A stretch of 64,000 nt of DNA from Gordonia sihwensis NBRC 108236. Its GTDB lineage: Bacteria > Actinomycetota > Actinomycetes > Mycobacteriales > Mycobacteriaceae. The translations under genes were made by a program, and so were the position numbers. Below are positions 1 through 64,000 of the stretch, one piece after another (within the stretch, counting starts at the first letter, position 1; each line of letters starts with the position of its first letter). Location: NCBI RefSeq assembly GCF_000333035.1, contig NZ_BANU01000015.1:62001-126000 (forward strand), read 5' to 3'. The notes beneath the pieces are model-generated. The model did no database searches. It had not been told where the DNA came from and saw only the letters and a program-made list of their open reading frames with translations.

Positions 1-67
1 GACAATGGATGCGACTAAATATCAGAGAGTTCCACAAGAACGACGATCAGATAAGAGGTTTCCACCT

Positions 68-2302
<2,235 letters not shown>

Positions 2303-2327
2303 GGTACGCGCCCACCCCGGTGACGAC

Positions 2328-2368
2328 CGACGGACGGCCGATGGTCATCGACCATCGGCCGTCCGTCG
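2328..2368 (+). terminator. Terminator hairpin after icd
   Basis: Bases 2328-2345 and 2351-2368 form a perfect 18-bp stem with a 5-base loop, starting 26 bases after the icd stop. There is no strong T-run, as is common in high-GC actinobacteria. It also lies just past the end of the opposing pseudogene, so it could serve both sides. Confidence 0.8.
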
Positions 2369-2376
2369 TCTGCCGG

Positions 2377-3035
2377 TCATGACGGCGCGCCGGAACCCTC
2401 GCGCGGGATGAGGGCGTCCGCGGTCGACAGCGGAACCGGAGTGAACATCGCGGGCTCGTCCTCGGGATCCAGGGCCGTGGCGCGTGACTCGCCGTCCAGG
2501 TGCCAGAGCTCACCCCAGGCCCGGGACGTGGTCAGTGCCCGGCGGCAGTGCTCCAGACGGACCGCGTTGTACCCGGCGAGCGCGGCGTCCCAGTCGACGC
2601 CGCCGTCGGCGCGCCGGTGCCGGGCGCAGTGCGATACGGCCGTGCACCCAGTCGTCGAGCGGTTCCCGGTCGAACATGCGCCACCACTTGTCGCGCCACA
2701 TGTGGGCCACTTCGTCGCGGACGAAGTCGACGGTGTGCTCGAAGGCCGCGTCCAGCTCATCGGGGGTGCCCCAGTCCTCTTCGCCGGCGAGGGCCTTCGG
2801 CGACTCGAAGACGTACACCTGGTTGAGCATCGCTCCGCCACGCAGGCCGTAGTGCACGAAGTGGCCCCGAGGCCCTACGTAGACGTCCACTTCCGACAGA
2901 TCGACGCCCGCGGCGCGCGGGGTCTCGGCGGGGACGGTCCCGCGATCACCACCTCGGCGCGCTCCACGGTGCCGTCGGCGAGGTCGACGTGCGCGCACGT
3001 CTCCGCGGTGCGGTAACCCACCGCGTCTCGCAGAC
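2377..3035 (-). pseudogene. Degraded 3-hydroxybenzoate 6-hydroxylase-like FAD monooxygenase
   Basis: Three reading frames on this strand each carry a recognisable piece of a flavoprotein aromatic hydroxylase. In gene order the pieces are a fragment ending CAHVDLADGTVERAEVVIAG, then a fragment running from RGTVPAETP through VDVYVGPRGHFVHYGLRGG to WVHGRIAL, then one containing LTTSRAWGELWHLDG and a proper stop. The last two match the 3-hydroxybenzoate 6-hydroxylase family. Missing are the N-terminal third with the GxGxxG FAD site, about 25 residues between fragments 1 and 2, and about 40 residues between fragments 2 and 3, including the GDAAHPPLQY flavin-binding motif. At least two frame-changing deletions make it non-functional. 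An intact gene would have supplied gentisate from 3-hydroxybenzoate. Confidence 0.85.
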
Positions 3036-3039
3036 GCCG

Positions 3040-3132
3040 ATCGACCGAGAGCGCTGGAAGAACTGGGCCTCGAATGGCTACGGCGGCGAGGTGGTGATCG
3101 GCCAGGACCTGCAGCGGGTATCGATCACCTGA
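3040..3132 (+). other. Possible orphan 3' end of an unidentified gene
   Basis: Next to the broken hydroxylase, one plus-strand frame reads ERWKNWASNGYGGEVV and continues to IGQDLQRVSIT and a TGA at 3130-3132. Almost every third base is G or C, as in real genes here, and the composition looks protein-like. The frame stays open upstream but runs into the pseudogene, where it no longer looks coding. I cannot assign a family. It may be the tail of a gene whose front was removed by the same deletion that truncated the hydroxylase, or it may be chance. Confidence 0.3.
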
Positions 3133-3263
3133 CCGCTGGGCATCTGTGCTCGATACGGGCGCGGTGAGCCACGGCACTGCGAAGTTCGCAGATCTGTGAG
3201 ATGCTCTATGAAGCGGGTGGGCAGATTTTGCCCCCTGCAATCTGAAGAAAGCAGTAACACAGC

Positions 3264-3467
3264 ATGGCACAAGGAACCGTCAAGTGGTTCAATGGCGAAA
3301 AGGGCTTCGGCTTCATCGCTCCCGACAGCGGTAGTGAAGACGTCTTCGTCCACTACTCGGCTATCTCCGGCGGAGGATTCCGCAACCTGGAGGAAGCACA
3401 GCGGGTCGAGTTCGACCTGGAGCAGGGCGCCAAGGGCCCCCAGGCGACGAACGTGACAGCAGTCTAA
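3264..3467 (+). CDS. cspA: Cold shock protein, CspA family
   Basis: A 67-residue single-domain cold shock protein that binds single-stranded nucleic acid and acts as an RNA chaperone. RNP1 is visible as KGFGFI (about residues 13-18) and RNP2 as VFVHY (about 28-32); the length is typical. The roughly 130-base stretch before the ATG carries no other gene, so a long leader, as in many csp mRNAs, is possible. It contains the palindrome CTGCGAAGTTCGCAG at 3177-3191. A TTCGCA (3185-3190) and TATGAA (3207-3212) pair spaced 16 bases could be its promoter, which is weak evidence. A perfect hairpin follows the stop. Confidence 0.96.
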
Positions 3468-3482
3468 AGACTTAGACACACG

Positions 3483-3518
3483 GAACGCCCCGGATCTCTC
3501 GCGAGATCCGGGGCGTTC
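3483..3518 (+). terminator. Terminator hairpin after cspA
   Basis: A perfect 16-bp stem (3483-3498 with 3503-3518) and a 4-base TCGC loop lie 16 bases past the cspA stop codon. Confidence 0.85.
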
Positions 3519-3567
3519 TGCATGCCGGGATGTTCTTGCCCGTGGGGTGAGGAGTCCGTGCGATATG

Positions 3568-3611
3568 CGACGAGGGCCCGGTCGGCGTTCTCGCCGTCCG
3601 GGCCCTCGTCG
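3568..3611 (-). terminator. Terminator hairpin downstream of tRNA-His
   Basis: A 14-bp GC-rich stem (3568-3581 with 3598-3611) is extended by a further 5 bp (3583-3587 with 3592-3596) and closed by a TTCT loop. It lies 9 bases past the 3' end of the minus-strand tRNA-His gene. Confidence 0.7.
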
Positions 3612-3619
3612 TTCTTCGG

Positions 3620-3693
3620 GGTGAGTGACGGGACTCGAACCCGCGACAGCCAGGATCACAACCTGGTGCTCTACCAACTGAACTACACTCACC
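3620..3693 (-). tRNA. tRNA-His (GTG anticodon)
   Basis: The reverse strand folds into a full cloverleaf with anticodon GTG in the loop TTGTGAT. The gene includes the extra 5' G (base 3693) opposite C73 (base 3620), the hallmark of histidine tRNA, and a T-arm with GGTTCGAGTCC. CCA is not encoded. Confidence 0.95.
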
Positions 3694-3794
3694 ATCGGCG
3701 CAGCTGCACAGCGTTCACACGTTGTTTGCCGAGCCAGGCTCATACTCTAGCCGGTTTTCACCCAGAAACTCCAATCGGTTCCTGACCAGCGTGT

Positions 3795-4394
3795 TTACGC
3801 GGGGCCAAGCCGTTCGACGACCTCTTCGAGGGTCTTCGCGTCGGGGCCGGGGGCGGGAACGAAGGCGGTCTCGCGGTAGTAGCGCAGTTCCCGGATCGAT
3901 TCGCGGATGTCGGCGAGTGCGCGATGGGCGAGCCCCTTCTGCGGCTGACCGAAGTAGATCGGCGGGTACCAGCGACGGCACAGCTCCTTGATCGAGCTGA
4001 CGTCCACCATCCGATAGTGCAGGTAGGCGTTCAGCTCGGGCATGTCCCGGGCGATGAAGCCGCGATCGGTGCCGATGGAGTTGCCCGCGAGCGGGGCCGC
4101 GCCGGCCGTGGTGATGTGCTCGCGCAGGTAGTCCAGAACCGCCTTCTCCGCTTCGGCGAGCGTGACGGTGGAGGCGCGCACCTCTTCGGTGAGCCCGGAG
4201 TCGGCATGCATCTTGGCGACCACCTCGGGCATGCCCGCGAGGGCCTCGTCGTCGGCGTGGATGACGAGGTCGACCCCCTCGCCGATGATGTTCAAGTCGC
4301 TGTCGGTGACGAGAGCGGCGATTTCGATGAGCTTGTCCGAGCCGATATCCAGTCCGGTCATCTCACAGTCGATCCACACGAGTTTGTCTTGCAC
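3795..4394 (-). CDS. orn: Oligoribonuclease
   Basis: A 199-residue DEDDh 3'-5' exoribonuclease that degrades two- to five-nucleotide RNA leftovers and pGpG-type dinucleotides to mononucleotides. The three exonuclease motifs are present: WIDCEMTGL (residues 7-15), [15 protein letters not shown] (about 104-118) and [10 protein letters not shown] (about 157-166). The length is typical. The start is the GTG at 4394, which gives the standard [12 protein letters not shown]-terminus. It stands alone between tRNA-His and an SDR gene on the same strand. Confidence 0.95.
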
Positions 4395-4450
4395 TCGATC
4401 AACTGTAATCGGGACGGCGTGCCGCCGTCTGTCCGCGTGCGCGGTACGAG

Positions 4451-5287
4451 CTACTCGCCTTCGCCGAGCTTGCTGTAGAACTTGCCGACGATCGGCGCGA
4501 CCACGGCACGCGGCGAATAGCCGCCGGCCACGGACATCGCCTTGCTCAGTGTCCCCGGAACCACGCGCATCTTGTTGCGGCTCAACGCATCCAGGCTCAT
4601 CTCCGCTACCTTCTGGGAATCGTGCCAGAGGAAGCCCGGGACCAGCTTGTCGACGATCGACGCCTCCTCGGCGGTGGGGGTGTGCGTGCGGACCGGTCCC
4701 GGAGCCAGCAGTGTGACGTGCACCCCGGTGTCTTTGAGTTCCCCGCGCAGCGACTCGCTGAAGGTGTTGACGAAGGCCTTCGTCGCCGCATACGTCGCAT
4801 TGTTGGGAATCGGCATATTGCCTGCGGCGGAGCCGACCATCAGGATGCCGCCGGAGCCGCGTTCGACCATCTGCGGAAGAACCGCGAGAGTGAGATCGTG
4901 CACGGCGTTCGCGTTGAGCCGGACCTGGGCGCGCTCGTATGCGGAGTCGAGGCCGGCGAGCGGCCCGAAGGTCGCGATCCCCGCGTTATTGCAGAGGATG
5001 GAGATCTCGCGACTCGACAGTTCGTCGCACAGTGCGTCGACCGCGTCGAGATCGGAGAGGTCCGCCGCCCGCACGTCCGCGTCCACCTGGAATCGCGACC
5101 GCAGTTCGATGGCGAGCTCATGAAGTACGTTCTCCCGCCGCGCCACCAGGATCACCGAGTGGCCGCGAGCGGCGAGCGTCCGCGCCAACGCCATTCCGAT
5201 GCCGGAGGACGCTCCGGTGACCACGGCGCGGGCAGACGAACGAGGCGGCATCAACATGGGCCACATCGTATCGACGGCCTCGGACAT
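4451..5287 (-). CDS. Short-chain dehydrogenase/reductase
   Basis: An NAD(P)-dependent classical SDR of about 278 residues. The cofactor motif TGASSGIG, the NNAG motif, the serine-containing MVGSAAG segment and the YAATK catalytic pair are all present. The substrate is unknown. The C-terminal part resembles SDRs annotated around lipid or keto-ester reduction, but that does not define a function. The reading frame is open further upstream into the neighbouring gene. I chose the ATG 18 bases after that gene's stop; ATGs at 5266, 5257 and 5251 are alternatives and none has a clear Shine-Dalgarno site. Confidence 0.85.
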
Positions 5288-5304
5288 CGGCCGAAAGGTG
5301 TCGG

Positions 5305-5658
5305 CTACTTGCCCGCGACGAGACCGTGGATTGCTCGCACGCGGGATTCGAGTGCGGCGTGCAGGTCCGCGGGGAGCGTGCCGAGTACGTCGATCTCCAC
5401 CCCGCCCCCGAGCTGAGCCAGCCGCGGAAGGACCTCGGCCACATTGCCGACGTGTTCGACCACCGCCGCCGCGTCTCGGTAGCGCTCCAGCACCACGCAT
5501 CGGCTGCGGTCGTCGTCCATGAACCAGTCGTACTGCAGGTTGCCCTTCTCCGTCCGCACCGCGTCGAGGGACTCGGCGACGGCCGCCGTGAACGCGGCGA
5601 CGTTCTCCTCCGGGATGTTCGGGAAGGTGGCGATCATGACGATCTCGTTCTCGTTCAT
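5305..5658 (-). CDS. ABM-domain (antibiotic biosynthesis monooxygenase-like) protein
   Basis: A 117-residue dimeric alpha-beta barrel protein of the ABM superfamily, whose members range from quinone or heme monooxygenases to proteins without known chemistry. The pattern is typical: a short beta strand MIATF at the N-terminus, then EENVAAFTAAVAES, GNLQYDWF and VVLERY followed by an acidic helix. Translation starts at the ATG at 5658, 6 bases after an AGAAGAG site. The SDR gene begins 18 bases downstream on the same strand, so the two are probably co-transcribed. The substrate is unknown. Confidence 0.8.
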   Translation of the reverse strand: MNENEIVMIATFPNIPEENVAAFTAAVAESLDAVRTEKGNLQYDWFMDDDRSRCVVLERYRDAAAVVEHVGNVAEVLPRLAQLGGGVEIDVLGTLPADLHAALESRVRAIHGLVAGK

Positions 5659-5731
5659 TCGGGCTCTTCTCTTCTGGTTGCGGGCGCCGTCGTTCCGATG
5701 CGGGTACCGAGTCATCGTAGAGAGCAGCACC

Positions 5732-7792
5732 TCACGGCAAGCCCGCGGCGACCTCCGTGCCCTGCCGGATGGCGCGCTTGGCGTCGAGTTCGGACGCGAG
5801 GTCGGCACCGCCGATGACGTGGGTGATCACACCGGCCGCGGTCAGCGGGTCGACCAAGTCGCGCACCGATTCCTGACCGGCGCAGACGACGACGTTGTCC
5901 ACCTCGAGCAGGCGCTTGCCGACCTCGTTGCCCTCCTTGTCGTGCAGCGTGATGTGCAGGCCGGCGTCGTCGATCCTGTCGTAGGTGGCGCCGGAGATCT
6001 GTTCGACGCCCTTCATCTTGACCGCGGCACGATGCACCCAGCCGGTGGTCTTGCCGAGCGACTTGCCCTGCTTGCCCGGCTTGCGCTGCACCATGTACAC
6101 CTCGCGCACGGCGGGCATCGGCCTCGGCTCGGTCAGGAAGCCGGGAGTGTCGAGGTCGTCGGTGACGCCCCACTCCTGCTCCCATTCCTTGAGGTTCAGT
6201 GTCGGCGACTCATCGGTGGTGAGGAATTCGGTGACGTCGAATCCGATGCCGCCCGCACCGATGACGGCCACGCGCTTGCCGACCTCGCGGTGGCCGAGGA
6301 CCGCGTCGGCGTACGACATGACCATCGGGTGGTCGATGCCGTCGATCGCAGGCACGCGCGGGACCACGCCGGTCGCGACGATCACCTGGTCGTACCCGCC
6401 GTCGATGAGCTCCTGTGCGCCCACCCGGGTGTCGAGGTGAACGGCGACGTGGTTGATCTCGAGCTGGCGGGTGAAGTACCGGATGGTCTCGTTGAACTCC
6501 TCCTTGCCGGGGATGCGGGCGGCGATGGAGAACTGCCCGCCGATGGCCGGCCCGGCCTCGTAGAGGTCGACGCGGTGGCCGCGCTGCGCGGCGGAGACGG
6601 CCGCCGACAGCCCGGCGGGACCGGCTCCGACGACGGCCACCCGCTTGGCCGTGCGGGTGGCCCCCAGGGTGAGGACCGTCTCGCGGCCGGCGCGCGGGTT
6701 CAGCAGGCACGAGACCTTCTGACCGACGAAGGCGTGATCCAGGCACGCCTGATTGCAGCCGATGCACGTGTTGATCTCGTCGGCGCGGCCGGTGCGCGCC
6801 TTGTCGACGAACTCCGGGTCGGCCAGCAGCGGGCGGGCCATCGACACCGCGTCCACCTTGCCGCGCTCGAGGATCTCCTCGGCGAAGTCCGGGGTGTTGA
6901 TGCGGTTGGACGCGATCAGCGGGATGTCCACCACATCGCGCAGCCGCTCGGTGAACTTGACGAACGCGCCCCGCGGTACCGACGTCACGATCGTCGGTAC
7001 CTGGGCCTCGTGCCAGCCGATGTCGGTGTTGATGGCGTCGACGCCGTGTTCCTCGGCCCGCTTGGCGAGCAGTGCGATCTCGTCGAAGGTCTGTCCGTTC
7101 TTCACGAAGTCGGCGACGCTCTGGCGCAGGATGACCGGGAACTCGCGCGGCACCTTCCTGCGCACGTCCTTGATGATCTCGACGAGGAAGCGCTGACGGT
7201 TCTCGGTGCTGCCGCCCCACTTGTCGGTGCGGTCGTTGGTGTGCGGGCAGAGGAACTGGTTGATCAGGTATCCCTCGCCGCCCATCAGCTCGATCGCGTC
7301 GTAGCCGGCTCGGTGCGCGAGCTGCGCCGCGGTGCCGAATGAGCGGATCACATGCCAGATGATCTGCTCGGTCATCTTGAGGTGTTTGAACGGGTGAATC
7401 GGGCTCGGCTCGCTGCCGGCGGCGACCTTGAAGGGCGTATACCCGTAGCGCCCCGCGTGAATGATCTGCAAGGCGATCTTTCCGCCCTCGGCATGGACGG
7501 CCTTGGTGAACTCGCGGTGCCGGAGCACATCGGCACGGTTCGTCATCTTGCCCGCGAAGGGCAGCAGCTGTCCGGTGCGCGACGGTGCGAAACCGCCCGT
7601 GATGATGAGCCCGACGCCGCCGCGGGCGCGTTCGGCGTAGTAGGCGGCGAGTTTGGGCGTGTCCCACAACCGGTCCTCCAGGCCGGTGTGCATCGATCCC
7701 ATGACGACGCGGTTGTCGAGCGTGATCCCGCCGATCCGAAGCGGTTCGAACAGTCTGGGGAAGTGGGCGTTGGGCGCCGTCTGGGCTGTCAT
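5732..7792 (-). CDS. fadH: NADPH-dependent 2,4-dienoyl-CoA reductase
   Basis: A 686-residue iron-sulfur flavoprotein that reduces 2,4-dienoyl-CoA esters so that polyunsaturated fatty acids can enter beta-oxidation. An Old Yellow Enzyme FMN barrel fills about residues 1-340. It is followed by the 4Fe-4S cysteine cluster CIGCNQACLDH with a later Cys near residue 357, then an FAD domain starting VAVVGAGPAGLSAA (about 384) and an NADP domain with VAVIGAGGIGFD (about 505). The start is the ATG at 7792 behind an AAAGG site. The PadR gene lies just upstream on the same strand. Related family members reduce other enone compounds, so the exact substrate is inferred. Confidence 0.9.
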   Translation of the reverse strand: MTAQTAPNAHFPRLFEPLRIGGITLDNRVVMGSMHTGLEDRLWDTPKLAAYYAERARGGVGLIITGGFAPSRTGQLLPFAGKMTNRADVLRHREFTKAVHAEGGKIALQIIHAGRYGYTPFKVAAGSEPSPIHPFKHLKMTEQIIWHVIRSFGTAAQLAHRAGYDAIELMGGEGYLINQFLCPHTNDRTDKWGGSTENRQRFLVEIIKDVRRKVPREFPVILRQSVADFVKNGQTFDEIALLAKRAEEHGVDAINTDIGWHEAQVPTIVTSVPRGAFVKFTERLRDVVDIPLIASNRINTPDFAEEILERGKVDAVSMARPLLADPEFVDKARTGRADEINTCIGCNQACLDHAFVGQKVSCLLNPRAGRETVLTLGATRTAKRVAVVGAGPAGLSAAVSAAQRGHRVDLYEAGPAIGGQFSIAARIPGKEEFNETIRYFTRQLEINHVAVHLDTRVGAQELIDGGYDQVIVATGVVPRVPAIDGIDHPMVMSYADAVLGHREVGKRVAVIGAGGIGFDVTEFLTTDESPTLNLKEWEQEWGVTDDLDTPGFLTEPRPMPAVREVYMVQRKPGKQGKSLGKTTGWVHRAAVKMKGVEQISGATYDRIDDAGLHITLHDKEGNEVGKRLLEVDNVVVCAGQESVRDLVDPLTAAGVITHVIGGADLASELDAKRAIRQGTEVAAGLP

Positions 7793-7846
7793 TGGGCGAC
7801 CTTTCTCGTTGTGGGTATCGGTGGGATGCAGTGGTTTCTGTGGAAT

Positions 7847-8419
7847 TCAGTGCTGCGGGGCGGCGACGGCGGCAGAGCGCTCGAGTTCGCGCTGGAAGCG
7901 GTCGAGCACCTCGTCGCACCAGTCGACGGTCTGCTCGCTCATCCGGACCCCGCCGCGGAGCACCAGGTACTGGTTCAGCTTGCGTCCGGACAAGGCATCG
8001 GGATCGGGGTAGTACTGCTCCACCCATCCCCGATACACCTCGAGCATCGCGGCGGCCTCGTCGCGGTGGGCGCGGAGTTCGGCCATCACCGTCGGCAGGT
8101 CGCCGAGATCGGCGGCGCGCAGCTTGACTCCGAGATCGCTGCGCAGCGGCGGGAGCGGCGTCGGGCTGTTCACCCACTCGGCGAGCATGTCGCGTCCCGC
8201 CTGCGAGAGCGTGTACACCTTCTTGTCCGGGCGGCCGTCCTGTGCCACGGATTCGAAGCTCACCAGCCCGTCGGAGTGCAGCTTCTTGAGCGTCCGATAG
8301 ATCTGCTGGTGCGTAGCCGACCAGAAGTATCCGATCGACCGCGAGAACTGCTGCCCGATCTCGTACCCGGTCCCGGGCCGCTCGGAGAGCGAGACGAGGA
8401 TCGCGTGCTCGAGTGCCAT
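7847..8419 (-). CDS. PadR-family transcriptional regulator
   Basis: A 190-residue PadR-like repressor (subfamily with a C-terminal Vir-type coiled coil). The N-terminal winged helix runs from ALEHAILVSLSERPGTGYEIGQQF through the recognition segment QQIYRTLKKLHSDGLV, followed by a wing (PDKKVYTLSQAGR) and a helical dimerisation tail. I chose the ATG at 8419, where homologues start; the frame is open upstream into the operator. Such proteins bind palindromes near their own promoter, and one lies 31 bases upstream. Likely targets are itself, fadH and the divergent SMP-30-like gene. The inducer is unknown. Confidence 0.88.
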   Translation of the reverse strand: MALEHAILVSLSERPGTGYEIGQQFSRSIGYFWSATHQQIYRTLKKLHSDGLVSFESVAQDGRPDKKVYTLSQAGRDMLAEWVNSPTPLPPLRSDLGVKLRAADLGDLPTVMAELRAHRDEAAAMLEVYRGWVEQYYPDPDALSGRKLNQYLVLRGGVRMSEQTVDWCDEVLDRFQRELERSAAVAAPQH

Positions 8420-8449
8420 GCGTGACACCGTAGCAATGCACCTTAGTTC

Positions 8450-8483
8450 TATGCAATAGGGTTCATATGAACTCCGATGCATA
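8450..8483. promoter_or_regulatory. Palindromic operator between padR and the SMP-30-like gene
   Basis: A 34-base imperfect palindrome is centred at 8466.5. The core GTTCATATGAAC (8461-8472) is perfect, and outer arms TATGCA (8450-8455) and TGCATA (8478-8483) share the same centre. Thirteen of 17 positions match between halves. It sits between the divergent starts at 8419 and 8535. The ATGCA/TGCAT arms resemble PadR-type sites, so it is probably the PadR operator. Confidence 0.65.
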
Positions 8484-8534
8484 TAAAGCGGCGGGTCGGA
8501 CACACCGCCGCCGATTTGCTGCTAAGACTTGGCC

Positions 8535-9455
8535 GTGACCTCGTTTCGCCGCATCGCCCTTCCCGGAACCGCACCCGAGGACGTGATCTGCCTGCCCGAC
8601 GGGCGGGTCGTGACCGGACTCGACGACGGTCGTCTGCTGTCGGTGGAGCCGTCGACGGGGGAGATCAGCGTGCTGGCCGACACCGCCGGGCGGCTCCTCG
8701 GCCTCGACTACGGTGCCGACGGTTCGATCTACATCTGCGACCACGATCGCGGGCTGCTCGTCCTGGATCCGGATCGCTCGCGCGCACGAGTGCTCGTCGA
8801 CACGGTGGACGGCAGGCCGCTGCGGTTCGCCAGCAACGTCGCCCACGCCTCCGACGGAACGCTGTACTTCTCGTCGTCGTCTCAGAACTTCATGTTCGAC
8901 CGCTGGCGGGCGGACATCATCGAGCACTCCGGGACCGGCAGGCTCATGCGACTGTCGCCGAGCGGTGAGGTCCAGGTGCTGCGCGACGATCTGCAGTTCG
9001 CGAACGGCGTGGTCCTGGGCCCCGCCGAGGACTACGTGCTGGTCGCGGAGACGGGGGCCTCCCGGATCTCGCGGTACTGGCTCACCGGACCGGCGGCGGG
9101 CACCTCCGAGGTCTTCCTCGACGGTCTGGGCGGTTATCCGGACAACATGTCGATCGGCAGCGACGGGCGACTGTGGGTGGCGCTCGCCTCACCGCGGAAT
9201 GCTGTGCTGGAGGGCATCTTCCGGCTTCCGCTGCGGGCCCGGAAGGTGCTCGCGCGGGTCCCGCAGGGTGTCGGTCCGACGCCGGAGGAGGTGGTCTGGG
9301 TACAGGCCTTCGACTTCGACGGCACGATGGCCCGCGAGGTGCGGATCGACGACCTCGATTTCGGTTTCGTCACCGCCGTCGCGGAGCGCGACGGGGTCCT
9401 GTATCTCGGCACCATCCTCGGCAACGCGCTCGGCGTGCTCGACCTGCGCAGCTGA
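8535..9455 (+). CDS. SMP-30/gluconolactonase/strictosidine synthase-like beta-propeller protein
   Basis: A roughly 306-residue six-bladed beta-propeller protein. Repeated DG-x-hydrophobic blade motifs are visible (EDVICLPDGRVVTG, GADGSIYICD, ASDGTLYFSS, GSDGRLWVAL), together with the FANGVVLGP and YPDNMSIGSDG segments that are typical of the strictosidine synthase-like branch. Family members are calcium-dependent lactonases or esterases; the substrate here is unknown. Translation starts at the GTG at 8535 or at the TTG two codons earlier. The divergent PadR gene and shared operator suggest common control with fadH. The last 267 bases are antisense to the opposing ABC transporter frame. Confidence 0.8.
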   Translation: MTSFRRIALPGTAPEDVICLPDGRVVTGLDDGRLLSVEPSTGEISVLADTAGRLLGLDYGADGSIYICDHDRGLLVLDPDRSRARVLVDTVDGRPLRFASNVAHASDGTLYFSSSSQNFMFDRWRADIIEHSGTGRLMRLSPSGEVQVLRDDLQFANGVVLGPAEDYVLVAETGASRISRYWLTGPAAGTSEVFLDGLGGYPDNMSIGSDGRLWVALASPRNAVLEGIFRLPLRARKVLARVPQGVGPTPEEVVWVQAFDFDGTMAREVRIDDLDFGFVTAVAERDGVLYLGTILGNALGVLDLRS

Positions 9456-11123
9456 CACCCGGCGGATTCGTCCGTCCTCGAGTCGCACCACCTCGTCGGC
9501 GATCGCGGTCAGCCGCGAATCGTGAGTGATGAGCAGGGTGGTGCGTCCGCGGGCCAGTCGGCGCAGCGGCCCGATCACTCCGGCGACCGACTCGTCGTCG
9601 AGCGCGGCCGTCGGCTCGTCGAGGATCAGGACGGGCGTGTTCCGGAGCATCGCCCGCGCGATGGTGATCCGTCGGCGCTGTCCGCCGGACAGTTCCAAGC
9701 CGTCGCCGGCGAGCACGGTGTCGTATCCGTCCGGCAGCGCGGCGATGAACCGATGGGCGCCGGCGTCGCGCGCCGCCTCGATGATCTCCTCCCGGCCTGC
9801 CGTCGGACGGCCGAACGCGATGTTGTCGGCCACCGTCCCCGGCCGGATGTGGGCCGTCTGCGGCAGCAGCGTGACCTGTTCGCGGACCGACGCGCCGGTC
9901 ACCTCGGACACGTTGTGGCCGCCGACGGTGACGGTGCCGGACTCCGCATCCTCCAGCGCGCAGATCAGCGATGCGAGCGTCGACTTGCCGGTGCCGCTGG
10001 GGCCGATGAGAGCCGTGATGGCACCCGGCCGCAACTCCAGGTCGACGCCTCGGAGGATCTGCCTGCCGTCGTACGCGAAGCAGACGCCGTCGAGCCGCAC
10101 GGGCACGGGGGCGCCACTCGGGACCGGTGGCAGCGGCCGCGCGTCGCCGAGTTCGGCACGGTGCACCGGTTCGTCGAGGATCTCCGCGATCCGCTCGGCG
10201 CTCACGCATGCCTCGGCCACCGCGAGCCGCACGTCGGCGATCTGTTGGAGCTTGGGATACAGCATCGCCAGGTAGCCCGACAGTGCCAGCAGCTGGCCGA
10301 CGCTGAGTGCGCCCTCACGCACCTGCCAGACGCCGACGAGGGTGACGGTGAGTGACAGACACACCTGCGCGAAGCCGAGCACTCCGCCGAAGCCGGCTTC
10401 GATGCGGGTCTGCGACACCCGGGTGCGTGCCCATCGGCGGCCGTGGCGCTCCAGCTCGTCGGCCTCGTCGCGCTCGCGGTTGTACGCGACGGTGGTCTCG
10501 TGGCCGGCCAGCGCGGAGTAGACGGCATCGGCGATGTCACTGTTCGCGGCGCGCTCGGCGTGCGTCGTCCGGCTCTGGCGCCTCCCGAAGAACGACGAGA
10601 CCGCCCACAGGGCCGGGCATGCGGCCAGTGCGACCCCCGCGACGACCGGGCTCATGACGAACGCGGCAACGATCAGACCCAGCGCGTTGGCGGCCGCCAC
10701 CGCCAGGGACATCATCCCGGTGCCGATCAAGTGCTCGACGGCTTCCAGGTCGCTCGAATGCCGCACGACGAGGTCGCCGAGCCCGCGGCGCCGATGCGTG
10801 ATCGGCGCCAACCGCTGGACGTGCGCGAACAGAGCGGTGCGCAGCCGGAGCACCACACCTTCGGAGGCCACCGTCGACAGGAGGGTGCCGACGTAGTCGG
10901 CACCGACGCTGACCGCGGTCACGGCGAGCCACAGTGCGGCGAGACGCGCGAACGACTGCCAGTCGGAGGAACCGAGGGCACCGTCGACGACATCGGATAG
11001 GAAGAACACGCCGACGGCGTCGCATGCGGCTGCGACCAGTAGAAAGAATGCGGCACCGCTCAGTGCGACGCGATGTCCGGAGGCGAAATGGGAGAATCGG
11101 CGCATCGCGGTGAGAAATGTCAT
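9189..11123 (-). CDS. ABC exporter, fused membrane and ATPase domains
   Basis: A 644-residue half-size ABC exporter. Residues 1-320 hold about six membrane helices in the type I exporter arrangement. The ATPase domain has Walker A GPSGTGKST (about 373), signature LSGGQRRR (about 476) and Walker B VLILDEP (about 496). It would work as a homodimer to export a peptide, lipid or drug. An AGGAG site precedes the ATG at 11123. The domain should end near residue 556, but no stop occurs there. About 88 further residues are read antisense through the end of the SMP-30-like gene, so this tail is probably unstructured. Upstream on the same strand are a hairpin and a 45-codon Trp-rich frame, which may be its cargo or its control element. 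Confidence 0.88.
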   Translation of the reverse strand: MTFLTAMRRFSHFASGHRVALSGAAFFLLVAAACDAVGVFFLSDVVDGALGSSDWQSFARLAALWLAVTAVSVGADYVGTLLSTVASEGVVLRLRTALFAHVQRLAPITHRRRGLGDLVVRHSSDLEAVEHLIGTGMMSLAVAAANALGLIVAAFVMSPVVAGVALAACPALWAVSSFFGRRQSRTTHAERAANSDIADAVYSALAGHETTVAYNRERDEADELERHGRRWARTRVSQTRIEAGFGGVLGFAQVCLSLTVTLVGVWQVREGALSVGQLLALSGYLAMLYPKLQQIADVRLAVAEACVSAERIAEILDEPVHRAELGDARPLPPVPSGAPVPVRLDGVCFAYDGRQILRGVDLELRPGAITALIGPSGTGKSTLASLICALEDAESGTVTVGGHNVSEVTGASVREQVTLLPQTAHIRPGTVADNIAFGRPTAGREEIIEAARDAGAHRFIAALPDGYDTVLAGDGLELSGGQRRRITIARAMLRNTPVLILDEPTAALDDESVAGVIGPLRRLARGRTTLLITHDSRLTAIADEVVRLEDGRIRRVSAAQVEHAERVAEDGAEIQDPVALRDGGDETEIEVVDPHLAGHRAVEVEGLYPDHLLRRRTDTLRDPREHLPGPQRKPEDALQHSIPR

Positions 11124-11183
11124 TTGGGTGATCTCCTGTAATCTTTCGAATCGGACCGATTCTTCTTCAAAAGAAATGCCGAG

Positions 11184-11218
11184 GCGCCGGTCCCGGAATA
11201 CATTTCCGGGACCGGCGC
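11184..11218 (-). terminator. Terminator/attenuator hairpin between the small peptide frame and the ABC exporter
   Basis: A perfect 15-bp stem (11204-11218 with 11184-11198) and a 5-base loop are followed on the minus strand by a T-rich run with TTTCTTTT. This is a classic Rho-independent terminator, unusual for having a T-tract in this genome. It ends transcripts from the small frame 36 bases past its stop and would give only partial readthrough into the exporter gene. A second, weaker hairpin (a GGTGTG-AAC arm with GTTC-CACACC) lies directly after the small frame's stop. Confidence 0.8.
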
Positions 11219-11254
11219 ATCCGAGGGTGTGGAACCCGATCAGTTCACACCTGG

Positions 11255-11392
11255 TCAGCGGACCCAGATCCAGTACCAGCGGTGATTGCGGGCATCCCAG
11301 CGACGCTCACGACGCCGACGCGGAGCGGGGTGCGCGAATCCGAAGTTCTGACGGTTGTTCTGCTCGGGGCGGCGGTTGTTGTCGAATGCCAT
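11255..11392 (-). CDS. Small Arg/Trp-rich peptide (45 residues), possible exported peptide precursor or leader peptide
   Basis: This short frame starts with ATG 8 bases after a good AAGGAG site and encodes 45 residues. An Asn/Gln-rich front (MAFDNNRRPEQNNRQNFGF) is followed by an Arg block (PRRRRERRW) and a highly aromatic end, RNHRWYWIWVR. Four of the 45 residues are Trp, three of them in the last seven positions. Codons are native, high in G/C at position three. A strong terminator follows, then the ABC exporter. I do not recognise a family. It could be a secreted or modified peptide carried by the exporter, or a leader peptide whose Trp codons control readthrough. No maturation enzyme is visible nearby. 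Confidence 0.6.
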   Translation of the reverse strand: MAFDNNRRPEQNNRQNFGFAHPAPRRRRERRWDARNHRWYWIWVR

Positions 11393-11696
11393 GTCATTCT
11401 CCTTATCCGGTCGGCTCGGCGGCTATTTCCGCTCGCGTATCTCGCGTCCGACACAGATGAATTTATGGACCCCGTCTGTGGAGGATCTGGCGCGCGACTG
11501 GCAGCATTCTGGGAACATCTCGGAACCGTCGGAACTGCGGCATTCCGCCGTGTTTCAGGCTGCTCACACGGCTCCCCGCATGTCGGTGAGGGCTTCATTA
11601 CGCGCCCGTGATCGCCGCGGCGACCGCCCGCAACACCGCCTGCCTAGCGTCGATCGCGACCCGGTCGAATGCCCGGGCGGACGAAGGAGGCACCGC
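11393..11696. other. Divergent intergenic region between the small peptide frame and narK
   Basis: About 300 bases separate the divergent starts. For the minus-strand unit, TAAATT (within GGTCCATAAATTCAT, near 11461) fits the actinobacterial TANNNT -10 pattern, with no good -35. The arms CACAGA (11452-11457) and TCTGTG (11475-11480) bracket it and may be an operator. The narK side contains the AAGGAGG site at 11684-11690. I see no further gene here. Confidence 0.4.
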
Positions 11697-13103
11697 GTGC
11701 GGATGGGACCAGCTCACACCCGACCCCGAGAACGACGAGCAGTATTCGCGTCGAGGACGATCACCGACTGGGATCCGGAGGACACCGCGGCATGGGAGGC
11801 GGGCGGATCGGCGATCGCGCGGCGCAACCTGATCTGGTCGGTGGTCGCCGAGCACGTCGGATTCTCCGTCTGGACGCTGTGGTCGGTGATGGTGCTGTTC
11901 ATGCCGTCGGACGTCTACGGCATCTCGGCGGGGGACAAGTTCCTCATCGGAGCCGTGGCCACCCTCACCGGGTCTCTGCTGCGTTTCCCGTACACCCTGG
12001 CGACATCGCGATTCGGCGGCCGCAACTGGACGGTCTTCTCGGCCGTCGTGCTGACCGTGCCGGTGACGGCGACGATCGTCCTTCTCGCGAATCCGGGTCA
12101 GCCGCTCTGGGTGTACCTGCTGTGCGCCGCACTCGCCGGGTTCGGCGGCGGCAACTTCGCGTCGTCGATGACGAACATCAACGCTTTCTATCCGCAGCGC
12201 CTCAAGGGCTGGGCCCTCGGTCTGAACGCGGGCGGCGGCAACCTCGGGGTGCCCGCGGTGCAGTTGGTGGGACTGCTGGTGATCGCGTGGACCGGGGTCG
12301 GCGAACCGTACTGGGTGTGCGCGGTCTACCTCGTGCTGCTCGCGGTGGCCGGGCTCGGCGCCGCGCTCTTCATGGACAACCTCGAGGGGCCGGGCGTGGA
12401 CCTGTCCGCGATGCGGTCGGCGATCACCGACCGCGACACGTGGCTGATCTCGCTGCTCTACATCGGGACTTTCGGCTCGTTCATCGGGTTCTCTTTCGCC
12501 TTCTCGCAGGTACTGGCGCTGAACTTCCTCGACCGCGGCGACACCGCGGCGCAGGCCTCACTGCACGCCGCGCAGATCGCCTTCATCGGCCCGCTCCTCG
12601 GGTCGGTGGCACGGGTGTACGGCGGCAGGCTCGCCGACCGGATCGGCGGCAGCCGAGTGACGCTCGGGGTGTTCGCCGGCATGGTCGGCGCCGCGGCCGT
12701 CCTCCTGGTGGGCTCGTCCCTCGAGGTTCAGGTGGTGGGCTTCGTGGCGCTCTTCGTGCTCTCCGGGATGGGGAACGGCTCGGTGTACAAGATCATCCCG
12801 TCGGTGTTCGACGCGAAGTCCCGCGCGCTGCCGCTCGACGAGGACGGGCGGGCGGCGTACTCGCGAGCCATGTCTGGAGCGGTGATCGGGATCGCGGGCG
12901 CGGTCGGCGGACTCGGCGGCGTCGGGATCAACATGGTGCTGCGACAGTCGTATCTGAGCTCCGGGTCGGCGACCGTCGCGGTGGTGGTCTTCGCCGCCTT
13001 CTATCTCGTCGCCGCGGCCGTCACCTGGCGGGCGTACGTCGGAGTGCCGCGCGCGGCGGCCGATGCGCCCGGCGCACCGCAGTCTGCGAAGCTGTCTTCA
13101 TGA
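11697..13103 (+). CDS. narK: Nitrate/nitrite transporter, NNP family of the MFS
   Basis: A 468-residue, roughly 12-helix major facilitator of the nitrate/nitrite porter family. Family blocks are present: the N-terminal DWDPEDTAAWEAGG, RNLIWSVVAEHVGFSVW in helix 1, GFGGGNFASSMTNINAFYP near helix 5 and GLNAGGGNLGV. It brings nitrate into the cytoplasm, or exchanges it for nitrite, for the assimilatory enzymes encoded downstream. I chose the GTG at 11697 because AAGGAGG ends 6 bases before it; the frame is open well upstream but looks non-coding there. The stop overlaps the next start (ATGA), so it is coupled to the HemD-like gene. Confidence 0.92.
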   Translation: MRMGPAHTRPRERRAVFASRTITDWDPEDTAAWEAGGSAIARRNLIWSVVAEHVGFSVWTLWSVMVLFMPSDVYGISAGDKFLIGAVATLTGSLLRFPYTLATSRFGGRNWTVFSAVVLTVPVTATIVLLANPGQPLWVYLLCAALAGFGGGNFASSMTNINAFYPQRLKGWALGLNAGGGNLGVPAVQLVGLLVIAWTGVGEPYWVCAVYLVLLAVAGLGAALFMDNLEGPGVDLSAMRSAITDRDTWLISLLYIGTFGSFIGFSFAFSQVLALNFLDRGDTAAQASLHAAQIAFIGPLLGSVARVYGGRLADRIGGSRVTLGVFAGMVGAAAVLLVGSSLEVQVVGFVALFVLSGMGNGSVYKIIPSVFDAKSRALPLDEDGRAAYSRAMSGAVIGIAGAVGGLGGVGINMVLRQSYLSSGSATVAVVVFAAFYLVAAAVTWRAYVGVPRAAADAPGAPQSAKLSS

Positions 13104-14242
13104 GTTCTGCCACCACCGGCGACCGGTCGGCCCCGCCCTCGCTGGCGGGGTTCACCGTCGCCGTCACCGCAGCGCGCCGAGCTGAGGAGCTCGGCGCGCT
13201 GCTCATGCGACGAGGCGCACGAGTGGTCGCCGCACCGGCGATCGAGATGGTGCCGCTGGCCGACGACCCGGCGTTGCGCGCGGGCACCGATGCGGTGATC
13301 GCGAAGCCGCCGGATCTGCTGATCCCGACGACCGGAATCGGCTTCCGCGGGTGGATCGAGGCCGCGGACGAATGGGGGCTGGCCGACGAGCTGATGGGCG
13401 CCTTCGCCGGCGCGCGCATCCTTTCGCGCGGGCCGAAGGTGACCGGGGCGTTGCGTGCGGCGGGATTGCGCGAGGAATGGTCGCCCGAGTCGGAGTCGTC
13501 GGCCGAAGTGCTGGCGCACCTGAGCCCCGACGACGTCGCCGGTCGGCGAGTGGCGGTTCAGCTGCACGGTGCGATCGACGGTTGGGACCCGAACCGCGAC
13601 TTCGTCGACGGTCTCATCGCGATGGGAGCCGATGTCGTCTCCGTGCCGGTCTACAGCTGGCGCCGGCCCGCCGATCTCGGCGACTTCGATGCGCTGATCC
13701 ACGACGTCGCCGCCCGCCGGCTGGACGCGGTGACCTTCACCTCCGGTCCGGCCGCCGTGTCGATGCTGACGCGATCGACTCAGCTGGGCGTGCGCGAGCC
13801 GTTCGTCTCCGCACTCCGGGAGGCGGTCGCCGTCTACTGCGTGGGCCCGGTGACCGCCGCGCCGCTCGAGCTGGCGGGGGTCGCCGCGCGCTGGCCGGAG
13901 CGGATGCGGCTCGGCGCGCTGGCGCGGCTCGTGGCCGAGGATCTGCCGGTCCGGGAGTCCGAACTCGCGGTGGCCGGGCACCGCCTCGGCGTGCATGCCT
14001 CGGCGGTGGTGGTCGACGGAGAGGTCCGTGACGTGCCCGCGTCGGCGCTGCGTCTGCTCAAGGCCCTCGCTCAGCGGCCGGGCACGGTGGTGTCGCGCAC
14101 CGATCTGCTCGCGGTGATCGGCGCGGGTGACGAACATGCGGTGGAGGTGGCGATCGGCAGGCTCCGGACCGCGCTGGGATGCCGCGAGATGATCGCGACG
14201 GTCGTCAAACGCGGCTACCGGCTGGCACTGGACGAGCAGTGA
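13100..14242 (+). CDS. HemD-like uroporphyrinogen-III synthase domain fused to an OmpR-type winged helix
   Basis: A 380-residue two-domain protein. Residues about 10-270 resemble uroporphyrinogen-III synthase, with two alternating Rossmann-like lobes and segments such as PTTGIGFRGW, VAVQLHGAIDG and AVTFTSGPAAVSML. Residues about 285-378 form an OmpR/PhoB-type winged helix (PASALRLLKALAQRPGTVVS, TVVKRGYRL). It matches the regulator-like HemD gene next to narK3 in M. tuberculosis (Rv0260c), as I recall it. A likely role is sensing a tetrapyrrole or siroheme intermediate to control nitrate or nitrite genes; catalysis is possible but unproven. The start overlaps the narK stop. Its last 38 bases overlap the convergent cbiX gene. 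Confidence 0.85.
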   Translation: MSSATTGDRSAPPSLAGFTVAVTAARRAEELGALLMRRGARVVAAPAIEMVPLADDPALRAGTDAVIAKPPDLLIPTTGIGFRGWIEAADEWGLADELMGAFAGARILSRGPKVTGALRAAGLREEWSPESESSAEVLAHLSPDDVAGRRVAVQLHGAIDGWDPNRDFVDGLIAMGADVVSVPVYSWRRPADLGDFDALIHDVAARRLDAVTFTSGPAAVSMLTRSTQLGVREPFVSALREAVAVYCVGPVTAAPLELAGVAARWPERMRLGALARLVAEDLPVRESELAVAGHRLGVHASAVVVDGEVRDVPASALRLLKALAQRPGTVVSRTDLLAVIGAGDEHAVEVAIGRLRTALGCREMIATVVKRGYRLALDEQ

Positions 14243-14924
14243 ACTCGCCGGCCGAGTCGATCCGGCCGCAGGCCGCGTCGACGACCGGTGCCGCGAGGCC
14301 GAGGGGGCGGGCGACGACGTCGGCCCCCGAGTCGTCCAGGCGCTGCTGAAACAGCCCGTCGGCGAGCAGGTACGACGCCACCGCGATCCGGCGTCCGGGT
14401 GTGTCCGCACGGAGGGCGGCGACGGTGTCCGGGACCGATGCGTGAGGCGAGTCCGCGCGGGTGCTCGCGAATGCGATGCGGACCGGTGTGGCCAGCCGCG
14501 CGGACAGCAGGTGCGCGGTGGTCTCGATGTCCCGCTGCGCCACCGGGTCCGCGGAGCCGGCCGCGGCCAGGACGACGGCGTCATCGCTCGTCGCCCCGGC
14601 CTCGGCCAGGCGGATCGTGAGCGCCCGGGTCAACAGCTGAGACGGTCCCAGTGCCGGGGCCAGCCGCACCGGCCGGCGGGCCGCGGCCAGGTGCGCGGCG
14701 ATGTCGACCCGCACGTGGTGTCCGCGCGCCAGGAACGCGGGCAGCACCGTGACCGGGCCGTCGGGCAGATCGGGGAGCAGGTCGCTCGGCGAGGGCCCGA
14801 CGACGTCGACGAAGCTCACCGCCACCGGCTCGTCCCGGCGGCGTCCGATCTCGTCGGCGAGCCGATAGATCAGTTCCACGCCCCGTGGGTCGCGGGTGCC
14901 GTGCGCGACGAGCAGGACGGTCAT
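14205..14924 (-). CDS. Sirohydrochlorin chelatase (CbiX/SirB-like)
   Basis: A 239-residue chelatase-fold protein expected to insert Fe2+ into sirohydrochlorin, the last step in making the siroheme that nitrite reductase needs. The N-terminal LLVAHGTRDPRG carries the catalytic His, and a second repeat contains VVLAAAGSADPVAQRD. DLPDGPVTVLPAFLARGHHVRVD is the other conserved block. The start ATG overlaps the nirD stop (ATGA), so it is the last gene of the nitrite reductase operon. A cobalt chelatase is the alternative, but context favours iron. Confidence 0.87.
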   Translation of the reverse strand: MTVLLVAHGTRDPRGVELIYRLADEIGRRRDEPVAVSFVDVVGPSPSDLLPDLPDGPVTVLPAFLARGHHVRVDIAAHLAAARRPVRLAPALGPSQLLTRALTIRLAEAGATSDDAVVLAAAGSADPVAQRDIETTAHLLSARLATPVRIAFASTRADSPHASVPDTVAALRADTPGRRIAVASYLLADGLFQQRLDDSGADVVARPLGLAAPVVDAACGRIDSAGEFTARPVPAGSRV

Positions 14925-15352
14925 CGCGGGCTCGCCGGCGAACTCGTGGCGGCCCTGAAGCCCTCGGGCCGGAAGCCGAACCGGATGTCGGGGGAGTTCG
15001 CCACGAATACGGTCCCGTCGAGCCCGATGCGGGTGCCGTACACCGGGATCCGCACTCCGGGGGAATCGAGGCAGCGTCCGTCGATGAGGCTGAACGCCTC
15101 CTTCTTCAAGGGCGAGGCGACCACCGGGAAACCGTTCCGGTCGCCGACGATGCCGCGCGACATCACCGCGGCACGCGCGATCGGATCGATGTTGCCCACC
15201 GCGCGGAGCGTGTCGTCGGCGAGCCGGAACAGCGCCACCTGCGCGCCGTCCGGCAGCAGCACGGCCACGCCGCGCAGGCGGTCGAGCCGGTCGATGTGGC
15301 ACGCGGCGGTCCAGTCGCGGGTCCAACGGTGGAGGTCGAAGGCGAGGGTCAT
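14921..15352 (-). CDS. nirD: Assimilatory nitrite reductase small subunit, NirD-type
   Basis: A 143-residue Rieske-like-fold subunit of NADH-dependent nitrite reductase. The NirD blocks are clear: VAVLLPDGAQVALFRL, VGNIDPIARAAVMSRGIVGD and VVASPLKKEAFSLIDGRCLD. As usual for NirD, the Cys-His pairs that bind the 2Fe-2S cluster in true Rieske proteins are absent. It starts at the ATG at 15352 with an AAAGG site, 46 bases after nirB, and overlaps the cbiX start by 4 bases. Confidence 0.93.
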   Translation of the reverse strand: MTLAFDLHRWTRDWTAACHIDRLDRLRGVAVLLPDGAQVALFRLADDTLRAVGNIDPIARAAVMSRGIVGDRNGFPVVASPLKKEAFSLIDGRCLDSPGVRIPVYGTRIGLDGTVFVANSPDIRFGFRPEGFRAATSSPASPR

Positions 15353-15398
15353 GACAGACCTTTCAGGTGTGTTCGGGGGGCGGGCGGAACGGGCCGGT

Positions 15399-17918
15399 TC
15401 ACGACTGCGGCAGCGCGGGCGAACCGAGCAGGACCGGAACTCGGCGCCCGTGGCTCTCGCCGAAGGCGACCGTCGGGTCGGGAACGCCGGGCGCGTTGAC
15501 GAAGGAGACGAACCGCCGGAGCTTGTCCGGGTCGTCGAGGACGCCCTTCCATTCGCATTCGTAGGCGTCGACGTGGCGGGCCATGTCGGCTTCGAAGTCG
15601 TCGGCCAGACCCAGCACGTCGTCGACCACGACGGCCTTGAGCCGATCGATGCCGCCGTCGAGTCCGTCGAGCCAGGCGGCGGTGCGCTGAAGTCGTTCGG
15701 CCGTGCGGATGTAGTACATGAGGAAACGGTCGATGTAGGCGACGAGGGTGGCATCGTCCAGGTCGCCGGCCAGGAGCTGCGCGTGCCTGGGAGTCATGCC
15801 TCCGTTGCCGCCGACGTACAGATTCCAGCCCTTCTCGGTGGCGATGACGCCGACGTCCTTCCCGCGGGCCTCGGCGCACTCGCGGGCACAGCCCGAGACG
15901 CCCATCTTGATCTTGTGCGGCGACCGCAGCCCGCGGTACCGCAGTTCCAGATCGATCGCCATCCGAACGGAGTCCTGCTGACCGTACCGGCACCAGTCGG
16001 AGCCGACGCAGCTCTTCACGGTCCGCAGCGACTTTCCGTAGGCGTGGCCCGACTCCATCCCGGCGTCCACCAGGCGCCGCCAGATCAGCGGCAGCTGGTC
16101 GACGGTGGCACCGAACATGTCGATGCGCTGACCGCCGGTGATCTTGGTGTACAGACCGAAGTCGCGGGCGATCTCGCCGATCAGAATCAGCTGTTCGGGC
16201 GTGACGTCGCCGCCCGGCATCCGCGGGACCACCGAATAGGTGCCGTTGCGCTGGATGTTCGCCAGGAAGTGATCGTTCGAATCCTGCAGCGAGGCCTGCT
16301 CGCCGTCGAGGATGTGGCCCGAGCCGATCGACGCCAGAATGGACGCGACCGTCGGCTTGCAGATGTCGCAGCCGGTGCCGGTGCCGAACCGTTCGACGAT
16401 GCCGGAGAAGGTCCGGATGTCGCAGGCCCTGATCGTCTCGAACAGCTCGGCGCGCGACTGCGCGAAGTGCTCGCACAGGGCGGTCGACTGCTCGACTCCC
16501 TCCTCGGCCAGGATCTGCGACAGCAGCGGAACGCACGAGCCGCACGACGTGCCCGCGCCGGTGCAGCCCTTGAGGGCCGCCACATCGCATGCGCCGTCGG
16601 CGATCGCGGCGCACAGCGTGCCCTTGCTGACGTCGTTGCACGAACAGATCTGCGCGTCGTCGCCGAGCGCGCCCACCCCGAGGGCCGGTGCGTCGCCGGC
16701 CGGGCTGATCAGACTCACCGGGTCTCCCGGCAGGCTCGATCCCACCAGCGGGCGCAGGAGGCCGTATGCGCTCGCGTCGCCGACGAGCACGCCGCCGAGC
16801 AGGGTGGACGCGTCGTCGGACAGCACGAGCTTGGCGTAGACGCCGCCGATCGGGTCCGAGACCACCACGTCGAGCGCTCCGGGAGTGGCGCTCAGCGCGT
16901 CGCCGAAGCTGGCGACGTCGACGCCGAGCAGTTTGAGCTTGGTGGACATGTCGGCGCCGGGGAACACCGCAGAGCCGCCCAGCAGCCGGTCGGCGACCAC
17001 CTCGGCGGTGGCGTAGCCGGGGGCCACGAGGCCGTAGCAACGACCGTCGATCGCCGCGACCTCGCCGATCGCGTAGATCGACGGGTCGCTGGTGGCACAG
17101 CGCTCGTCGGTGAGGATCCCGCCCCGTTCGGCAACCGCGAGACCGCAGTCGCGGGCGAGTTCGTCGCGGGGACGGACCCCGGCGGCGAACACCAGGAGTG
17201 CGGCGTCGACCACCGTGCCGTCGGCGAGTGTGACACGCACGCCGGCGTCGCCGGGCTCGATGGACTCGGTGCCCGACGAGAGGGACACCTCGATCCCGAG
17301 TTCGCCGATCATCCGGGCCAGGTGCTCGCCGCCCCCGGCGTCCACCTGCTGAGGCATCAGCCTCGGGTTGATCTCCACCACGTGAGGCGCCAGACCCATC
17401 AATCGAAGAGCGTTGGCGGCTTCGAGTCCGAGGAGCCCGCCGCCGACCACCATGCCGACCGGCGCGGTGCGGGCATCGCGCGCGAGGGCCCGCTCCGCGT
17501 CGGCGCGGATGGCGTCCAGATCGTCGAGGGTCCGGTAGACGTGGCAGCCCGGCGTCTCGTGTCCCGGGACCGGCGGCACGAAGGCTCGCGATCCGGTCGC
17601 CATCACCAGCGCGTCGTAGGCGATCTCGGCGCCCGAAGCGGTTCGCACCACGCGACGGTCGCGGTCGATCGCGACGACGGCGTCCCCGACCCGCAACTCC
17701 ACGGCGTCGTCGCCGTCGTAGCGGTTGCCCGCCAGCGCCAGCTCGGCCCGCTCCCAGGAGCCGACGTATCCCGAGAGCCCCACGCGGTCGTACGCGGGGT
17801 CGGTCTCCTCGCCGAGCACCACCACTCGCCATCCGCCGTCGACGTCCCGGGCGCGAAGTGCCTCGACGAAGCGGTGCCCGACCATTCCGTGTCCGATGAC
17901 CACCACGGTTTCGCTCAT
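15399..17918 (-). CDS. nirB: Assimilatory nitrite reductase large subunit, NirB-type
   Basis: An 839-residue cytoplasmic siroheme enzyme that reduces nitrite to ammonium with NAD(P)H. An FAD/NADH reductase fills the first 400 residues (start VVVIGHGMVGHRFVEAL). It is followed by a BFD-type 2Fe-2S domain (CSCNDVSKGTLC with a later CTGAGTSCGSC) and by the sulfite/nitrite reductase ferredoxin-like and 4Fe-4S/siroheme domains, whose ligands lie in CVGSDWCRYG and SGCARECAE. The length is standard. The start ATG at 17918 follows CTGGAG. It belongs to the operon nasA-nirB-nirD-cbiX. Confidence 0.95.
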   Translation of the reverse strand: MSETVVVIGHGMVGHRFVEALRARDVDGGWRVVVLGEETDPAYDRVGLSGYVGSWERAELALAGNRYDGDDAVELRVGDAVVAIDRDRRVVRTASGAEIAYDALVMATGSRAFVPPVPGHETPGCHVYRTLDDLDAIRADAERALARDARTAPVGMVVGGGLLGLEAANALRLMGLAPHVVEINPRLMPQQVDAGGGEHLARMIGELGIEVSLSSGTESIEPGDAGVRVTLADGTVVDAALLVFAAGVRPRDELARDCGLAVAERGGILTDERCATSDPSIYAIGEVAAIDGRCYGLVAPGYATAEVVADRLLGGSAVFPGADMSTKLKLLGVDVASFGDALSATPGALDVVVSDPIGGVYAKLVLSDDASTLLGGVLVGDASAYGLLRPLVGSSLPGDPVSLISPAGDAPALGVGALGDDAQICSCNDVSKGTLCAAIADGACDVAALKGCTGAGTSCGSCVPLLSQILAEEGVEQSTALCEHFAQSRAELFETIRACDIRTFSGIVERFGTGTGCDICKPTVASILASIGSGHILDGEQASLQDSNDHFLANIQRNGTYSVVPRMPGGDVTPEQLILIGEIARDFGLYTKITGGQRIDMFGATVDQLPLIWRRLVDAGMESGHAYGKSLRTVKSCVGSDWCRYGQQDSVRMAIDLELRYRGLRSPHKIKMGVSGCARECAEARGKDVGVIATEKGWNLYVGGNGGMTPRHAQLLAGDLDDATLVAYIDRFLMYYIRTAERLQRTAAWLDGLDGGIDRLKAVVVDDVLGLADDFEADMARHVDAYECEWKGVLDDPDKLRRFVSFVNAPGVPDPTVAFGESHGRRVPVLLGSPALPQS

Positions 17919-18085
17919 CGACTCCAGGTCCTTCCACTCGAGTTCGCAGCCGATCCGTTCGGCTCGGAAGCGACGTTACGAACGGGGTGTTGCGATGCCG
18001 CTCGGGTCGCGTTGCGGTCAGATGACGAGTCCCGCACCGGGTTTCGAGCATGTTTCGAGTCGGGGGGGGCGACGGGGGTGCGGCT

Positions 18086-21000
18086 TCAGTACACGTCGCG
18101 GACGTACCGGCCTTCGGCGGAGAGCGCCCGCAGATAGTTCTCGGCGCCGGACGGCGCGAGACGCCCGTGTTCGGCCACGATCTGCTTGAGGGTGTCGTCC
18201 ACGTCGCGCGCCATGTGCTTGGCGTCGCCGCAGACGTAGACGTGCGCGCCGCGCCGCAGCCACTCCCAGATCTCCGGGGCGCGCTCGCGCATCAGATGCT
18301 GGACGTACACCTTCTCCGGCTGGTCGCGCGAGAAGGCGGTGTCCAGTCGCGTGAGGACCCCGGCCTCCCGGAACCCGGCGAGCTCGTCTTCGTAGTAGAA
18401 CTCGGTGGCGCGGTGGCGTTCACCGAAGAAGATCCAGTTGTCGCCGGCGGCCCCGGACGCGGCCCGCTCGTGCAGGAAGGCCCGGAACGGAGCGATTCCG
18501 GTTCCGGGACCGATCATGATCGCCGGAGCCTCCGGGTCGACGGGCGGGCCGAACTTCTTGTTGGGCGTGATGAAGATGCGCGCGAGGTCGGCGGGGCCGC
18601 GATCGGCCAGGAATCCCGAGCACACGCCCCGGCGCGGCGCGGACTCGTCGCCGAACCGCACCACCGAGACGGTGGCCTCCACCCGTTCCGGGTGCGCGGA
18701 CGGACTGGAGGAGATGGAGTAGAGGCGGGGGCGCAGCCGTCGGCACACCGAGAGCCACTGCGCCGCGGTGGCCGAGACCGGATGAGTGGCCAGTAGGTCC
18801 ACCGACTGGCGGTTCCACGCCCAGTCGGCGAAGCCGGCCGGATCGTCGAGGAGGGCGCGCAGTTCGGAGTCGCCCGTCCGCTCGGCGACGAAGGCGACCA
18901 GATCGCGGGAGCAGTCGGCGATCTCGTAGTCCTCGGTGAGCGCCTGCCGGAGCGGGACGGGGGCGCCGTCGACGGTCACCGCCTCCGCGCCGTCGAGCCC
19001 CGTGCGCGCGAGCCATTCGTCGACCAGCGTCTCGCTGTTGCGCGGCCACACGCCGAGGGCGTCTCCGGCGGTGTACTCGAGGGAGCCCGGCGGCAGATGA
19101 AACGCGATGCGGCGCACCTCCTTCGCTGTACCCGTCGTCAAGACTGCGTTCTCCAGCACGCGCGCGGTGAACGGGTTCTTCCGTGAATAGCCCGGAGCCG
19201 GAGGGGATTCGGCGCAGGTCCGGGAGTCGGCAGCGGTGTCGGGGTCGTCCGGCGAGGCCGGTGAGTCCAGCACGGCGACCACCCCGGCGAGCCATGCGGC
19301 GGCCGCGGTGTCGTAGTCGGGCTCGCAGTATCCGGCGGGCGCGATCCGCTGCGCGTCCAGCGTCGCCAGCCGTGCGTCCAGTTTGCGGGCGAAACCGCAG
19401 AAATCCGCATACGACGAGTCGCCGAACCCGAGAACTGAGAAGCGCAGTCCGTCCACGTCTTGCGCGCACGCGCCGGCGAGCGCGTCCCACAGTCCGACGG
19501 CGGCATCCGGTGCGTCGCCGTCACCGGTGGTCGAGACGATGAACAGGACGTCGCCGACCAGGTCGCCGAGTCCGGTGCGTTCGGCGCTCGCATCGATCAC
19601 GTCGAAGCCGGCGTCGCGCAATGCGCCGGCGCATTGCGCCGCGTACTCCTCCGCGGTGCCGGTCTGCGACGCCCATACGAGCCGGATTCTGCGCGCCGGT
19701 GAATCGACGACGGACGCGGATCCGGGTCCCGTCATCGGAACCCGGGAGAAGTATCCGGCCAGCACTCCGTCGACCCAGATCCGGGCCGGCTCCGAGAGCG
19801 GCGCCTGTGACGGGACCGTCGGAACCGCGTCGCGGGGCGGATTGGCGGTCAGGCCGCGCAGCAGACCCGCCAGATAGCCGCGCTCGGTCTCGGTCAGCAC
19901 GGGCTCGCCGGCGTCGACGCGCAGGGCGACGGCCAGCGACGACGATTCGGTCGCGGTCGGATCGGCGGCGGTCGGATCGGCGGTGGTCATGGGCGGCTCC
20001 TGGTTATCGGGCACCGGTCCGGAGAGCCGGGTGAGCGCCACGGCGCACGCCTTGAACTCCGGTTGCAGCGAATCGGGGTCGACGGCATCGGTGGTCACGG
20101 CGTTCACCGCGAGCATCTCGCCGAAGGCGTCGGACCAGTGCATGGGGACGAAGCAGACGCCGGCGCTCACCGCGTCGTCGACGCGCGCGGGTACCCGTAC
20201 CGCGCCGCGGCGGGATCGCACCTCCACCATGTCTCCGTCGCCGATACCCGCCGGGCGTGCGTCGTCGGGATGGATCTGCACGAAGGAGCCGGGGTCGAGC
20301 CGGCAGAGTTTCGCGACCCGGCCGGTCTTCGTCATGGTGTGCCACTGGTGCGCCAGCCGACCGGTGGTCAGGACCATCGGATAGTCGTCGTCGGGGAGTT
20401 CGGCGGGCGGCATGTGCGGGCGGGCGAGGAACCGCGCGCGCCGGTCCGGGGTGGGGAAGAGGGGACCGGGCTCGGCCGGGTCGTCGCTGAGGTAGCGGAT
20501 CGGATTGCGCGCCGGTCCGCCCGGCGCCGCCGGCCACTGAACGGGTCCTTCGCGCAGCCTCGCGTAGTCGACGCCGCGGAGGTCCCAGCCGGTCCGCGGA
20601 TTGTGGAAGCCGCGGATCTCGTCGAACACGGCCGCCGCGTCGGCGTGCGAGAACCCGTCGCGGAAGCCCATGCCGCGGGCGATCTGGGAGATCAGCTCCC
20701 AGTCGGCCCGCGCCTGGCCCGGCGGCGCTACGGCGGGGGAGGTGAGACTGATGCTGCGTTCGGAGTTCACCATCGTCCCCTGCGCTTCGGTCCACAGTGC
20801 GGCGGGCAGCACGATGTCGGCGTATTCGCAGGTCTCGGTTCCGGTGAAGGCCTCCTGGACCACGACGAAGTCCGCGCGCCGGAGGGCCTGCACGACGGTC
20901 GAGCGGTTCGCCACCGAGGCCACCGGATTGGTGCAGATGATCCACGCGGCGCGGATGCGGCCATCGGCCATCGCCTCGAACATGTCGACGGTGCCGCCGC

Positions 21001-22153
21001 CCGGATCGGTGCTCAGCGTCCCCGGTTCGAGACCCCAGGCTGCCTCCACGTCGGCGCGGTCGCCGGCATCGAGCGCGCTGCGCTGCCCGGGCAGGCCCGG
21101 ACCCATGTAGCCCATCTCGCGACCGCCCATCGCATTGGGCTGCCCGGTCAGCGAGAACGGGCCGGATCCCGTCCGGCAGATGGTTCCGGTGGCGAGATGG
21201 AGGTTGCAGACGGCATTGGTGTTCCACGTCCCGTGCGTCGACTGATTGAGCCCCATCGTCCACAGGGTCATCCAGTTCTCGGCGCCGGCGAGGATGCGGG
21301 CCGTCTCCCGCAGGGCGTCCTCGTCGACGCCGGTGAGTTCGGCGACTCGTTCGGGCGGGTAGTCGTCGAGCATCGCGGCGAGCGCGTCCCACCCCCGCGT
21401 GTGCGCGGCCACGAACTCCTCGTCCAGCCCGCCTTCGTCGACGATGAGCCGCAGCAGGCCGTTGAGCAGTGCGAGATCGGTGCCCGGCCGGACCGGGAGA
21501 TGGATGTGCGCTTTGCTGGCCGTGGCGGTCCGCCGCGGATCGACCACGATCAGCCGGGCGCCCGCGGCCACCCGGTCGAGGAGGCGCAGGAACAGGATCG
21601 GGTGGCAGTCGGCCATATTGGAACCGATCACCAGGAAGGCGTCGGCGTGGTCGATGTCGTCGTAGCTGCCGGGCGGTCCGTCGGCACCGAGCGACTGCTT
21701 GTAGCCGGTCCCCGCACTCGCCATGCACAGCCGGGAGTTCGATTCGATCTGGTTGGTGCCGAGGAAGCCTTTGACCAGCTTGTTCGCCAGATACTGTGCT
21801 TCGAGTGACATCTGGCCGGAGACGTACACCGCGATGGATTCGGGGCCGTGGCGGTCACGGATCCGTGTCAGTCGGCGGGCGGTCTCGGCGATCGCGTCGT
21901 CCACGTCGGCGGGTCGGGCGTCACCGTCGCGCCGCTCCCGGATCAGAGCGGTGGTGAGTCGTCCGGGGGCGCGCAGCATGTCGGCGGTGGTGGCGCCCTT
22001 GGTGCACAGCCTGCCCCGATTGGCCGGATGGCTCTTGGTGCCCCGCGCCCCGGTGACGGCCCCGTCCGCGACGTCGAGGGTCAGTCCGCAACCCACGCCG
22101 CAGTAACCGCACACGGTGTCGACGGCAGTGGGAGCCAGCGGTTCCAGGGACAT
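18086..22153 (-). CDS. nasA: Assimilatory nitrate reductase fused to a flavodoxin/FAD-NADPH reductase
   Basis: A 1,355-residue fusion. Residues 1-700 are a molybdopterin nitrate reductase catalytic subunit with a 4Fe-4S site (Cys15, Cys18, Cys22, Cys50) and MoCo motifs such as SNMADCHPILF and NSERSIS. After a Pro/Thr-rich linker (about 720-800) come a flavodoxin domain (IRLVWASQTGTAEEY, about 821) and a CysJ/P450-reductase-like FAD-NADPH module (RLYSISSSPSAHPERVEA, MIGPGTGIAPFRAFL, HVYVCGDAKHMA). One polypeptide could thus pass electrons from NADPH to nitrate. Fusions of this type are known in actinobacteria. ATG 22153 has GGAACC at a suitable distance; GTG 22162 is an alternative. A putative GlnR site lies upstream. 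Confidence 0.93.
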   Translation of the reverse strand: MSLEPLAPTAVDTVCGYCGVGCGLTLDVADGAVTGARGTKSHPANRGRLCTKGATTADMLRAPGRLTTALIRERRDGDARPADVDDAIAETARRLTRIRDRHGPESIAVYVSGQMSLEAQYLANKLVKGFLGTNQIESNSRLCMASAGTGYKQSLGADGPPGSYDDIDHADAFLVIGSNMADCHPILFLRLLDRVAAGARLIVVDPRRTATASKAHIHLPVRPGTDLALLNGLLRLIVDEGGLDEEFVAAHTRGWDALAAMLDDYPPERVAELTGVDEDALRETARILAGAENWMTLWTMGLNQSTHGTWNTNAVCNLHLATGTICRTGSGPFSLTGQPNAMGGREMGYMGPGLPGQRSALDAGDRADVEAAWGLEPGTLSTDPGGGTVDMFEAMADGRIRAAWIICTNPVASVANRSTVVQALRRADFVVVQEAFTGTETCEYADIVLPAALWTEAQGTMVNSERSISLTSPAVAPPGQARADWELISQIARGMGFRDGFSHADAAAVFDEIRGFHNPRTGWDLRGVDYARLREGPVQWPAAPGGPARNPIRYLSDDPAEPGPLFPTPDRRARFLARPHMPPAELPDDDYPMVLTTGRLAHQWHTMTKTGRVAKLCRLDPGSFVQIHPDDARPAGIGDGDMVEVRSRRGAVRVPARVDDAVSAGVCFVPMHWSDAFGEMLAVNAVTTDAVDPDSLQPEFKACAVALTRLSGPVPDNQEPPMTTADPTAADPTATESSSLAVALRVDAGEPVLTETERGYLAGLLRGLTANPPRDAVPTVPSQAPLSEPARIWVDGVLAGYFSRVPMTGPGSASVVDSPARRIRLVWASQTGTAEEYAAQCAGALRDAGFDVIDASAERTGLGDLVGDVLFIVSTTGDGDAPDAAVGLWDALAGACAQDVDGLRFSVLGFGDSSYADFCGFARKLDARLATLDAQRIAPAGYCEPDYDTAAAAWLAGVVAVLDSPASPDDPDTAADSRTCAESPPAPGYSRKNPFTARVLENAVLTTGTAKEVRRIAFHLPPGSLEYTAGDALGVWPRNSETLVDEWLARTGLDGAEAVTVDGAPVPLRQALTEDYEIADCSRDLVAFVAERTGDSELRALLDDPAGFADWAWNRQSVDLLATHPVSATAAQWLSVCRRLRPRLYSISSSPSAHPERVEATVSVVRFGDESAPRRGVCSGFLADRGPADLARIFITPNKKFGPPVDPEAPAIMIGPGTGIAPFRAFLHERAASGAAGDNWIFFGERHRATEFYYEDELAGFREAGVLTRLDTAFSRDQPEKVYVQHLMRERAPEIWEWLRRGAHVYVCGDAKHMARDVDDTLKQIVAEHGRLAPSGAENYLRALSAEGRYVRDVY

Positions 22154-22198
22154 GCCAGTCACGGTTCCGTGGAACTGTTTCGGCGCGTGCAGAGCGGC

Positions 22199-22214
22199 GT
22201 TACAGCCAGGTCAA
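22199..22214 (-). promoter_or_regulatory. Putative GlnR-type nitrogen control site upstream of nasA
   Basis: On the minus strand the sequence reads TTGAC, 6 bases, GTAAC, close to the actinobacterial GlnR pattern gTnAC-n6-GaAAC and containing the AC-n9-AC core reported for mycobacteria. A further GAAAC lies 17 bases closer to nasA. The position, about 46 bases before the nasA start, fits nitrogen-responsive activation. The thiolase gene starts on the other side, so the site could affect either. Confidence 0.35.
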
Positions 22215-22267
22215 CTATCGGGACGCCTCCTTCCCAACCGAGCGCTTGTTAGGGTATGAAGGACGGC

Positions 22268-23401
22268 ATGCGAGATGCAGTGATTGTCGATGCCGTCCGT
22301 ACTCCGATCGGTAAGCGGAACGGCGGCCTGTCCGAGATCCATCCCGGCGACCTGAGCGCGCACGTGCTGTCGGCGCTGGCCGACCGCGTGGGTTTCGATC
22401 CCGCCGGCGTGGACGACGTGATCTGGGGGTGCGTCAGCCAGGTCGGCGACCAGGCGGGCAGCATCGGCCGGGTCGGCGTGCTGGCCGCGGGCTGGCCCGA
22501 GTCCGTTCCGGCGACCGTCGTCGACCGTCGGTGCGGCTCGAGTCAGCAGTCGGTGCATTTCGCCGCCGCCGGCGTGATCGCCGGACAGTACGACATCGCC
22601 GTCGCCGGTGGCGTGGAGTCCATGTCGCGCGTACCGATGGGTGCCGCACGCGGTGACGGTGCTCCCTATCCGGCGTCCGTGCTCGACCGATACGGCGTGG
22701 ACGGCTTCAACCAGGGCCTCGGCGCCGAGATGATGGCCAAGCGCTGGAACTTCAGCAGGCAGCAGCTCGACGAGTACTCGGCCCGCTCGCACGAGCGCAC
22801 CGCCGCCGCGCAGGACGCAGGCGCCTTCGATGCGCAGATCGCTCCGATCCCGGACGGCCTCGCCGTCGACGAGGGGTTGCGCCGCGGCACCACGGCGGAG
22901 AAGCTCGGCGGGCTCAAGACCCCGTTCGACCCCGAGGGCGTCATCACCGCGGGCAACGCCTCGCAGATCTCCGACGGTGCCGGCGCCCTGCTGGTGACGA
23001 CCAGCGAGATCGCCGCGGCCAACGGCTGGCGGCCGATGGCGCGGGTGCACACCGCGACCCTCGCCGGCGACGACCCGGTCATCATGCTCACCGGACCGAT
23101 CGCCGCCACCGCCAAGGCGCTGGAACGCTCGGGACTGGCGGTGTCCGACATCGGCGCCTATGAGGTGAACGAGGCCTTCGCGCCGGTCCCGATGGCCTGG
23201 CAGGCCGAGATCGGTGCCTCCGACGACGTCCTCAATCCGGTCGGCGGTGCCATCTCGGTGGGCCACCCGCTCGGCGGGTCGGGCGCGATTCTGATGACCC
23301 GGCTCGTCCACCACATGCGCGACAACGGGATCCAGTACGGTCTGCAGACCATGTGCGAAGCTGGAGGTATGGCGAACGCAACGATTCTGGAACTTCTGTG
23401 A
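22268..23401 (+). CDS. Acetyl-CoA acyltransferase (thiolase)
   Basis: A 377-residue thiolase of the degradative/FadA-like type that cleaves 3-ketoacyl-CoA with CoA at the end of beta-oxidation. The nucleophilic cysteine is Cys89 in VVDRRCGSSQQ. The C-terminal active-site blocks GHPLGGSG and CEAGGMANA are present. The start is ATG 22268, 5 bases after AAGGA; an ATG 12 bases upstream lacks this. The stop overlaps the start of the enoyl-CoA hydratase gene (GTGA), so the two are coupled. Chain-length or steroid specificity cannot be told. Confidence 0.92.
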   Translation: MRDAVIVDAVRTPIGKRNGGLSEIHPGDLSAHVLSALADRVGFDPAGVDDVIWGCVSQVGDQAGSIGRVGVLAAGWPESVPATVVDRRCGSSQQSVHFAAAGVIAGQYDIAVAGGVESMSRVPMGAARGDGAPYPASVLDRYGVDGFNQGLGAEMMAKRWNFSRQQLDEYSARSHERTAAAQDAGAFDAQIAPIPDGLAVDEGLRRGTTAEKLGGLKTPFDPEGVITAGNASQISDGAGALLVTTSEIAAANGWRPMARVHTATLAGDDPVIMLTGPIAATAKALERSGLAVSDIGAYEVNEAFAPVPMAWQAEIGASDDVLNPVGGAISVGHPLGGSGAILMTRLVHHMRDNGIQYGLQTMCEAGGMANATILELL

Positions 23402-24201
23402 GCGGCGACGTGCTGCTGGTCGAGCGCGACGGCGACGTCGTGACCTGGACCGTCAATCGACCCGAGACCCGCAATGCCATCTCCGAGGACGACGCCATCG
23501 ATGCACTCGTCGATGCGGCGACGGCGGTGAACCGGGACCAGTCGGTCCGGGCGGTGATCCTCACCGGCGCCGGTTCGGCCTTCTCGGCCGGCGGCAACGT
23601 CAAAGACATGGCGGCCGCGGCGGGTCTGTTCGGCGGGGCTCCGCACCAGCAGCGCGTCGGTTATCGCGAGGGCATCCAGCGGATACCGCGCGCGATGTAC
23701 GCGCTCGAGGTGCCGGTGATCGCGGCCGTCAACGGCCCCGCGGTGGGCGCCGGGTGCGATCTGGCGCTGATGTGCGACATCCGGATCGCCTCGAACACGG
23801 CCTTCTTCGCCGAGAGCTTCGTGAAGCTCGGGCTGATCCCCGGCGACGGCGTCGCGTGGCTGCTGCCCCGGGCGATCGGGCCGGCGCGGGCCGCAGAAAT
23901 GGCACTGACCGGCGATCGCGTCGACGCCGCGACGGCGCTCGAGTGGGGCATCGTCTCGCGCGTCGTCGAACCGGCCGATCTGTTGCCGACCGCTCGTGAG
24001 ATCGCGTCGCGGATCGCCGCGAACCCACCGGTGGCGGTGCGCATGACCAAGAAGCTCCTGCGGGAGTCCTCGCAGCAGACCCTCGACCAGCTACTCGAGC
24101 TCTCGGCGACCATGCAGGCGGTGGCGCACCACACCGAGGACCATCGGGAGGCCGTCGCCGCGTTCCTCGAGAAGCGGCCCGGACGGTTCACCGGGGTGTA
24201 G
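23398..24201 (+). CDS. Enoyl-CoA hydratase/isomerase family protein
   Basis: A 267-residue crotonase-fold protein. The oxyanion-hole segments are AFSAGGNVKDM and PAVGAGCDLALMCDIRIAS; the expected acidic region is FVKLGLIPGDGVAWLLPR. Hydratases usually carry Glu in the latter position, so the exact reaction (hydratase, isomerase or other crotonase chemistry) is uncertain. It starts at a GTG overlapping the thiolase TGA, which is typical of tightly coupled beta-oxidation genes. A FAD monooxygenase follows 5 bases after its stop. Confidence 0.9.
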   Translation: MSGDVLLVERDGDVVTWTVNRPETRNAISEDDAIDALVDAATAVNRDQSVRAVILTGAGSAFSAGGNVKDMAAAAGLFGGAPHQQRVGYREGIQRIPRAMYALEVPVIAAVNGPAVGAGCDLALMCDIRIASNTAFFAESFVKLGLIPGDGVAWLLPRAIGPARAAEMALTGDRVDAATALEWGIVSRVVEPADLLPTAREIASRIAANPPVAVRMTKKLLRESSQQTLDQLLELSATMQAVAHHTEDHREAVAAFLEKRPGRFTGV

Positions 24202-24206
24202 TCGCC

Positions 24207-25367
24207 GTGCGGGTGGTCGTCGTGGGTGCGGGCATCGCCGGGTTGACCGCTGCCGCGGCCCTGGTCCGCGACGGACATGACGTGGTCGTTCTCGAATCTC
24301 GACGGCAGTCGACCGGCGGCGCGGGCATCAGTCTCTGGCCGAACGCGCTGGCAGCACTGGACTGGATCGGCCTCGGCGACGCGGTCCGGTCGCAGTCGGC
24401 ACGCGTGGGCGGCGGAGCACTGAGGTGGCGAGACGGAACGTGGATCCGGAAGCCTCCGCCGGGCGCGCTCGCCGCGGCGGCCGGCGAGGAACTCGCCGTC
24501 ATTCTGCGGGGAACGCTGCACGAGGTGCTCGCCAGTGCGCTGCCCACCGACTCCGTGCGCACCGGTGTCGCCGTGCAGACCGTGCGCACCGTGGGCCGCG
24601 AGGCAGTCGTGACCCTGGCCGACGGTGCTCAGATGCGAGCCGATCTCGTCGTCGGCGCGGACGGAACGCATTCCCGTATCGCCCGCGGTTTCAACGACCG
24701 TCTGTCGAGCAGGTACGCCGGGTACACCGCGTGGCGTGGCGTGGCCGACATCTCGATCGATCCCGATCTCGCGGGCGAGATGATCGGCCCGCGGTCGCAG
24801 TTCGGCGCGGTGCCGCTTCCGGCCGGGCGGACGTACTGGTTCGCCACGGCACAGGCCCCGGAGGCCGCGGTCTTCGACGACGAGCGCGCCGAGGTCGCTC
24901 GCGTCGGCAGAGGCTGGCCGGAGCCGGTCGACGCGGTGATCGCAGCGACGCCGTCTTCGGCGCTGATGCGACACGACCTGTACGACCGGCCCGTCGCACG
25001 CCGGTGGCACGACGGTCGTGCGGTGATCATCGGCGACGCTGCTCACCCGATGCGTCCGCATCTGGGGCAGGGCGGATGTCAGGCGATCGAAGACTCCGTC
25101 GTACTGGCGGCCGCTCTCCGCACGAGTGCGGGTCCGGAGGATGCACTGCAGCTCTTCCATGACGTGAGGCGTCGCCGAGTGCGGCGGGTGGTCCGTGAAT
25201 CACAGATGATCGGCCGCATTGTGAATGCGCCGCAAACCCTGTTCTGGGGCCGCGTCATTCGGGTAAGTCGAATTCTTCCGGATCGCATCCTCCTGCGCCA
25301 TTTGTGCGATATCGCGGGCCGTGACGCATTCACGAGGCAATTGGCGCCAGTGCGTTCTGCTCGATGA
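24207..25367 (+). CDS. FAD-dependent monooxygenase (PHBH/UbiH-type)
   Basis: A 386-residue class A flavoprotein hydroxylase with NAD(P)H as the likely electron donor. The three family signatures are present: VVVGAGIAGLTAAAALV at the N-terminus, ADLVVGADGTHSRIARG near residue 150 and IIGDAAHPMRPHLGQGG near residue 275. The length is standard. It starts with GTG 5 bases after the enoyl-CoA hydratase stop and is probably part of the same transcript. The substrate is unknown. It is not a close match to the 3-hydroxybenzoate hydroxylase remnant at 2.4-3.0 kb. Confidence 0.85.
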   Translation: MRVVVVGAGIAGLTAAAALVRDGHDVVVLESRRQSTGGAGISLWPNALAALDWIGLGDAVRSQSARVGGGALRWRDGTWIRKPPPGALAAAAGEELAVILRGTLHEVLASALPTDSVRTGVAVQTVRTVGREAVVTLADGAQMRADLVVGADGTHSRIARGFNDRLSSRYAGYTAWRGVADISIDPDLAGEMIGPRSQFGAVPLPAGRTYWFATAQAPEAAVFDDERAEVARVGRGWPEPVDAVIAATPSSALMRHDLYDRPVARRWHDGRAVIIGDAAHPMRPHLGQGGCQAIEDSVVLAAALRTSAGPEDALQLFHDVRRRRVRRVVRESQMIGRIVNAPQTLFWGRVIRVSRILPDRILLRHLCDIAGRDAFTRQLAPVRSAR

Positions 25368-25391
25368 CTCGACGGCCGCCTGAACTCCGCC

Positions 25392-25907
25392 TCACCCGAT
25401 CATGACGTCGCCGTGGAACATGTTCGGAGTCGCGCCCGGCGCGCAACCGTGGAACGACGAGGTCGCCATCGGACCCATCACCCCGACTTCGTTCATCATC
25501 CCGCTGCCCTTGCGGACGGAGATCTTCACCGCGTACGCGCCGCTGAGCTGGGCGGGGACGATGTTGGGGGAGGTCTCGGTGATCGGGTAGACGAGCGAGG
25601 CGGTGTCGCCGTGTGTCCAGATGCACGTCACCGGGCCCTTCACCTGGAACGGAGTCTTGTGCATACCGTCCATGATCGTCGCGACGTAGGTCCCGTGGGT
25701 CTTGCCGTCCATGTCGCGTGCACCTTGCGCCTCGATGTTCAGCAGGTGGACGCCGGGGGCGATCATCAAGTCGCCGTCGATCGCGAGTTTCGCCGGATCG
25801 GTCATGTGCGGTGCGGCAGCGGCCATGCCGGGCGCCGCGGCGGCGCCGAGCAGGGAGAGGGCGCCGATTCCGGCCACCGTCGCCGTCCGAACGATTCGAT
25901 TGTTCAT
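25392..25907 (-). CDS. Secreted protein of unknown function
   Basis: A 171-residue exported protein. A classic signal peptide begins MNNRIVRTATVAGIGALSLL and ends in an Ala-rich stretch with likely cleavage around AAAAP-HMTDP. The mature part (about 130 residues) has only a few recognisable features: a single Cys in GPVTCIWTHGD, a second in FHGCAPG near the end, and a run of Met residues (MIAPGV, MMNEVGVMGPM, MFHGDVMIG). The start at 25907 has AAAGGAG 8 bases before it. It is convergent with the FAD monooxygenase. No family is recognised; similar small secreted proteins are common in Gordonia and Rhodococcus. Confidence 0.75.
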   Translation of the reverse strand: MNNRIVRTATVAGIGALSLLGAAAAPGMAAAAPHMTDPAKLAIDGDLMIAPGVHLLNIEAQGARDMDGKTHGTYVATIMDGMHKTPFQVKGPVTCIWTHGDTASLVYPITETSPNIVPAQLSGAYAVKISVRKGSGMMNEVGVMGPMATSSFHGCAPGATPNMFHGDVMIG

Positions 25908-26197
25908 GTCGGTATCTCCTTTGACTGCATGCATCTGACGACGAATACGACGCTACGCCGAAGTCGTCGTTGTGAGAACAGCTGAATGCTGTCGCAAACG
26001 AAAGGAAGTCACCGAATTTCGCGGTGGCACCGGATTCGTCGGAAATGCGCGTGAATCTCGGGTGTGAGTGACTGTTCTCGAGCGGAGGGGCGAGCGTCGA
26101 CGAGAGTCTAAGAATATCGAATTACACTATTGCCATATGAGATTCAATCACATAATATGGGTACATACGTTCGATATGTGTTGCAGGGGAGGCGGAC

Positions 26198-27696
26198 ATG
26201 ACGAACCCGAGCATCGACGCTGCGGGGGTGGGTGGCGTCGACACGTCTGACGCTGCCGCACAGGATCTCGCCGACATCACCGCGGTCGCGGAGATCGCCC
26301 GTCAGGAGTCCCACCTTGCGTGGTTGCGGCTCGGGCACCTGTATGCGATGCAGCGGCGTCGTGCCGCGGGCTCGGCCGGTGACGTCGAGTCCGCACGACT
26401 GCTGGCCGATGCCACCGCCATCGTGGGCGCTGAGGCCGCTATCGTGCAGGCGGTCTCGAAGGACACCGGTATCCGACAGGTCACCCTCGCCGTCGAAGCC
26501 TCCGAACGTCTGCCGCAGACCGCACGCCTGCTCCGCGACGGAGTCATCAGCGCACGTGCATTCGGCGCCATCGTCCTGCAGTGCGGCGCGGTCACCGACG
26601 CCGCGCTGATGGCAGCCATCGACGCCGAGATCGCTCAGGACCTCCGCGGGCACGGCGCTGTGTCGATGAGTGTGGCCGAGCAGACCGCGCGCCGGTTCGT
26701 CGCCGAGTACGACGCCGACGGGGTGCGCGACAAACGCCGCGCCAACACGCCCGGCGTCACCATCGCCCACGACGTCGACCAGTCCGCCCTCACCGTCGCC
26801 ACCCGCGCGGAGGACGTGACTCTGATGGACAAGGCCACCAGGGCGCGCGCCGCCCGGGTGTGCGAGGCGGACTCCCGCACCGTCGGCCAGCGGCGCGCCG
26901 ATGTGGTCGTCGCCGCCGTACTCGGCACCCGGTTCGGCTGCGACTGCGGCCGCGATGACTGCCGGCACGTGCGGCCGAGGAAGAGGTCCGGGCGCAGTTC
27001 GCCAAGATCGTCGTGCACGTCGTCGTCGACGCGTCCACATTGTCCGGCGGCGGGGACAAGGCCGCCTATCTCGACGGTTTCGGCGTGATCGACGCACATC
27101 ACGCGAGGGAGATCGCCGCTCGCGCGGATGCGACGGTGCGGCCGCTCGACATCGCAGGCTTGGCCGAGCAGACCGCGCAGGCAGGCAACCCGTACCGCCC
27201 GACCGCTGCCTGCGACGCCGCCGTCCGCGCCGTGCACGGCACCTGCTCGGTGCCCGGCTGCAACCGGTCAGCGTGGGCGTGCGATCTCGATCATGTCTGC
27301 GAGTACAACCATGCCCAGCCGGCAGCTGGCGGGCAGACCTGCCCGTGCAACTTGAATCCGAAGTGTCGTTTCCATCATCTGATCAAGACCTACGCCGACG
27401 GCTGGCTGGATGATCAAGTCGTCGATGCGAATGGCGTGATCTGGACCGAGACCACCACGCCGTCGGGCTACACCGTCCGGGCCCGCGCCAGGAACCACTG
27501 GCTCCTGCCCGACCTCGGTTCGGTGCCGTGCCTGCACGGCGCACCCGTCGCGCCCGGATTCGTCGACACGACGACGCAGCCGGGACGGTCACGGACCCGT
27601 ACTCAGGCCAAACACGCGTACCGAATGCGGCTCCGGTCGCAGCGCCGCTGCGGTGAGAGTCCTGTCCTCGACAGTCCGGGCGAACCGCCCTTCTGA
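26198..27696 (+). pseudogene. DUF222/HNH endonuclease family protein (13E12-repeat type), frameshifted
   Basis: A DUF222 domain (residues 1 to about 250, ending CDCGRDDCRH) is followed in a different frame by the rest of the protein, VRAQFAKIVVHVVVDASTL, and an HNH segment (CSVPGCNRSAWACDLDHV ... KCRFHHLIKTYADGW). Joined, they give about 499 residues, typical for the family. The frame changes once, near 26955-26975, consistent with a one-base loss; I see no slippery sequence. The start has AGGGGAGG before ATG 26198. Just upstream lies an AT-rich stretch unlike the surroundings, including CACATA and TATGTG arms (26149-26180). The family is multicopy and often variable in actinobacteria; its role is poorly known. 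Confidence 0.85.
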
Positions 27697-27805
27697 GTCG
27701 GTCCCGGACTCACCGTCGCCACCGGTGAGATTCCGGCCACGTCCCTCTCGTCGGGACGAGGCTCCACCTCGTCGTGCGGCGAACCAGCGTCTCTGCAGGT
27801 CAAAG

Positions 27806-27879
27806 CGCCCCCAGCAGGACTCGAACCTGCGACCTAGAGATTAGAAGGCTCTTGCTCTATCCATCTGAGCTATGGAGGC
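27806..27879 (-). tRNA. tRNA-Arg (TCT anticodon)
   Basis: The reverse strand folds as a cloverleaf with acceptor GCCTCCA/TGGGGGC, anticodon TCT in the loop CTTCTAA and a T-arm with GGTTCGAGTCC. The innermost anticodon-stem pair is C-T, a mismatch. No CCA is encoded. The frameshifted HNH gene ends 110 bases away. Confidence 0.93.
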
Positions 27880-27939
27880 TTGCCGGCCCTCGACAGGTGC
27901 CGGCGAAGGACTACTATATCCCGTCCTACAGTGGACACC

Positions 27940-30033
27940 ATGACAGTGACGTCCGCCGGGCCGGCGGAGCAACCAGTGCGCGATCGGCTGACCGACCCGT
28001 CGGGGGTGCGGTCGGTCCTCATCGCGCTGCTGGCAGTCGTCGGATCGATCGCCGCGGTCATCGTGACCGCGGCGTCGGCGGCGACGGCGTTGCAACTGAC
28101 CGGTGTGCCCGATCCGGGGTGGCTCACCACCTACGGGATGCCGGTGATGACGGTGATCGGCCAGCTCAGCGCCGCCATCGGTCTCGGCTGCGTGGTGTTC
28201 GCCGCCTTCTTCGTGCCCTCGCAGGACAACGGGGCGCTCGACGTCGGCGGCTTCCGCGCCATGCGCTGGGCGGCCACGTCGATGACTGTCTGGGCGGTGT
28301 GCGCCTTGGCGATGATCCCGCTGTCGATCTCCGACGTCAGTGGCTCACCGCTCTCCGAGACCCTCGTCCCGAAGAACCTGATGACCGCCTACGGGGTGGT
28401 CGCCGACGGCCGCTACTGGCTGTGGACCGCGATCTTTGCCGTGCTTGCGGCGGTGGTGGCGCGGGTGGCGATGCGCTGGGGATGGACGTTCCTCGCGATG
28501 GCGCTGGCGCTGCTGTCGCTCATGCCGTCGGCGCTGCTGGGGCATTCGTCGGCCGGCGGTGCGCACGATCTCGCGACCAACAGCTTGATCCTGCACATCG
28601 TGGCGGCCGCCCTATGGATGGGTGGGCTGATGGCCGTCCTGGCGTATGCGTTCGGTGACGGCCGGTGGCGGACGCTCGCCGTGGCCCGTTACTCGCGGGT
28701 GGCGTTCTGGTGTCTGCTGGTGGTGGCGCTCAGCGGCATCATCAACGCGCTGGTCCGCATGTCCCTGGGGGATCTGCTCACGACCACCTACGGTCTGGTG
28801 GCCGTCGGAAAGTTCGTCGCGGTGGTCCTCGCCGGACTACTCGGCGGCCTGCACCGCAAGGTCACGATCGACGAACTCGCAGCCACCGACGAGCCGCGCA
28901 AGTCGCTGTTCGTGCGGTTCGCCGTCGTCGAACTGGTGGTGTTCGCGGTCGCCTTCGGCCTCGGCGCCGGGCTGTCGCGCACGCCGCCGCCGGTGTTGGG
29001 GACGGCGAACGTCTCGCCGATGGAGTTGAAGATCGGATACGACCTCGACGGTCCGCCGACCTTCACGAAACTGTTCGTCGACTGGCGCTTCGACCTCATC
29101 TTCGGCACCTTCGCGATCGTCGCGGCCATCGTCTACCTGCGGGGCGTGTACCGGCTGCACAAACGCGGAGACAAGTGGCCGGTGGGCCGGACGGTGTCGT
29201 GGCTGCTCGGCTGCGCGGCGCTGTTGATCGCGACCTCATCGGGTTTCGGCCGGTACGCGCCGGCGATGTTCAGCATCCACATGATGAGCCACATGATGCT
29301 GTCGATGCTGGTCCCCGTACTGCTGGTCCTCGGCGGCCCGGTGACGTTGGCGCTGCGCGCGATCCCGCCCGCCGGACGCGGCAACCCGCCCGGGCCGCGT
29401 GAATGGATCCTCACCGCGATCCACAGCCCGTACTCGCGCTTCATCACCAATCCGTTCATCGTGGTCACACTCTTCGTCGGCAGCTTCTACGTGCTGTATC
29501 TGGGCGGACTGTTCGACGCGGTGGTCGAGAACCACTCCGCGCACCTGCTGATGAATCTGCACTTCCTGGTCAGCGGGTATCTGTTCTACTGGCTCGTGAT
29601 CGGGATCGATCCCGCACCGCGGCAGATCAGTCCGGTGGCCAAGCTCGGCGTCGTGTGGGGATCGCTGCCGTTCCACGCCTTCTTCGGCGTCGCGCTGATG
29701 ATGACCGGCTCGATCATCGCTGAAACCTACTACCGCTCGCTGCAGCACCCGTGGAATTTCGACATGGCGGCCGATCAGCGGATGGGCGGTGGCATCGCAT
29801 GGGCGACCGGTGAGTTCCCGCTGGTGGTGGTGATGCTGGCACTGCTGATCCAGTGGCACCGGCAGGACGATCGCGCGGCCCGCAGGTTCGACCGCAAGGA
29901 GGAGCGGGACGACGACGCCGAGTTGGAGAGCTACAACCAGATGCTGCGGCGGATGAACGCCCCGGCACCCGTGTCCGCCGAGGCCGAGACGGGAGCCGAG
30001 GATCTCGCAGCGCAGGGCGACGGCGAGAGATAA
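27940..30033 (+). CDS. CopD-CtaG fusion: copper import/cytochrome c oxidase assembly membrane protein
   Basis: A 697-residue multi-pass membrane protein. Residues about 1-350 resemble CopD (copper resistance D), with many helices and the HSSAGGAHDL and HIVAAALWMGG histidine/methionine segments. Residues about 390-640 match the CtaG (caa3-type oxidase assembly) family, with MFSIHMMSHMMLSMLVP and LLMNLHFLVSGYLFYW. The tail is charged and cytoplasmic. The combination, also seen in M. tuberculosis (Rv0102 by memory), suggests delivery of copper to the oxidase or copper uptake. The start ATG 27940 is the first in good context. Confidence 0.88.
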   Translation: MTVTSAGPAEQPVRDRLTDPSGVRSVLIALLAVVGSIAAVIVTAASAATALQLTGVPDPGWLTTYGMPVMTVIGQLSAAIGLGCVVFAAFFVPSQDNGALDVGGFRAMRWAATSMTVWAVCALAMIPLSISDVSGSPLSETLVPKNLMTAYGVVADGRYWLWTAIFAVLAAVVARVAMRWGWTFLAMALALLSLMPSALLGHSSAGGAHDLATNSLILHIVAAALWMGGLMAVLAYAFGDGRWRTLAVARYSRVAFWCLLVVALSGIINALVRMSLGDLLTTTYGLVAVGKFVAVVLAGLLGGLHRKVTIDELAATDEPRKSLFVRFAVVELVVFAVAFGLGAGLSRTPPPVLGTANVSPMELKIGYDLDGPPTFTKLFVDWRFDLIFGTFAIVAAIVYLRGVYRLHKRGDKWPVGRTVSWLLGCAALLIATSSGFGRYAPAMFSIHMMSHMMLSMLVPVLLVLGGPVTLALRAIPPAGRGNPPGPREWILTAIHSPYSRFITNPFIVVTLFVGSFYVLYLGGLFDAVVENHSAHLLMNLHFLVSGYLFYWLVIGIDPAPRQISPVAKLGVVWGSLPFHAFFGVALMMTGSIIAETYYRSLQHPWNFDMAADQRMGGGIAWATGEFPLVVVMLALLIQWHRQDDRAARRFDRKEERDDDAELESYNQMLRRMNAPAPVSAEAETGAEDLAAQGDGER

Positions 30034-30063
30034 CCGCCGCGGCCGGGCCCGCCCGGCGGGCGG

Positions 30064-30465
30064 CTATGCGATCGCGAGTTGGAGTTGGCCGAGCTGAAGC
30101 GCACGCTGATGCTCGATCCAGCTGCGGAAATACACCAGGCCCGAGTGGTAGTCGAGGTGTCCGGCGGTCCACGTGCGCGCGGCGTGTGCCACGTCGGCGG
30201 TCATCTCGCCCGCCTTGTGGAGCAGTCTGCGCATGAACGAGGTCACGCGGTGCGCCCATTCGAACTCGGTGGACAGGACGCCGAGGCCGAGGAAGAAGGT
30301 CACCCAGCCGGGGCCCGGGATCGGCAAGGGGATCATCACCAGGCCGGCGAGCACCAGAAGTGTGCCGACGAAGCCGACGCCGATGCGGTAGAAGCGGTTG
30401 AGGACCGGTTGCTGACGGATCGCATAGCGTCGTCGCCGGTGCCAGATCTTCAACCGGAGTCGCAT
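30064..30465 (-). CDS. TIGR02611-type small membrane protein (PGPGW motif)
   Basis: A 133-residue protein with a basic N-terminus (RLRLKIWHRRRRYAIRQQP), two adjacent membrane helices around residues 28-65 and the diagnostic PIPGPGWVTFFLGLGVLSTEF. It belongs to the TIGR02611 family of actinobacterial membrane proteins, with no known function. The C-terminal half is soluble and helical. It ends 30 bases from the convergent CopD-CtaG stop. The start is the ATG at 30465. Confidence 0.82.
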   Translation of the reverse strand: MRLRLKIWHRRRRYAIRQQPVLNRFYRIGVGFVGTLLVLAGLVMIPLPIPGPGWVTFFLGLGVLSTEFEWAHRVTSFMRRLLHKAGEMTADVAHAARTWTAGHLDYHSGLVYFRSWIEHQRALQLGQLQLAIA

Positions 30466-30786
30466 CGTGGACAGATCCCCTCGTCGTCGTAGCGGTTACC
30501 CACAGGTAACGGGTGGCCCCGCAGGGCGGTTCCCAGTGTGACACACCACACTGTGGATCGTCAGGTGCGCAGCCGTGTGTCACGTATTCGACCCACGGCC
30601 CGGGGCACGCATCGCCGCGGCGGCCGGGTACCGCGGCCGTCCGGAATCGGCCCGCGCCGGGACCGATAGGATGGACCACAGAACCATGCGCCGGCGCAGA
30701 GGCGTTCGGCCAGCATGTCCGAAGAGCAGTCATTTTCAGAGCAATCATTTCGTCGCAGCGAAGGCTGCAGGCAGGAGCTGTAACCG
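30466..30786. promoter_or_regulatory. Intergenic region upstream of ettA with inverted repeats
   Basis: This 321-base gap separates divergent starts. Two perfect inverted repeats are present: GTTACC-caca-GGTAAC at 30495-30510 and CAGTGTG-6 bases-CACACTG at 30534-30553. TAGGAT at 30667-30672 resembles a -10 element for ettA and would give a leader of over 100 bases. A short palindromic GC-rich block (around 30610-30640) could fold. No gene is visible. Confidence 0.4.
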
Positions 30787-32463
30787 GTGGCCGGTGAGTT
30801 CATTTACACGATGAAGAAGGTGCGCAAGGCGCACGGCGACAAGGTGATCCTCGACGACGTCACCATGAGCTTCTACCCCGGAGCCAAGATCGGTGTCGTC
30901 GGTCCCAACGGCGCGGGCAAGTCGTCGATCCTGAAGATCATGGCCGGGCTCGACCAGCCCAGCAACGGCGAGGCCTTCCTCGATCCGGAGGCCACCGTCG
31001 GCATCCTCCTGCAGGAGCCGCCTCTCAACGAGGAGAAGACGGTCAAGGAGAACGTCGAGGAGGGCATGGGCGAGATCAAGGTGAAGCTCGACCGCTTCAA
31101 CGAGATCGCCGAGCTCCTGGCCACCGATTACTCCGACGAGCTGATGGAGGAGATGGGCAAGCTCCAGGAGGAGCTCGACAACGCCGACGCCTGGGACCTC
31201 GACTCGCAGCTGGAGCAGGCGATGGACGCCCTGCGGTGCCCGCCGCCGGACTCTCCGGTCACGAACCTCTCGGGCGGTGAACGCCGACGGGTGGCGCTCT
31301 GCAAGCTCCTGCTCCAGAAGCCCGACCTGCTGCTCCTCGACGAGCCGACCAACCACCTCGACGCAGAGAGCGTGCTGTGGCTGGAGCAGTTCCTGGCGAA
31401 CTACCCGGGCGCCGTGCTCGCCGTGACGCACGACCGCTACTTCCTCGACCACGTCGCTCAGTGGATCTGCGAGGTGGACCGCGGCAAGCTGCACGGCTAC
31501 GAGGGCAACTACTCGGCCTACCTGGAGAAGAAGGCCGAGCGCCTCGAGGTCCAGGGCAAGAAGGACCAGAAGCTGCAGAAGCGCCTCAAAGAGGAGCTCG
31601 CGTGGGTCCGCTCGGGCGCCAAGGCCCGCCAGACCAAGAACAAGGCCCGCCTGGCCCGCTACGAGGAGATGGCGGCCGAAGCCGAGAAGCACCGCAAGCT
31701 CGACTTCGAGGAGATCCAGATCCCGACCCCGCCGCGGCTGGGCAACGTGGTGGTCGAGGTGAGTCACCTGGACAAGGGCTTCGACGGTCGCGTGCTGATC
31801 AAGGACCTCTCGTTCACTCTGCCCCGCAACGGCATCGTCGGCGTGATCGGCCCCAACGGCGTCGGCAAGACGACCCTGTTCAAGACGATCGTCGGGCTGG
31901 AGCAGCCGGACTCGGGCGAGGTGAAGGTCGGCGAGACCGTCAAGCTCAGCTACGTCGATCAGGGTCGCTCGAACATCGATCCGAAGAAGACGGTGTGGGA
32001 GGTGGTCTCCGACGGTCTCGACTACATCGAGGTGGGCCAGAACGAGATGCCTTCGCGCGCCTACGTCAGCGCCTTCGGCTTCAAGGGCGCCGATCAGCAG
32101 AAGCCGTCCGAGGTCCTCTCGGGCGGTGAGCGCAACCGGCTGAACCTGGCGCTGACCCTGAAAGAGGGCGGCAACCTGATCCTGCTGGACGAGCCGACCA
32201 ACGACCTCGACGTCGAGACTCTCAGCTCGCTGGAGAACGCGCTGCAGGAGTTCCCCGGCTGCGCCGTCGTGATCTCCCACGACCGCTGGTTCCTGGACCG
32301 GACCTGTACCCACATCCTGGCGTGGGAGGGCAACGTCTCCGAGGGCCAGTGGTTCTGGTTCGAGGGCAACTTCGAAGCCTACGAGGCCAACAAGGTGGAG
32401 CGTCTCGGTGCCGACGCGGCCCGCCCGCATCGCGTGACGCACCGTCGCCTCACTCGCGACTGA
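30787..32463 (+). CDS. ettA: Energy-dependent translational throttle protein EttA (ABC-F)
   Basis: A 558-residue ABC-F protein that binds the ribosomal E site and gates entry into the elongation cycle according to ATP/ADP. Two ATPase domains are present, with Walker A GPNGAGKSS (about 40) and GPNGVGKTT (about 355), signatures LSGGERRR and LSGGERNR, and Walker B LLLDEPTNHLD and ILLDEPTNDLD. The inter-domain P-site tRNA interaction motif region (EKKAERLEVQGKKDQK) lies between them. There is no membrane segment. It starts with GTG at 30787. It neighbours gdh as in mycobacteria. Confidence 0.96.
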   Translation: MAGEFIYTMKKVRKAHGDKVILDDVTMSFYPGAKIGVVGPNGAGKSSILKIMAGLDQPSNGEAFLDPEATVGILLQEPPLNEEKTVKENVEEGMGEIKVKLDRFNEIAELLATDYSDELMEEMGKLQEELDNADAWDLDSQLEQAMDALRCPPPDSPVTNLSGGERRRVALCKLLLQKPDLLLLDEPTNHLDAESVLWLEQFLANYPGAVLAVTHDRYFLDHVAQWICEVDRGKLHGYEGNYSAYLEKKAERLEVQGKKDQKLQKRLKEELAWVRSGAKARQTKNKARLARYEEMAAEAEKHRKLDFEEIQIPTPPRLGNVVVEVSHLDKGFDGRVLIKDLSFTLPRNGIVGVIGPNGVGKTTLFKTIVGLEQPDSGEVKVGETVKLSYVDQGRSNIDPKKTVWEVVSDGLDYIEVGQNEMPSRAYVSAFGFKGADQQKPSEVLSGGERNRLNLALTLKEGGNLILLDEPTNDLDVETLSSLENALQEFPGCAVVISHDRWFLDRTCTHILAWEGNVSEGQWFWFEGNFEAYEANKVERLGADAARPHRVTHRRLTRD

Positions 32464-32498
32464 ACGGTCCGCCGCCGAACCGCGGCACCGAACCCGAA

Positions 32499-32531
32499 CA
32501 GAGCCGATCCGGAACGTCCGGATCGGCTCTG
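32499..32531 (+). terminator. Terminator hairpin after ettA
   Basis: A perfect 15-bp stem (32499-32513 with 32517-32531) with an ACG loop lies 35 bases past the ettA stop, followed by CGCTCTCG. Confidence 0.85.
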
Positions 32532-32669
32532 TCGCTCTCGCGCGGGATCCGAACACGCGGCGCCACGGCGCGGTAACGTACGAGCCGTACGACGCTAGCA
32601 AGGTGGATCCCCGGCCGCCGGTCGGCTCGTGTTGCGCTCTGCCTTGGTCCACTAGGGAGGCAGATCAGA

Positions 32670-35600
32670 GTGACCGTCCCATTCGCTACGGAGTTCGCGG
32701 CCTACTATTTTCCCGATTTCTCCGACGGCGCCGCCGTCGCGTCGTCGGCCTGGGACCGCCTCGAGCGTCATCTGCGCCTCGGCGAGGTCCGTGAGCCGGG
32801 GGAGACCGCGGTCGCGACCACCGATCTGCCGGACGGATCGATCCAGATTCAGATCGTCGCCGACGACGCCCCGCTGCTCGTCGAATCGACGCTGGCGGTG
32901 CTGGACAGCCGTGGTCTGACGATCGTCGCGAACGACCATCCGGTGCTCGCCGTCCGCCGCGATGACCAGGGGCGGATCGTCGGCCTCGACGATGTGGTCG
33001 TGGTCGGCGGCGACGAGGCGGGAGCCGAGTCGTGGATCAGCGTCACCACAGCCCCCGCGTCCGGCGTCGACGGTGACGAACTGTGCGCCGATGTCGGCGC
33101 GGCACTCACCCGGGCACAGGCGGTGCACGCCGACGCCGCCCAGATCCATCGACGGCTGCTGAGCTTCGCGGACGCGTTGAGCGCGGACGACGAGGACGCG
33201 GACCTGCTGAGCTGGTTCGCCACCCGCGACAACTTCCTGCCCGTGGGCGCCCGCACCGCCGGCGGGCACGCGGAGAACGGCCTCGGGGTGTGGCGCGATC
33301 CGGACACCGACCGGCCGGAGCCGGTGGCGGGCGAGGAGCCGGTCGGCGTCGACCAGGTGTATCTGCCGACCGGTCTGCTCCGCAGCCGCTTTCCGATCAT
33401 GGTGCGCGTCCGACTGGACGGCGTCGAGCACCAGGTGGTCGGCACCATCACCTCGATCGGCCTGTACCAGTCGGTGCGGTCGGTGCCCGGAGTCCGCGGC
33501 CGGGTGGCCGATGTCCTGCGTGGACTGGGTCTGAGCGAGGACTCCTACAGCGGACTGGCGGCGCTGGAACTGCTGCAGACGTATCCGCTCGCGGACCTGA
33601 TGGCCGGCGACAGTGCCGAGCTCACCCGCCGGATCGGCGAACTCCTCGAGGCCCAGACCTCGCGCAATCCGCGGTTCTACGCCAGGACCGGTCCCGCTCG
33701 CGGTTTCGCGAGTGTGCTCATCTTCATTCCCCGCGAGACGTACTCGACCGCGGTGCGGTCGAGGGTTGTCACGTTGCTCGAGGAGGAACTCGGCGGCAGC
33801 CGTACTGAGTTCCTGACCCGCCTCTCGCACTCGCCGCTGGCCCAGCTGCAGGTGCTGATGCGCACCGATCCCGAGGCGCGGCACCGGGTCGACGACCGCC
33901 TGCTCGACCGGTTGAACGAGGCGGTCCGCTCGTGGCCGGACCGGGTGCGCGCGGTGCGGGAGGCCGACCCGGAGGTCGCCCGGCTGCTCGGCACCGTCAG
34001 CGAACGCTACCGGGACGAGCGGGATCCGCAGGATGCGGCCGTCGACCTGCCGATCGCGGCGGGCCTGGCCCCCGGCGGACTGCACGTCAGACTCGACCGG
34101 ACCGATCCGGAGGCCTGGCGGTTCGTCCTCTACCTCGCCGACCAGCGTGCCGCGTTGACGCAGATCCTCCCGATGCTCCAGAGCCTGGGCCTGACCGTCC
34201 TCGACGAGCATCCGCACGTGGTGGACCGCCCGGACGGGGTGCAGGTGGCCGTCTACGACTTCACGGTCCGGCCCGCGCCGCACGTCGACGTCGCCGAGGC
34301 CGGCGACGTGGACGCGCGGATCGCCGAGGCGTTCTCCGACATGTGGCTCGGCGTCACGGAGGTGGATGCGCTCGGCGAGTTGGTGCTGCGCGCGGGGCTG
34401 ACGTCCCGGACGGTGGCGATGATCCGCGCGTATGCCCGCTACCTCAATCAGTGCGGCGTCGGATTCGCGATGACCCACGTGGCCGCGGTCCTCGGCAACC
34501 ATCGCGGTGTCACCAACGGGCTCGTGGAGTTGTTCGAGGCCAGTTTCGATCCGGACGGCGCGGAACCCGGACGGCGCGACCGTGCGCTCGAGGATCTGCG
34601 CGCGCGCATCGCGGAGATCCTGAGCTTGGACGCGGACCGAGTGGTGAGCGCGCTCGCATCGGCGGTCGAGGCCACCCTGCGGACCAACTTCTACGCAGAC
34701 TCCGGCGACCCGGCGGCCGGCATCGGACCGACGATCGCGATGAAGCTCGACACCGGCGCGATCCCGCAGGCCCCGCAGCCGAGGCCGAAGTTCGAGATCT
34801 ACGTGTACTCACCCAGGGTGGAGGGGGTGCATCTGCGGTTCGGCGATGTGGCGCGCGGGGGACTCCGCTGGTCGGACCGTCGTGAGGACTTCCGCACCGA
34901 GATCCTGGGGCTGGTGAAGGCGCAGGCGGTCAAGAACGCGGTGATCGTGCCGGTCGGCGCCAAGGGCGGTTTCGTCCTCCGTCACCCCCCGGTGGCGACC
35001 GGCGACGCGGCCGTCGATCAATCGGCTCTGCGGGAGGAGGGAATCGCTTGCTACCGGGCGTTCATCGCGGCCCTGCTGCAGATCACCGACAACCTCGATC
35101 CGGCCACCGGCCGGGTGCGGCCGCCGGCGCGCGTCCTCCGGCGCGACGCCGACGATCCGTACCTGGTGGTCGCCGCAGACAAGGGCACGGCCAGCTTCTC
35201 CGACATCGCGAACGAGGTCGCCGACCACTACGGTTTTTGGCTCGCCGACGCGTTCGCCTCGGGCGGCTCGGTCGGCTACGACCACAAGGCCATGGGCATC
35301 ACGGCCCGTGGAGCGTGGGAGTCGGTCAAGAGACACTTCCGCGAAATGGGAGTCGACACGCAGACCCAGGACTTCACCGTGGTCGGCATCGGCGACATGA
35401 GCGGTGACGTCTTCGGCAACGGCATGCTGCTCTCGCGGCACATCCGGCTGGTGGCGGCCTTCGACCACCGGCACATCTTCATCGACCCGGATCCCGTGGC
35501 CGCGACCTCCTACGCCGAGCGGGCCAGACTCTTCGCACTGCCGCGGTCGACCTGGGACGACTACGACCGCAGCCTGATCTCCGCAGGCGGCGGCGTGTGG

Positions 35601-37268
35601 TCACGCGAACAGAAGTCGATCGACGTCACACCGCAGATGCGGGACGCCCTCGGGCTCGACGACGCCGTGGAGAGGATGTCGCCGCCCGACCTGATCCGCG
35701 CAGTGCTCCTCGCGCCGGTCGACCTGCTGTTCAACGGCGGCATCGGGACGTACGTGAAGGCGTCGGACGAGGCCGACGCGGAAGTGGGAGACAAGGCCAA
35801 CGACCCGATCCGGGTCACCGGCGGGCAGCTCCGGGTCCGGGTGGTCGGCGAGGGAGGCAATCTCGGCGTCACCCAGCGCGGCCGGATCGAGGCCGATCTG
35901 GCGGGAGTGCGCATCAACAGCGACGCCCTGGACAACTCGGCGGGTGTCGACTGCTCCGACCGCGAGGTCAACATCAAGGTGCTGTTGGGCTCGCAGATCT
36001 CGGCGGGCGTGCTGGACGCCGACGACCGCAACGACCTGCTGTTGTCGATGACCGACGATGTCGCCGAACTGGTCCTCGCGGACAACATCGACCAGAACGC
36101 CGAACTCGGTCTCGCGCGCGACACCGCGGGAGAGGACGTGGAACTGCACGCGCGGATGCTCGCCCACCTCGCGTCGACCGGCGTCGATCTGGAACTCGAG
36201 GCCCTCCCGACTCCGGAGCAACTGCGCAGACGCCGCGCGGGCGATCTCCAGCGCGGACTCACCAGCCCCGAGCTGGCGACGATGATGGCCCATGTGAAGC
36301 TCGACGCCAAGAGCAGGCTGCTGGAGTCGGGTCTGCCGGACAACGACATGTTCGACGCGCTGGCGTCGGGCTACTTCCCCGAACCCCTGCGCGCCAGGTT
36401 CGCCGCGGGAATCCGGACTCACCGTCTCCGGCGGGAGATCGTCACCACGGTGCTGGTCAACAGGATCGTCGCCGACGGAGGCATGACACACCTGTACGCG
36501 CTGGGGGAGACCTCCGGAACCGAAGTCGAGGATGCGACGCGTGCGACGGTGGTGGCGATGCGGGTGTTCGGTGCCGCCGCGCTGCTGGAGGAACTGAGGA
36601 CCGAGCAGGTCTCCGCCACGACGGTCGACGACGCGACCCGCCGGATCCGCAACCTGCTCGCGGCGGGGTCGCGCTGGTTTCTCGCGCACCGTCCGCAACC
36701 GCTCGCGATCGCCGCCGAGACCACCCGGTACGCGCAGGTCGCGGATCTGGGAGGACGCCTGGACGAATGGCTCACCGGTACGGCCGAGCGCTCGGTGCGG
36801 GAACGGGCCGCGGCCCTCGCCGACAGCGGCGTCCGGCCCGCACTGGCGCAGGCGGTGGCGATCAGTCCCTACCGGCTGCAACTGCTCGACGTGCTCGACA
36901 TCGCCGAGATCTCCGACCGCTCGCCCGACGAGGTGGGCGAGCTGCTGTTCGCGGTGGTCGAGCGGTTCGGGATCGACGAGCTGGTCTCCCAGATCGCCGA
37001 ACTCGGGCACGCCGACCGGTGGACCCAGCTGGCACGGTTGTCGTTGCGCGACGAGGTGTTCGCGGTGCTGCGCTCGCTGACGCGTGCGATCCTGACGATG
37101 TCCGAGCCCGAGGAGCCGGCCGCCCAGAAGATCTCGGACTGGTCGCAGGCGAGGTCGGCGATGATCGCGCGGACCGAGTCGACACTCGCCGATCTGGCCG
37201 CCACCGGCCGGTGGGACCTCGCCACCCTGTCGGTGGCGGTGCGCTCGTTGCGTAGTGTGGTCGGCTAG
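32670..37268 (+). CDS. gdh: NAD-dependent glutamate dehydrogenase, large 180-kDa type
   Basis: A 1,532-residue enzyme converting glutamate to 2-oxoglutarate and ammonia with NAD+. It has the long N-terminal regulatory region of the L-GDH180 family (about 1-700). The catalytic part contains RGGLRWSDRREDFRTEILGLVKAQAVKNAVIVPVGAKGG in pieces near residues 728-770, and the dinucleotide region TVVGIGDMSGDVFGNGML near 905. A helical C-terminal domain follows. It is slightly short for the family (about 1,580-1,620). The start is GTG 32670, 9 bases after AGGGAGG. In mycobacteria this enzyme is inhibited by GarA; that control is inferred here. Confidence 0.95.
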   Translation: MTVPFATEFAAYYFPDFSDGAAVASSAWDRLERHLRLGEVREPGETAVATTDLPDGSIQIQIVADDAPLLVESTLAVLDSRGLTIVANDHPVLAVRRDDQGRIVGLDDVVVVGGDEAGAESWISVTTAPASGVDGDELCADVGAALTRAQAVHADAAQIHRRLLSFADALSADDEDADLLSWFATRDNFLPVGARTAGGHAENGLGVWRDPDTDRPEPVAGEEPVGVDQVYLPTGLLRSRFPIMVRVRLDGVEHQVVGTITSIGLYQSVRSVPGVRGRVADVLRGLGLSEDSYSGLAALELLQTYPLADLMAGDSAELTRRIGELLEAQTSRNPRFYARTGPARGFASVLIFIPRETYSTAVRSRVVTLLEEELGGSRTEFLTRLSHSPLAQLQVLMRTDPEARHRVDDRLLDRLNEAVRSWPDRVRAVREADPEVARLLGTVSERYRDERDPQDAAVDLPIAAGLAPGGLHVRLDRTDPEAWRFVLYLADQRAALTQILPMLQSLGLTVLDEHPHVVDRPDGVQVAVYDFTVRPAPHVDVAEAGDVDARIAEAFSDMWLGVTEVDALGELVLRAGLTSRTVAMIRAYARYLNQCGVGFAMTHVAAVLGNHRGVTNGLVELFEASFDPDGAEPGRRDRALEDLRARIAEILSLDADRVVSALASAVEATLRTNFYADSGDPAAGIGPTIAMKLDTGAIPQAPQPRPKFEIYVYSPRVEGVHLRFGDVARGGLRWSDRREDFRTEILGLVKAQAVKNAVIVPVGAKGGFVLRHPPVATGDAAVDQSALREEGIACYRAFIAALLQITDNLDPATGRVRPPARVLRRDADDPYLVVAADKGTASFSDIANEVADHYGFWLADAFASGGSVGYDHKAMGITARGAWESVKRHFREMGVDTQTQDFTVVGIGDMSGDVFGNGMLLSRHIRLVAAFDHRHIFIDPDPVAATSYAERARLFALPRSTWDDYDRSLISAGGGVWSREQKSIDVTPQMRDALGLDDAVERMSPPDLIRAVLLAPVDLLFNGGIGTYVKASDEADAEVGDKANDPIRVTGGQLRVRVVGEGGNLGVTQRGRIEADLAGVRINSDALDNSAGVDCSDREVNIKVLLGSQISAGVLDADDRNDLLLSMTDDVAELVLADNIDQNAELGLARDTAGEDVELHARMLAHLASTGVDLELEALPTPEQLRRRRAGDLQRGLTSPELATMMAHVKLDAKSRLLESGLPDNDMFDALASGYFPEPLRARFAAGIRTHRLRREIVTTVLVNRIVADGGMTHLYALGETSGTEVEDATRATVVAMRVFGAAALLEELRTEQVSATTVDDATRRIRNLLAAGSRWFLAHRPQPLAIAAETTRYAQVADLGGRLDEWLTGTAERSVRERAAALADSGVRPALAQAVAISPYRLQLLDVLDIAEISDRSPDEVGELLFAVVERFGIDELVSQIAELGHADRWTQLARLSLRDEVFAVLRSLTRAILTMSEPEEPAAQKISDWSQARSAMIARTESTLADLAATGRWDLATLSVAVRSLRSVVG

Positions 37269-37282
37269 GAGGCACACAGCGC

Positions 37283-37789
37283 ATGGCAGATCAAGAATCC
37301 CTCGCCGTAGACGAGAACGTCGACAAGCGAAGGCTTTTCGCGGATAACGGTTGTCGGACCGACCGGGGGTACGAGGTGTCGGTCCCGGTGCGGTGGTCGG
37401 ATATGGACGTATTCGCGCACATCAACCACGCGCGCATGGTGACCCTGCTCGAGGAGGCGCGGATCCCCTGGCTCTTCTACGATGACAAGCCCACCGCGCT
37501 GATGCGCAAGGGCTGTCTCGTCGCCGACCTGCACGTCAAGTACCAGGGACAGATCCGCCACGACGAGTCGCCGATCCGCGTCACCATGTTCGTGGAGCGA
37601 CTGCGTGCGGTCGACTTCACGGTGGGCTACGAGGTCCGGCCGTACGGAGCCGATCCCGAGTCCCGTCCGTCGGTGGTCGCCACCACTCAGCTGGTCTCCT
37701 TCGACATCGACACGCAGCGGCCCCGGCGCATGACCGCCGACGAGAAGGCGTATCTGCAGAGCTTCCTCCGCGAGCCGGTGAACAGGTGA
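37283..37789 (+). CDS. Acyl-CoA thioesterase (hotdog fold)
   Basis: A 168-residue 4-hydroxybenzoyl-CoA thioesterase-like hotdog protein. The motif RWSDMDVFAHINHARMV carries the active-site Asp and the surrounding residues, and VKYQGQIRHDESPIRV supplies the second conserved block. It starts 14 bases after gdh and its stop overlaps the next GTG, so gdh, this gene and the following unknown gene form one unit, as in mycobacteria (Rv2475c by position). The physiological acyl-CoA is unknown. Confidence 0.9.
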   Translation: MADQESLAVDENVDKRRLFADNGCRTDRGYEVSVPVRWSDMDVFAHINHARMVTLLEEARIPWLFYDDKPTALMRKGCLVADLHVKYQGQIRHDESPIRVTMFVERLRAVDFTVGYEVRPYGADPESRPSVVATTQLVSFDIDTQRPRRMTADEKAYLQSFLREPVNR

Positions 37790-38487
37790 CCGACGCGGCG
37801 GCGGGGGAGCGGGTGCTGGTCCCGCACGGGCCGGCCGACCGAACCGATCTGGCGGCATTCCTGGAACGGGCTCGCCGGGTGGACGACTCCGGCGTGCTGC
37901 GGGTTCAGCAGCGGCCGGACGGGCGCGTCGGGTTGTGGGTGCGCACCGGCTTCGACATCCTCGCGACCCGCTCGGTGTTCGGTTCGGTGACTCCGGCCGA
38001 CGTGGTCGCCGACGTCGGCGCGATGTCGGCGGCGGTGGGCGGCGACGGTCCGCTCCCGCTCGGCTTCGCACTGCCCGGAGCCTGGCAGGGCGCGCTGCCC
38101 CCGTCGGACGGCTTCGACCACCTCGACGACGTCCCGGCGCGCGAGCTGGTGTCACTCGCCCGCAGGGGCGCCGACGTGGCCCGCACGGAATCCGGCGCGC
38201 TCGGCCCGGCGTCGTCGTTGCTGGATCAGACGGTGATCGAGGTGAGCGGGCCGAACGGGTCGGGCGCTCGGGCGAAGGTGTCGATGCGTGCGGTCTTCGC
38301 CCTCACCGCGATGGGCTTCGTCCGCGACGCCGCCGGCCGCGAGATCACTGCCGACTCACCGATCGACGCGATCGCGCCGGACGAGCCGGTGCGGGTCCGT
38401 CTCTCGTCCAGCTGGGTGCGGGTGGACGCGCGCTTCGGCTCGGTCTACCAACGGCGCTCGGTGCTGAATCTGGCCGTGCGCAGCTAG
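37786..38487 (+). CDS. Conserved actinobacterial protein of unknown function
   Basis: A 233-residue soluble protein that corresponds by position to Rv2474c of M. tuberculosis. It is Ala/Val/Asp-rich, has no signal peptide or membrane segment, and shows the partly conserved segments GLWVRTGFDILATRSVFG and RVDARFGSVYQRRSVLNLAVR. The GTG start overlaps the thioesterase stop. Its final 4 bases overlap the convergent GntR gene. No function is known to me; linkage to gdh and the thioesterase is the only clue. Confidence 0.75.
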   Translation: MTDAAAGERVLVPHGPADRTDLAAFLERARRVDDSGVLRVQQRPDGRVGLWVRTGFDILATRSVFGSVTPADVVADVGAMSAAVGGDGPLPLGFALPGAWQGALPPSDGFDHLDDVPARELVSLARRGADVARTESGALGPASSLLDQTVIEVSGPNGSGARAKVSMRAVFALTAMGFVRDAAGREITADSPIDAIAPDEPVRVRLSSSWVRVDARFGSVYQRRSVLNLAVRS

Positions 38488-39200
38488 GCGGACACGCCGC
38501 TGCCCACGTTTCCGGCCGACATCGATTCCTGCCGGTGGTCGGTGCCGAGAAGAATGTCGGTGGTGTGGCTGATATGCCGCGCTAACGCCTCGACCGCGGC
38601 ATCGGCATCTCGCGCGAGTGCGAGTTCCATGAGTTCGCGGTGTTCTGCGATCACGTCACGGTCCGGGTGCCTGAAGTGCTGCTGGGACCACGATCGGTAG
38701 AGCTCTGCGGAATCACGCAACGATGTCGCGATCCCCAGCAGTCTGGAATTTCGGCAGCCGGCCAACAGCGCATGATGGAAATCGGCGTGCGCCCGCGACC
38801 ACGCGTCGCCCACGCGTTCTGGATCGTCCCGGTCGTACTGCGGAGTCCTCTCGAGTGTGTGGTGCTTCGCGACCAGATCCGACTCCCACGGAGTGTCGCC
38901 TTCAGCCAGTGACATGCGGAACACCAGGCGCTCGATCGCCACGCGCGCCGTTGTGAGTTCGATCAGGTCCTCTGCGGACAGCGGGGTCACCTGAAACCCC
39001 TGGTGCGGTTGAGACCGGACGAGGTCCTGTTCGACCAAGCGGGTCAGAGCTTCGCGAAGCACCCCTACGCCGACGCCGTATCTGGTGCTCAGTTCCGGGA
39101 ACTTCAGCTTCTCGCCGGGTGTCAACCTGCCGGCCAGAATGTCGGCTCTCATCGTCGCGAACGTGTCGTCCGCGCGGGTCCCATACGTGGATCGCGCCAT
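38484..39200 (-). CDS. GntR-family regulator, FadR/FCD subfamily
   Basis: A 238-residue repressor. The N-terminal winged helix includes TFATMRADILAGRLTPGEKL and VLREALTRLVEQDLVRSQPHQGFQVTPL. Residues about 95-220 are an FCD-type all-helical ligand domain with metal-binding-type positions in AHADFHHALLAG and AEHRELMELAL. The divergent catabolic operon begins 128 bases away, so it is the likely regulator of that operon. The inducer is probably an acid intermediate of the pathway, unknown here. Confidence 0.88.
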   Translation of the reverse strand: MARSTYGTRADDTFATMRADILAGRLTPGEKLKFPELSTRYGVGVGVLREALTRLVEQDLVRSQPHQGFQVTPLSAEDLIELTTARVAIERLVFRMSLAEGDTPWESDLVAKHHTLERTPQYDRDDPERVGDAWSRAHADFHHALLAGCRNSRLLGIATSLRDSAELYRSWSQQHFRHPDRDVIAEHRELMELALARDADAAVEALARHISHTTDILLGTDHRQESMSAGNVGSGVSA

Positions 39201-39328
39201 GCTTCGACCCTAGCAGGAAAGGAACTTCTGTATAACTTTCTACTTTCTCTTGACTGATGGAAATTGTGGCGCATGCTGAAACGCACACCGCAGAGTGGCG
39301 CCCGTCACTCTGGAAGAGGAGGATGACG
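39201..39328. promoter_or_regulatory. Divergent regulatory region between gntR and the catabolic operon
   Basis: The 128-base gap is locally A/T-rich. It holds a tandem 7-base repeat ACTTTCT-ACTTTCT at 39235-39248 and TTGACT at 39250-39255 that could be a -35 for the operon, without a clear -10. TGTATA at 39229-39234 reads TATACA on the minus strand and could be the gntR -10. These are candidate operator and promoter parts only. Confidence 0.35.
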
Positions 39329-40171
39329 ATGAAGCTGGCGAATCTTGCAGGACGAGCGGTACTGGTGACCGAAGACGGGGCGGCCGACATCGCCCGCGAC
39401 AGCGAAGGGCGTTTCGGGCCGGATCCGGAGTCTGTGCTCGCACGCTGGGATGAGTTCCGTGAGTGGGCGCGGGCAGCTGCATTGACGCCGCAGAGTTTCG
39501 ACGAGACGTTGCTCGGACCGCCGGTGTCGAGGCCGCGACAGATCTTCGCCATTGCGCTCAACTATCGGGAACATGCCGCCGAGTCAGGATTCGAAATCCC
39601 GGCCAGGGCGTCGGTGTTCACCAAATTCGCCTCATCCCTGACCGGACCCTTCGGGGACATCGCCCTCGTCGACGGGAACGTCGACTGGGAAGCGGAGTTG
39701 GTGGTGGTGATCGGTCGGGAAGCACGCGGAGTGCATGTGGAGAACGCGTGGGACCACGTCGCGGGACTGACCAACGGCCAGGACATCTCGGAGCGATCCC
39801 GTCAGCTCGCCGGACCCGCACCGCAGTTCAGTCTCGCCAAATCGCATCCCGGCTTCGGCCCGATCGGGCCCTGGGTGGTCACTCCGGACGAACTGGAGAA
39901 TCCGGACGATCTGGAGATCGCTTGCGCGATCGACGGAGAAGAGGTCCAGAAGAGCTCGACCTCCGACCTGATCTTCTCCGTACCCGAACTGATCGCACAG
40001 CTCTCCGAGGTCGTCACGCTCTACCCGGGCGACCTGATCTTCACCGGGACCCCGGCCGGAGTCGGCCTCGCCGCGGATCCGCAACGCTACCTCGCCGCCG
40101 GCGAGGTGCTGACTACCAGCATCGAGGGGCTGGGTCAGATGAGCCATCGCCTCGTCGCACCCCGCGACTGA
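39329..40171 (+). CDS. Fumarylacetoacetate hydrolase-family protein
   Basis: A 280-residue FAH-family enzyme, typically hydrolysing C-C bonds of 2,4-dioxo or acylpyruvate compounds, or acting as a decarboxylase/isomerase. The metal-binding acidic residues lie in VDWEAELVVVIGREARG and the FAH blocks GLTNGQDISER, PIGPWVV and YPGDLIFTGTPAGVG are present. ATG 39329 is 6 bases after GAAGAGGAGG; an ATG at 39323 is too close to that site. First gene of the operon opposite gntR. Fumarylpyruvate or an acylpyruvate would suit an aromatic pathway, but this is inference. Confidence 0.88.
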   Translation: MKLANLAGRAVLVTEDGAADIARDSEGRFGPDPESVLARWDEFREWARAAALTPQSFDETLLGPPVSRPRQIFAIALNYREHAAESGFEIPARASVFTKFASSLTGPFGDIALVDGNVDWEAELVVVIGREARGVHVENAWDHVAGLTNGQDISERSRQLAGPAPQFSLAKSHPGFGPIGPWVVTPDELENPDDLEIACAIDGEEVQKSSTSDLIFSVPELIAQLSEVVTLYPGDLIFTGTPAGVGLAADPQRYLAAGEVLTTSIEGLGQMSHRLVAPRD

Positions 40172-40188
40172 CGAGAAGGAGATAAGCC

Positions 40189-41934
40189 ATGAGAGTCGTC
40201 GAGACCGATGTGCTCGTCGTGGGTGCCGGGCCCTCCGGACTGACAGCTGCGGCGTTCCTGGCGATGCACGGCGTCGATGCCGTCACGGTCACCAAGTACC
40301 CGCGTACCGCCAACACGCCGAGGGCACACATCACGAACCAGCGCACCATGGAGGTCATGCGCGACCTCGGGATCGAGGATCAGGTGCGCAGCGTCTCCGT
40401 CCCCAACGAGTTGATGGCCGACAACGTGTGGGCCACCAGCATGGCGGGCAAGGAGATCGCCCGGGTGAAGACCTGGGGGACGAAGGTCGACCGTAAAGCG
40501 GATTACGAGGCGGGAAGCCCGTCGGCCATGTGCAACATGCCCCAGCACCTGTTCGAGCCCTTGATCTTGCAGGGTGCGCTCGACCGCGGGGCCGACATCC
40601 GGTTCTCCACGGAACTGACCGAGATCTCGCAGGACGCCGACGGGGTCACCGCGACCGTTCGATACAGCCACACCGGTGAGACCTATCAGGTGCGGGCGAA
40701 GTACGCGATCGGCGCCGACGGCGGTCGCTCGACGGTCGCCGAGCAGTTGGGCTTCTCACTCGAGGGAGAAACAGGGCTCGGCTACGCGGTCAACATCTGG
40801 CTCGAAGCCGATCTGTCCAAGTACCGCGCTCACCGGCCGGGCGTGCTGTTCTGGACCGCACAGCCCGGCAAGGACTTCTGGCTCGGCTCCGGAGTCTTCA
40901 TCACCGTGCGGCCGTGGAACGAGTGGGTGCTGGTGTTCATGTACGACCCGGACACCGAAGAGATCGACACCAGCGAGGAAGCCATGCTGCCTCGCATCTA
41001 CAAGGCCATCGGTGACGACAGCATTCCGGTCACGATCAAGAACGTCTCGACCTGGCAGGTCAATCACGTACTCGCCTCCGAGTACCAGCGGGGGCGGGTG
41101 TTTCTGGCCGGCGACGCCGCACACCGCCACCCACCGGCGAACGGGTTGGGGTCCAACACCTCCATCCAAGACGCGTACAACCTCGCTTGGAAGCTCGCCG
41201 CGGTCGTCAAGGAGCAGGCCGGACCATCTCTGCTCGAGAGCTACCACCAGGAGCGCCATCCGGTAGGCAGGCAGGTGGTGGACCGCGCCTTGAAGAGTGC
41301 AGACATCGTCGGGCGGGTCCCGTCGATCCTCGGCATCCGGCCGGGCCAGACCGACGAGGAAGGGTGGGCGGCGATCGACGAATTCTTCGCCGACACCGAT
41401 GACGGACGCAAGCGGCGCAAGGCGCTTGAAGACTGCATCGACGAAAACGCCTACCATTTCCACGCGCACGGTGTCGAACTCGGCCATCGGTACACCTCGA
41501 CGGCGGTGGTCGGCGACGGGACCCCGTTCCCGGCTCACACTCGCGATCCCGAGCTCTACTATCAACCGACCACTCATCCAGGCGCATATCTGCCGCATGT
41601 CTGGATCGAGCGGAACGGCGAACAGATCTCGACACTCGATGCCGTCGGTCACGGCAGATTCACAGTGATCACCGGAATCGGCGGCGAGGCGTGGGTCGCG
41701 GCTGCCGAGAAGATCGGTGCGGAGGTGGGCGTCGAGATCGCGAGTGCCCCCATCGGTTACCGTCTCGCCTTCGACGACGTATACGGCGACTGGGCGCGAG
41801 CCCGCGAGATCTCCGACGGCGGCTGCCTGCTGGTCCGGCCCGACCGTCACATCGCCTGGCGGAGCCACGGCATGGCAGACGACCCGCTCAGCGCGCTGCG
41901 TGAAGCGATCGACGCCGTCCTGTCCCGAGTCTGA
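40189..41934 (+). CDS. FAD-dependent aromatic hydroxylase (phenol/dichlorophenol monooxygenase-like)
   Basis: A 581-residue class A flavoprotein monooxygenase of the MhpA/TfdB/PgaE group, with a C-terminal thioredoxin-like domain after about residue 400. FAD motifs are VLVVGAGPSGLTAAAFL, AKYAIGADGGRSTVAEQL and VFLAGDAAHRHPPANGLGSN. It should hydroxylate an aromatic or quinonoid ring with NAD(P)H and O2. AGAAGGAG stands 8 bases before the ATG at 40189, which follows the FAH gene by 17 bases. The substrate is unknown. Confidence 0.88.
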   Translation: MRVVETDVLVVGAGPSGLTAAAFLAMHGVDAVTVTKYPRTANTPRAHITNQRTMEVMRDLGIEDQVRSVSVPNELMADNVWATSMAGKEIARVKTWGTKVDRKADYEAGSPSAMCNMPQHLFEPLILQGALDRGADIRFSTELTEISQDADGVTATVRYSHTGETYQVRAKYAIGADGGRSTVAEQLGFSLEGETGLGYAVNIWLEADLSKYRAHRPGVLFWTAQPGKDFWLGSGVFITVRPWNEWVLVFMYDPDTEEIDTSEEAMLPRIYKAIGDDSIPVTIKNVSTWQVNHVLASEYQRGRVFLAGDAAHRHPPANGLGSNTSIQDAYNLAWKLAAVVKEQAGPSLLESYHQERHPVGRQVVDRALKSADIVGRVPSILGIRPGQTDEEGWAAIDEFFADTDDGRKRRKALEDCIDENAYHFHAHGVELGHRYTSTAVVGDGTPFPAHTRDPELYYQPTTHPGAYLPHVWIERNGEQISTLDAVGHGRFTVITGIGGEAWVAAAEKIGAEVGVEIASAPIGYRLAFDDVYGDWARAREISDGGCLLVRPDRHIAWRSHGMADDPLSALREAIDAVLSRV

Positions 41935-41964
41935 CTCCGCTCCATCTGATGAAGGAGGCTTCCA

Positions 41965-42279
41965 ATGACCATCACGACCGGCACCATGACCGACGAACAG
42001 CGTAAGTCAGTCGCTCTGGAGTTCCTCAAACGCGTCGATACCGGTGGCGACGTCATCGAACTCTTCGCCGGCGACGCTCTGTTCTGCTTCCCCAAGTACG
42101 GCATGGTTCGAGGCGTCGAGAAGATCGAGGAGTTCCTCGGCGAACTCGGCGGAATCATCTCGTCGATCGAACACCACTCCGCCTACTTCAACTACATCGT
42201 CGACGGCGACAGGGTCGTCGTCGAAGGCACCAGCCACGCCGACGCCGACTCCGCCCGCTACCCGTGGCTCACCAGATAA
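41965..42279 (+). CDS. NTF2/SnoaL-like protein, apparently C-terminally truncated
   Basis: A 104-residue protein with the N-terminal half of a SnoaL/NTF2-like cone fold (RKSVALEFLKRVDTGGDVIELFAGDALFCFPKYGMVRG, in pieces). Family members usually run 130-150 residues and continue past RYPWLTRW into the C-terminal strands. Here a TAA ends the frame right after RYPWLTR, and no continuation was found in other frames. It may be a natural short form or a truncated and possibly inactive relict. The start has AAGGAGG 7 bases before the ATG. Confidence 0.7.
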   Translation: MTITTGTMTDEQRKSVALEFLKRVDTGGDVIELFAGDALFCFPKYGMVRGVEKIEEFLGELGGIISSIEHHSAYFNYIVDGDRVVVEGTSHADADSARYPWLTR

Positions 42280-42311
42280 CCGCTCCCGATCTACTGTAAG
42301 GACCCTCACTC

Positions 42312-42824
42312 ATGACGACCATGCGCCCGGACGCAGAACTGTCCCGCGACGAGATCATCGCCCGTAACCTCGCGGTGGTCCAAGAGCACTTCCACAATGA
42401 GAACCCCGACGACGTCGACAAGGCGATCGCCCTCTACGCGTCCGATATCTCCTGGGAAGCCCCGAACCGCGGCCTCGTTTACACCGATGCCGCCGAGGTG
42501 CGCAGCGCCTACATGAAGATCTTTCGCACGCTGCAATTCCATTCGCTCACCACGTTGCGACGCTTCGGCACGGAGCAGTTCGTGTTCGATGACGCGATTG
42601 CCGACGTGACCGTGATCGGTGACGAGATGCCCAATCTGCCGTTCCCCATCGGCACTCGGATCAGCCTGCGGCTGGTGCACTGTTTCGAACTCCGAGACGG
42701 TGAGATCACCAAGGAGATCGCATACGAGATGTGGCGTGACGCCGCCGGTCCGCTGGTCAACGACGCAGTCCCGCCGGGGTCGTCGGTGGAGTACTTTCCC
42801 GAACCGGACGACGCCGAAGGCTGA
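42312..42824 (+). CDS. NTF2/SnoaL-like protein
   Basis: A 170-residue NTF2-like cone-fold protein; relatives include polyketide cyclases, limonene epoxide hydrolase-like enzymes and non-catalytic pocket proteins. The segments IALYASDISWEAPNRGLVY, RSAYMKIFRTLQFHS and RLVHCFELRDGEITKEIAYEMW fit the fold. It starts 32 bases after the truncated paralogue and stops 8 bases before the ligase gene, so it is part of the catabolic operon. A catalytic role such as ring opening or isomerisation is possible but not shown. Confidence 0.8.
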   Translation: MTTMRPDAELSRDEIIARNLAVVQEHFHNENPDDVDKAIALYASDISWEAPNRGLVYTDAAEVRSAYMKIFRTLQFHSLTTLRRFGTEQFVFDDAIADVTVIGDEMPNLPFPIGTRISLRLVHCFELRDGEITKEIAYEMWRDAAGPLVNDAVPPGSSVEYFPEPDDAEG

Positions 42825-42832
42825 CGGGCACG

Positions 42833-44347
42833 ATGAACACTGCAACTCTGCTGGCAGCGAGCTCGCTTCGGGTGCCGACACGGGACGCTTGGCGCTACGG
42901 CGACCGATCGGCGAGCTACGCGGTCGCCAGCGATCGGATCGCACGGATGGCCGGCGGCCTCAGGGCGTCCGGGCTCCGTAGCGGCGATCGGGTGGTCCTC
43001 GTCCTGCCGAATGGACCCGAACTCTTCGAATTGCTGTGGGCGACGCTCTGGGCCGGGCTGGTGGTGGTACCTGTCAACCGTCACCTGCACCCCCGAGAAG
43101 TGTCGTACGTTCTCGACCACTGCGCGGCGAAACTCGTGGTCATCGCGCCTGAGACGGCCGCCGCAGTGAGCTGCGGCACGTCCGAAGCCACTGTGCTGCG
43201 GACCGACTCGGCAGCATACGAGGCGCTCCCCGTCGGGCAACCGGTCCCTGTCGCCGACGTCCGCCCCGAGGACCCAGCGTGGATCTTCTACACTTCGGGG
43301 ACCACCGGGCGTCCCAAAGGTGCCACTCTCACGCACCGGAATCTGCTGAGCATGACGCTCAATTACTACGCCGACATCGATCCGGTCGGTGACGACGCCG
43401 TCTATTTGCACGCTGCTCCGCTCACCCACGGCAGCGGGCTCTACCTGCTCCCCGCGGTGGGCCACGGAGCAGTCAACGTGATCTCGTCGGCCGGCAGCTT
43501 CGATCCAGCCGACTATCTCGCCCTCGCCCAGTCCGACCGGGTCACCCACGGAGCGTTCCTCGCGCCCACCATGCTGCGTCGTCTCACCGACGAGGTCCGA
43601 GGGGGTTCGGCACCGGCGGTTCCGCACCTGCGCAGCCTGGTCATCGGCGGAGCCGCGCTGTATCAAGAAGATCTGCAGGACGCGCTCGATACGTTCGGTC
43701 CCATCATCACCCAGATGTACGGACAGGGCGAGTGCCCCATGACGATAGCCGTGATGAAACCGGACGAGGTTCCCCACGACAGCGCCGATCCTCGGCGCAG
43801 ATCCTGCGGCCAGCCGTTCACCGGCGTCGAGGTGCGGGTGGTGAACGACGACGGTGCCGACTCGCCTGCAGGTACAACCGGAGAGATCCAAGTCCGCGGC
43901 GATGTCGTCATGGCGGGGTACTGGTCAGATCCGAACGCGACCGCGGCCGCCATCAGCGACGGGTGGCTGCGCACCGGAGATGTCGGGCACTTCGATGAGA
44001 ACGGGTTCCTCTACCTCACCGACCGGTCCAAAGACGTCATCATCAGCGGTGGCTCCAACATCTATCCCCGCGAAGTGGAAGAGGTCCTGCTCGCTCATCC
44101 GGCTGTCTACGAGGCCGCAGTGGTCGGCGTCCCCGACCCCGAATGGGGCGAGAACGTATGCGCGTTCGTCGTGACCGGCCCGGGCGCCGACGTCACCGAA
44201 CCGCAGCTCATCGCTCACACCCGTGCGCACTTGGCGTCCTTCAAGAAGCCCAAGTCCGTCACATTTCTCGACGAGCTTCCCAAGAATGCCAACGGAAAGG
44301 TCGTCAAACGGGCCCTGCGGAACCTCCGAACCGGAGCGAACGGCTGA
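42833..44347 (+). CDS. AMP-dependent acyl-CoA synthetase
   Basis: A 504-residue adenylate-forming ligase that activates a carboxylic acid to its CoA thioester using ATP. Its P-loop is WIFYTSGTTGRPKGATLTH, followed by MYGQGECPM (aromatic-lined acid pocket), GWLRTGDVGHFDENGFLYL, KDVIISGGSNIYPREVEEVL and the C-terminal lysine motif PKNANGKVVKR. Length and motif order are standard. It is the last gene of the operon and is convergent with the GH13 gene. The acid is unknown; context suggests an aromatic, alicyclic or ring-cleavage acid. Confidence 0.92.
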   Translation: MNTATLLAASSLRVPTRDAWRYGDRSASYAVASDRIARMAGGLRASGLRSGDRVVLVLPNGPELFELLWATLWAGLVVVPVNRHLHPREVSYVLDHCAAKLVVIAPETAAAVSCGTSEATVLRTDSAAYEALPVGQPVPVADVRPEDPAWIFYTSGTTGRPKGATLTHRNLLSMTLNYYADIDPVGDDAVYLHAAPLTHGSGLYLLPAVGHGAVNVISSAGSFDPADYLALAQSDRVTHGAFLAPTMLRRLTDEVRGGSAPAVPHLRSLVIGGAALYQEDLQDALDTFGPIITQMYGQGECPMTIAVMKPDEVPHDSADPRRRSCGQPFTGVEVRVVNDDGADSPAGTTGEIQVRGDVVMAGYWSDPNATAAAISDGWLRTGDVGHFDENGFLYLTDRSKDVIISGGSNIYPREVEEVLLAHPAVYEAAVVGVPDPEWGENVCAFVVTGPGADVTEPQLIAHTRAHLASFKKPKSVTFLDELPKNANGKVVKRALRNLRTGANG

Positions 44348-44368
44348 CCGTGATCCCCGGCCCGGACC

Positions 44369-46003
44369 TTACACCAGCCAGGCGGCGGCGCCGGGGAGCA
44401 GCAGACCGCCCTCCAGCGGGGTACTGACCAGGAGGATCTGTCCGGGCGGAAGCGGTACCGGGCGATCGGAGGCGTTGAGCGCACAGATGAGGCCGCCGGG
44501 CCGGCGGAAGGCGAGGCAGCCCTCGGGGGCGCCGTACCACTGCACGGTGTCACCGGAGAACTCCGGACGTGCGTAGCGCAGTTCGATCGCCTGCCGGTAC
44601 AGAGACAGCATCGAGTAGATGTCCTCGAGCTGAGACTCCACGGTCAGTGCCGCCCAGTCGGCGGGGATCGGCAGCCAGGTGTCCGACCGGCTGCTGAATC
44701 CGAAGGGCGGCTCGGTGCCCTCCCACGGCAGCGGAACCCGACAGCCGTCGCGGCCGCGGTCGGTGTGACCGGAGTTCTCCCAGACCGGGTCGACGAGTGC
44801 GTCGTCGGGCAGATCGACGTTGGGCAGACCGAGTTCGGCACCGTTGTAGATGAAGACGGTGCCCGGCAGCGCCAGCTCCACCATGATCATCGCCCGCGCT
44901 CGGATGGTGCCGATGGCGAGGAGGTCGTCGGGCGTGCGCCCGTCGGCCGCCTCACCGGTGGGCTGGTAGCGCGTCACCTCGCGCGGCACATCGTGGTTCG
45001 AGAGGGTCCACGTCGGCACCGCGCCGACCGAGGCGGTGGCGGCCAGCGACTCGGTGATCGCCTCCTTGATCTCATCGGCGTCGAATCCGGCGGTGGCCAG
45101 CCGGAAGTTGAAGCCCAGATGCAGTTCGTCCGGCCGGACGTACCGTGAGAAGGCTTCGTTGGAGCGGACCCACACCTCGCCGACGTTGAAGGTTCCGGGG
45201 TATTCGTCCATCACCGACCGGATCGCGCGGTGGATGTCGTGGACGGCCTCGTTGTTGAACCGCGGATCGTCGTCGGAGTGCAGCAGCACCTCGGCCGGGT
45301 GCTCCAGGTCGGGCAGGCCGTCGGGCTTGGCCATGCCGTGCGCGACGTCGATGCGGAAGCCGTCGATGCCGCGGTCGAGCCAGAAGCGCATGGTCGTCTG
45401 CAGGTCGGCGAGGACCTCCGGGTTGTTCCAGTTCAGATCGGGCTGCTCGGGAGCGAACAGGTGCAGATACCACTGGCCGGGGCGGCCGTCGGGCTCCACG
45501 ATCCGCGTCCACGCCGGACCTCCGAAGACGCTGGTCCAGTTGTTCGGCGGCAGCTCGCCGTCATCGCCGCGTCCGTCGGCGAAGATGTAGCGCTCGCGCT
45601 CGGGGCTGCCCGGGGCCGCTCCCAGCGCGCCGGAGAACCACGGATGCTGGTCGCTGGTGTGGTTGGGGACGAGATCCATCGTCACCCGGATGTCGCGGTC
45701 GTGGGCCTGGCGAATGAGCTCGTCGAAGGTGTCCAGGTCGCCGAAGAGGGGATCGATCGCGCGGGGGTCGGAGACGTCGTATCCGTGGTCGGCCATCGGT
45801 GAGCGCATGATCGGCGAGAGCCAGATCGCGTCCACGCCGAGCAGTTCGAGATATCCCAGCTTGTCGATCAGCCCGGCGAGGTCGCCGACGCCGTCGCCGC
45901 TGAGATCCGAGAACGATCGGGGATACACCTGGTAGACGACGGCCGACCGCCACCACTGGGCGTCGTCGGTCGCGGGGACGTTCGCCATGCTCTGCTCACT
46001 CAC
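44369..46003 (-). CDS. Alpha-glucosidase, GH13 family (AglA-like)
   Basis: A 544-residue cytoplasmic GH13 enzyme hydrolysing alpha-linked glucose from oligosaccharides. The GH13 regions are visible: DLVPNHTSDQHPWF (region I), GFRIDVAHGMAKPDG with the nucleophile Asp (II), NVGEVWVRS with the acid Glu (III) and LSNHDVPR with the transition-state Asp (IV). The N-terminal WWRSAVVYQVYPRSFSDLSGDGVGD is typical of oligo-1,6/alpha-glucosidases. It starts at GTG 46003, with ATG 45988 as an alternative. It follows glbO on the same strand, as aglA follows glbO in M. tuberculosis. Confidence 0.9.
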   Translation of the reverse strand: MSEQSMANVPATDDAQWWRSAVVYQVYPRSFSDLSGDGVGDLAGLIDKLGYLELLGVDAIWLSPIMRSPMADHGYDVSDPRAIDPLFGDLDTFDELIRQAHDRDIRVTMDLVPNHTSDQHPWFSGALGAAPGSPERERYIFADGRGDDGELPPNNWTSVFGGPAWTRIVEPDGRPGQWYLHLFAPEQPDLNWNNPEVLADLQTTMRFWLDRGIDGFRIDVAHGMAKPDGLPDLEHPAEVLLHSDDDPRFNNEAVHDIHRAIRSVMDEYPGTFNVGEVWVRSNEAFSRYVRPDELHLGFNFRLATAGFDADEIKEAITESLAATASVGAVPTWTLSNHDVPREVTRYQPTGEAADGRTPDDLLAIGTIRARAMIMVELALPGTVFIYNGAELGLPNVDLPDDALVDPVWENSGHTDRGRDGCRVPLPWEGTEPPFGFSSRSDTWLPIPADWAALTVESQLEDIYSMLSLYRQAIELRYARPEFSGDTVQWYGAPEGCLAFRRPGGLICALNASDRPVPLPPGQILLVSTPLEGGLLLPGAAAWLV

Positions 46004-46057
46004 CGTCTTCTGTTCCCTCTCCTGCCTTCACTGAATCGTTCATACCCGCGCGGTGGG

Positions 46058-46450
46058 TCAGAACGGGCTGTTGACGAGCGTGTCGGCCGCCATGGTGACG
46101 TAGTCGGTCAGAGCCCGGCGATGCTCATCGTCCAGAACGTCCGATTCGATCGACTCGATGGCGATGTTCATGCACCGTAACCACGCGTCTCGTTCGATGG
46201 GGCCGATCTTGTAGGGGACGTGACGCATTCGCAATCGCGGGTGGCCGCGCTCCTCGCTGTAGGTGTGCGGCCCGCCCCAGTACTGCTCCAAGAACATTCG
46301 CAGACGTCGCTCGGCCGGGCCGAGGTCCTCCTCCGGGTACATCGGCCGGAGGATCTCATCGGCCGCGACCTCCTCATAGAAGCGTGCGGTGATCCGGCGG
46401 AACGTCTCGTGACCGCCGGCTTCCTCGTAGAACGTGCTCACGCTCACCAT
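46058..46450 (-). CDS. glbO: Truncated hemoglobin, group II (GlbO)
   Basis: A 130-residue truncated hemoglobin with the 2-over-2 helical fold. The distinctive segments are [44 protein letters not shown] (which includes the proximal heme histidine) and [14 protein letters not shown] with the G8 Trp. These place it in group II, like GlbO of mycobacteria, linked to oxygen and oxidative or nitrosative stress chemistry. It starts at ATG 46450. Together with the GH13 gene it forms a two-gene unit opposite ctaJ. Confidence 0.94.
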
Positions 46451-46595
46451 TGTCCACTATCGCCCCCGTGGCATCTACGACACTGTGTAGGCCCTCCGGC
46501 GACAGCGCCGCACGCGGTGCGATAAATTGAACCAGACGATCTGCACACGGCAGGTCTCCGCGCTTAGCTCCGAGCGCTAGTCGAAAGGGTGGGGT

Positions 46596-46844
46596 GTGGA
46601 TCAACTTCTTGTCCCCGTCGGAATGACCGTCGTGGTGCTGTGTGTGATCGCAGTGGCGCTGTGTGTGGTCTCGATGGTGTTCTCTTTTGGAATGAAGCGG
46701 CCGAAGGTCACCGAGTACACGCTCGATCAGCCGTGGGAGAACGGTCCCACTCTGTTCAGCGCGACCGACATCGAGCCGATGGCCCTGAGCCGGCACTTCG
46801 AGCCGGGTGATGTCGAGGGAGGTTCGGCAAGTGGCAAGTGGTGA
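46596..46844 (+). CDS. ctaJ: Probable cytochrome aa3 oxidase accessory subunit CtaJ (small membrane protein)
   Basis: An 82-residue protein with a single membrane helix at residues about 8-30 (GMTVVVLCVIAVALCVVSMV), followed by an FGMKRPKVTEYTLDQPWENGP cytoplasmic block that is conserved in mycobacteria, and a short tail. Position between glbO and a DUF5130 gene matches the locus of CtaJ, the small subunit found in the mycobacterial III2-IV2 supercomplex. The assignment therefore rests on synteny and the conserved segment. GTG start at 46596. Its end overlaps the next gene by 14 bases. Confidence 0.6.
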   Translation: MDQLLVPVGMTVVVLCVIAVALCVVSMVFSFGMKRPKVTEYTLDQPWENGPTLFSATDIEPMALSRHFEPGDVEGGSASGKW

Positions 46845-47313
46845 TGTGACTCAGCAGAGCACGGCGGTCGCGCCGTCGAACGGTCTTCCGCTCGGCACCG
46901 TCGTCACCAGCAGCGGCCGCATCTCGGCCGCGCTGTTCCCGGGCGACGGCTTCGGCACCCCGCCCTTCACCCGCGACGAGTTGATCATGCTCGACGACGC
47001 TCTCAGCCAGGCCAGCGAGGTCGCCCTCGTGCGCTTCTCGGTCTACATCGGCGAGTTGGGATCCGACCCGGTCGCCGGCGCCCGCGAGATCCTCGCTCAG
47101 GCGCCCGAGCCCGCCCACGGCGCGCTCATTGCGGTGTCGCCGAACTCGAAGGACGTCGCCGTCGTGTCCGGTGCGCTGGTCGCGGGCCGGGTCAACGACC
47201 GCGTCGCGGAGCTCGGCGTCTCGGCCGCGCTGTCGTCGTTCAAGCGGGGCGACCTGATCGACGGACTGGTCTCCGCGCTGCGCGTGATGGCCACGGCTGT
47301 CGACCGTCCCTGA
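46831..47313 (+). CDS. DUF5130 (TPM-like) family protein
   Basis: A 160-residue actinobacterial protein. The segments LPLGTVVTSSGRIS, PPFTRDELIMLDDALSQASEV and SPNSKDVAVVSGALVAGRVND mark the DUF5130 family, which has a TPM-like fold. In mycobacteria its neighbour is the oxidase subunit CtaJ, and the gene pair overlaps here, so a role around cytochrome oxidase is likely but unproven. I chose GTG 46831, 8 bases after GAGGGAGG; the frame is open further upstream. A terminator follows 15 bases after the stop. Confidence 0.8.
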   Translation: MASGDVTQQSTAVAPSNGLPLGTVVTSSGRISAALFPGDGFGTPPFTRDELIMLDDALSQASEVALVRFSVYIGELGSDPVAGAREILAQAPEPAHGALIAVSPNSKDVAVVSGALVAGRVNDRVAELGVSAALSSFKRGDLIDGLVSALRVMATAVDRP

Positions 47314-47328
47314 ATCCGACTCACCGAC

Positions 47329-47356
47329 ACAGGCCCCGCCGAACGGCGGGGCCTGT
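47329..47356 (+). terminator. Terminator hairpin between DUF5130 and pepN
   Basis: A perfect 12-bp GC-rich stem (47329-47340 with 47345-47356), GAAC tetraloop, followed by CTCGTTTCG. It lies between convergent genes and may serve both. Confidence 0.82.
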
Positions 47357-47388
47357 CTCGTTTCGCTGGGCTGATGCCCGCGGGCGCG

Positions 47389-49971
47389 CTACTCGGACGA
47401 GCGGCGGTCGCGGTCCCGGGCGCGCAGTGCGCGGGCGGTGGAGTCCCGGCCTTCGGCGATCAGACGCGCCAGGGCGGGCGGATGGTCACCGGCCAGGAAG
47501 GCGTCGGCCTTCTGCAGCGCCGCGTCGGTGATGTCCCAGGACGGGTAGAGACCGATCACGACCGTCTGCGCCACCTCGCTCGTGCGCCGGTCCCACAGCG
47601 CCGCGACCTCGTCGAAGTAGCGCTGCGTGTAGTCGGACAGCAATTCCGACTGGCCGGGACGCACCAGACCCTCGACGATCGACCGCACGGTGACGTTGGC
47701 GATGCCGTCGTCGTCGAAGGCACGCGTCCACGCGGTCGCCTTGGCCTCGGCGTCGGGTCGCGCCGCGCGCGCCGCCTCGGCGTGCCGTGCACCGGCCGCG
47801 GTGTTGTCCCTGCGGGCCTCCGCGTCGATCACGTCGTCGCCCACGATGCCGTGGGTCGCGAGGGCTTTCACCAGCTTCCAGCGGAGTTCGTCGTCGACGA
47901 CGAGGCCCGGCAGTCCGTGATCGGCCGGCTCGTCGCCGTCGAGGAGCGCGCGCAGCAGCGGCTGCTGGTCGTCGCGGGTGACGCCGCCCAGCAGCGCGTT
48001 GACGAAGGCGAGCTGATGGTCGGAGCCGCTCTCGGCGTTCTGTGCCAGAGTCAGCAGGCGCCCGGCGAACGTGGGCCATCCGGTCTGCGCGGCCCAGGCG
48101 GGGTCGGCGTACGACTCCAGTGCGGTGACCGCCTGCAGTAGGACCCGCTGGACCACGCCGACTTCGGATTCGGCTCCGATGCCTTCGCCGACGAGCGTCA
48201 GGAAGTCGCGTGCGCTCATCTCGGCCTGCCTGGTCATCTCCCACGCGGCCGACCAGATGAGCGTCCGGGGCATCGGGTCGGCGATGTCGGCGATCCGAGC
48301 CGTCGCGGTGGCCAGCGAGTCGGCGTCGAGCCGTACCGACGCATAGGTGAGGTCGTCGTCGTTGAGCAGTACCAGTCGGCCCCGCTCGACGCCGATCAGG
48401 TCGGGAACGTCGGTGCGCGGACCCTCCACGTCGAGCTCGACGACGTGGCTGCGGACGAGCTTGCCTCCCTCGTCGGCGTACACGCCGATCCGCATGCGGT
48501 GCACGCGCGTCTCTCCGGCACCCGGCGCCGCGCCCTCCTGCAGCACCGCGAAGGAGGTGAAGCGACCGTTCGCGTCGGTCTCGAATTCGGGGCGCATGAC
48601 GTTGATGCCCGTGGTCTTGAGCCACTGCGCACCCCAGCCCGACAGGTCACGGCCCGACGCCCGTTCGAGCGAGCCGAGCAGGTCGGCGAAAGTGGCGTTC
48701 GCGAAGCGGTGCTCGGCGAAGTACTCCCGCAGGCCGGTGAGGAAGGGTTCCAGCCCCACGTAGGCGACGAGCTGCTTGAGCACCGACGCGCCCTTGGCGT
48801 AGGTGATGCCGTCGAAGTTGACCTCCACCGCGGCGATGTCGGGGATGTCGGCGGCGATCGGATGGGTGGACGGCAGTTGGTCCTGCCGGTATGCCCACGA
48901 TTTCTCGACGTTGGCGAAGGTGGTCCACGCGTTGGTGTACTCGGTGGCCTCGACCTGGGAGAGGACCGAGGCGAAGGTCGCGAACGACTCGTTGAGCCAG
49001 AGGTCGTCCCACCACTGCATCGTGACCAGGTCGCCGAACCACATGTGGGCCATCTCGTGGAGCACCGTCTCGGCGCGACGCTCGTACAGGTAACGGGTCA
49101 CCCGCGACCGGAACACGTAGTCCTCGAGGAAGGTGACGGCGCCGGCGTTCTCCATGGCGCCGGCGTTGAACTCGGGGACGAACAGTTGGTCGTACTTGCC
49201 GAAGGCGTACGGAACCCCGAAGACCCGGTGGTAGAAGCCGAATCCCTGCTTGGTCTCGGCGAAGAGGCGCTCGGCGTCCATGTGCTCGGCGAGTGATGCT
49301 CGGCAGTAGAGGCCCAGGGGGATCGTCCCGTGCTCGTCGGAGTACTCGTCGTTCCAGACCGCGTACGGTCCGGCGATGAGGGCGACGAGGTAGGTGCTGA
49401 ACCGTTCCGTAGTCGCGAACCGGTGTACCAGCGCGCCGTCGGCCGCGGTGCCGGGCTCACCGGTGGGGGCGCCGTTGGAGATCACCTGCCAGTTCCCCGG
49501 TGCGGTGACCGTCACCGAGTAGGAGGCCTTGAGGTCGGGCTGGTCGAAGCATGCGAACATCCGCTTGGCGTCGGCGGTCTCGAACTGCGAGTAGAGGTAG
49601 ACGTTGCCGTCGGCCGGGTCGACGAAACGGTGCAGCCCCTCGCCGGTGTTCGAGTACGCGCATTCGGCGACCACCTCGAGAGTGTTCTCCGCGGCCAGCC
49701 CGGGGAGCTCGAGGCCGGTGGACTCGTCGAAGGCACTCACGTCCAGTTCTTCGCCGTTGAGCGTCGCGGACACCAGCTTGGGCGCCACGAGGTCGATGAA
49801 GGTGGTGGCGCCTGCAGTCGCGCTGAAGGTCACGGTCGTGGTGGAGCCGAATCGCTCGGTGCCGGGGGCGCCGGCGCCGTCGGTGAGGTCGAGTTCGATC
49901 CGGTAGTTCTGGACCGAGAGGATGGCGGCGCGCTGCCGCGCCTGGTCACGTGTCAGATTTGGTGCGCTCAC
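47389..49971 (-). CDS. pepN: Aminopeptidase N (M1 family)
   Basis: An 860-residue zinc metallopeptidase that removes N-terminal residues from peptides. The M1 signature is complete: the [17 protein letters not shown] substrate-binding block, zinc site [28 protein letters not shown] (HExxH plus Glu 18 residues later, in pieces) and a conserved C-terminal helical ERAP1-like domain. I chose the GTG at 49971, which gives the [15 protein letters not shown] start of the actinobacterial family, though the frame is open upstream into the DsbA gene region. It is divergent from the DsbA gene, as in M. tuberculosis. Confidence 0.95.
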
Positions 49972-50041
49972 GGTGTCAACAGTAGTGGCGGGTGGCCTCC
50001 GACGCCGCCGGCCGCCGCCTCGACGGTGGTTGAATGGGTGC

Positions 50042-50662
50042 ATGGCTGAGAACGCTTCCTCCACCGACCGCGTCGACTTCTGGTTCGATCCGCTCTGCCC
50101 GTGGTGCTGGATCACCTCCCGCTGGATCCTCGAAGCCGAGAAGGTCCGCCCGATCGACGTGAACTTCCACATCATGAGCCTGGCGGTTCTCAACGAGAAC
50201 CGGGACGTGCCCGAGAGCTACCGCGCAATGCTCGATACGGCATGGACGCCGGTTCGGGTGCTCGCCGCGGCCGCCGCGCGCCACGGGGAGCAGGTGCTGC
50301 CGCGCCTGTACACCGAGATGGGCACCCGGTTCCACAATGAGGGCGTCAAGGATTACGACATCGTGATCCCGGCTGCGCTGCAGGCCGCGGGTCTGGAGGC
50401 CGACCTCGCCGGTGCCGCCGATTCCACCGAGTTCGACGGCGCGATCCGGGTCAGTCACCACGCGGGCATGGACAAGGTCGGCGACGACGTCGGGACTCCC
50501 ACCATTCATGTCAACGGCGTCGCCTTCTTCGGCCCGGTGCTGTCGCGGATTCCGCGCGGCGAGGACGCCGGCCGCGTCTGGGACGGCACGGTGGCGTTGG
50601 CCTCGTACCCGCACTTCTTCGAGCTCAAGCGCACCCGCACCGAGGATCCCGAGTTCGGCTGA
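50042..50662 (+). CDS. DsbA-like mycothiol-dependent disulfide reductase
   Basis: A 206-residue thioredoxin-fold protein with an inserted helical domain. The redox motif is Cys19-Pro-Trp-Cys22 in [14 protein letters not shown]. The cis-Pro region is [13 protein letters not shown]. It corresponds in position and motif to M. tuberculosis Rv2466c, a mycothiol-dependent reductase that can also reduce nitro-drugs, but reduction of any particular substrate is inferred here. The start is ATG 50042; the upstream frame lies inside the pepN front end. Confidence 0.92.
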
Positions 50663-50676
50663 TCGGTTCGCGCGCC

Positions 50677-51699
50677 TCAGTAGGTGCGGGTCTGTTCGAG
50701 CTGGTTGGGCAGGCTGCCGGGAGCGGTCGAGGCCGGTGGCGCCGGCGGCGGCACGGGCACCACGTTGCCGCTGCCCGAACCGCGCACGAACTGCCTGGGC
50801 CGCAGCAGAATCGCACCGGCGCGTGTCCGGTCGCGCAGTGCCGCCGCACGCCAGGTGAGGACCGGATGCGACGCCACCGCGTTCGCGAGCGTGACGAAGA
50901 AGCCCTTCTCGTGGACCGCGCGGTCGGCGAACTGATCGAAGTCGACGGCACTGAGCAGGTACTTGCCGCCCGCCAGGAGGCCGATCGCCGCGTGCGCGCC
51001 GTCGGGACGGGTGTAGTAGCCGTAGTTGTCCGCCGTGTACTCCTGCGAACGTGAGAGAAGCGATCCCAGTAGGGGGAGCCCCATGATGAGACTGCTGAAG
51101 AGCTGTCGCCAGTAGGAGACGTGACCGGCGGCGATGTGTCCCACCTCGTGGCCGATCACGAACTCGAGGGCCTCGGGACTGCGTGCCCGGCCGCCGACTT
51201 CGAACAGGTCCGAGTACACCACCACGTAGCGGCGGAACCCGTGCCCCGAGGCGAAGGCGTTGATGGCGCCGTTGCCGTTGACGACGTATCCGTCGGGCAC
51301 GTACTCCATTCCGTAGCGGGCGGCTGCCTCCACCAGCATGCGATAGCCGTCGGGGAACTGCGTCGGGCTCAGCTGCACCGCGTTGACCCGCATATTCGCG
51401 TAATTCAGACCGCGTCCGAGGAACACGAGCAGCGGAAGCGCGAGCGCGAGCAGCAGCCATTCGGAGACCGCGCCCACGGCGACCAGCACGACCACCACCG
51501 CGTACGCCGCTACCGCCATGAGCACGCCCACCACCAGCACCGGGATCTCCCACGGGTGACGCCGCGGCGCGCCCGCGTAGGCGGCGGGCGGTCGCCACAC
51601 GGCACCGGGGCCGGGCAGATCGACGGGCGGTTCGACGATCAGCGGATCGTCGACGCCGGGGACTGAGGGAATGGGCCCGTGGGTATCCACGACCACCAA
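50677..51699 (-). CDS. M48-family membrane metallopeptidase
   Basis: A 340-residue zinc peptidase related to HtpX/Ste24. After a Pro-rich cytoplasmic N-terminus come two membrane helices (around residues 52-95). The zinc site is FVIGHEVGHIAAGHVS, with the third ligand Glu in RSQEYTADNYGYY. The tail is Pro-rich. It starts at TTG 51699, 8 bases after GAGG; GTG 51696 or 51690 are alternatives. Its place between dsbA and rpiB is not in the mycobacterial order I recall. A role in membrane-protein quality control is inferred. Confidence 0.85.
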   Translation of the reverse strand: MVVVDTHGPIPSVPGVDDPLIVEPPVDLPGPGAVWRPPAAYAGAPRRHPWEIPVLVVGVLMAVAAYAVVVVLVAVGAVSEWLLLALALPLLVFLGRGLNYANMRVNAVQLSPTQFPDGYRMLVEAAARYGMEYVPDGYVVNGNGAINAFASGHGFRRYVVVYSDLFEVGGRARSPEALEFVIGHEVGHIAAGHVSYWRQLFSSLIMGLPLLGSLLSRSQEYTADNYGYYTRPDGAHAAIGLLAGGKYLLSAVDFDQFADRAVHEKGFFVTLANAVASHPVLTWRAAALRDRTRAGAILLRPRQFVRGSGSGNVVPVPPPAPPASTAPGSLPNQLEQTRTY

Positions 51700-51752
51700 T
51701 CTACTGGCCTCCCCGTGCCGGTCCGCCGTCGCGCAGGCCCTAGACTGACGCC

Positions 51753-52226
51753 ATGCGGATTTATCTCGGTGCCGACCACGCGGGCTTCGAACTCAAGAAC
51801 CAGATCTCCGAACATCTCACCGCGGGCGGCCACGATGTCGTCGACTGCGGTGCGCACGAGTACGACGCCCTCGACGACTACCCGGCGTTCTGCATCGCGG
51901 CCGCGCAGCGCACGGTCGCCGATCCCGGCAGCCTCGGAATCGTCTTGGGCGGCAGCGGGAACGGTGAGCAGATCGCCGCGAACAAGGTTCCCGGCGCGCG
52001 CTGTGCGCTCGCGTGGAGCGTCGAGACCGCGCAGTTGGCGCGCCAGCACAACAACGCGCAGCTCATCGGCATCGGCGGACGCATGCACTCCAAGGAGGAG
52101 GCGCTGGCGATCGTCGATGCGTTCATCTCCACCGCGTGGTCGGAGGAACCGCGTCACCAGCGTCGTATCGACATCCTCGCCGAGTACGAGCGCACCGGCG
52201 AGGCACCCGCGCTTCCCGGCGAGTAG
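51753..52226 (+). CDS. rpiB: Ribose-5-phosphate isomerase B
   Basis: A 157-residue RpiB/LacAB-family isomerase of the non-oxidative pentose phosphate pathway. The N-terminal YLGADHAGFELKNQI, VVDCGAHEYDALDDYP and GIVLGGSGNGEQIAANKVPG blocks contain the substrate-binding Asp and the glycine-rich phosphate loop. In the mycobacterial enzyme a Glu replaces the catalytic Cys of E. coli in this loop, and GSGNGEQ fits that pattern. It starts at ATG 51753 and lies 6 bases before the glycosylase gene. Confidence 0.94.
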   Translation: MRIYLGADHAGFELKNQISEHLTAGGHDVVDCGAHEYDALDDYPAFCIAAAQRTVADPGSLGIVLGGSGNGEQIAANKVPGARCALAWSVETAQLARQHNNAQLIGIGGRMHSKEEALAIVDAFISTAWSEEPRHQRRIDILAEYERTGEAPALPGE

Positions 52227-52232
52227 CAGGCG

Positions 52233-53051
52233 GTGCCCGAAGGGCATGCGCTGCACCGGCTGGCCCGGCGGCAGCAACGTCTCCTCGGCGGGCAGCGACT
52301 ATCCGTCTCCAGTCCCCAGGGCCGCTTCGCTCACGAAGCGGCCCTTCTGGACGGTATGGTCTTCCGCCGCGCCGAGGCGTGGGGCAAACATCTGATCCAC
52401 CGCTACGACGACGGTCGCCGCGGCACCGCAGCCACCCGCCGGATCGTCCATATCCACCTCGGCATCTACGGCACCTTCCGCGAAGAAGCGCTGCCGATGC
52501 CGGAGCCGACGGGACAGGTCCGGATGCGGCTGATCGGCGACGTCCTCGGAATCGACTTGCGCGGGCCCAATGCGTGTGAGCTGTACACGCCTGACGATCT
52601 CGACGCCCTCGTCGCCCGGCTGGGACCGGACCCGCTGCGCCCGGACGCCGATCCGGAGATCGCGTGGCGCGCCGTATCCCGGTCGCGCCGGGCCATCGGT
52701 TCGCTGCTCATGGACCAGCGGGTGATCGCGGGCATCGGCAACATCTACCGCGCCGAGGTCCTGTTCCGCGCCGGTGTCGACCCGCATCGCCCAGGTGTCG
52801 CGGTGACCCGCGACGAGTTCGACGAGATGTGGGCCGATCTCCTTCATCTGATGCCGATCGGGGTGCGGCGCGGCCACATCCACGTGGTACGGCCTTCCGA
52901 CGATCACGGCGCCCCCGCGTATGCGCCCGACCGCCCGCGGACCTACGTGTACCGCAGGGCGGGGGAGCCGTGCCGGTTGTGCGGTACCACCGTCGCATCC
53001 GAGCAGATGGAGGGCCGGAACCTCTTCTGGTGCCCGAACTGTCAGCGGTGA
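52233..53051 (+). CDS. nei2: Fpg/Nei-family DNA glycosylase
   Basis: A 272-residue bifunctional DNA glycosylase/AP lyase for oxidised bases. MPEGHALHRLARR gives the catalytic N-terminal Pro-Glu. The helix-two-turn-helix runs through RVIAGIGNIYRAEVLF, and the C-terminal zinc finger uses Cys pairs in PCRLCGTT and FWCPNCQR. The gene matches the Nei2 position between rpiB and tig in M. tuberculosis, hence the symbol. GTG start, 6 bases after rpiB, so the two are co-transcribed. Fpg activity cannot be excluded. Confidence 0.9.
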   Translation: MPEGHALHRLARRQQRLLGGQRLSVSSPQGRFAHEAALLDGMVFRRAEAWGKHLIHRYDDGRRGTAATRRIVHIHLGIYGTFREEALPMPEPTGQVRMRLIGDVLGIDLRGPNACELYTPDDLDALVARLGPDPLRPDADPEIAWRAVSRSRRAIGSLLMDQRVIAGIGNIYRAEVLFRAGVDPHRPGVAVTRDEFDEMWADLLHLMPIGVRRGHIHVVRPSDDHGAPAYAPDRPRTYVYRRAGEPCRLCGTTVASEQMEGRNLFWCPNCQR

Positions 53052-53143
53052 GTACCCACCTCGGGTGAGCCGGTCGAAGTCCTCAGCGTTTCCTCATCCT
53101 CCACCGGATGCGACTCAAAGACTCATGGCGCATGCTCGAAGAC

Positions 53144-54022
53144 ATGGGTGCGACACTGAAATTCACGGTTCTGGTCGTGGGTGGCACGGGGGAGTCGTTC
53201 GACGGCGACACGCGGACCGAGGTCACCGGACTCCTGCGGGCGGTCACCGATCGCCTCGACGCCCGCTTCGAATCCCGGTGGGTGGGCTACCCGGCCAGCT
53301 ATGGTCCGGCACCCGCGCACGACGGCGTCAGCTACGTCGAGAGCGTGTCGGCCGGCGTGACCAACCTGGCGCGGGCCATCGCTGCGGCGGAGCGGCCCGT
53401 GATGCTGATCGGCTACTCGCAGGGAGCCGCGGTGATCAGGACGCTGCTCGCCCACCCGGCGAGTCTGCGCTTCGCGGGCGCGATCGCGGCGGTCGGTTTC
53501 GTCGCGGATCCGAATCAGCCGCCCGGCGTGATCGACGGCTGCAACGGCTGGGGTGTCGCCGGCCCCGGCGCGGATCTGCCCGACGATCTCCCCGCGTACT
53601 GGGTGGGAGCGCCGTCGGACATGATCTGCAATGCCAGTGACGATTCGTTGATCCGGGACATCGCCGACCTCACCGACTCGTTGTCGCTGACCGCGCTGCG
53701 ACAGTGGGTGGTCGACGCGACGGCTCGGGTGATGAGCCGGCGCATGCAGAACGCGGATGCCACCCGCTTCTCGCCGGCTCAGTGGCGCCGGGATGTGGTG
53801 CGGCTGCGCACCGCGGCCCGCGAGATCCGCGGATACCTGCCGCCGACCGTCGAACTCGGCCGCTGGCGGGTGCGCAATCCGCTGGGGGGACGTCACGTCT
53901 CGTACGCGAGCGAACCGTACCGTCGCGCCCCGATGACGGCGCCCGACACCACCGGATGCGAGACGCTGGCCCACTGGCTGCAGTTGCAGGCGACCATGGG
54001 AGAGCTCAGCCGCGCCGGGTGA
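53144..54022 (+). CDS. Alpha/beta hydrolase, cutinase/LysB-like
   Basis: A roughly 292-residue single-domain alpha/beta hydrolase. The nucleophile elbow is LIGYSQGAAVI (Ser about 90). Downstream, CNGWGVAGPGADLP and WVGAPSDMICNASDD supply the likely catalytic Asp and structural cysteines, and GRHVSYAS may hold the His. The layout resembles the cutinase/phage LysB group, which cleaves mycolate or other esters at the cell wall. No signal peptide is visible from this start, so it may be cytoplasmic or mis-started; ATG 53108 and 53132 are alternatives. In M. tuberculosis a lipase-like gene (lipP) sits at a similar location, but I see no beta-lactamase motif here. Confidence 0.72.
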   Translation: MGATLKFTVLVVGGTGESFDGDTRTEVTGLLRAVTDRLDARFESRWVGYPASYGPAPAHDGVSYVESVSAGVTNLARAIAAAERPVMLIGYSQGAAVIRTLLAHPASLRFAGAIAAVGFVADPNQPPGVIDGCNGWGVAGPGADLPDDLPAYWVGAPSDMICNASDDSLIRDIADLTDSLSLTALRQWVVDATARVMSRRMQNADATRFSPAQWRRDVVRLRTAAREIRGYLPPTVELGRWRVRNPLGGRHVSYASEPYRRAPMTAPDTTGCETLAHWLQLQATMGELSRAG

Positions 54023-54033
54023 CGCGCACACGA

Positions 54034-54072
54034 AAGCCGGGCCTCCCCGATCTGATCGGGGAGGCCCGGCTT
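54034..54072. terminator. Bidirectional terminator hairpin
   Basis: A 17-bp stem (54034-54050 with 54056-54072) with a TCTGA loop lies between the convergent hydrolase and L,D-transpeptidase genes, with AA on one flank and TT on the other. Confidence 0.85.
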
Positions 54073-54110
54073 CTGATGTGTCTCTGACAGTATTCGTCAG
54101 TGCACGCCGA

Positions 54111-54806
54111 CTAGTCTCCGGTGTACTGACCGCCGACGGTGCCGCGGACGACGATCGGGGTGCCCTGACCGATGTTGTCGTACACCCACTTGCCGTTCTC
54201 GGTGCTCACGTTGATGCAGCCGTGGCTGGCGTTCGAGACGCCCTGCTGAGCGACCGACCAGGGAGCGGCGTGGATGAAGATACCGTCCCACGACATGCGC
54301 GTGGCGTACTCGACGTAGGTGCGGTAGCCCTCGGGCGAGTCGACCGGCACTCCATACGTGGAGCTGTCCATGTACATGTCCCGGTACTTCTCCTTGGTGT
54401 GGTACACGCCATTAGGAGTCGGGTGCTTGTCGGTGCCCATCGAGATCGGCATCTGCTTGACGAACTCGTGGTTCTTCCACCAGTAGATCTGGTGGTCGCC
54501 GTCGACTGCGAGCGCGACCCAGCCGGTCGGGCTCTTGACGTTCGGCTCAGCAGGCACGGCCGGCTTCTCCGGCGTCGTGGTCTGCGGCTGAGGCTTGGGC
54601 TTGGGCTTCGGCGCGGGCGCCTGCGGCAGCCCGGGCACGGTCGGCAGATCGGGGACCTGGACCGGCGGAAGGCCGGGAACGACGGTGACCGGCGCTGCCT
54701 CGGCCACTGCGGGCGCCCCCATCGCCAGCGCAGCCGCACCGGCTGCCACAGCAACGACTCGAGCGGTCCGGCTCACCCGGCGGCTCGAAGACTTGGTGGA
54801 AAACAC
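54111..54806 (-). CDS. L,D-transpeptidase (YkuD domain), secreted
   Basis: A 231-residue cell-wall enzyme that forms 3-3 peptidoglycan cross-links. A signal peptide spans about residues 1-38 (VAVAAGAAALAMGAPAVAEA). A Pro/Lys-rich linker follows (PAPKPKPKPQPQTTTPEKPA). The YkuD catalytic domain covers about 100-230, with active site SHGCINV preceded by GIFIHAAPW. It lacks the extra Ig-like domains of larger mycobacterial Ldt enzymes. Start is GTG 54806 behind AGGTAG. The domain is complete. Confidence 0.9.
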   Translation of the reverse strand: MFSTKSSSRRVSRTARVVAVAAGAAALAMGAPAVAEAAPVTVVPGLPPVQVPDLPTVPGLPQAPAPKPKPKPQPQTTTPEKPAVPAEPNVKSPTGWVALAVDGDHQIYWWKNHEFVKQMPISMGTDKHPTPNGVYHTKEKYRDMYMDSSTYGVPVDSPEGYRTYVEYATRMSWDGIFIHAAPWSVAQQGVSNASHGCINVSTENGKWVYDNIGQGTPIVVRGTVGGQYTGD

Positions 54807-54954
54807 GTGGTCTCTACCTTCATTTCGTGGTCGTGAACTAGCGCCACCCCCGTGGGCGCTCGAAGAGTATCGTTACACAACCGTTGTACCCGCGCCAACA
54901 CATTCCGGGTGAACTTCACCTGTGAATCGGGCGAATCGGCAGCTCAGTGGGGTG

Positions 54955-55485
54955 TCATCGGTCACAGGTGGTGGAGTGGGTGGTGATCACGACGACCGCC
55001 TCGGCCGGACCGTCCGGCGCGGCGAAGACGTGTTCCCGGTCGCTGGTCCACGCGTGGCATTCTCCTGCGTGCACCGTCGCGGGACGGTCGGCGACGCCGA
55101 CGATCAGCGTCCCCGAGACCACCGACAGCTGTTCGCGCACCCCTTCGCCGTGCGACGGCGACACATGGCGCGCCCCTGCGGGGAACTCGAGGCGGAACAC
55201 CTCGATGGTCGCGCCGTCGAGATGTCGCGTCGACAACAGCACCGTCACCATGCCGCCGGCCGCGGTGCCGTGTGCGCCGGGAGTCTCGCCCAGCATGCCG
55301 GTGAGAGGGACGTCGAGCGGCTCGCACAGGGCGTAGAGGGTTTCGATGTTGGGATTGCGGCGGCCGCTCTCGATCTCCGACAGCGTGGCCTTGCCGATGT
55401 CCGCACGGCGCGCCAGCTCCGACAGGCTGAACCCGCGTGCGAGCCGAAGCTCGCGCAGCCGGTCGGCGATTCCGAGGTCGTTCAC
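54955..55485 (-). CDS. XRE-family regulator with C-terminal cupin
   Basis: A 176-residue regulator. The helix-turn-helix covers about residues 6-62 (RLRELRLARGFSLSELARRADIGKATLSEIESGRRNPNIETL, given in pieces). A cupin follows, with SHGEGVREQLSVVSGTLIVG and a HAGECHAW segment as likely ligand or metal contacts. It is divergent from the BenE-type transporter gene and shares a short gap that holds a tandem operator. It probably senses a small molecule related to that transporter or to CbiZ. Start is GTG 55485. Confidence 0.88.
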   Translation of the reverse strand: MNDLGIADRLRELRLARGFSLSELARRADIGKATLSEIESGRRNPNIETLYALCEPLDVPLTGMLGETPGAHGTAAGGMVTVLLSTRHLDGATIEVFRLEFPAGARHVSPSHGEGVREQLSVVSGTLIVGVADRPATVHAGECHAWTSDREHVFAAPDGPAEAVVVITTHSTTCDR

Positions 55486-55521
55486 GTCTGCCGATGGTAC
55501 GGCGGGAACACCCTCAGGACC

Positions 55522-55555
55522 GTTCGGTTTACAGAACGTTCGGTTTATGGAACGG
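55522..55555. promoter_or_regulatory. Tandem overlapping operators between the XRE-cupin and BenE genes
   Basis: Two copies of CGTTC-8 bases-GAACG (55522-55539 and 55538-55555) overlap by 2 bases with a 16-base period. In both, the spacer begins GGTTTA. They lie 37-70 bases from the regulator start and 8 bases before the transporter start. This is almost certainly where the XRE regulator binds, and binding would block the transporter ribosome entry region or promoter. Confidence 0.75.
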
Positions 55556-55562
55556 TAGTCCC

Positions 55563-56765
55563 ATGACTGAGACCACTCGGAACGCCGAGGTGTGCGGGCG
55601 CGAGCGGGTATCGATCGCGGTACCCGTCGGAGCAGGGGTGGTCTGCGCGCTCGTCGGCTTCACCTCGTCTTTCGCGGTGGTCCTGGCCGGGTTGCGGGCC
55701 GTCGGGGCCGATGCCGCGCAGGCCGCGTCCGGTCTGTTCGCGGTGTCGGTGGCGATGGGTGCCGCGACGGTCCTGCTGTCGTGGCGGTTCCGGATACCGG
55801 TCACCTCGGCGTGGTCGACGCCGGGGGCGGCGCTGCTGGCGACCACCGGGGCGGTCGCCGGCGGGTGGTCGGCAGCGGTCGGGGCATTTCTGTCGTGCGG
55901 TGTGCTTCTCGTCGTCACCGGGTGGTGGCCCGGACTCGCGAAGCTGGTGCGGCGGATTCCGGTGTCGATCGCGCAGGCGATGCTGGCGGGCGTGCTGCTG
56001 CCGCTGTGCGTGGAACCCCTCCGCGGGCTGGCGACGAACCCGGCGGCGGTCGGACCCGTGCTGGCGGTGTGGCTGGTGCTGCTGAAGGTGCGACCGCGGT
56101 GGGCGGTGCCCGGGGCGTTCGGGGCCGCGCTCGTGGTGATCGGAATAGCTCTCGCGCGTGACGGCGGCGGTCCGGGACCGGCGGACTGCGTTCCGCAGTT
56201 GAGTGTGACCTCGCCGTCGTGGACCGTCGGCGCGTCGATCGGGGCGGCGTTGCCGCTGTATCTGGTGACGATGGCCGCGCAGAACATACCGGGCGTCGCG
56301 GTGATGGCCGGCTTCGGCTACGACGTTCCCTGGCGTCCGGCGATGACGGTCACCGGCGTGGGATCAATGCTGGCCGCGCCGTTCGGTGGACACGCGATCA
56401 ACCTCGCCGCGATCAGCGCGGCCCTCGCCGCGGCGCCCGACGCCGATCCCGATCGGGAACGACGGTGGGTCGCCGGACTGAGCGCCGGCGTCACGTACCT
56501 CGTCCTCGGACTCACGTCGACCGGGCTCGTGGCGGTGGTGCTCGCGGCGCCCGACGGGGTCGTTCAGGCGGTCGCCGGCGTCGCACTCCTCGGAGCCTTC
56601 GCGAGTGCCTGCGCGGCAGCGATGTCGCAGGTCGACGATCGGCTGCCGGCCGCGGTCACGTTCGTGGTCGCGGCATCGGGGATCGCGGTGGTCGGGGTCG
56701 GTTCGGCCTTCTGGGCGTTGCTCGCCGGGATCGTGCTCCGCGGGCTGGGTGTCGGCAGGCCGTGA
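55563..56765 (+). CDS. BenE-family transporter (benzoate/H+ symporter type)
   Basis: A 400-residue membrane protein with about 12 helices of the BenE family. Family-type segments are VVLAGLRAVGADAAQAASGL, PVTSAWSTPGAALL, AMLAGVLLPLCVEPLRG and TMAAQNIPGVAVMAGFGYDVPW. BenE members import benzoate by proton symport. Substrate is not established for this copy. The next gene is cbiZ, coupled by a GTGA overlap if its upstream GTG is used, so an unusual substrate such as a cobamide part is possible. It is under the XRE-cupin operator. Confidence 0.85.
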   Translation: MTETTRNAEVCGRERVSIAVPVGAGVVCALVGFTSSFAVVLAGLRAVGADAAQAASGLFAVSVAMGAATVLLSWRFRIPVTSAWSTPGAALLATTGAVAGGWSAAVGAFLSCGVLLVVTGWWPGLAKLVRRIPVSIAQAMLAGVLLPLCVEPLRGLATNPAAVGPVLAVWLVLLKVRPRWAVPGAFGAALVVIGIALARDGGGPGPADCVPQLSVTSPSWTVGASIGAALPLYLVTMAAQNIPGVAVMAGFGYDVPWRPAMTVTGVGSMLAAPFGGHAINLAAISAALAAAPDADPDRERRWVAGLSAGVTYLVLGLTSTGLVAVVLAAPDGVVQAVAGVALLGAFASACAAAMSQVDDRLPAAVTFVVAASGIAVVGVGSAFWALLAGIVLRGLGVGRP

Positions 56766-56800
56766 GCGGCCCGTCGTTCTCGGCTAGCGTGAACGGCGAT

Positions 56801-57505
56801 ATGAGCATCGACCTGCAGTTCCTTCGGGCGTTCGGCGACGAGGCTCCGCTCGTCACCAGTATCTGGCGCGTCGGGCCGGGACGTCGCGGTGTCTCGTCGG
56901 CCATGCTCGGCGGCGGTATCGGAGCGGTGGAGTGGGTGCTCAACGTGCAGGTCCCCGGCGACTATCGGCGGATGGACCCGGTGGCGCATCTCCGGGAGGT
57001 CGCCGCGGGCAGCGGACTGCGCGGACGCGGAGTGGGCATGTTGACCGCGGCGGCGGTGGATCGGACCGTGACATGCGCCGACGGCGCTGTCACCGCGTCG
57101 GCGACCGTCGGGCTGAGGGTGCCGACCTGGGCGGCGGCGCCCGTCGATGCCGCGGATCCGGGACTGGCGCCGTTGCTTCCGTCCGACCGGCCGGTGCCCG
57201 GGACCGTTGTGCCGGGGACCGTCAACATCACCGTCGACGTTCCGGTGGCCCTCACCGACGCGGCAATGGTGAACGCCGTCATCACCGTGACGGAAGCCAA
57301 GACCCAGGCGTTGCTCGAGGCCGGGTACCCGGCGACCGGAACCGCATCGGACGCCGTCGTGGTGGTCTGCGATCACGGCGGAGAACCCGAGCCCTTCGCG
57401 GGGCCGCGGTCGCACTGGGGCGGGGCGCTCGCGCGGGCCGTCCACGCCGCGGTGCGCCACGGCGCTCAGGACTACTCCCGGCGTCTCCGCGACGGCGGGC
57501 TCTGA
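56801..57505 (+). CDS. cbiZ: Adenosylcobinamide amidohydrolase (CbiZ family)
   Basis: A 234-residue CbiZ-family protein. CbiZ hydrolyses adenosylcobinamide to adenosylcobyric acid, letting cells remodel salvaged corrinoids. The family blocks are SSAMLGGGIGAVEWVLNVQVP, GVGMLTAAAVDRTVT, NAVITVTEAKTQALLEAGYPATGTASDAVVV and AGPRSHWGGALARAVHAAV (in pieces). The start could be ATG 56801 or GTG 56762, the latter overlapping the BenE stop. No cobalamin synthesis genes lie nearby in the window, so the context is atypical. Confidence in the family is good; the reaction is inferred. Confidence 0.82.
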   Translation: MSIDLQFLRAFGDEAPLVTSIWRVGPGRRGVSSAMLGGGIGAVEWVLNVQVPGDYRRMDPVAHLREVAAGSGLRGRGVGMLTAAAVDRTVTCADGAVTASATVGLRVPTWAAAPVDAADPGLAPLLPSDRPVPGTVVPGTVNITVDVPVALTDAAMVNAVITVTEAKTQALLEAGYPATGTASDAVVVVCDHGGEPEPFAGPRSHWGGALARAVHAAVRHGAQDYSRRLRDGGL

Positions 57506-57530
57506 CCGTTCGGACGGGACGAGACACTCA

Positions 57531-57580
57531 CGACGATTCAGGGCCGGCCTCCTGTGTCGGAGACCGGCCCTGAATCGTCG
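57531..57580. terminator. Terminator hairpin after cbiZ / tRNA-Gly
   Basis: A perfect 17-bp outer stem (57531-57547 with 57564-57580) encloses a 16-base loop. It lies between cbiZ (plus strand) and tRNA-Gly (minus strand) and probably terminates both. Confidence 0.85.
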
Positions 57581-57585
57581 CCTGG

Positions 57586-57656
57586 AGCGGGTGACGGGAA
57601 TCGAACCCGCGTAGCTAGTTTGGAAGACTAGGGCTCTACCATTGAGCTACACCCGC
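57586..57656 (-). tRNA. tRNA-Gly (TCC anticodon)
   Basis: The reverse strand gives acceptor GCGGGTG/CACCCGC, anticodon stem CTAGT/ACTAG with loop CTTCCAA (anticodon TCC) and a T-arm GGGTTCGATTCCC. CCA is not encoded. Confidence 0.95.
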
Positions 57657-57812
57657 GTGCGGCTGACGTGCCGGGAGTCCCGGCCGCGCTGCGCGCTTGC
57701 AGAACTCTACCGAGCCTCGCGCCGATTCACAAAACGGGAGGCGGGTTCGTCGTGGCGGCGCTTCGGCCCGTACTATGTTCCTTTGGTCCCGCCGGTGTTC
57801 GGCGTGGCCCGA

Positions 57813-57886
57813 CGGGATGTGGCGCAGCTTGGTAGCGCATCCGCTTTGGGAGCGGAGGGTCGCAGGTTCAAATCCTGTCATCCCGA
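57813..57886 (+). tRNA. tRNA-Pro (TGG anticodon)
   Basis: Acceptor CGGGATG/CATCCCG, anticodon stem TCCGC/GCGGA with loop TTTGGGA (anticodon TGG), T-arm CAGGTTCAAATCCTG and discriminator A. CCA is not encoded. Trigger factor begins 87 bases downstream. Confidence 0.95.
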
Positions 57887-57973
57887 CGAAGATGTCGCAG
57901 GCCCGACGGCACCGCCGGAGAACGGCCCGACAGTACGAACTGCCAGCACGAACCGACAAGGAGTACCAACACC

Positions 57974-59344
57974 GTGAAGAGCACCGTCGAGCAGCTGAGC
58001 CCGACCCGAGTCAAGCTGAATGTCGAGGTTCCGTTCGAGGAACTCTCCGGTGACTTCGACCGCGCGTACAAGTCGCTCGCCCAGCAGATCCGCATCCCCG
58101 GCTTCCGCCCGGGCAAGGCTCCGGCCAAGCTGATCGAGGCGCGTGTCGGCCGGCAGGCGATCCTGGAGCAGGTCGTGAACGACGCCGTTCCGGCGAAGTA
58201 CTCGCAGGCCGTCACCGAGGCCGAGATCAAGGCCATCAGTCAGCCCGAGATCGATCTGGCCGAGCTCGTCTACGGCGAGCCGGTGAAGTTCACCGCCGAG
58301 GTCGACGTCCGCCCGGAGATCGAACTGCCGGAGTTCTCGTCCATCGCCGTCGAGGTCGACCCGATCGAGATCGCCGACGCCGACGTGGAAGAGGAGCTCG
58401 ACAACCTGCGGGGCCGGTTCGGCACCCTCGTCGGAGTCGACCGCGGCGTCACCGGCGGCGACTTCGTGTCACTGGACCTGTCGGCGACCGTCGGCGGTGA
58501 GACCGTCGAAGACGCCTCCACCGAGGGGCTCTCGCACGAGGTCGGCAGCGACACCCTGATCGAGGGCCTGGACGAGGCGCTCGAGGGCGTCAAGGCCGGC
58601 GACTCGGCCACCTTCACCTCCAAGCTGGTCGCCGGTGACCATGCCGGCGAGGACGCCGAGATCACGGCCAAGGTGAACTCGGTGAAGGTCCGTGAACTGC
58701 CGGAGCTGGACGATGAGTTCGCTCAGATGGCCTCGGAGTTCGACACCGTCGACGAACTGCGCGACAGCGTTCGCGATCGGGTCGCCGACTCGAAGAAGTA
58801 CGAGCAGGCGGGCGCCATCCGTGACGCCGTCCTGGAGCAGCTGCTCGACACCGTCGACTTCCCGCTGCCCGAGTCCGTCGTCGCCGACGAGGTGGAGGCC
58901 GTTCAGCACCAGCTGGTCCACGCCCTCGGACACGACGACGCACAGGTCGACCGCTTCCTCGAAGCGCAGGGCAAGACCCGCGAGGAGTGGGACGCCGAGA
59001 GCAAGGCCGACGCGGAGAAGTCGGTGCGCACTCAGCTGCTGCTCGACGCCATCGCCGACGCGACGGAGGTGGAGGTCGCTCAGGACGAGCTGACCCAGCA
59101 GATCCTGATGCAGTCGCAGCGCTACGGCATCGCGCCGCAGGAGTTCATCCAGCAGCTGCAGAACGCCAACCAGATCGGCGCGCTGTACGCCGACGTGCGC
59201 CGCAACAAGGCGCTCGCCGAGGTCATCGGCGAGGTCAAGGTCACCGACACCAACGGCGAGACCATCGACACCAAGGCCTTCTTCGGATCGGCGGACGACA
59301 CCGAGAGCGATGAGGCCGAGACCGACGAGGCCGAGGACGCCTGA
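57974..59344 (+). CDS. tig: Trigger factor
   Basis: A 456-residue ribosome-bound chaperone and prolyl isomerase. The ribosome-binding segment is IRIPGFRPGKAPAKLIEARVG (near residue 33-54; the GFRPGKAP core is diagnostic). An FKBP-type domain covers about 150-245 (GDFVSLDLSATVGG, GDHAGEDAEITAKV). The helical C-terminal arms are followed by an acidic tail (DDTESDEAETDEAEDA). GTG start, 10 bases after AAGGAG. It heads the tig-clpP1-clpP2-clpX group. Confidence 0.97.
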   Translation: MKSTVEQLSPTRVKLNVEVPFEELSGDFDRAYKSLAQQIRIPGFRPGKAPAKLIEARVGRQAILEQVVNDAVPAKYSQAVTEAEIKAISQPEIDLAELVYGEPVKFTAEVDVRPEIELPEFSSIAVEVDPIEIADADVEEELDNLRGRFGTLVGVDRGVTGGDFVSLDLSATVGGETVEDASTEGLSHEVGSDTLIEGLDEALEGVKAGDSATFTSKLVAGDHAGEDAEITAKVNSVKVRELPELDDEFAQMASEFDTVDELRDSVRDRVADSKKYEQAGAIRDAVLEQLLDTVDFPLPESVVADEVEAVQHQLVHALGHDDAQVDRFLEAQGKTREEWDAESKADAEKSVRTQLLLDAIADATEVEVAQDELTQQILMQSQRYGIAPQEFIQQLQNANQIGALYADVRRNKALAEVIGEVKVTDTNGETIDTKAFFGSADDTESDEAETDEAEDA

Positions 59345-59365
59345 CCGCCGGCCTCCGACACCACG

Positions 59366-59401
59366 GCGACAGCCGGGACGAGTGATCGTCCCGGCTGTCG
59401 C
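59366..59401 (+). terminator. Terminator hairpin after tig
   Basis: A perfect 16-bp stem (59366-59381 with 59386-59401) with a GTGA loop, 21 bases after the tig stop. It separates tig from the clp genes, which therefore need their own promoter. Confidence 0.85.
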
Positions 59402-59445
59402 GCTGTCAGAGGGCCTTCGACCGGGGATCGAACATCCGCCGAACC

Positions 59446-59463
59446 GTTCCGCTGTAAGCGAAT
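59446..59463 (+). promoter_or_regulatory. Putative ClgR box upstream of clpP1
   Basis: GTTCCGCT-GTA-AGCGAAT is a near-palindrome that agrees with the actinobacterial ClgR core CGCYNANRGCG at all but one position. ClgR is known to activate clpP1-clpP2 in mycobacteria, corynebacteria and streptomycetes. The site lies 147 bases before the clpP1 start, in a gap of 265 bases with no gene. Confidence 0.5.
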
Positions 59464-59609
59464 AAGGGGTGTCGGAGGAACAACCCCGGGGGTGGAATTG
59501 ATTAATCTCGGTGACAGCTTCTCCGAAGGACGGGCGCGATGCGTCCGATGGACTCGGTCGACGAGACCTTCCGGGGAGATCCGCACCGTTAGACAGATGG
59601 GACATCTCA

Positions 59610-60209
59610 GTGAGCAATCTGTACACGCCCTCGATGAGCTCGGGCGCAGTCGGCCTGAACCTGACCGACTCGGTCTTCGAGCGTCTGCTTCGCGAGCGCA
59701 TCATCTTCCTGGGCACCCAGGTCGACGACGACATCGCGAACCGCCTCTGCGCGCAGATCCTGCTGCTCGCGGCCGAGGATCCGACCAAGGACATCAACCT
59801 CTACATCAACTCGCCGGGCGGCAGCGTGACCGCGGGGATGGCCATCTTCGACACGATGCAGCTCGCGTCATGCGATGTCGCCACGTACGCGATGGGCATG
59901 GCCGCCTCGATGGGACAGTTCCTCCTGGCCGCCGGCGCCAAGGGCAAGCGTCACGCGCTGCCGCACGCGCGGATCATGATGCACCAGCCGTCGGCGGGCA
60001 TCGGTGGCACGGCCGCGGACATCGCCATCCAGGCCGAGCAGTTCGCCGCCACCAAGCGTGAGATGAACCGGCTCAACGCCGAGTTCACCGGCCAGCCGCT
60101 GGAGAAGATCGAGGCGGACGCCGACCGCGACAACTGGTTCACCGCCGAGGAGGCCAAGGCCTACGGCTTCGTCGACCACGTCGTGACCAGCGCGGGCGCG
60201 GTCGCCTGA
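59610..60209 (+). CDS. clpP1: ATP-dependent Clp protease proteolytic subunit 1
   Basis: A 199-residue serine peptidase subunit. The catalytic Ser100 lies in [10 protein letters not shown] and His125 in [24 protein letters not shown] is the substrate-loop block. In actinobacteria ClpP1 and ClpP2 form a mixed tetradecamer. I chose GTG 59610 to give a short propeptide before [10 protein letters not shown], as in mycobacteria; the frame stays open upstream. It precedes clpP2 by 48 bases. Confidence 0.95.
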
Positions 60210-60257
60210 TCCCGTCGCCACCCACGTTCACCTCACTTCACCGGTTACGGAGAGAAC

Positions 60258-60938
60258 ATGACTAACCTGCTTCCCGCCGACGTCCGCGCGGGCATCCCGG
60301 ATGCGGCCCTGGCGCTCAAGAGCATCGAGGCTCGGTACATCCTGCCGTCGTTCATCGAGAACACCCCCAACGGCCAGCGCCAGTACGACCCGTACGCCAA
60401 GCTGTTCGAAGAGCGGATCGTCTTCGTGGGAACGCCCATCGATCAGACGGTCGCCAACGACGTGATGGCCCAGCTGCTGGTCCTGGAGAGCCAGGACCCC
60501 GACCGCGACATCACCATGTACATCAACTCGCCCGGCGGCAGCGTGCCCGACATGCTCGCCATCTACGACACCATGCAGTACGTGCACTGCGACGTGATGA
60601 CCGTCTGCCTCGGCGAGGCGGCCTCGGCCGCGGCGATCCTGCTGGCCGGCGGCACGCCGGGCAAGCGTGCGGCGCTGCCGAACGCGACGGTGCTGATCCA
60701 TCAGCCGCGCACCGGCGGTGCCTACCAGGGCCAGGTGTCGGATCTGGAGATCCAGGCGGCGGAGATCGAGCGCATCCGCAGGCGGCTGGACGAGATCCTC
60801 GCCTCGCACACCGGCCAGGACCCGGAGAAGATCCGCAAGGACACCGACCGCGACAACATCCTCACGGCCGACCAGGCCAAGGAGTACGGAATCGTCGACG
60901 AGGTGTTCGACTACCGCAAGAAGTCGGCGCGGAGCTGA
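60258..60938 (+). CDS. clpP2: ATP-dependent Clp protease proteolytic subunit 2
   Basis: A 226-residue partner of ClpP1. The catalytic Ser123 lies in [13 protein letters not shown] and His148 in [25 protein letters not shown] is conserved. The N-terminal 45 residues include the propeptide, which is processed in the mycobacterial enzyme. The tail [10 protein letters not shown] is short. It starts at an ATG behind ACGGAGAG and follows clpP1 closely, so the two are one operon. A 102-base gap separates it from clpX. Confidence 0.96.
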
Positions 60939-61040
60939 GCGAACGTCGAATCTCAGCGACTGCCGCATTTCGGCTCGTCGAAGGCATCGTGCGCGGGTAC
61001 CGTCGAGGTTGTCCGCAGATAGGGAAGTAGGTGGGGCGTA

Positions 61041-62330
61041 GTGGCGCGAATGGGAGACGGTGGTGACCTCCTGAAGTGCTCTTTCTGCGGCAAGAGCCAG
61101 AAACAGGTCAAGAAGCTCATCGCAGGTCCGGGGGTGTACATCTGTGACGAGTGCATCGACCTCTGCAACGAGATCATCGAGGAGGAACTCGCCGAGACCA
61201 GCGATGTGAAGCTCGACGAGTTGCCCAAGCCCGCGGAGATCCGGGACTTCCTGGACAACTATGTGGTGGGCCAGGATTCGGCCAAGCGCACCCTCGCGGT
61301 GGCCGTCTACAACCACTACAAGCGCATCCAGGCGGGTGAGAAGAAGTCCGGCGACAAGCGCTCGTCCGCGGTGGAGCCCGTGGAACTGGCGAAGTCGAAC
61401 ATCCTCATGCTCGGCCCCACGGGCTGCGGCAAGACGTACCTGGCGCAGACCCTCGCGAAGATGCTCAACGTCCCGTTCGCGATCGCGGACGCCACCGCAC
61501 TGACCGAGGCCGGCTACGTGGGCGAGGACGTCGAGAACATCCTCCTGAAGCTGATCCAGGCCGCCGACTACGACGTCAAGCGGGCCGAGACCGGCATCAT
61601 CTACATCGACGAGGTCGACAAGATCGCCCGCAAGAGCGAGAACCCGTCGATCACCCGCGACGTGTCGGGCGAGGGCGTGCAGCAGGCGCTGCTGAAGATC
61701 CTGGAGGGAACGCAGGCCAGCGTGCCGCCGCAGGGCGGCCGCAAGCATCCCCATCAGGAGTTCATCCAGATCGACACGACCAATGTGCTCTTCATCGTCG
61801 CGGGTGCGTTCGCCGGCCTCGAGAAGGTGGTCGACGAGCGGATCGGCAAGCGCAGCATCGGCTTCGGCAACGACGTCCCGAGTAAGGACAAGGTCGACAC
61901 GACCGACCACTTCGCCGAGGTGATGCCCGAGGATCTGATCAAGTTCGGTCTGATCCCCGAGTTCATCGGGCGCCTGCCGGTGGTCGCATCGGTCGCGAAC
62001 CTCGACAAGGAGGCGCTGGTCTCGATTCTGTCGGAGCCCAAGAACGCGCTCGTCAAGCAGTACGTGCGCCTGTTCGAGATGGACAACGTCGAACTCGAGT
62101 TCAGTCAGGACGCGCTCGAAGCAGTGGCCGACCAGGCGATCCACCGGGGAACCGGAGCGCGTGGTCTGCGGGCCATCATGGAAGAGGTACTGCTGCCGGT
62201 GATGTACGACATTCCGAGCCGCGACGATGTGGCCAAGGTGGTCGTCACGGGGGAGACGGTGCGCGACAACGTGCTGCCGACCATCGTGCCGCGCAGCGAA
62301 GACGAGGGGCCGCGCGAGAAGTCGGCCTGA
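61041..62330 (+). CDS. clpX: ATP-dependent Clp protease ATPase subunit ClpX
   Basis: A 429-residue AAA+ unfoldase. The N-terminal zinc-binding domain uses Cys13, Cys16, Cys35 and Cys38 ([19 protein letters not shown]). Walker A is [12 protein letters not shown], Walker [13 protein letters not shown] and the sensor and pore-loop region is [11 protein letters not shown]. The IGF-type ClpP-binding loop reads RSIGFGND. The start is GTG 61041. It recognises substrates and feeds them to ClpP1P2. Length is normal. Confidence 0.97.
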
Positions 62331-62338
62331 CCGAGAAT

Positions 62339-62389
62339 CACGACACGGCCGGTGTTCCCGTCGAGACGGGGACGCCGGCCGTCGTCGTG
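62339..62389 (+). terminator. Terminator hairpin after clpX
   Basis: A long, imperfect GC-rich stem (about 62339-62360 with 62367-62389) begins 9 bases after the clpX stop. Confidence 0.6.
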
Positions 62390-62479
62390 CGCGGCCCGGC
62401 TCCCGTGCGATGCAGCCCGCGGCCGACCGTTTGAACCAAGACGGACCCGGTTCCGCGGAGTCTTTGGGACACTGGGCAG

Positions 62480-63091
62480 ATGACGCGCACGGGCGAAGAC
62501 AGACTGGCCGGAATCATCCTCGCGGGCGGGCGTTCCCGCCGCATGGGGCAGGACAAGGCGGCGATGGAGTGGGACGGCGCGCCGATGCTCAGCCGGATCG
62601 CATGGGCGATCAGCGCCCGGTGCGAACCGGTGCTGGTCGCGGCGCCGCGGACATCGCAGGCGTACCTCGAGCTGAGCGACGAGACGGACCTCGACTGGGT
62701 CACCACGGAGAAGGCGGGCAGCGGTCCCCTCGGTGGACTGGTGGCGGCGTTGCAGGCGGCGGCGGACGCCGGTGCCGAGGCGGCCTTCGTCTGCGCCACC
62801 GACATGCCGCTCGTGGACACCGGGCTGATCGACGAACTCCTGGACGGGCTGACCGAATCGACCGACGTCGTCGTCGCGCACGAGGGCGGGCGCGATCACC
62901 CGATGGCCGGCGTCTACCGCACTCGCTCCGCGCAGCAACTCGCCGACCTCGTGGAGAAGGGCGAGCTCCGGATGGGTGCGGCCCTCGATGCGCTCGTCAC
63001 ACGCCGCATCGGGGTCTCGGACCCGGACTGGCTCACCAACGTCGACGCACCCGAGGACCTGCATCGATTGCGCAGTTCGCGCGCATCGTGA
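62480..63091 (+). CDS. mobA: Molybdenum cofactor guanylyltransferase
   Basis: A 203-residue nucleotidyltransferase that joins GMP to molybdopterin to make MGD, the form that enzymes such as the NasA nitrate reductase use. The GTP-binding signature is IILAGGRSRRMGQDKAAMEW; GPLGGLVAALQAA and VCATDMPLVDTG carry further substrate contacts. It starts at ATG 62480 with no clear Shine-Dalgarno site. It is convergent with the DUF202 pair. Cytidylyltransferase (MocA-like) activity is possible but less likely. Confidence 0.88.
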   Translation: MTRTGEDRLAGIILAGGRSRRMGQDKAAMEWDGAPMLSRIAWAISARCEPVLVAAPRTSQAYLELSDETDLDWVTTEKAGSGPLGGLVAALQAAADAGAEAAFVCATDMPLVDTGLIDELLDGLTESTDVVVAHEGGRDHPMAGVYRTRSAQQLADLVEKGELRMGAALDALVTRRIGVSDPDWLTNVDAPEDLHRLRSSRAS

Positions 63092-63098
63092 GGGCCGG

Positions 63099-63410
63099 TC
63101 AGCCGAAGACCATATCGGCTATGGCGAGTGCGGTACCCGCTAGCGCGATGACGACCACCACGCCAACGGTCGCGACCATCGTCGGCCAGACCGAACCGGT
63201 CCCGGCGACACGGTCAGGCCCCTTCGGAAAGTGCCGGACGGCGACGTGGCACAGGACGACACCGGCGACGAACGTGCAGAGGGCCGCCGCCGGGAATCCG
63301 TGACGCAGGGCGGCGAAGCCGGCGGCCGCGCAGGCGAGCAGGACGGAGAGGCCGGTCCGCTGCCAGGCCAATGCGGTGCGCTGCGGTTGGAGGCCCGGGT
63401 CGATGCTCAC
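63099..63410 (-). CDS. DUF202 membrane protein, second copy
   Basis: A 103-residue membrane protein with three predicted helices. The family motif is PQRTALAWQRTGLSVL. It starts with GTG 63410 overlapping the stop of the upstream YidH-like gene (GTGA), so the two are translated together. DUF202 proteins are common small inner-membrane proteins of unknown function. Confidence 0.85.
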   Translation of the reverse strand: MSIDPGLQPQRTALAWQRTGLSVLLACAAAGFAALRHGFPAAALCTFVAGVVLCHVAVRHFPKGPDRVAGTGSVWPTMVATVGVVVVIALAGTALAIADMVFG

Positions 63411-63796
63411 GAGAGACGCAGAATCGACACGACGCCGAAGCCGACGAGCCCAGCGGCGACGACCGCGATGCCCATGACGAGCCAGGGCAGCGGCAGCGGA
63501 GGCGGCAAGGGCAGGCCGAGTCGCAGGGCCCGCTCGTTGCGCCGCCACGAGAGCAGTGCGACGATAGCGAGCGCGCCGCCGGCGACGCATGCCACCAGAG
63601 ACAGCAGGTGGACGACCATCGGAGACGAGGTCAGGCCGGCGACGGTCGTCAGCGTGATACCGCCGGCGATCAGGGCGAGAGCGGTGCGGACCCAGGCCAG
63701 TGCCGTGCGTTCGTTCGCGAGGGAGAAGCGGACGTCCGGCTCCTCACCGACGGAGTAGACGGCGGCGGGTCGGCGTTGCGGGAGGGTATTGCTCAT
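63407..63796 (-). CDS. DUF202 family membrane protein (YidH-like)
   Basis: A 129-residue protein with a short cytoplasmic N-terminus and three membrane helices. The motif VRFSLANERTALAWVRTALALI marks YidH-type DUF202 proteins. The last helix is preceded by LPLPPPLPLP. Starts at ATG 63796. It forms a pair with the second DUF202 gene and is divergent from a MarR-like gene, whose operator may control both. Function unknown. Confidence 0.85.
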   Translation of the reverse strand: MSNTLPQRRPAAVYSVGEEPDVRFSLANERTALAWVRTALALIAGGITLTTVAGLTSSPMVVHLLSLVACVAGGALAIVALLSWRRNERALRLGLPLPPPLPLPWLVMGIAVVAAGLVGFGVVSILRLS

Positions 63797-63872
63797 TGAT
63801 CTCAATCGTCGTGGCCGGTGCCGGGGTACCGGCGCGGAGGCGTGTCGACATGAACAGCGTCGACGTAAATAG

Positions 63873-63889
63873 TTCTGTAGCAGACAGAA
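63873..63889. promoter_or_regulatory. Inverted repeat upstream of the MarR-like gene
   Basis: TTCTGT-AGCAG-ACAGAA is a perfect 6-5-6 inverted repeat 10 bases before the start codon of the MarR-like gene and 77 bases from the divergent DUF202 gene. The spacing fits autoregulation by a MarR dimer. Confidence 0.5.
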
Positions 63890-63899
63890 GTAGATTAAC

Positions 63900-64000
63900 A
63901 TGACTGAAACCGAGCCCGGTGTGGACCGGGTCACAGAAGACGACGGCGCGTGGGAGTTGACCGCTGTGATCACGCAGCTGCGCCGGTCGCTGCGGTCGAG
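63900..64000 (+). CDS. MarR-like regulator, N-terminal part only (window edge)
   Basis: The first 33 codons are present before the window ends. They begin MTETEPGVDRVTEDDG and lead into WELTAVITQLRRSLRS, which resembles the first helix of MarR-family regulators. The identification is tentative because the winged helix is outside the window. The upstream inverted repeat supports a self-regulating DNA-binding protein. Confidence 0.5.
   Translation, partial: MTETEPGVDRVTEDDGAWELTAVITQLRRSLRS

Follow-up and report, generated by a model that had tools for sequence, protein, structure and literature searches.

A conserved family of cysteine-free Arg/Trp-rich peptides in Gordonia and relatives, linked to an ABC exporter gene and to a PhoP-type promoter element

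A short frame ahead of an ABC exporter

In Gordonia sihwensis NBRC 108236, a 45-codon frame rich in arginine and tryptophan codons lies ahead of a terminator and an ABC exporter gene, which raises the question of whether this frame is a gene at all and, if so, what its product or its translation has to do with the exporter. A 45-codon frame by itself is unremarkable, and ABC exporters of such a type are often drug or lipid pumps. An earlier note, made from the sequence of the window (the whole stretch of 64,000 nt analyzed here, positions 62,001 to 126,000 of contig NZ_BANU01000015.1), had described an AAGGAG site, the 45-codon frame, a small hairpin, a 15-bp terminator, and an ABC exporter with its own AGGAG site, and had offered either peptide export or Trp-codon attenuation as explanations. 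Every one of these parts is indeed present, with peptide frame, terminator, and exporter all on the minus strand of the window:

11476..11511, minus strand: PhoP-box-like element, four CAG at 11-bp spacing (CCAG-N7-CCAG-N7-CCAG-N7-ACAG)
11461..11468, minus strand: weak -10-like box CCATAAAT, read from the sequence
11404-11399, minus strand: ribosome-binding site AAGGAG, read from the sequence; a Shine-Dalgarno-like match occurs in 44 of the 45 family copies
11392-11255, minus strand, ATG at 11392: gene for a 45-residue Arg/Trp-rich peptide without Cys, product MAFDNNRRPEQNNRQNFGFAHPAPRRRRERRWDARNHRWYWIWVR up to the stop
11261..11314, minus strand: codons 27-44, predicted by AlphaFold2 to form a two-stranded beta-hairpin that bears the conserved Arg and Trp
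about 11251-11226, minus strand: small hairpin 3' of the stop, from RNA folding of the window
11169..11218, minus strand: terminator with perfect 15-bp arms (11218-11204 and 11198-11184), a 5-nt loop, and a T-rich tail (11176-11169)
9189..11123, minus strand: ABC exporter of 644 aa, TMD-NBD, with ATG at 11123 after AGGAG (Pfam ABC_membrane and ABC_tran)

The -10-like box is graded as weak because TANNNT after the repeats was found in only 18 of the 45 copies. RNA folding of the window locus alone gives a z of -2.46. A perfect inverted repeat, GAATCGG-T-CCGATTC, occupies 11148-11162, past the terminator tail and ahead of the exporter start.

The frame belongs to a conserved, previously undescribed family

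The 45-residue frame proves to be a genuine gene, and its product belongs to a conserved and previously undescribed peptide family. The window peptide is 64% and 56% identical to peptides of two congeners (E 3e-11 and 4e-9), and a 24-row profile matches 36 of the 59 genomes of the genus at E <= 0.01; this conservation across congeners and genus genomes makes the frame more than a product of chance. Among the 36, G012 gives a partial match (E 0.0046) and was discounted as a peptide genome, G005 (E 0.0025) was counted once its locus had been read, and the peptide of G021 (E 0.0023) was confirmed at the exporter locus of that genome (L129). The profile missed G034, whose peptide came to light when the region ahead of its exporter was read (L130).

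The same profile matches 57 of 401 genomes of the family, the convincing ones in six genera (g1, g34, g39, g43, g45, and g57); beyond the named genera, matches with E above about 1e-3 have the look of chance hits and we make no claim for them, and as only 18 first-look candidates per genome were scored, distant members could escape. For the detailed analyses we assembled 45 copies from 40 fetched regions and the window, picked from the genus and family profile matches, a set that spans Gordonia, Williamsia, Tsukamurella, and relatives; one further copy (L086), which escaped the pattern and was recognized by eye, stands outside the 45.

A wider spread found no support at the depth searched. A search of 397 genomes of the order, with about 19 first-look candidates scored per genome so that distant members could escape, returned seven matches at E <= 0.001, six of them within the window's family; the other one (G684) is confined to positions 9-30 and lacks the Trp end. 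Scanning named genomes with a DNA pattern, which fits 31 of the 45 copies, gave 36 stretches: 31 in Gordonia, 2 in Williamsia, 1 in Tsukamurella, 1 labeled Acidobacteriaceae, and 1 in Rhodobacteraceae. The last of these (L160) was rejected, the peptide being absent from the three frames read. The sequence labeled Acidobacteriaceae bacterium BOG_194 (L147) holds two tandem family members and is apparently the contig of G290, a genome of the window's family, and its label looks wrong. A phage or plasmid origin found no support in tblastn searches of phages and plasmids with the window peptide (no match at E <= 10), and none of the 208 stretches of viral contigs that fit the pattern was confirmed.

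That the conserved thing is the protein is indicated by the invariant arginines, which are written with different codons (CGC, CGT, CGG, CGA, or AGG at fixed places); together with the conservation, these synonymous codons rule out a chance frame. For 43 copies (903 pairs), the two whose core is one residue shorter having been omitted, the peptide core gives pN 0.25 and pS 0.54, values that are only indicative as pS is near saturation. The earlier note knew of no described family for this peptide, and this held: searches of Pfam, NCBIfam, and PHROGs with 46 family rows returned one isolated weak match each and no family that covers the peptide, and the part of the literature covered by our searches (Trp-motif strings, and Gordonia small peptides, bacteriocins, precursor peptides, and PhoP) yielded no description of it. 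As none of the three collections holds a model, the family may go unnoticed in annotation.

A cationic peptide with a predicted C-terminal hairpin

All 45 copies are short (33-46 aa), carry a net charge of +8 to +12 and no Cys, and contain at least three Trp; GG occurs in only two of them, and neither a leader nor a double-glycine site was found among the 45. By eye, no transmembrane segment is evident in these highly charged peptides. The N-terminus is variable, of low complexity, and mostly rich in Asn, Gln, and Pro, and is followed by a conserved C-terminus, RRRRxRxWDxRxRRWxWxWx-stop. With the 45 copies aligned, the three C-terminal Trp at alternating positions are the sole fully invariant columns; Arg stands at fixed sites, an earlier aromatic position is taken by W, F, or Y, and the last Trp lies one residue before the stop in 38 of 45 copies.

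AlphaFold2, given 46 aligned rows, models the N-terminus with low confidence and predicts a hairpin for the C-terminus, with strands at residues 27-33 and 38-44, no helix, and a mean pLDDT of 96 over residues 31-40. The sequences of solved structures hold no match to the peptide at E <= 10. From the strand ends in the model we infer a register in which residue 32 would pair with 39, 30 with 41, and 28 with 43. If so, R28, R30, W32 (W/F/Y), W39, W41, and W43 would share one face of the hairpin as an Arg/Trp ladder, and the variable positions 31 and 40 would lie on the opposite face.

The exporter is the constant neighbor

Pfam finds no peptidase domain among its matches to the exporter, and of its 25 best NCBIfam profiles, which are led by general MsbA-like models, none reaches the cut-off. 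Its best relatives of solved structure are P-glycoprotein-like and MsbA/Sav1866-type pumps, so that the exporter's sequence alone names no substrate.

An ortholog of the exporter (E <= 1e-140) is encoded in 31 of the 59 genus genomes, and the peptide is found in all 31 of these versus 5 of the 28 without the exporter (Fisher p 7e-12). It should be noted that the exporter genomes received an extra look, by upstream reading, which the exporter-less ones did not; the profile search alone, equal for both groups, gives 30 of 31 versus 5 of 28 (p 3e-10), and both Fisher values overstate independence, the genomes being related. The earlier note had named a lack of conservation in relatives that keep the exporter as evidence against its idea, and the opposite was found. 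The five exporter-less genomes with a peptide (G005, G006, G010, G016, and G057) are a lower bound, given that the profile missed the exporter-linked G034, and show that the exporter is not obligatory or that another transporter serves there.

In 28 of the 31 genomes the peptide gene lies directly upstream of the exporter (27 of 30 upstream regions read, plus G042 by coordinates). The remaining three (G055, G003, and G028) have no peptide at the exporter and orphan copies elsewhere, and their kind of locus (L122, L125, and L126), from which the peptide is absent and at which the promoter element is kept, amounts to a natural deletion experiment.

The linkage recurs across six genera, and thus strongly supports the layout of small peptide gene, terminator, and exporter to which the earlier note had drawn attention. 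Linked exporters are 47-73% identical to that of the window in five genera and 38-40% in the sixth, of Tsukamurella type, where the peptide accompanies such an ABC gene at L086, L088, and L092. At L088 and L092 the ABC protein that follows the peptide is 38-39% identical to the window's, and the 14-nt gap between the genes is probably due to a start called too early, given the hairpin located at 54 nt. In other genera, the pair occurs among other neighbors (L081-L084, L089, and L090). The exporter is preceded by two or three peptide genes in tandem at L078, L081, and L082, and in the linked loci of every genus it is the one neighbor whose position is fixed. A sister ABC subfamily, 37-40% identical, was rejected as a general partner: 600 nt upstream were read at its loci in G005, G006, G010, G012, G057, G290, and G264, and the peptide was present at just one of the seven, that of G264 (Tsukamurella, L179).

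A phased CAG element shared with phoP

Upstream of the peptide genes, CAG repeats at 11-bp spacing were found within 200 nt of 42 of the 45 copies; 100 shuffles that preserve dinucleotides gave a mean of 4.3 and a maximum of 9. These regions show no signal at spacings of 10 or 12, and are also enriched at 22 and 33. The same element precedes both kinds of copy, at 23 of 25 linked and 19 of 20 orphan copies. In its stringent form of four repeats, the pattern has a single match in the 4.14-Mb genome of this strain, at the window locus, and none for the reversed control. Across six genomes it gives 22 matches versus 12 for the reversed control, and is therefore not specific by itself. Peptide loci account for five of the 22; the remaining 17 were all examined, and three of them precede response-regulator genes and three glycosyltransferase genes.

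In mycolic-acid bacteria, PhoP has a central place in the regulation of the envelope and of stress. The response regulator of G058 can be named as PhoP from its best matches, which are PhoP chains in solved structures (E about 6e-119); the gene in G036 is its ortholog, confirmed by search, and that of G104 is alike by eye. A phoP ortholog is encoded in 59 of 59 genus genomes, and CAG at spacing 11 precedes phoP at all 30 loci read (shuffle mean 3.6, maximum 8), as it also does in the genome of the window; upstream of phoP, spacings of 12 and 14 are likewise raised over the shuffles (11 and 18 of 30). The PhoP box is a direct repeat, TCACAGC-N4-TCACAGC, with an 11-bp period, according to PMC4832192. 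The recurring TCACAG-N5-CTCCCAGC-like repeats in these phoP upstream regions agree with that box. The peptide genes share with the PhoP regulon of Mycobacteriales both its 11-bp direct repeat and the element that precedes phoP itself. On sequence grounds, the peptide family is very likely part of the PhoP regulon. The part of the PhoP-regulon literature covered by our search, together with searches for Trp-motif strings, yielded no target resembling the peptide.

The three glycosyltransferase genes (L203, with GT2 and GtrA domains by scan, and L210 and L211, alike by eye) carry the element shortly before the start and are candidates for a further PhoP target.

Terminators and orphan copies

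The exporter follows 25 of the 45 copies; the other 20 are orphans, and for 13 of these the next gene is convergent. A stem of 10 bp or more, with up to one mismatch, lies within 120 nt of 21 of the 25 linked and 18 of the 20 orphan copies, so that 39 of 45 have a terminator-like stem versus a mean of 2 and a maximum of 5 in 20 shuffles; the hairpin sequences vary widely from copy to copy. As orphan and linked copies alike have such stems, the terminator has the appearance of a normal 3' end for a single-gene transcript.

These figures bear on the suggestion that the frame is a Trp attenuator or uORF controlling the exporter, which is not supported as a general function. An attenuator should have a regulated gene directly 3' of every copy, and 20 of 45 copies lack one; with 13 of these facing a convergent gene, cis-attenuation cannot be the general role of the family, and the peptide product must act in trans, at least for the orphans. 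The three exporter loci that keep the promoter without the peptide likewise speak against it as a general mechanism. The same three loci, in which the phased element is kept right before the exporter, suggest that transcription of the exporter normally comes from this promoter via read-through, and partial read-through of the terminator into the exporter gene is likely. A search for named RNA families (Rfam, window 9000-14000, E <= 1) gave three sub-threshold matches, none of them on the element.

Possible function and its alternatives

We give about an even chance to the whole of the following chain, in which the family comprises PhoP-regulated cationic peptides that are exported or served by their own ABC transporter, with the exporter co-transcribed by read-through; our confidence in the gene, in its linkage to the exporter, and in the shared box is higher than in the chain as a whole. 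PhoP would bind the phased box and direct a short mRNA, most of which would end at the strong hairpin past the frame, and a minority of transcripts would run through into the exporter gene, yielding much peptide and little exporter. The peptide, with a flexible N-terminus and a disulfide-free beta-hairpin as its C-terminus, presenting a putative Arg/Trp ladder on one face, would be carried from the cytoplasm by the ABC protein without a double-glycine leader or a protease. Once exported, it might act in the envelope or on neighbors, and the orphan paralogs would be further substrates for the same exporter.

Somewhat more tentatively, such peptides could form a new class in mycolic-acid bacteria: cysteine-free, unmodified beta-hairpins stabilized by an Arg/Trp ladder across the strands, under PhoP control, with a dedicated exporter in most genomes and orphan paralogs that use this exporter, serving as an envelope-directed antimicrobial or signal. 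Neither an immunity gene nor a processing gene linked to the peptide was found, only the single ABC gene. PhoP-linked paralogous peptides with their own exporter appear to be a concrete output of this regulator in environmental relatives, and, if exported, they would be simple linear cysteine-free Arg/Trp hairpins that can be synthesized and assayed directly.

The conservation of the C-terminus also fits an exporter partner, a nucleic-acid binder, or a ribosome-arrest (nascent-chain) module, and each was weighed. An intracellular peptide that is a subunit, gate, or stabilizer of the ABC exporter, with orphans acting on the same or other membrane proteins, would account for the tight co-occurrence and adjacency with one exporter subfamily, for the apparent lack of a leader and a maturation gene, and for a conserved Arg/Trp face suited to acidic or membrane surfaces; we nevertheless regard it as unlikely, given that tandem and orphan copies exceed the number of exporters in several genomes, that five peptide genomes have no such exporter, and that the short, highly charged peptides have no transmembrane segment evident by eye. 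The conserved Arg run and the cationic nature of all 45 copies recall arginine-rich nucleic-acid-binding peptides such as phage lambda N, which binds RNA as a helix, and a peptide of this kind could work in trans, for instance on the strong hairpins that follow 39 of 45 copies, orphan or linked. These hairpins, however, differ widely in sequence among the copies, the columns that are fully invariant are the three C-terminal Trp and not the Arg run, and the model is a beta-hairpin rather than the helix of lambda N, so that we consider this quite improbable.

For a leader peptide acting in cis, whose translation or stalling at the Trp-rich end would control the terminator and hence the exporter, one can cite the frame's position ahead of terminator and exporter, the proximity of the last Trp to the stop, and a variable N-terminus joined to a conserved C-terminus as in arrest peptides. 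The layout is that of TnaC-like leaders, with a small frame, Trp near its stop, before a terminator and a transport gene; the orphan copies and the peptide-less exporter loci that keep the promoter element are unlike them. In addition, codons for W, F, and Y all occur at the first aromatic position, the Arg codons vary, and among the Rfam matches at E <= 1 in window 9000-14000 none reaches gathering level. We hold such control to be very unlikely as the explanation of the family, although the peptide may have an additional leader role at the exporter loci. The remaining alternative, a precursor of a ribosomally made and modified peptide (RiPP), was suggested by the aromatic-rich C-terminal end of a small precursor next to an exporter, features shared with tryptorubin, the atropopeptides, and other P450-modified, aromatically crosslinked peptides. 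In contrast to these, no cluster of maturation enzymes recurs beside the peptide in the 40 fetched regions and the window, a minority of whose neighbors were scanned by profile, and the putative core is constant and the N-terminus variable, the reverse of usual RiPP precursors; this origin seems highly improbable.

Relation to known peptides

If the preferred reading, an exported peptide under PhoP control, is taken as the starting point, two groups of known peptides invite comparison. The tachyplesins and arenicins of animals are two-stranded hairpins likewise rich in Arg and Trp/Tyr; they are disulfide-linked, whereas the peptides of this family are bacterial, have no Cys in 45 of 45 copies, and combine a long low-complexity N-terminus with linkage to an exporter. 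Leaderless bacteriocins of the aureocin A53 class have a compact helical fold, in contrast to the disordered N-terminus and beta-hairpin modeled here, and the phased PhoP-type promoter and the orphan paralogs set the present family further apart. As the predicted fold differs, the peptide was not filed as a leaderless bacteriocin.

All 45 copies are nonetheless small, cationic, and Trp-rich without a leader, and 28 of 31 exporter genes are linked to a peptide, as expected of that class. Aureocin A53 has 51 residues with five Trp and is leaderless, with ABC transport genes nearby, according to PMC11580447. In being small, strongly cationic, Trp-rich, and leaderless with ABC transport genes near, aureocin A53 and lacticin Q resemble the family, and leaderless bacteriocins such as aureocin A53 are its nearest working analogue. 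The names Gordonia and Tsukamurella are absent from the main text of PMC11580447.

Other genes at the loci

In the window, positions 5732-8503, downstream of the exporter, encode an Oxidored_FMN oxidoreductase and a PadR regulator; counting the window, 13 loci of the genus have both near the exporter, as against none of the loci fetched from other genera. On the other side, positions 11669-18000 hold a NarK-like MFS gene and a gene with HEM4 (HemD) and Trans_reg_C domains, as well as unscanned genes resembling those for sirohydrochlorin chelatase, NirD, and NirB; synteny of this NarK region with the peptide-exporter pair recurs in several Gordonia. A large synthetase-like cluster is present in 5 of 41 regions, with no fixed place. 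The same short gene, whose product contains MFYQPCIPPNTGNAIRLAANTG and is probably a tRNA methyltransferase, immediately follows an orphan peptide gene in each of two genomes (L065 and L254).
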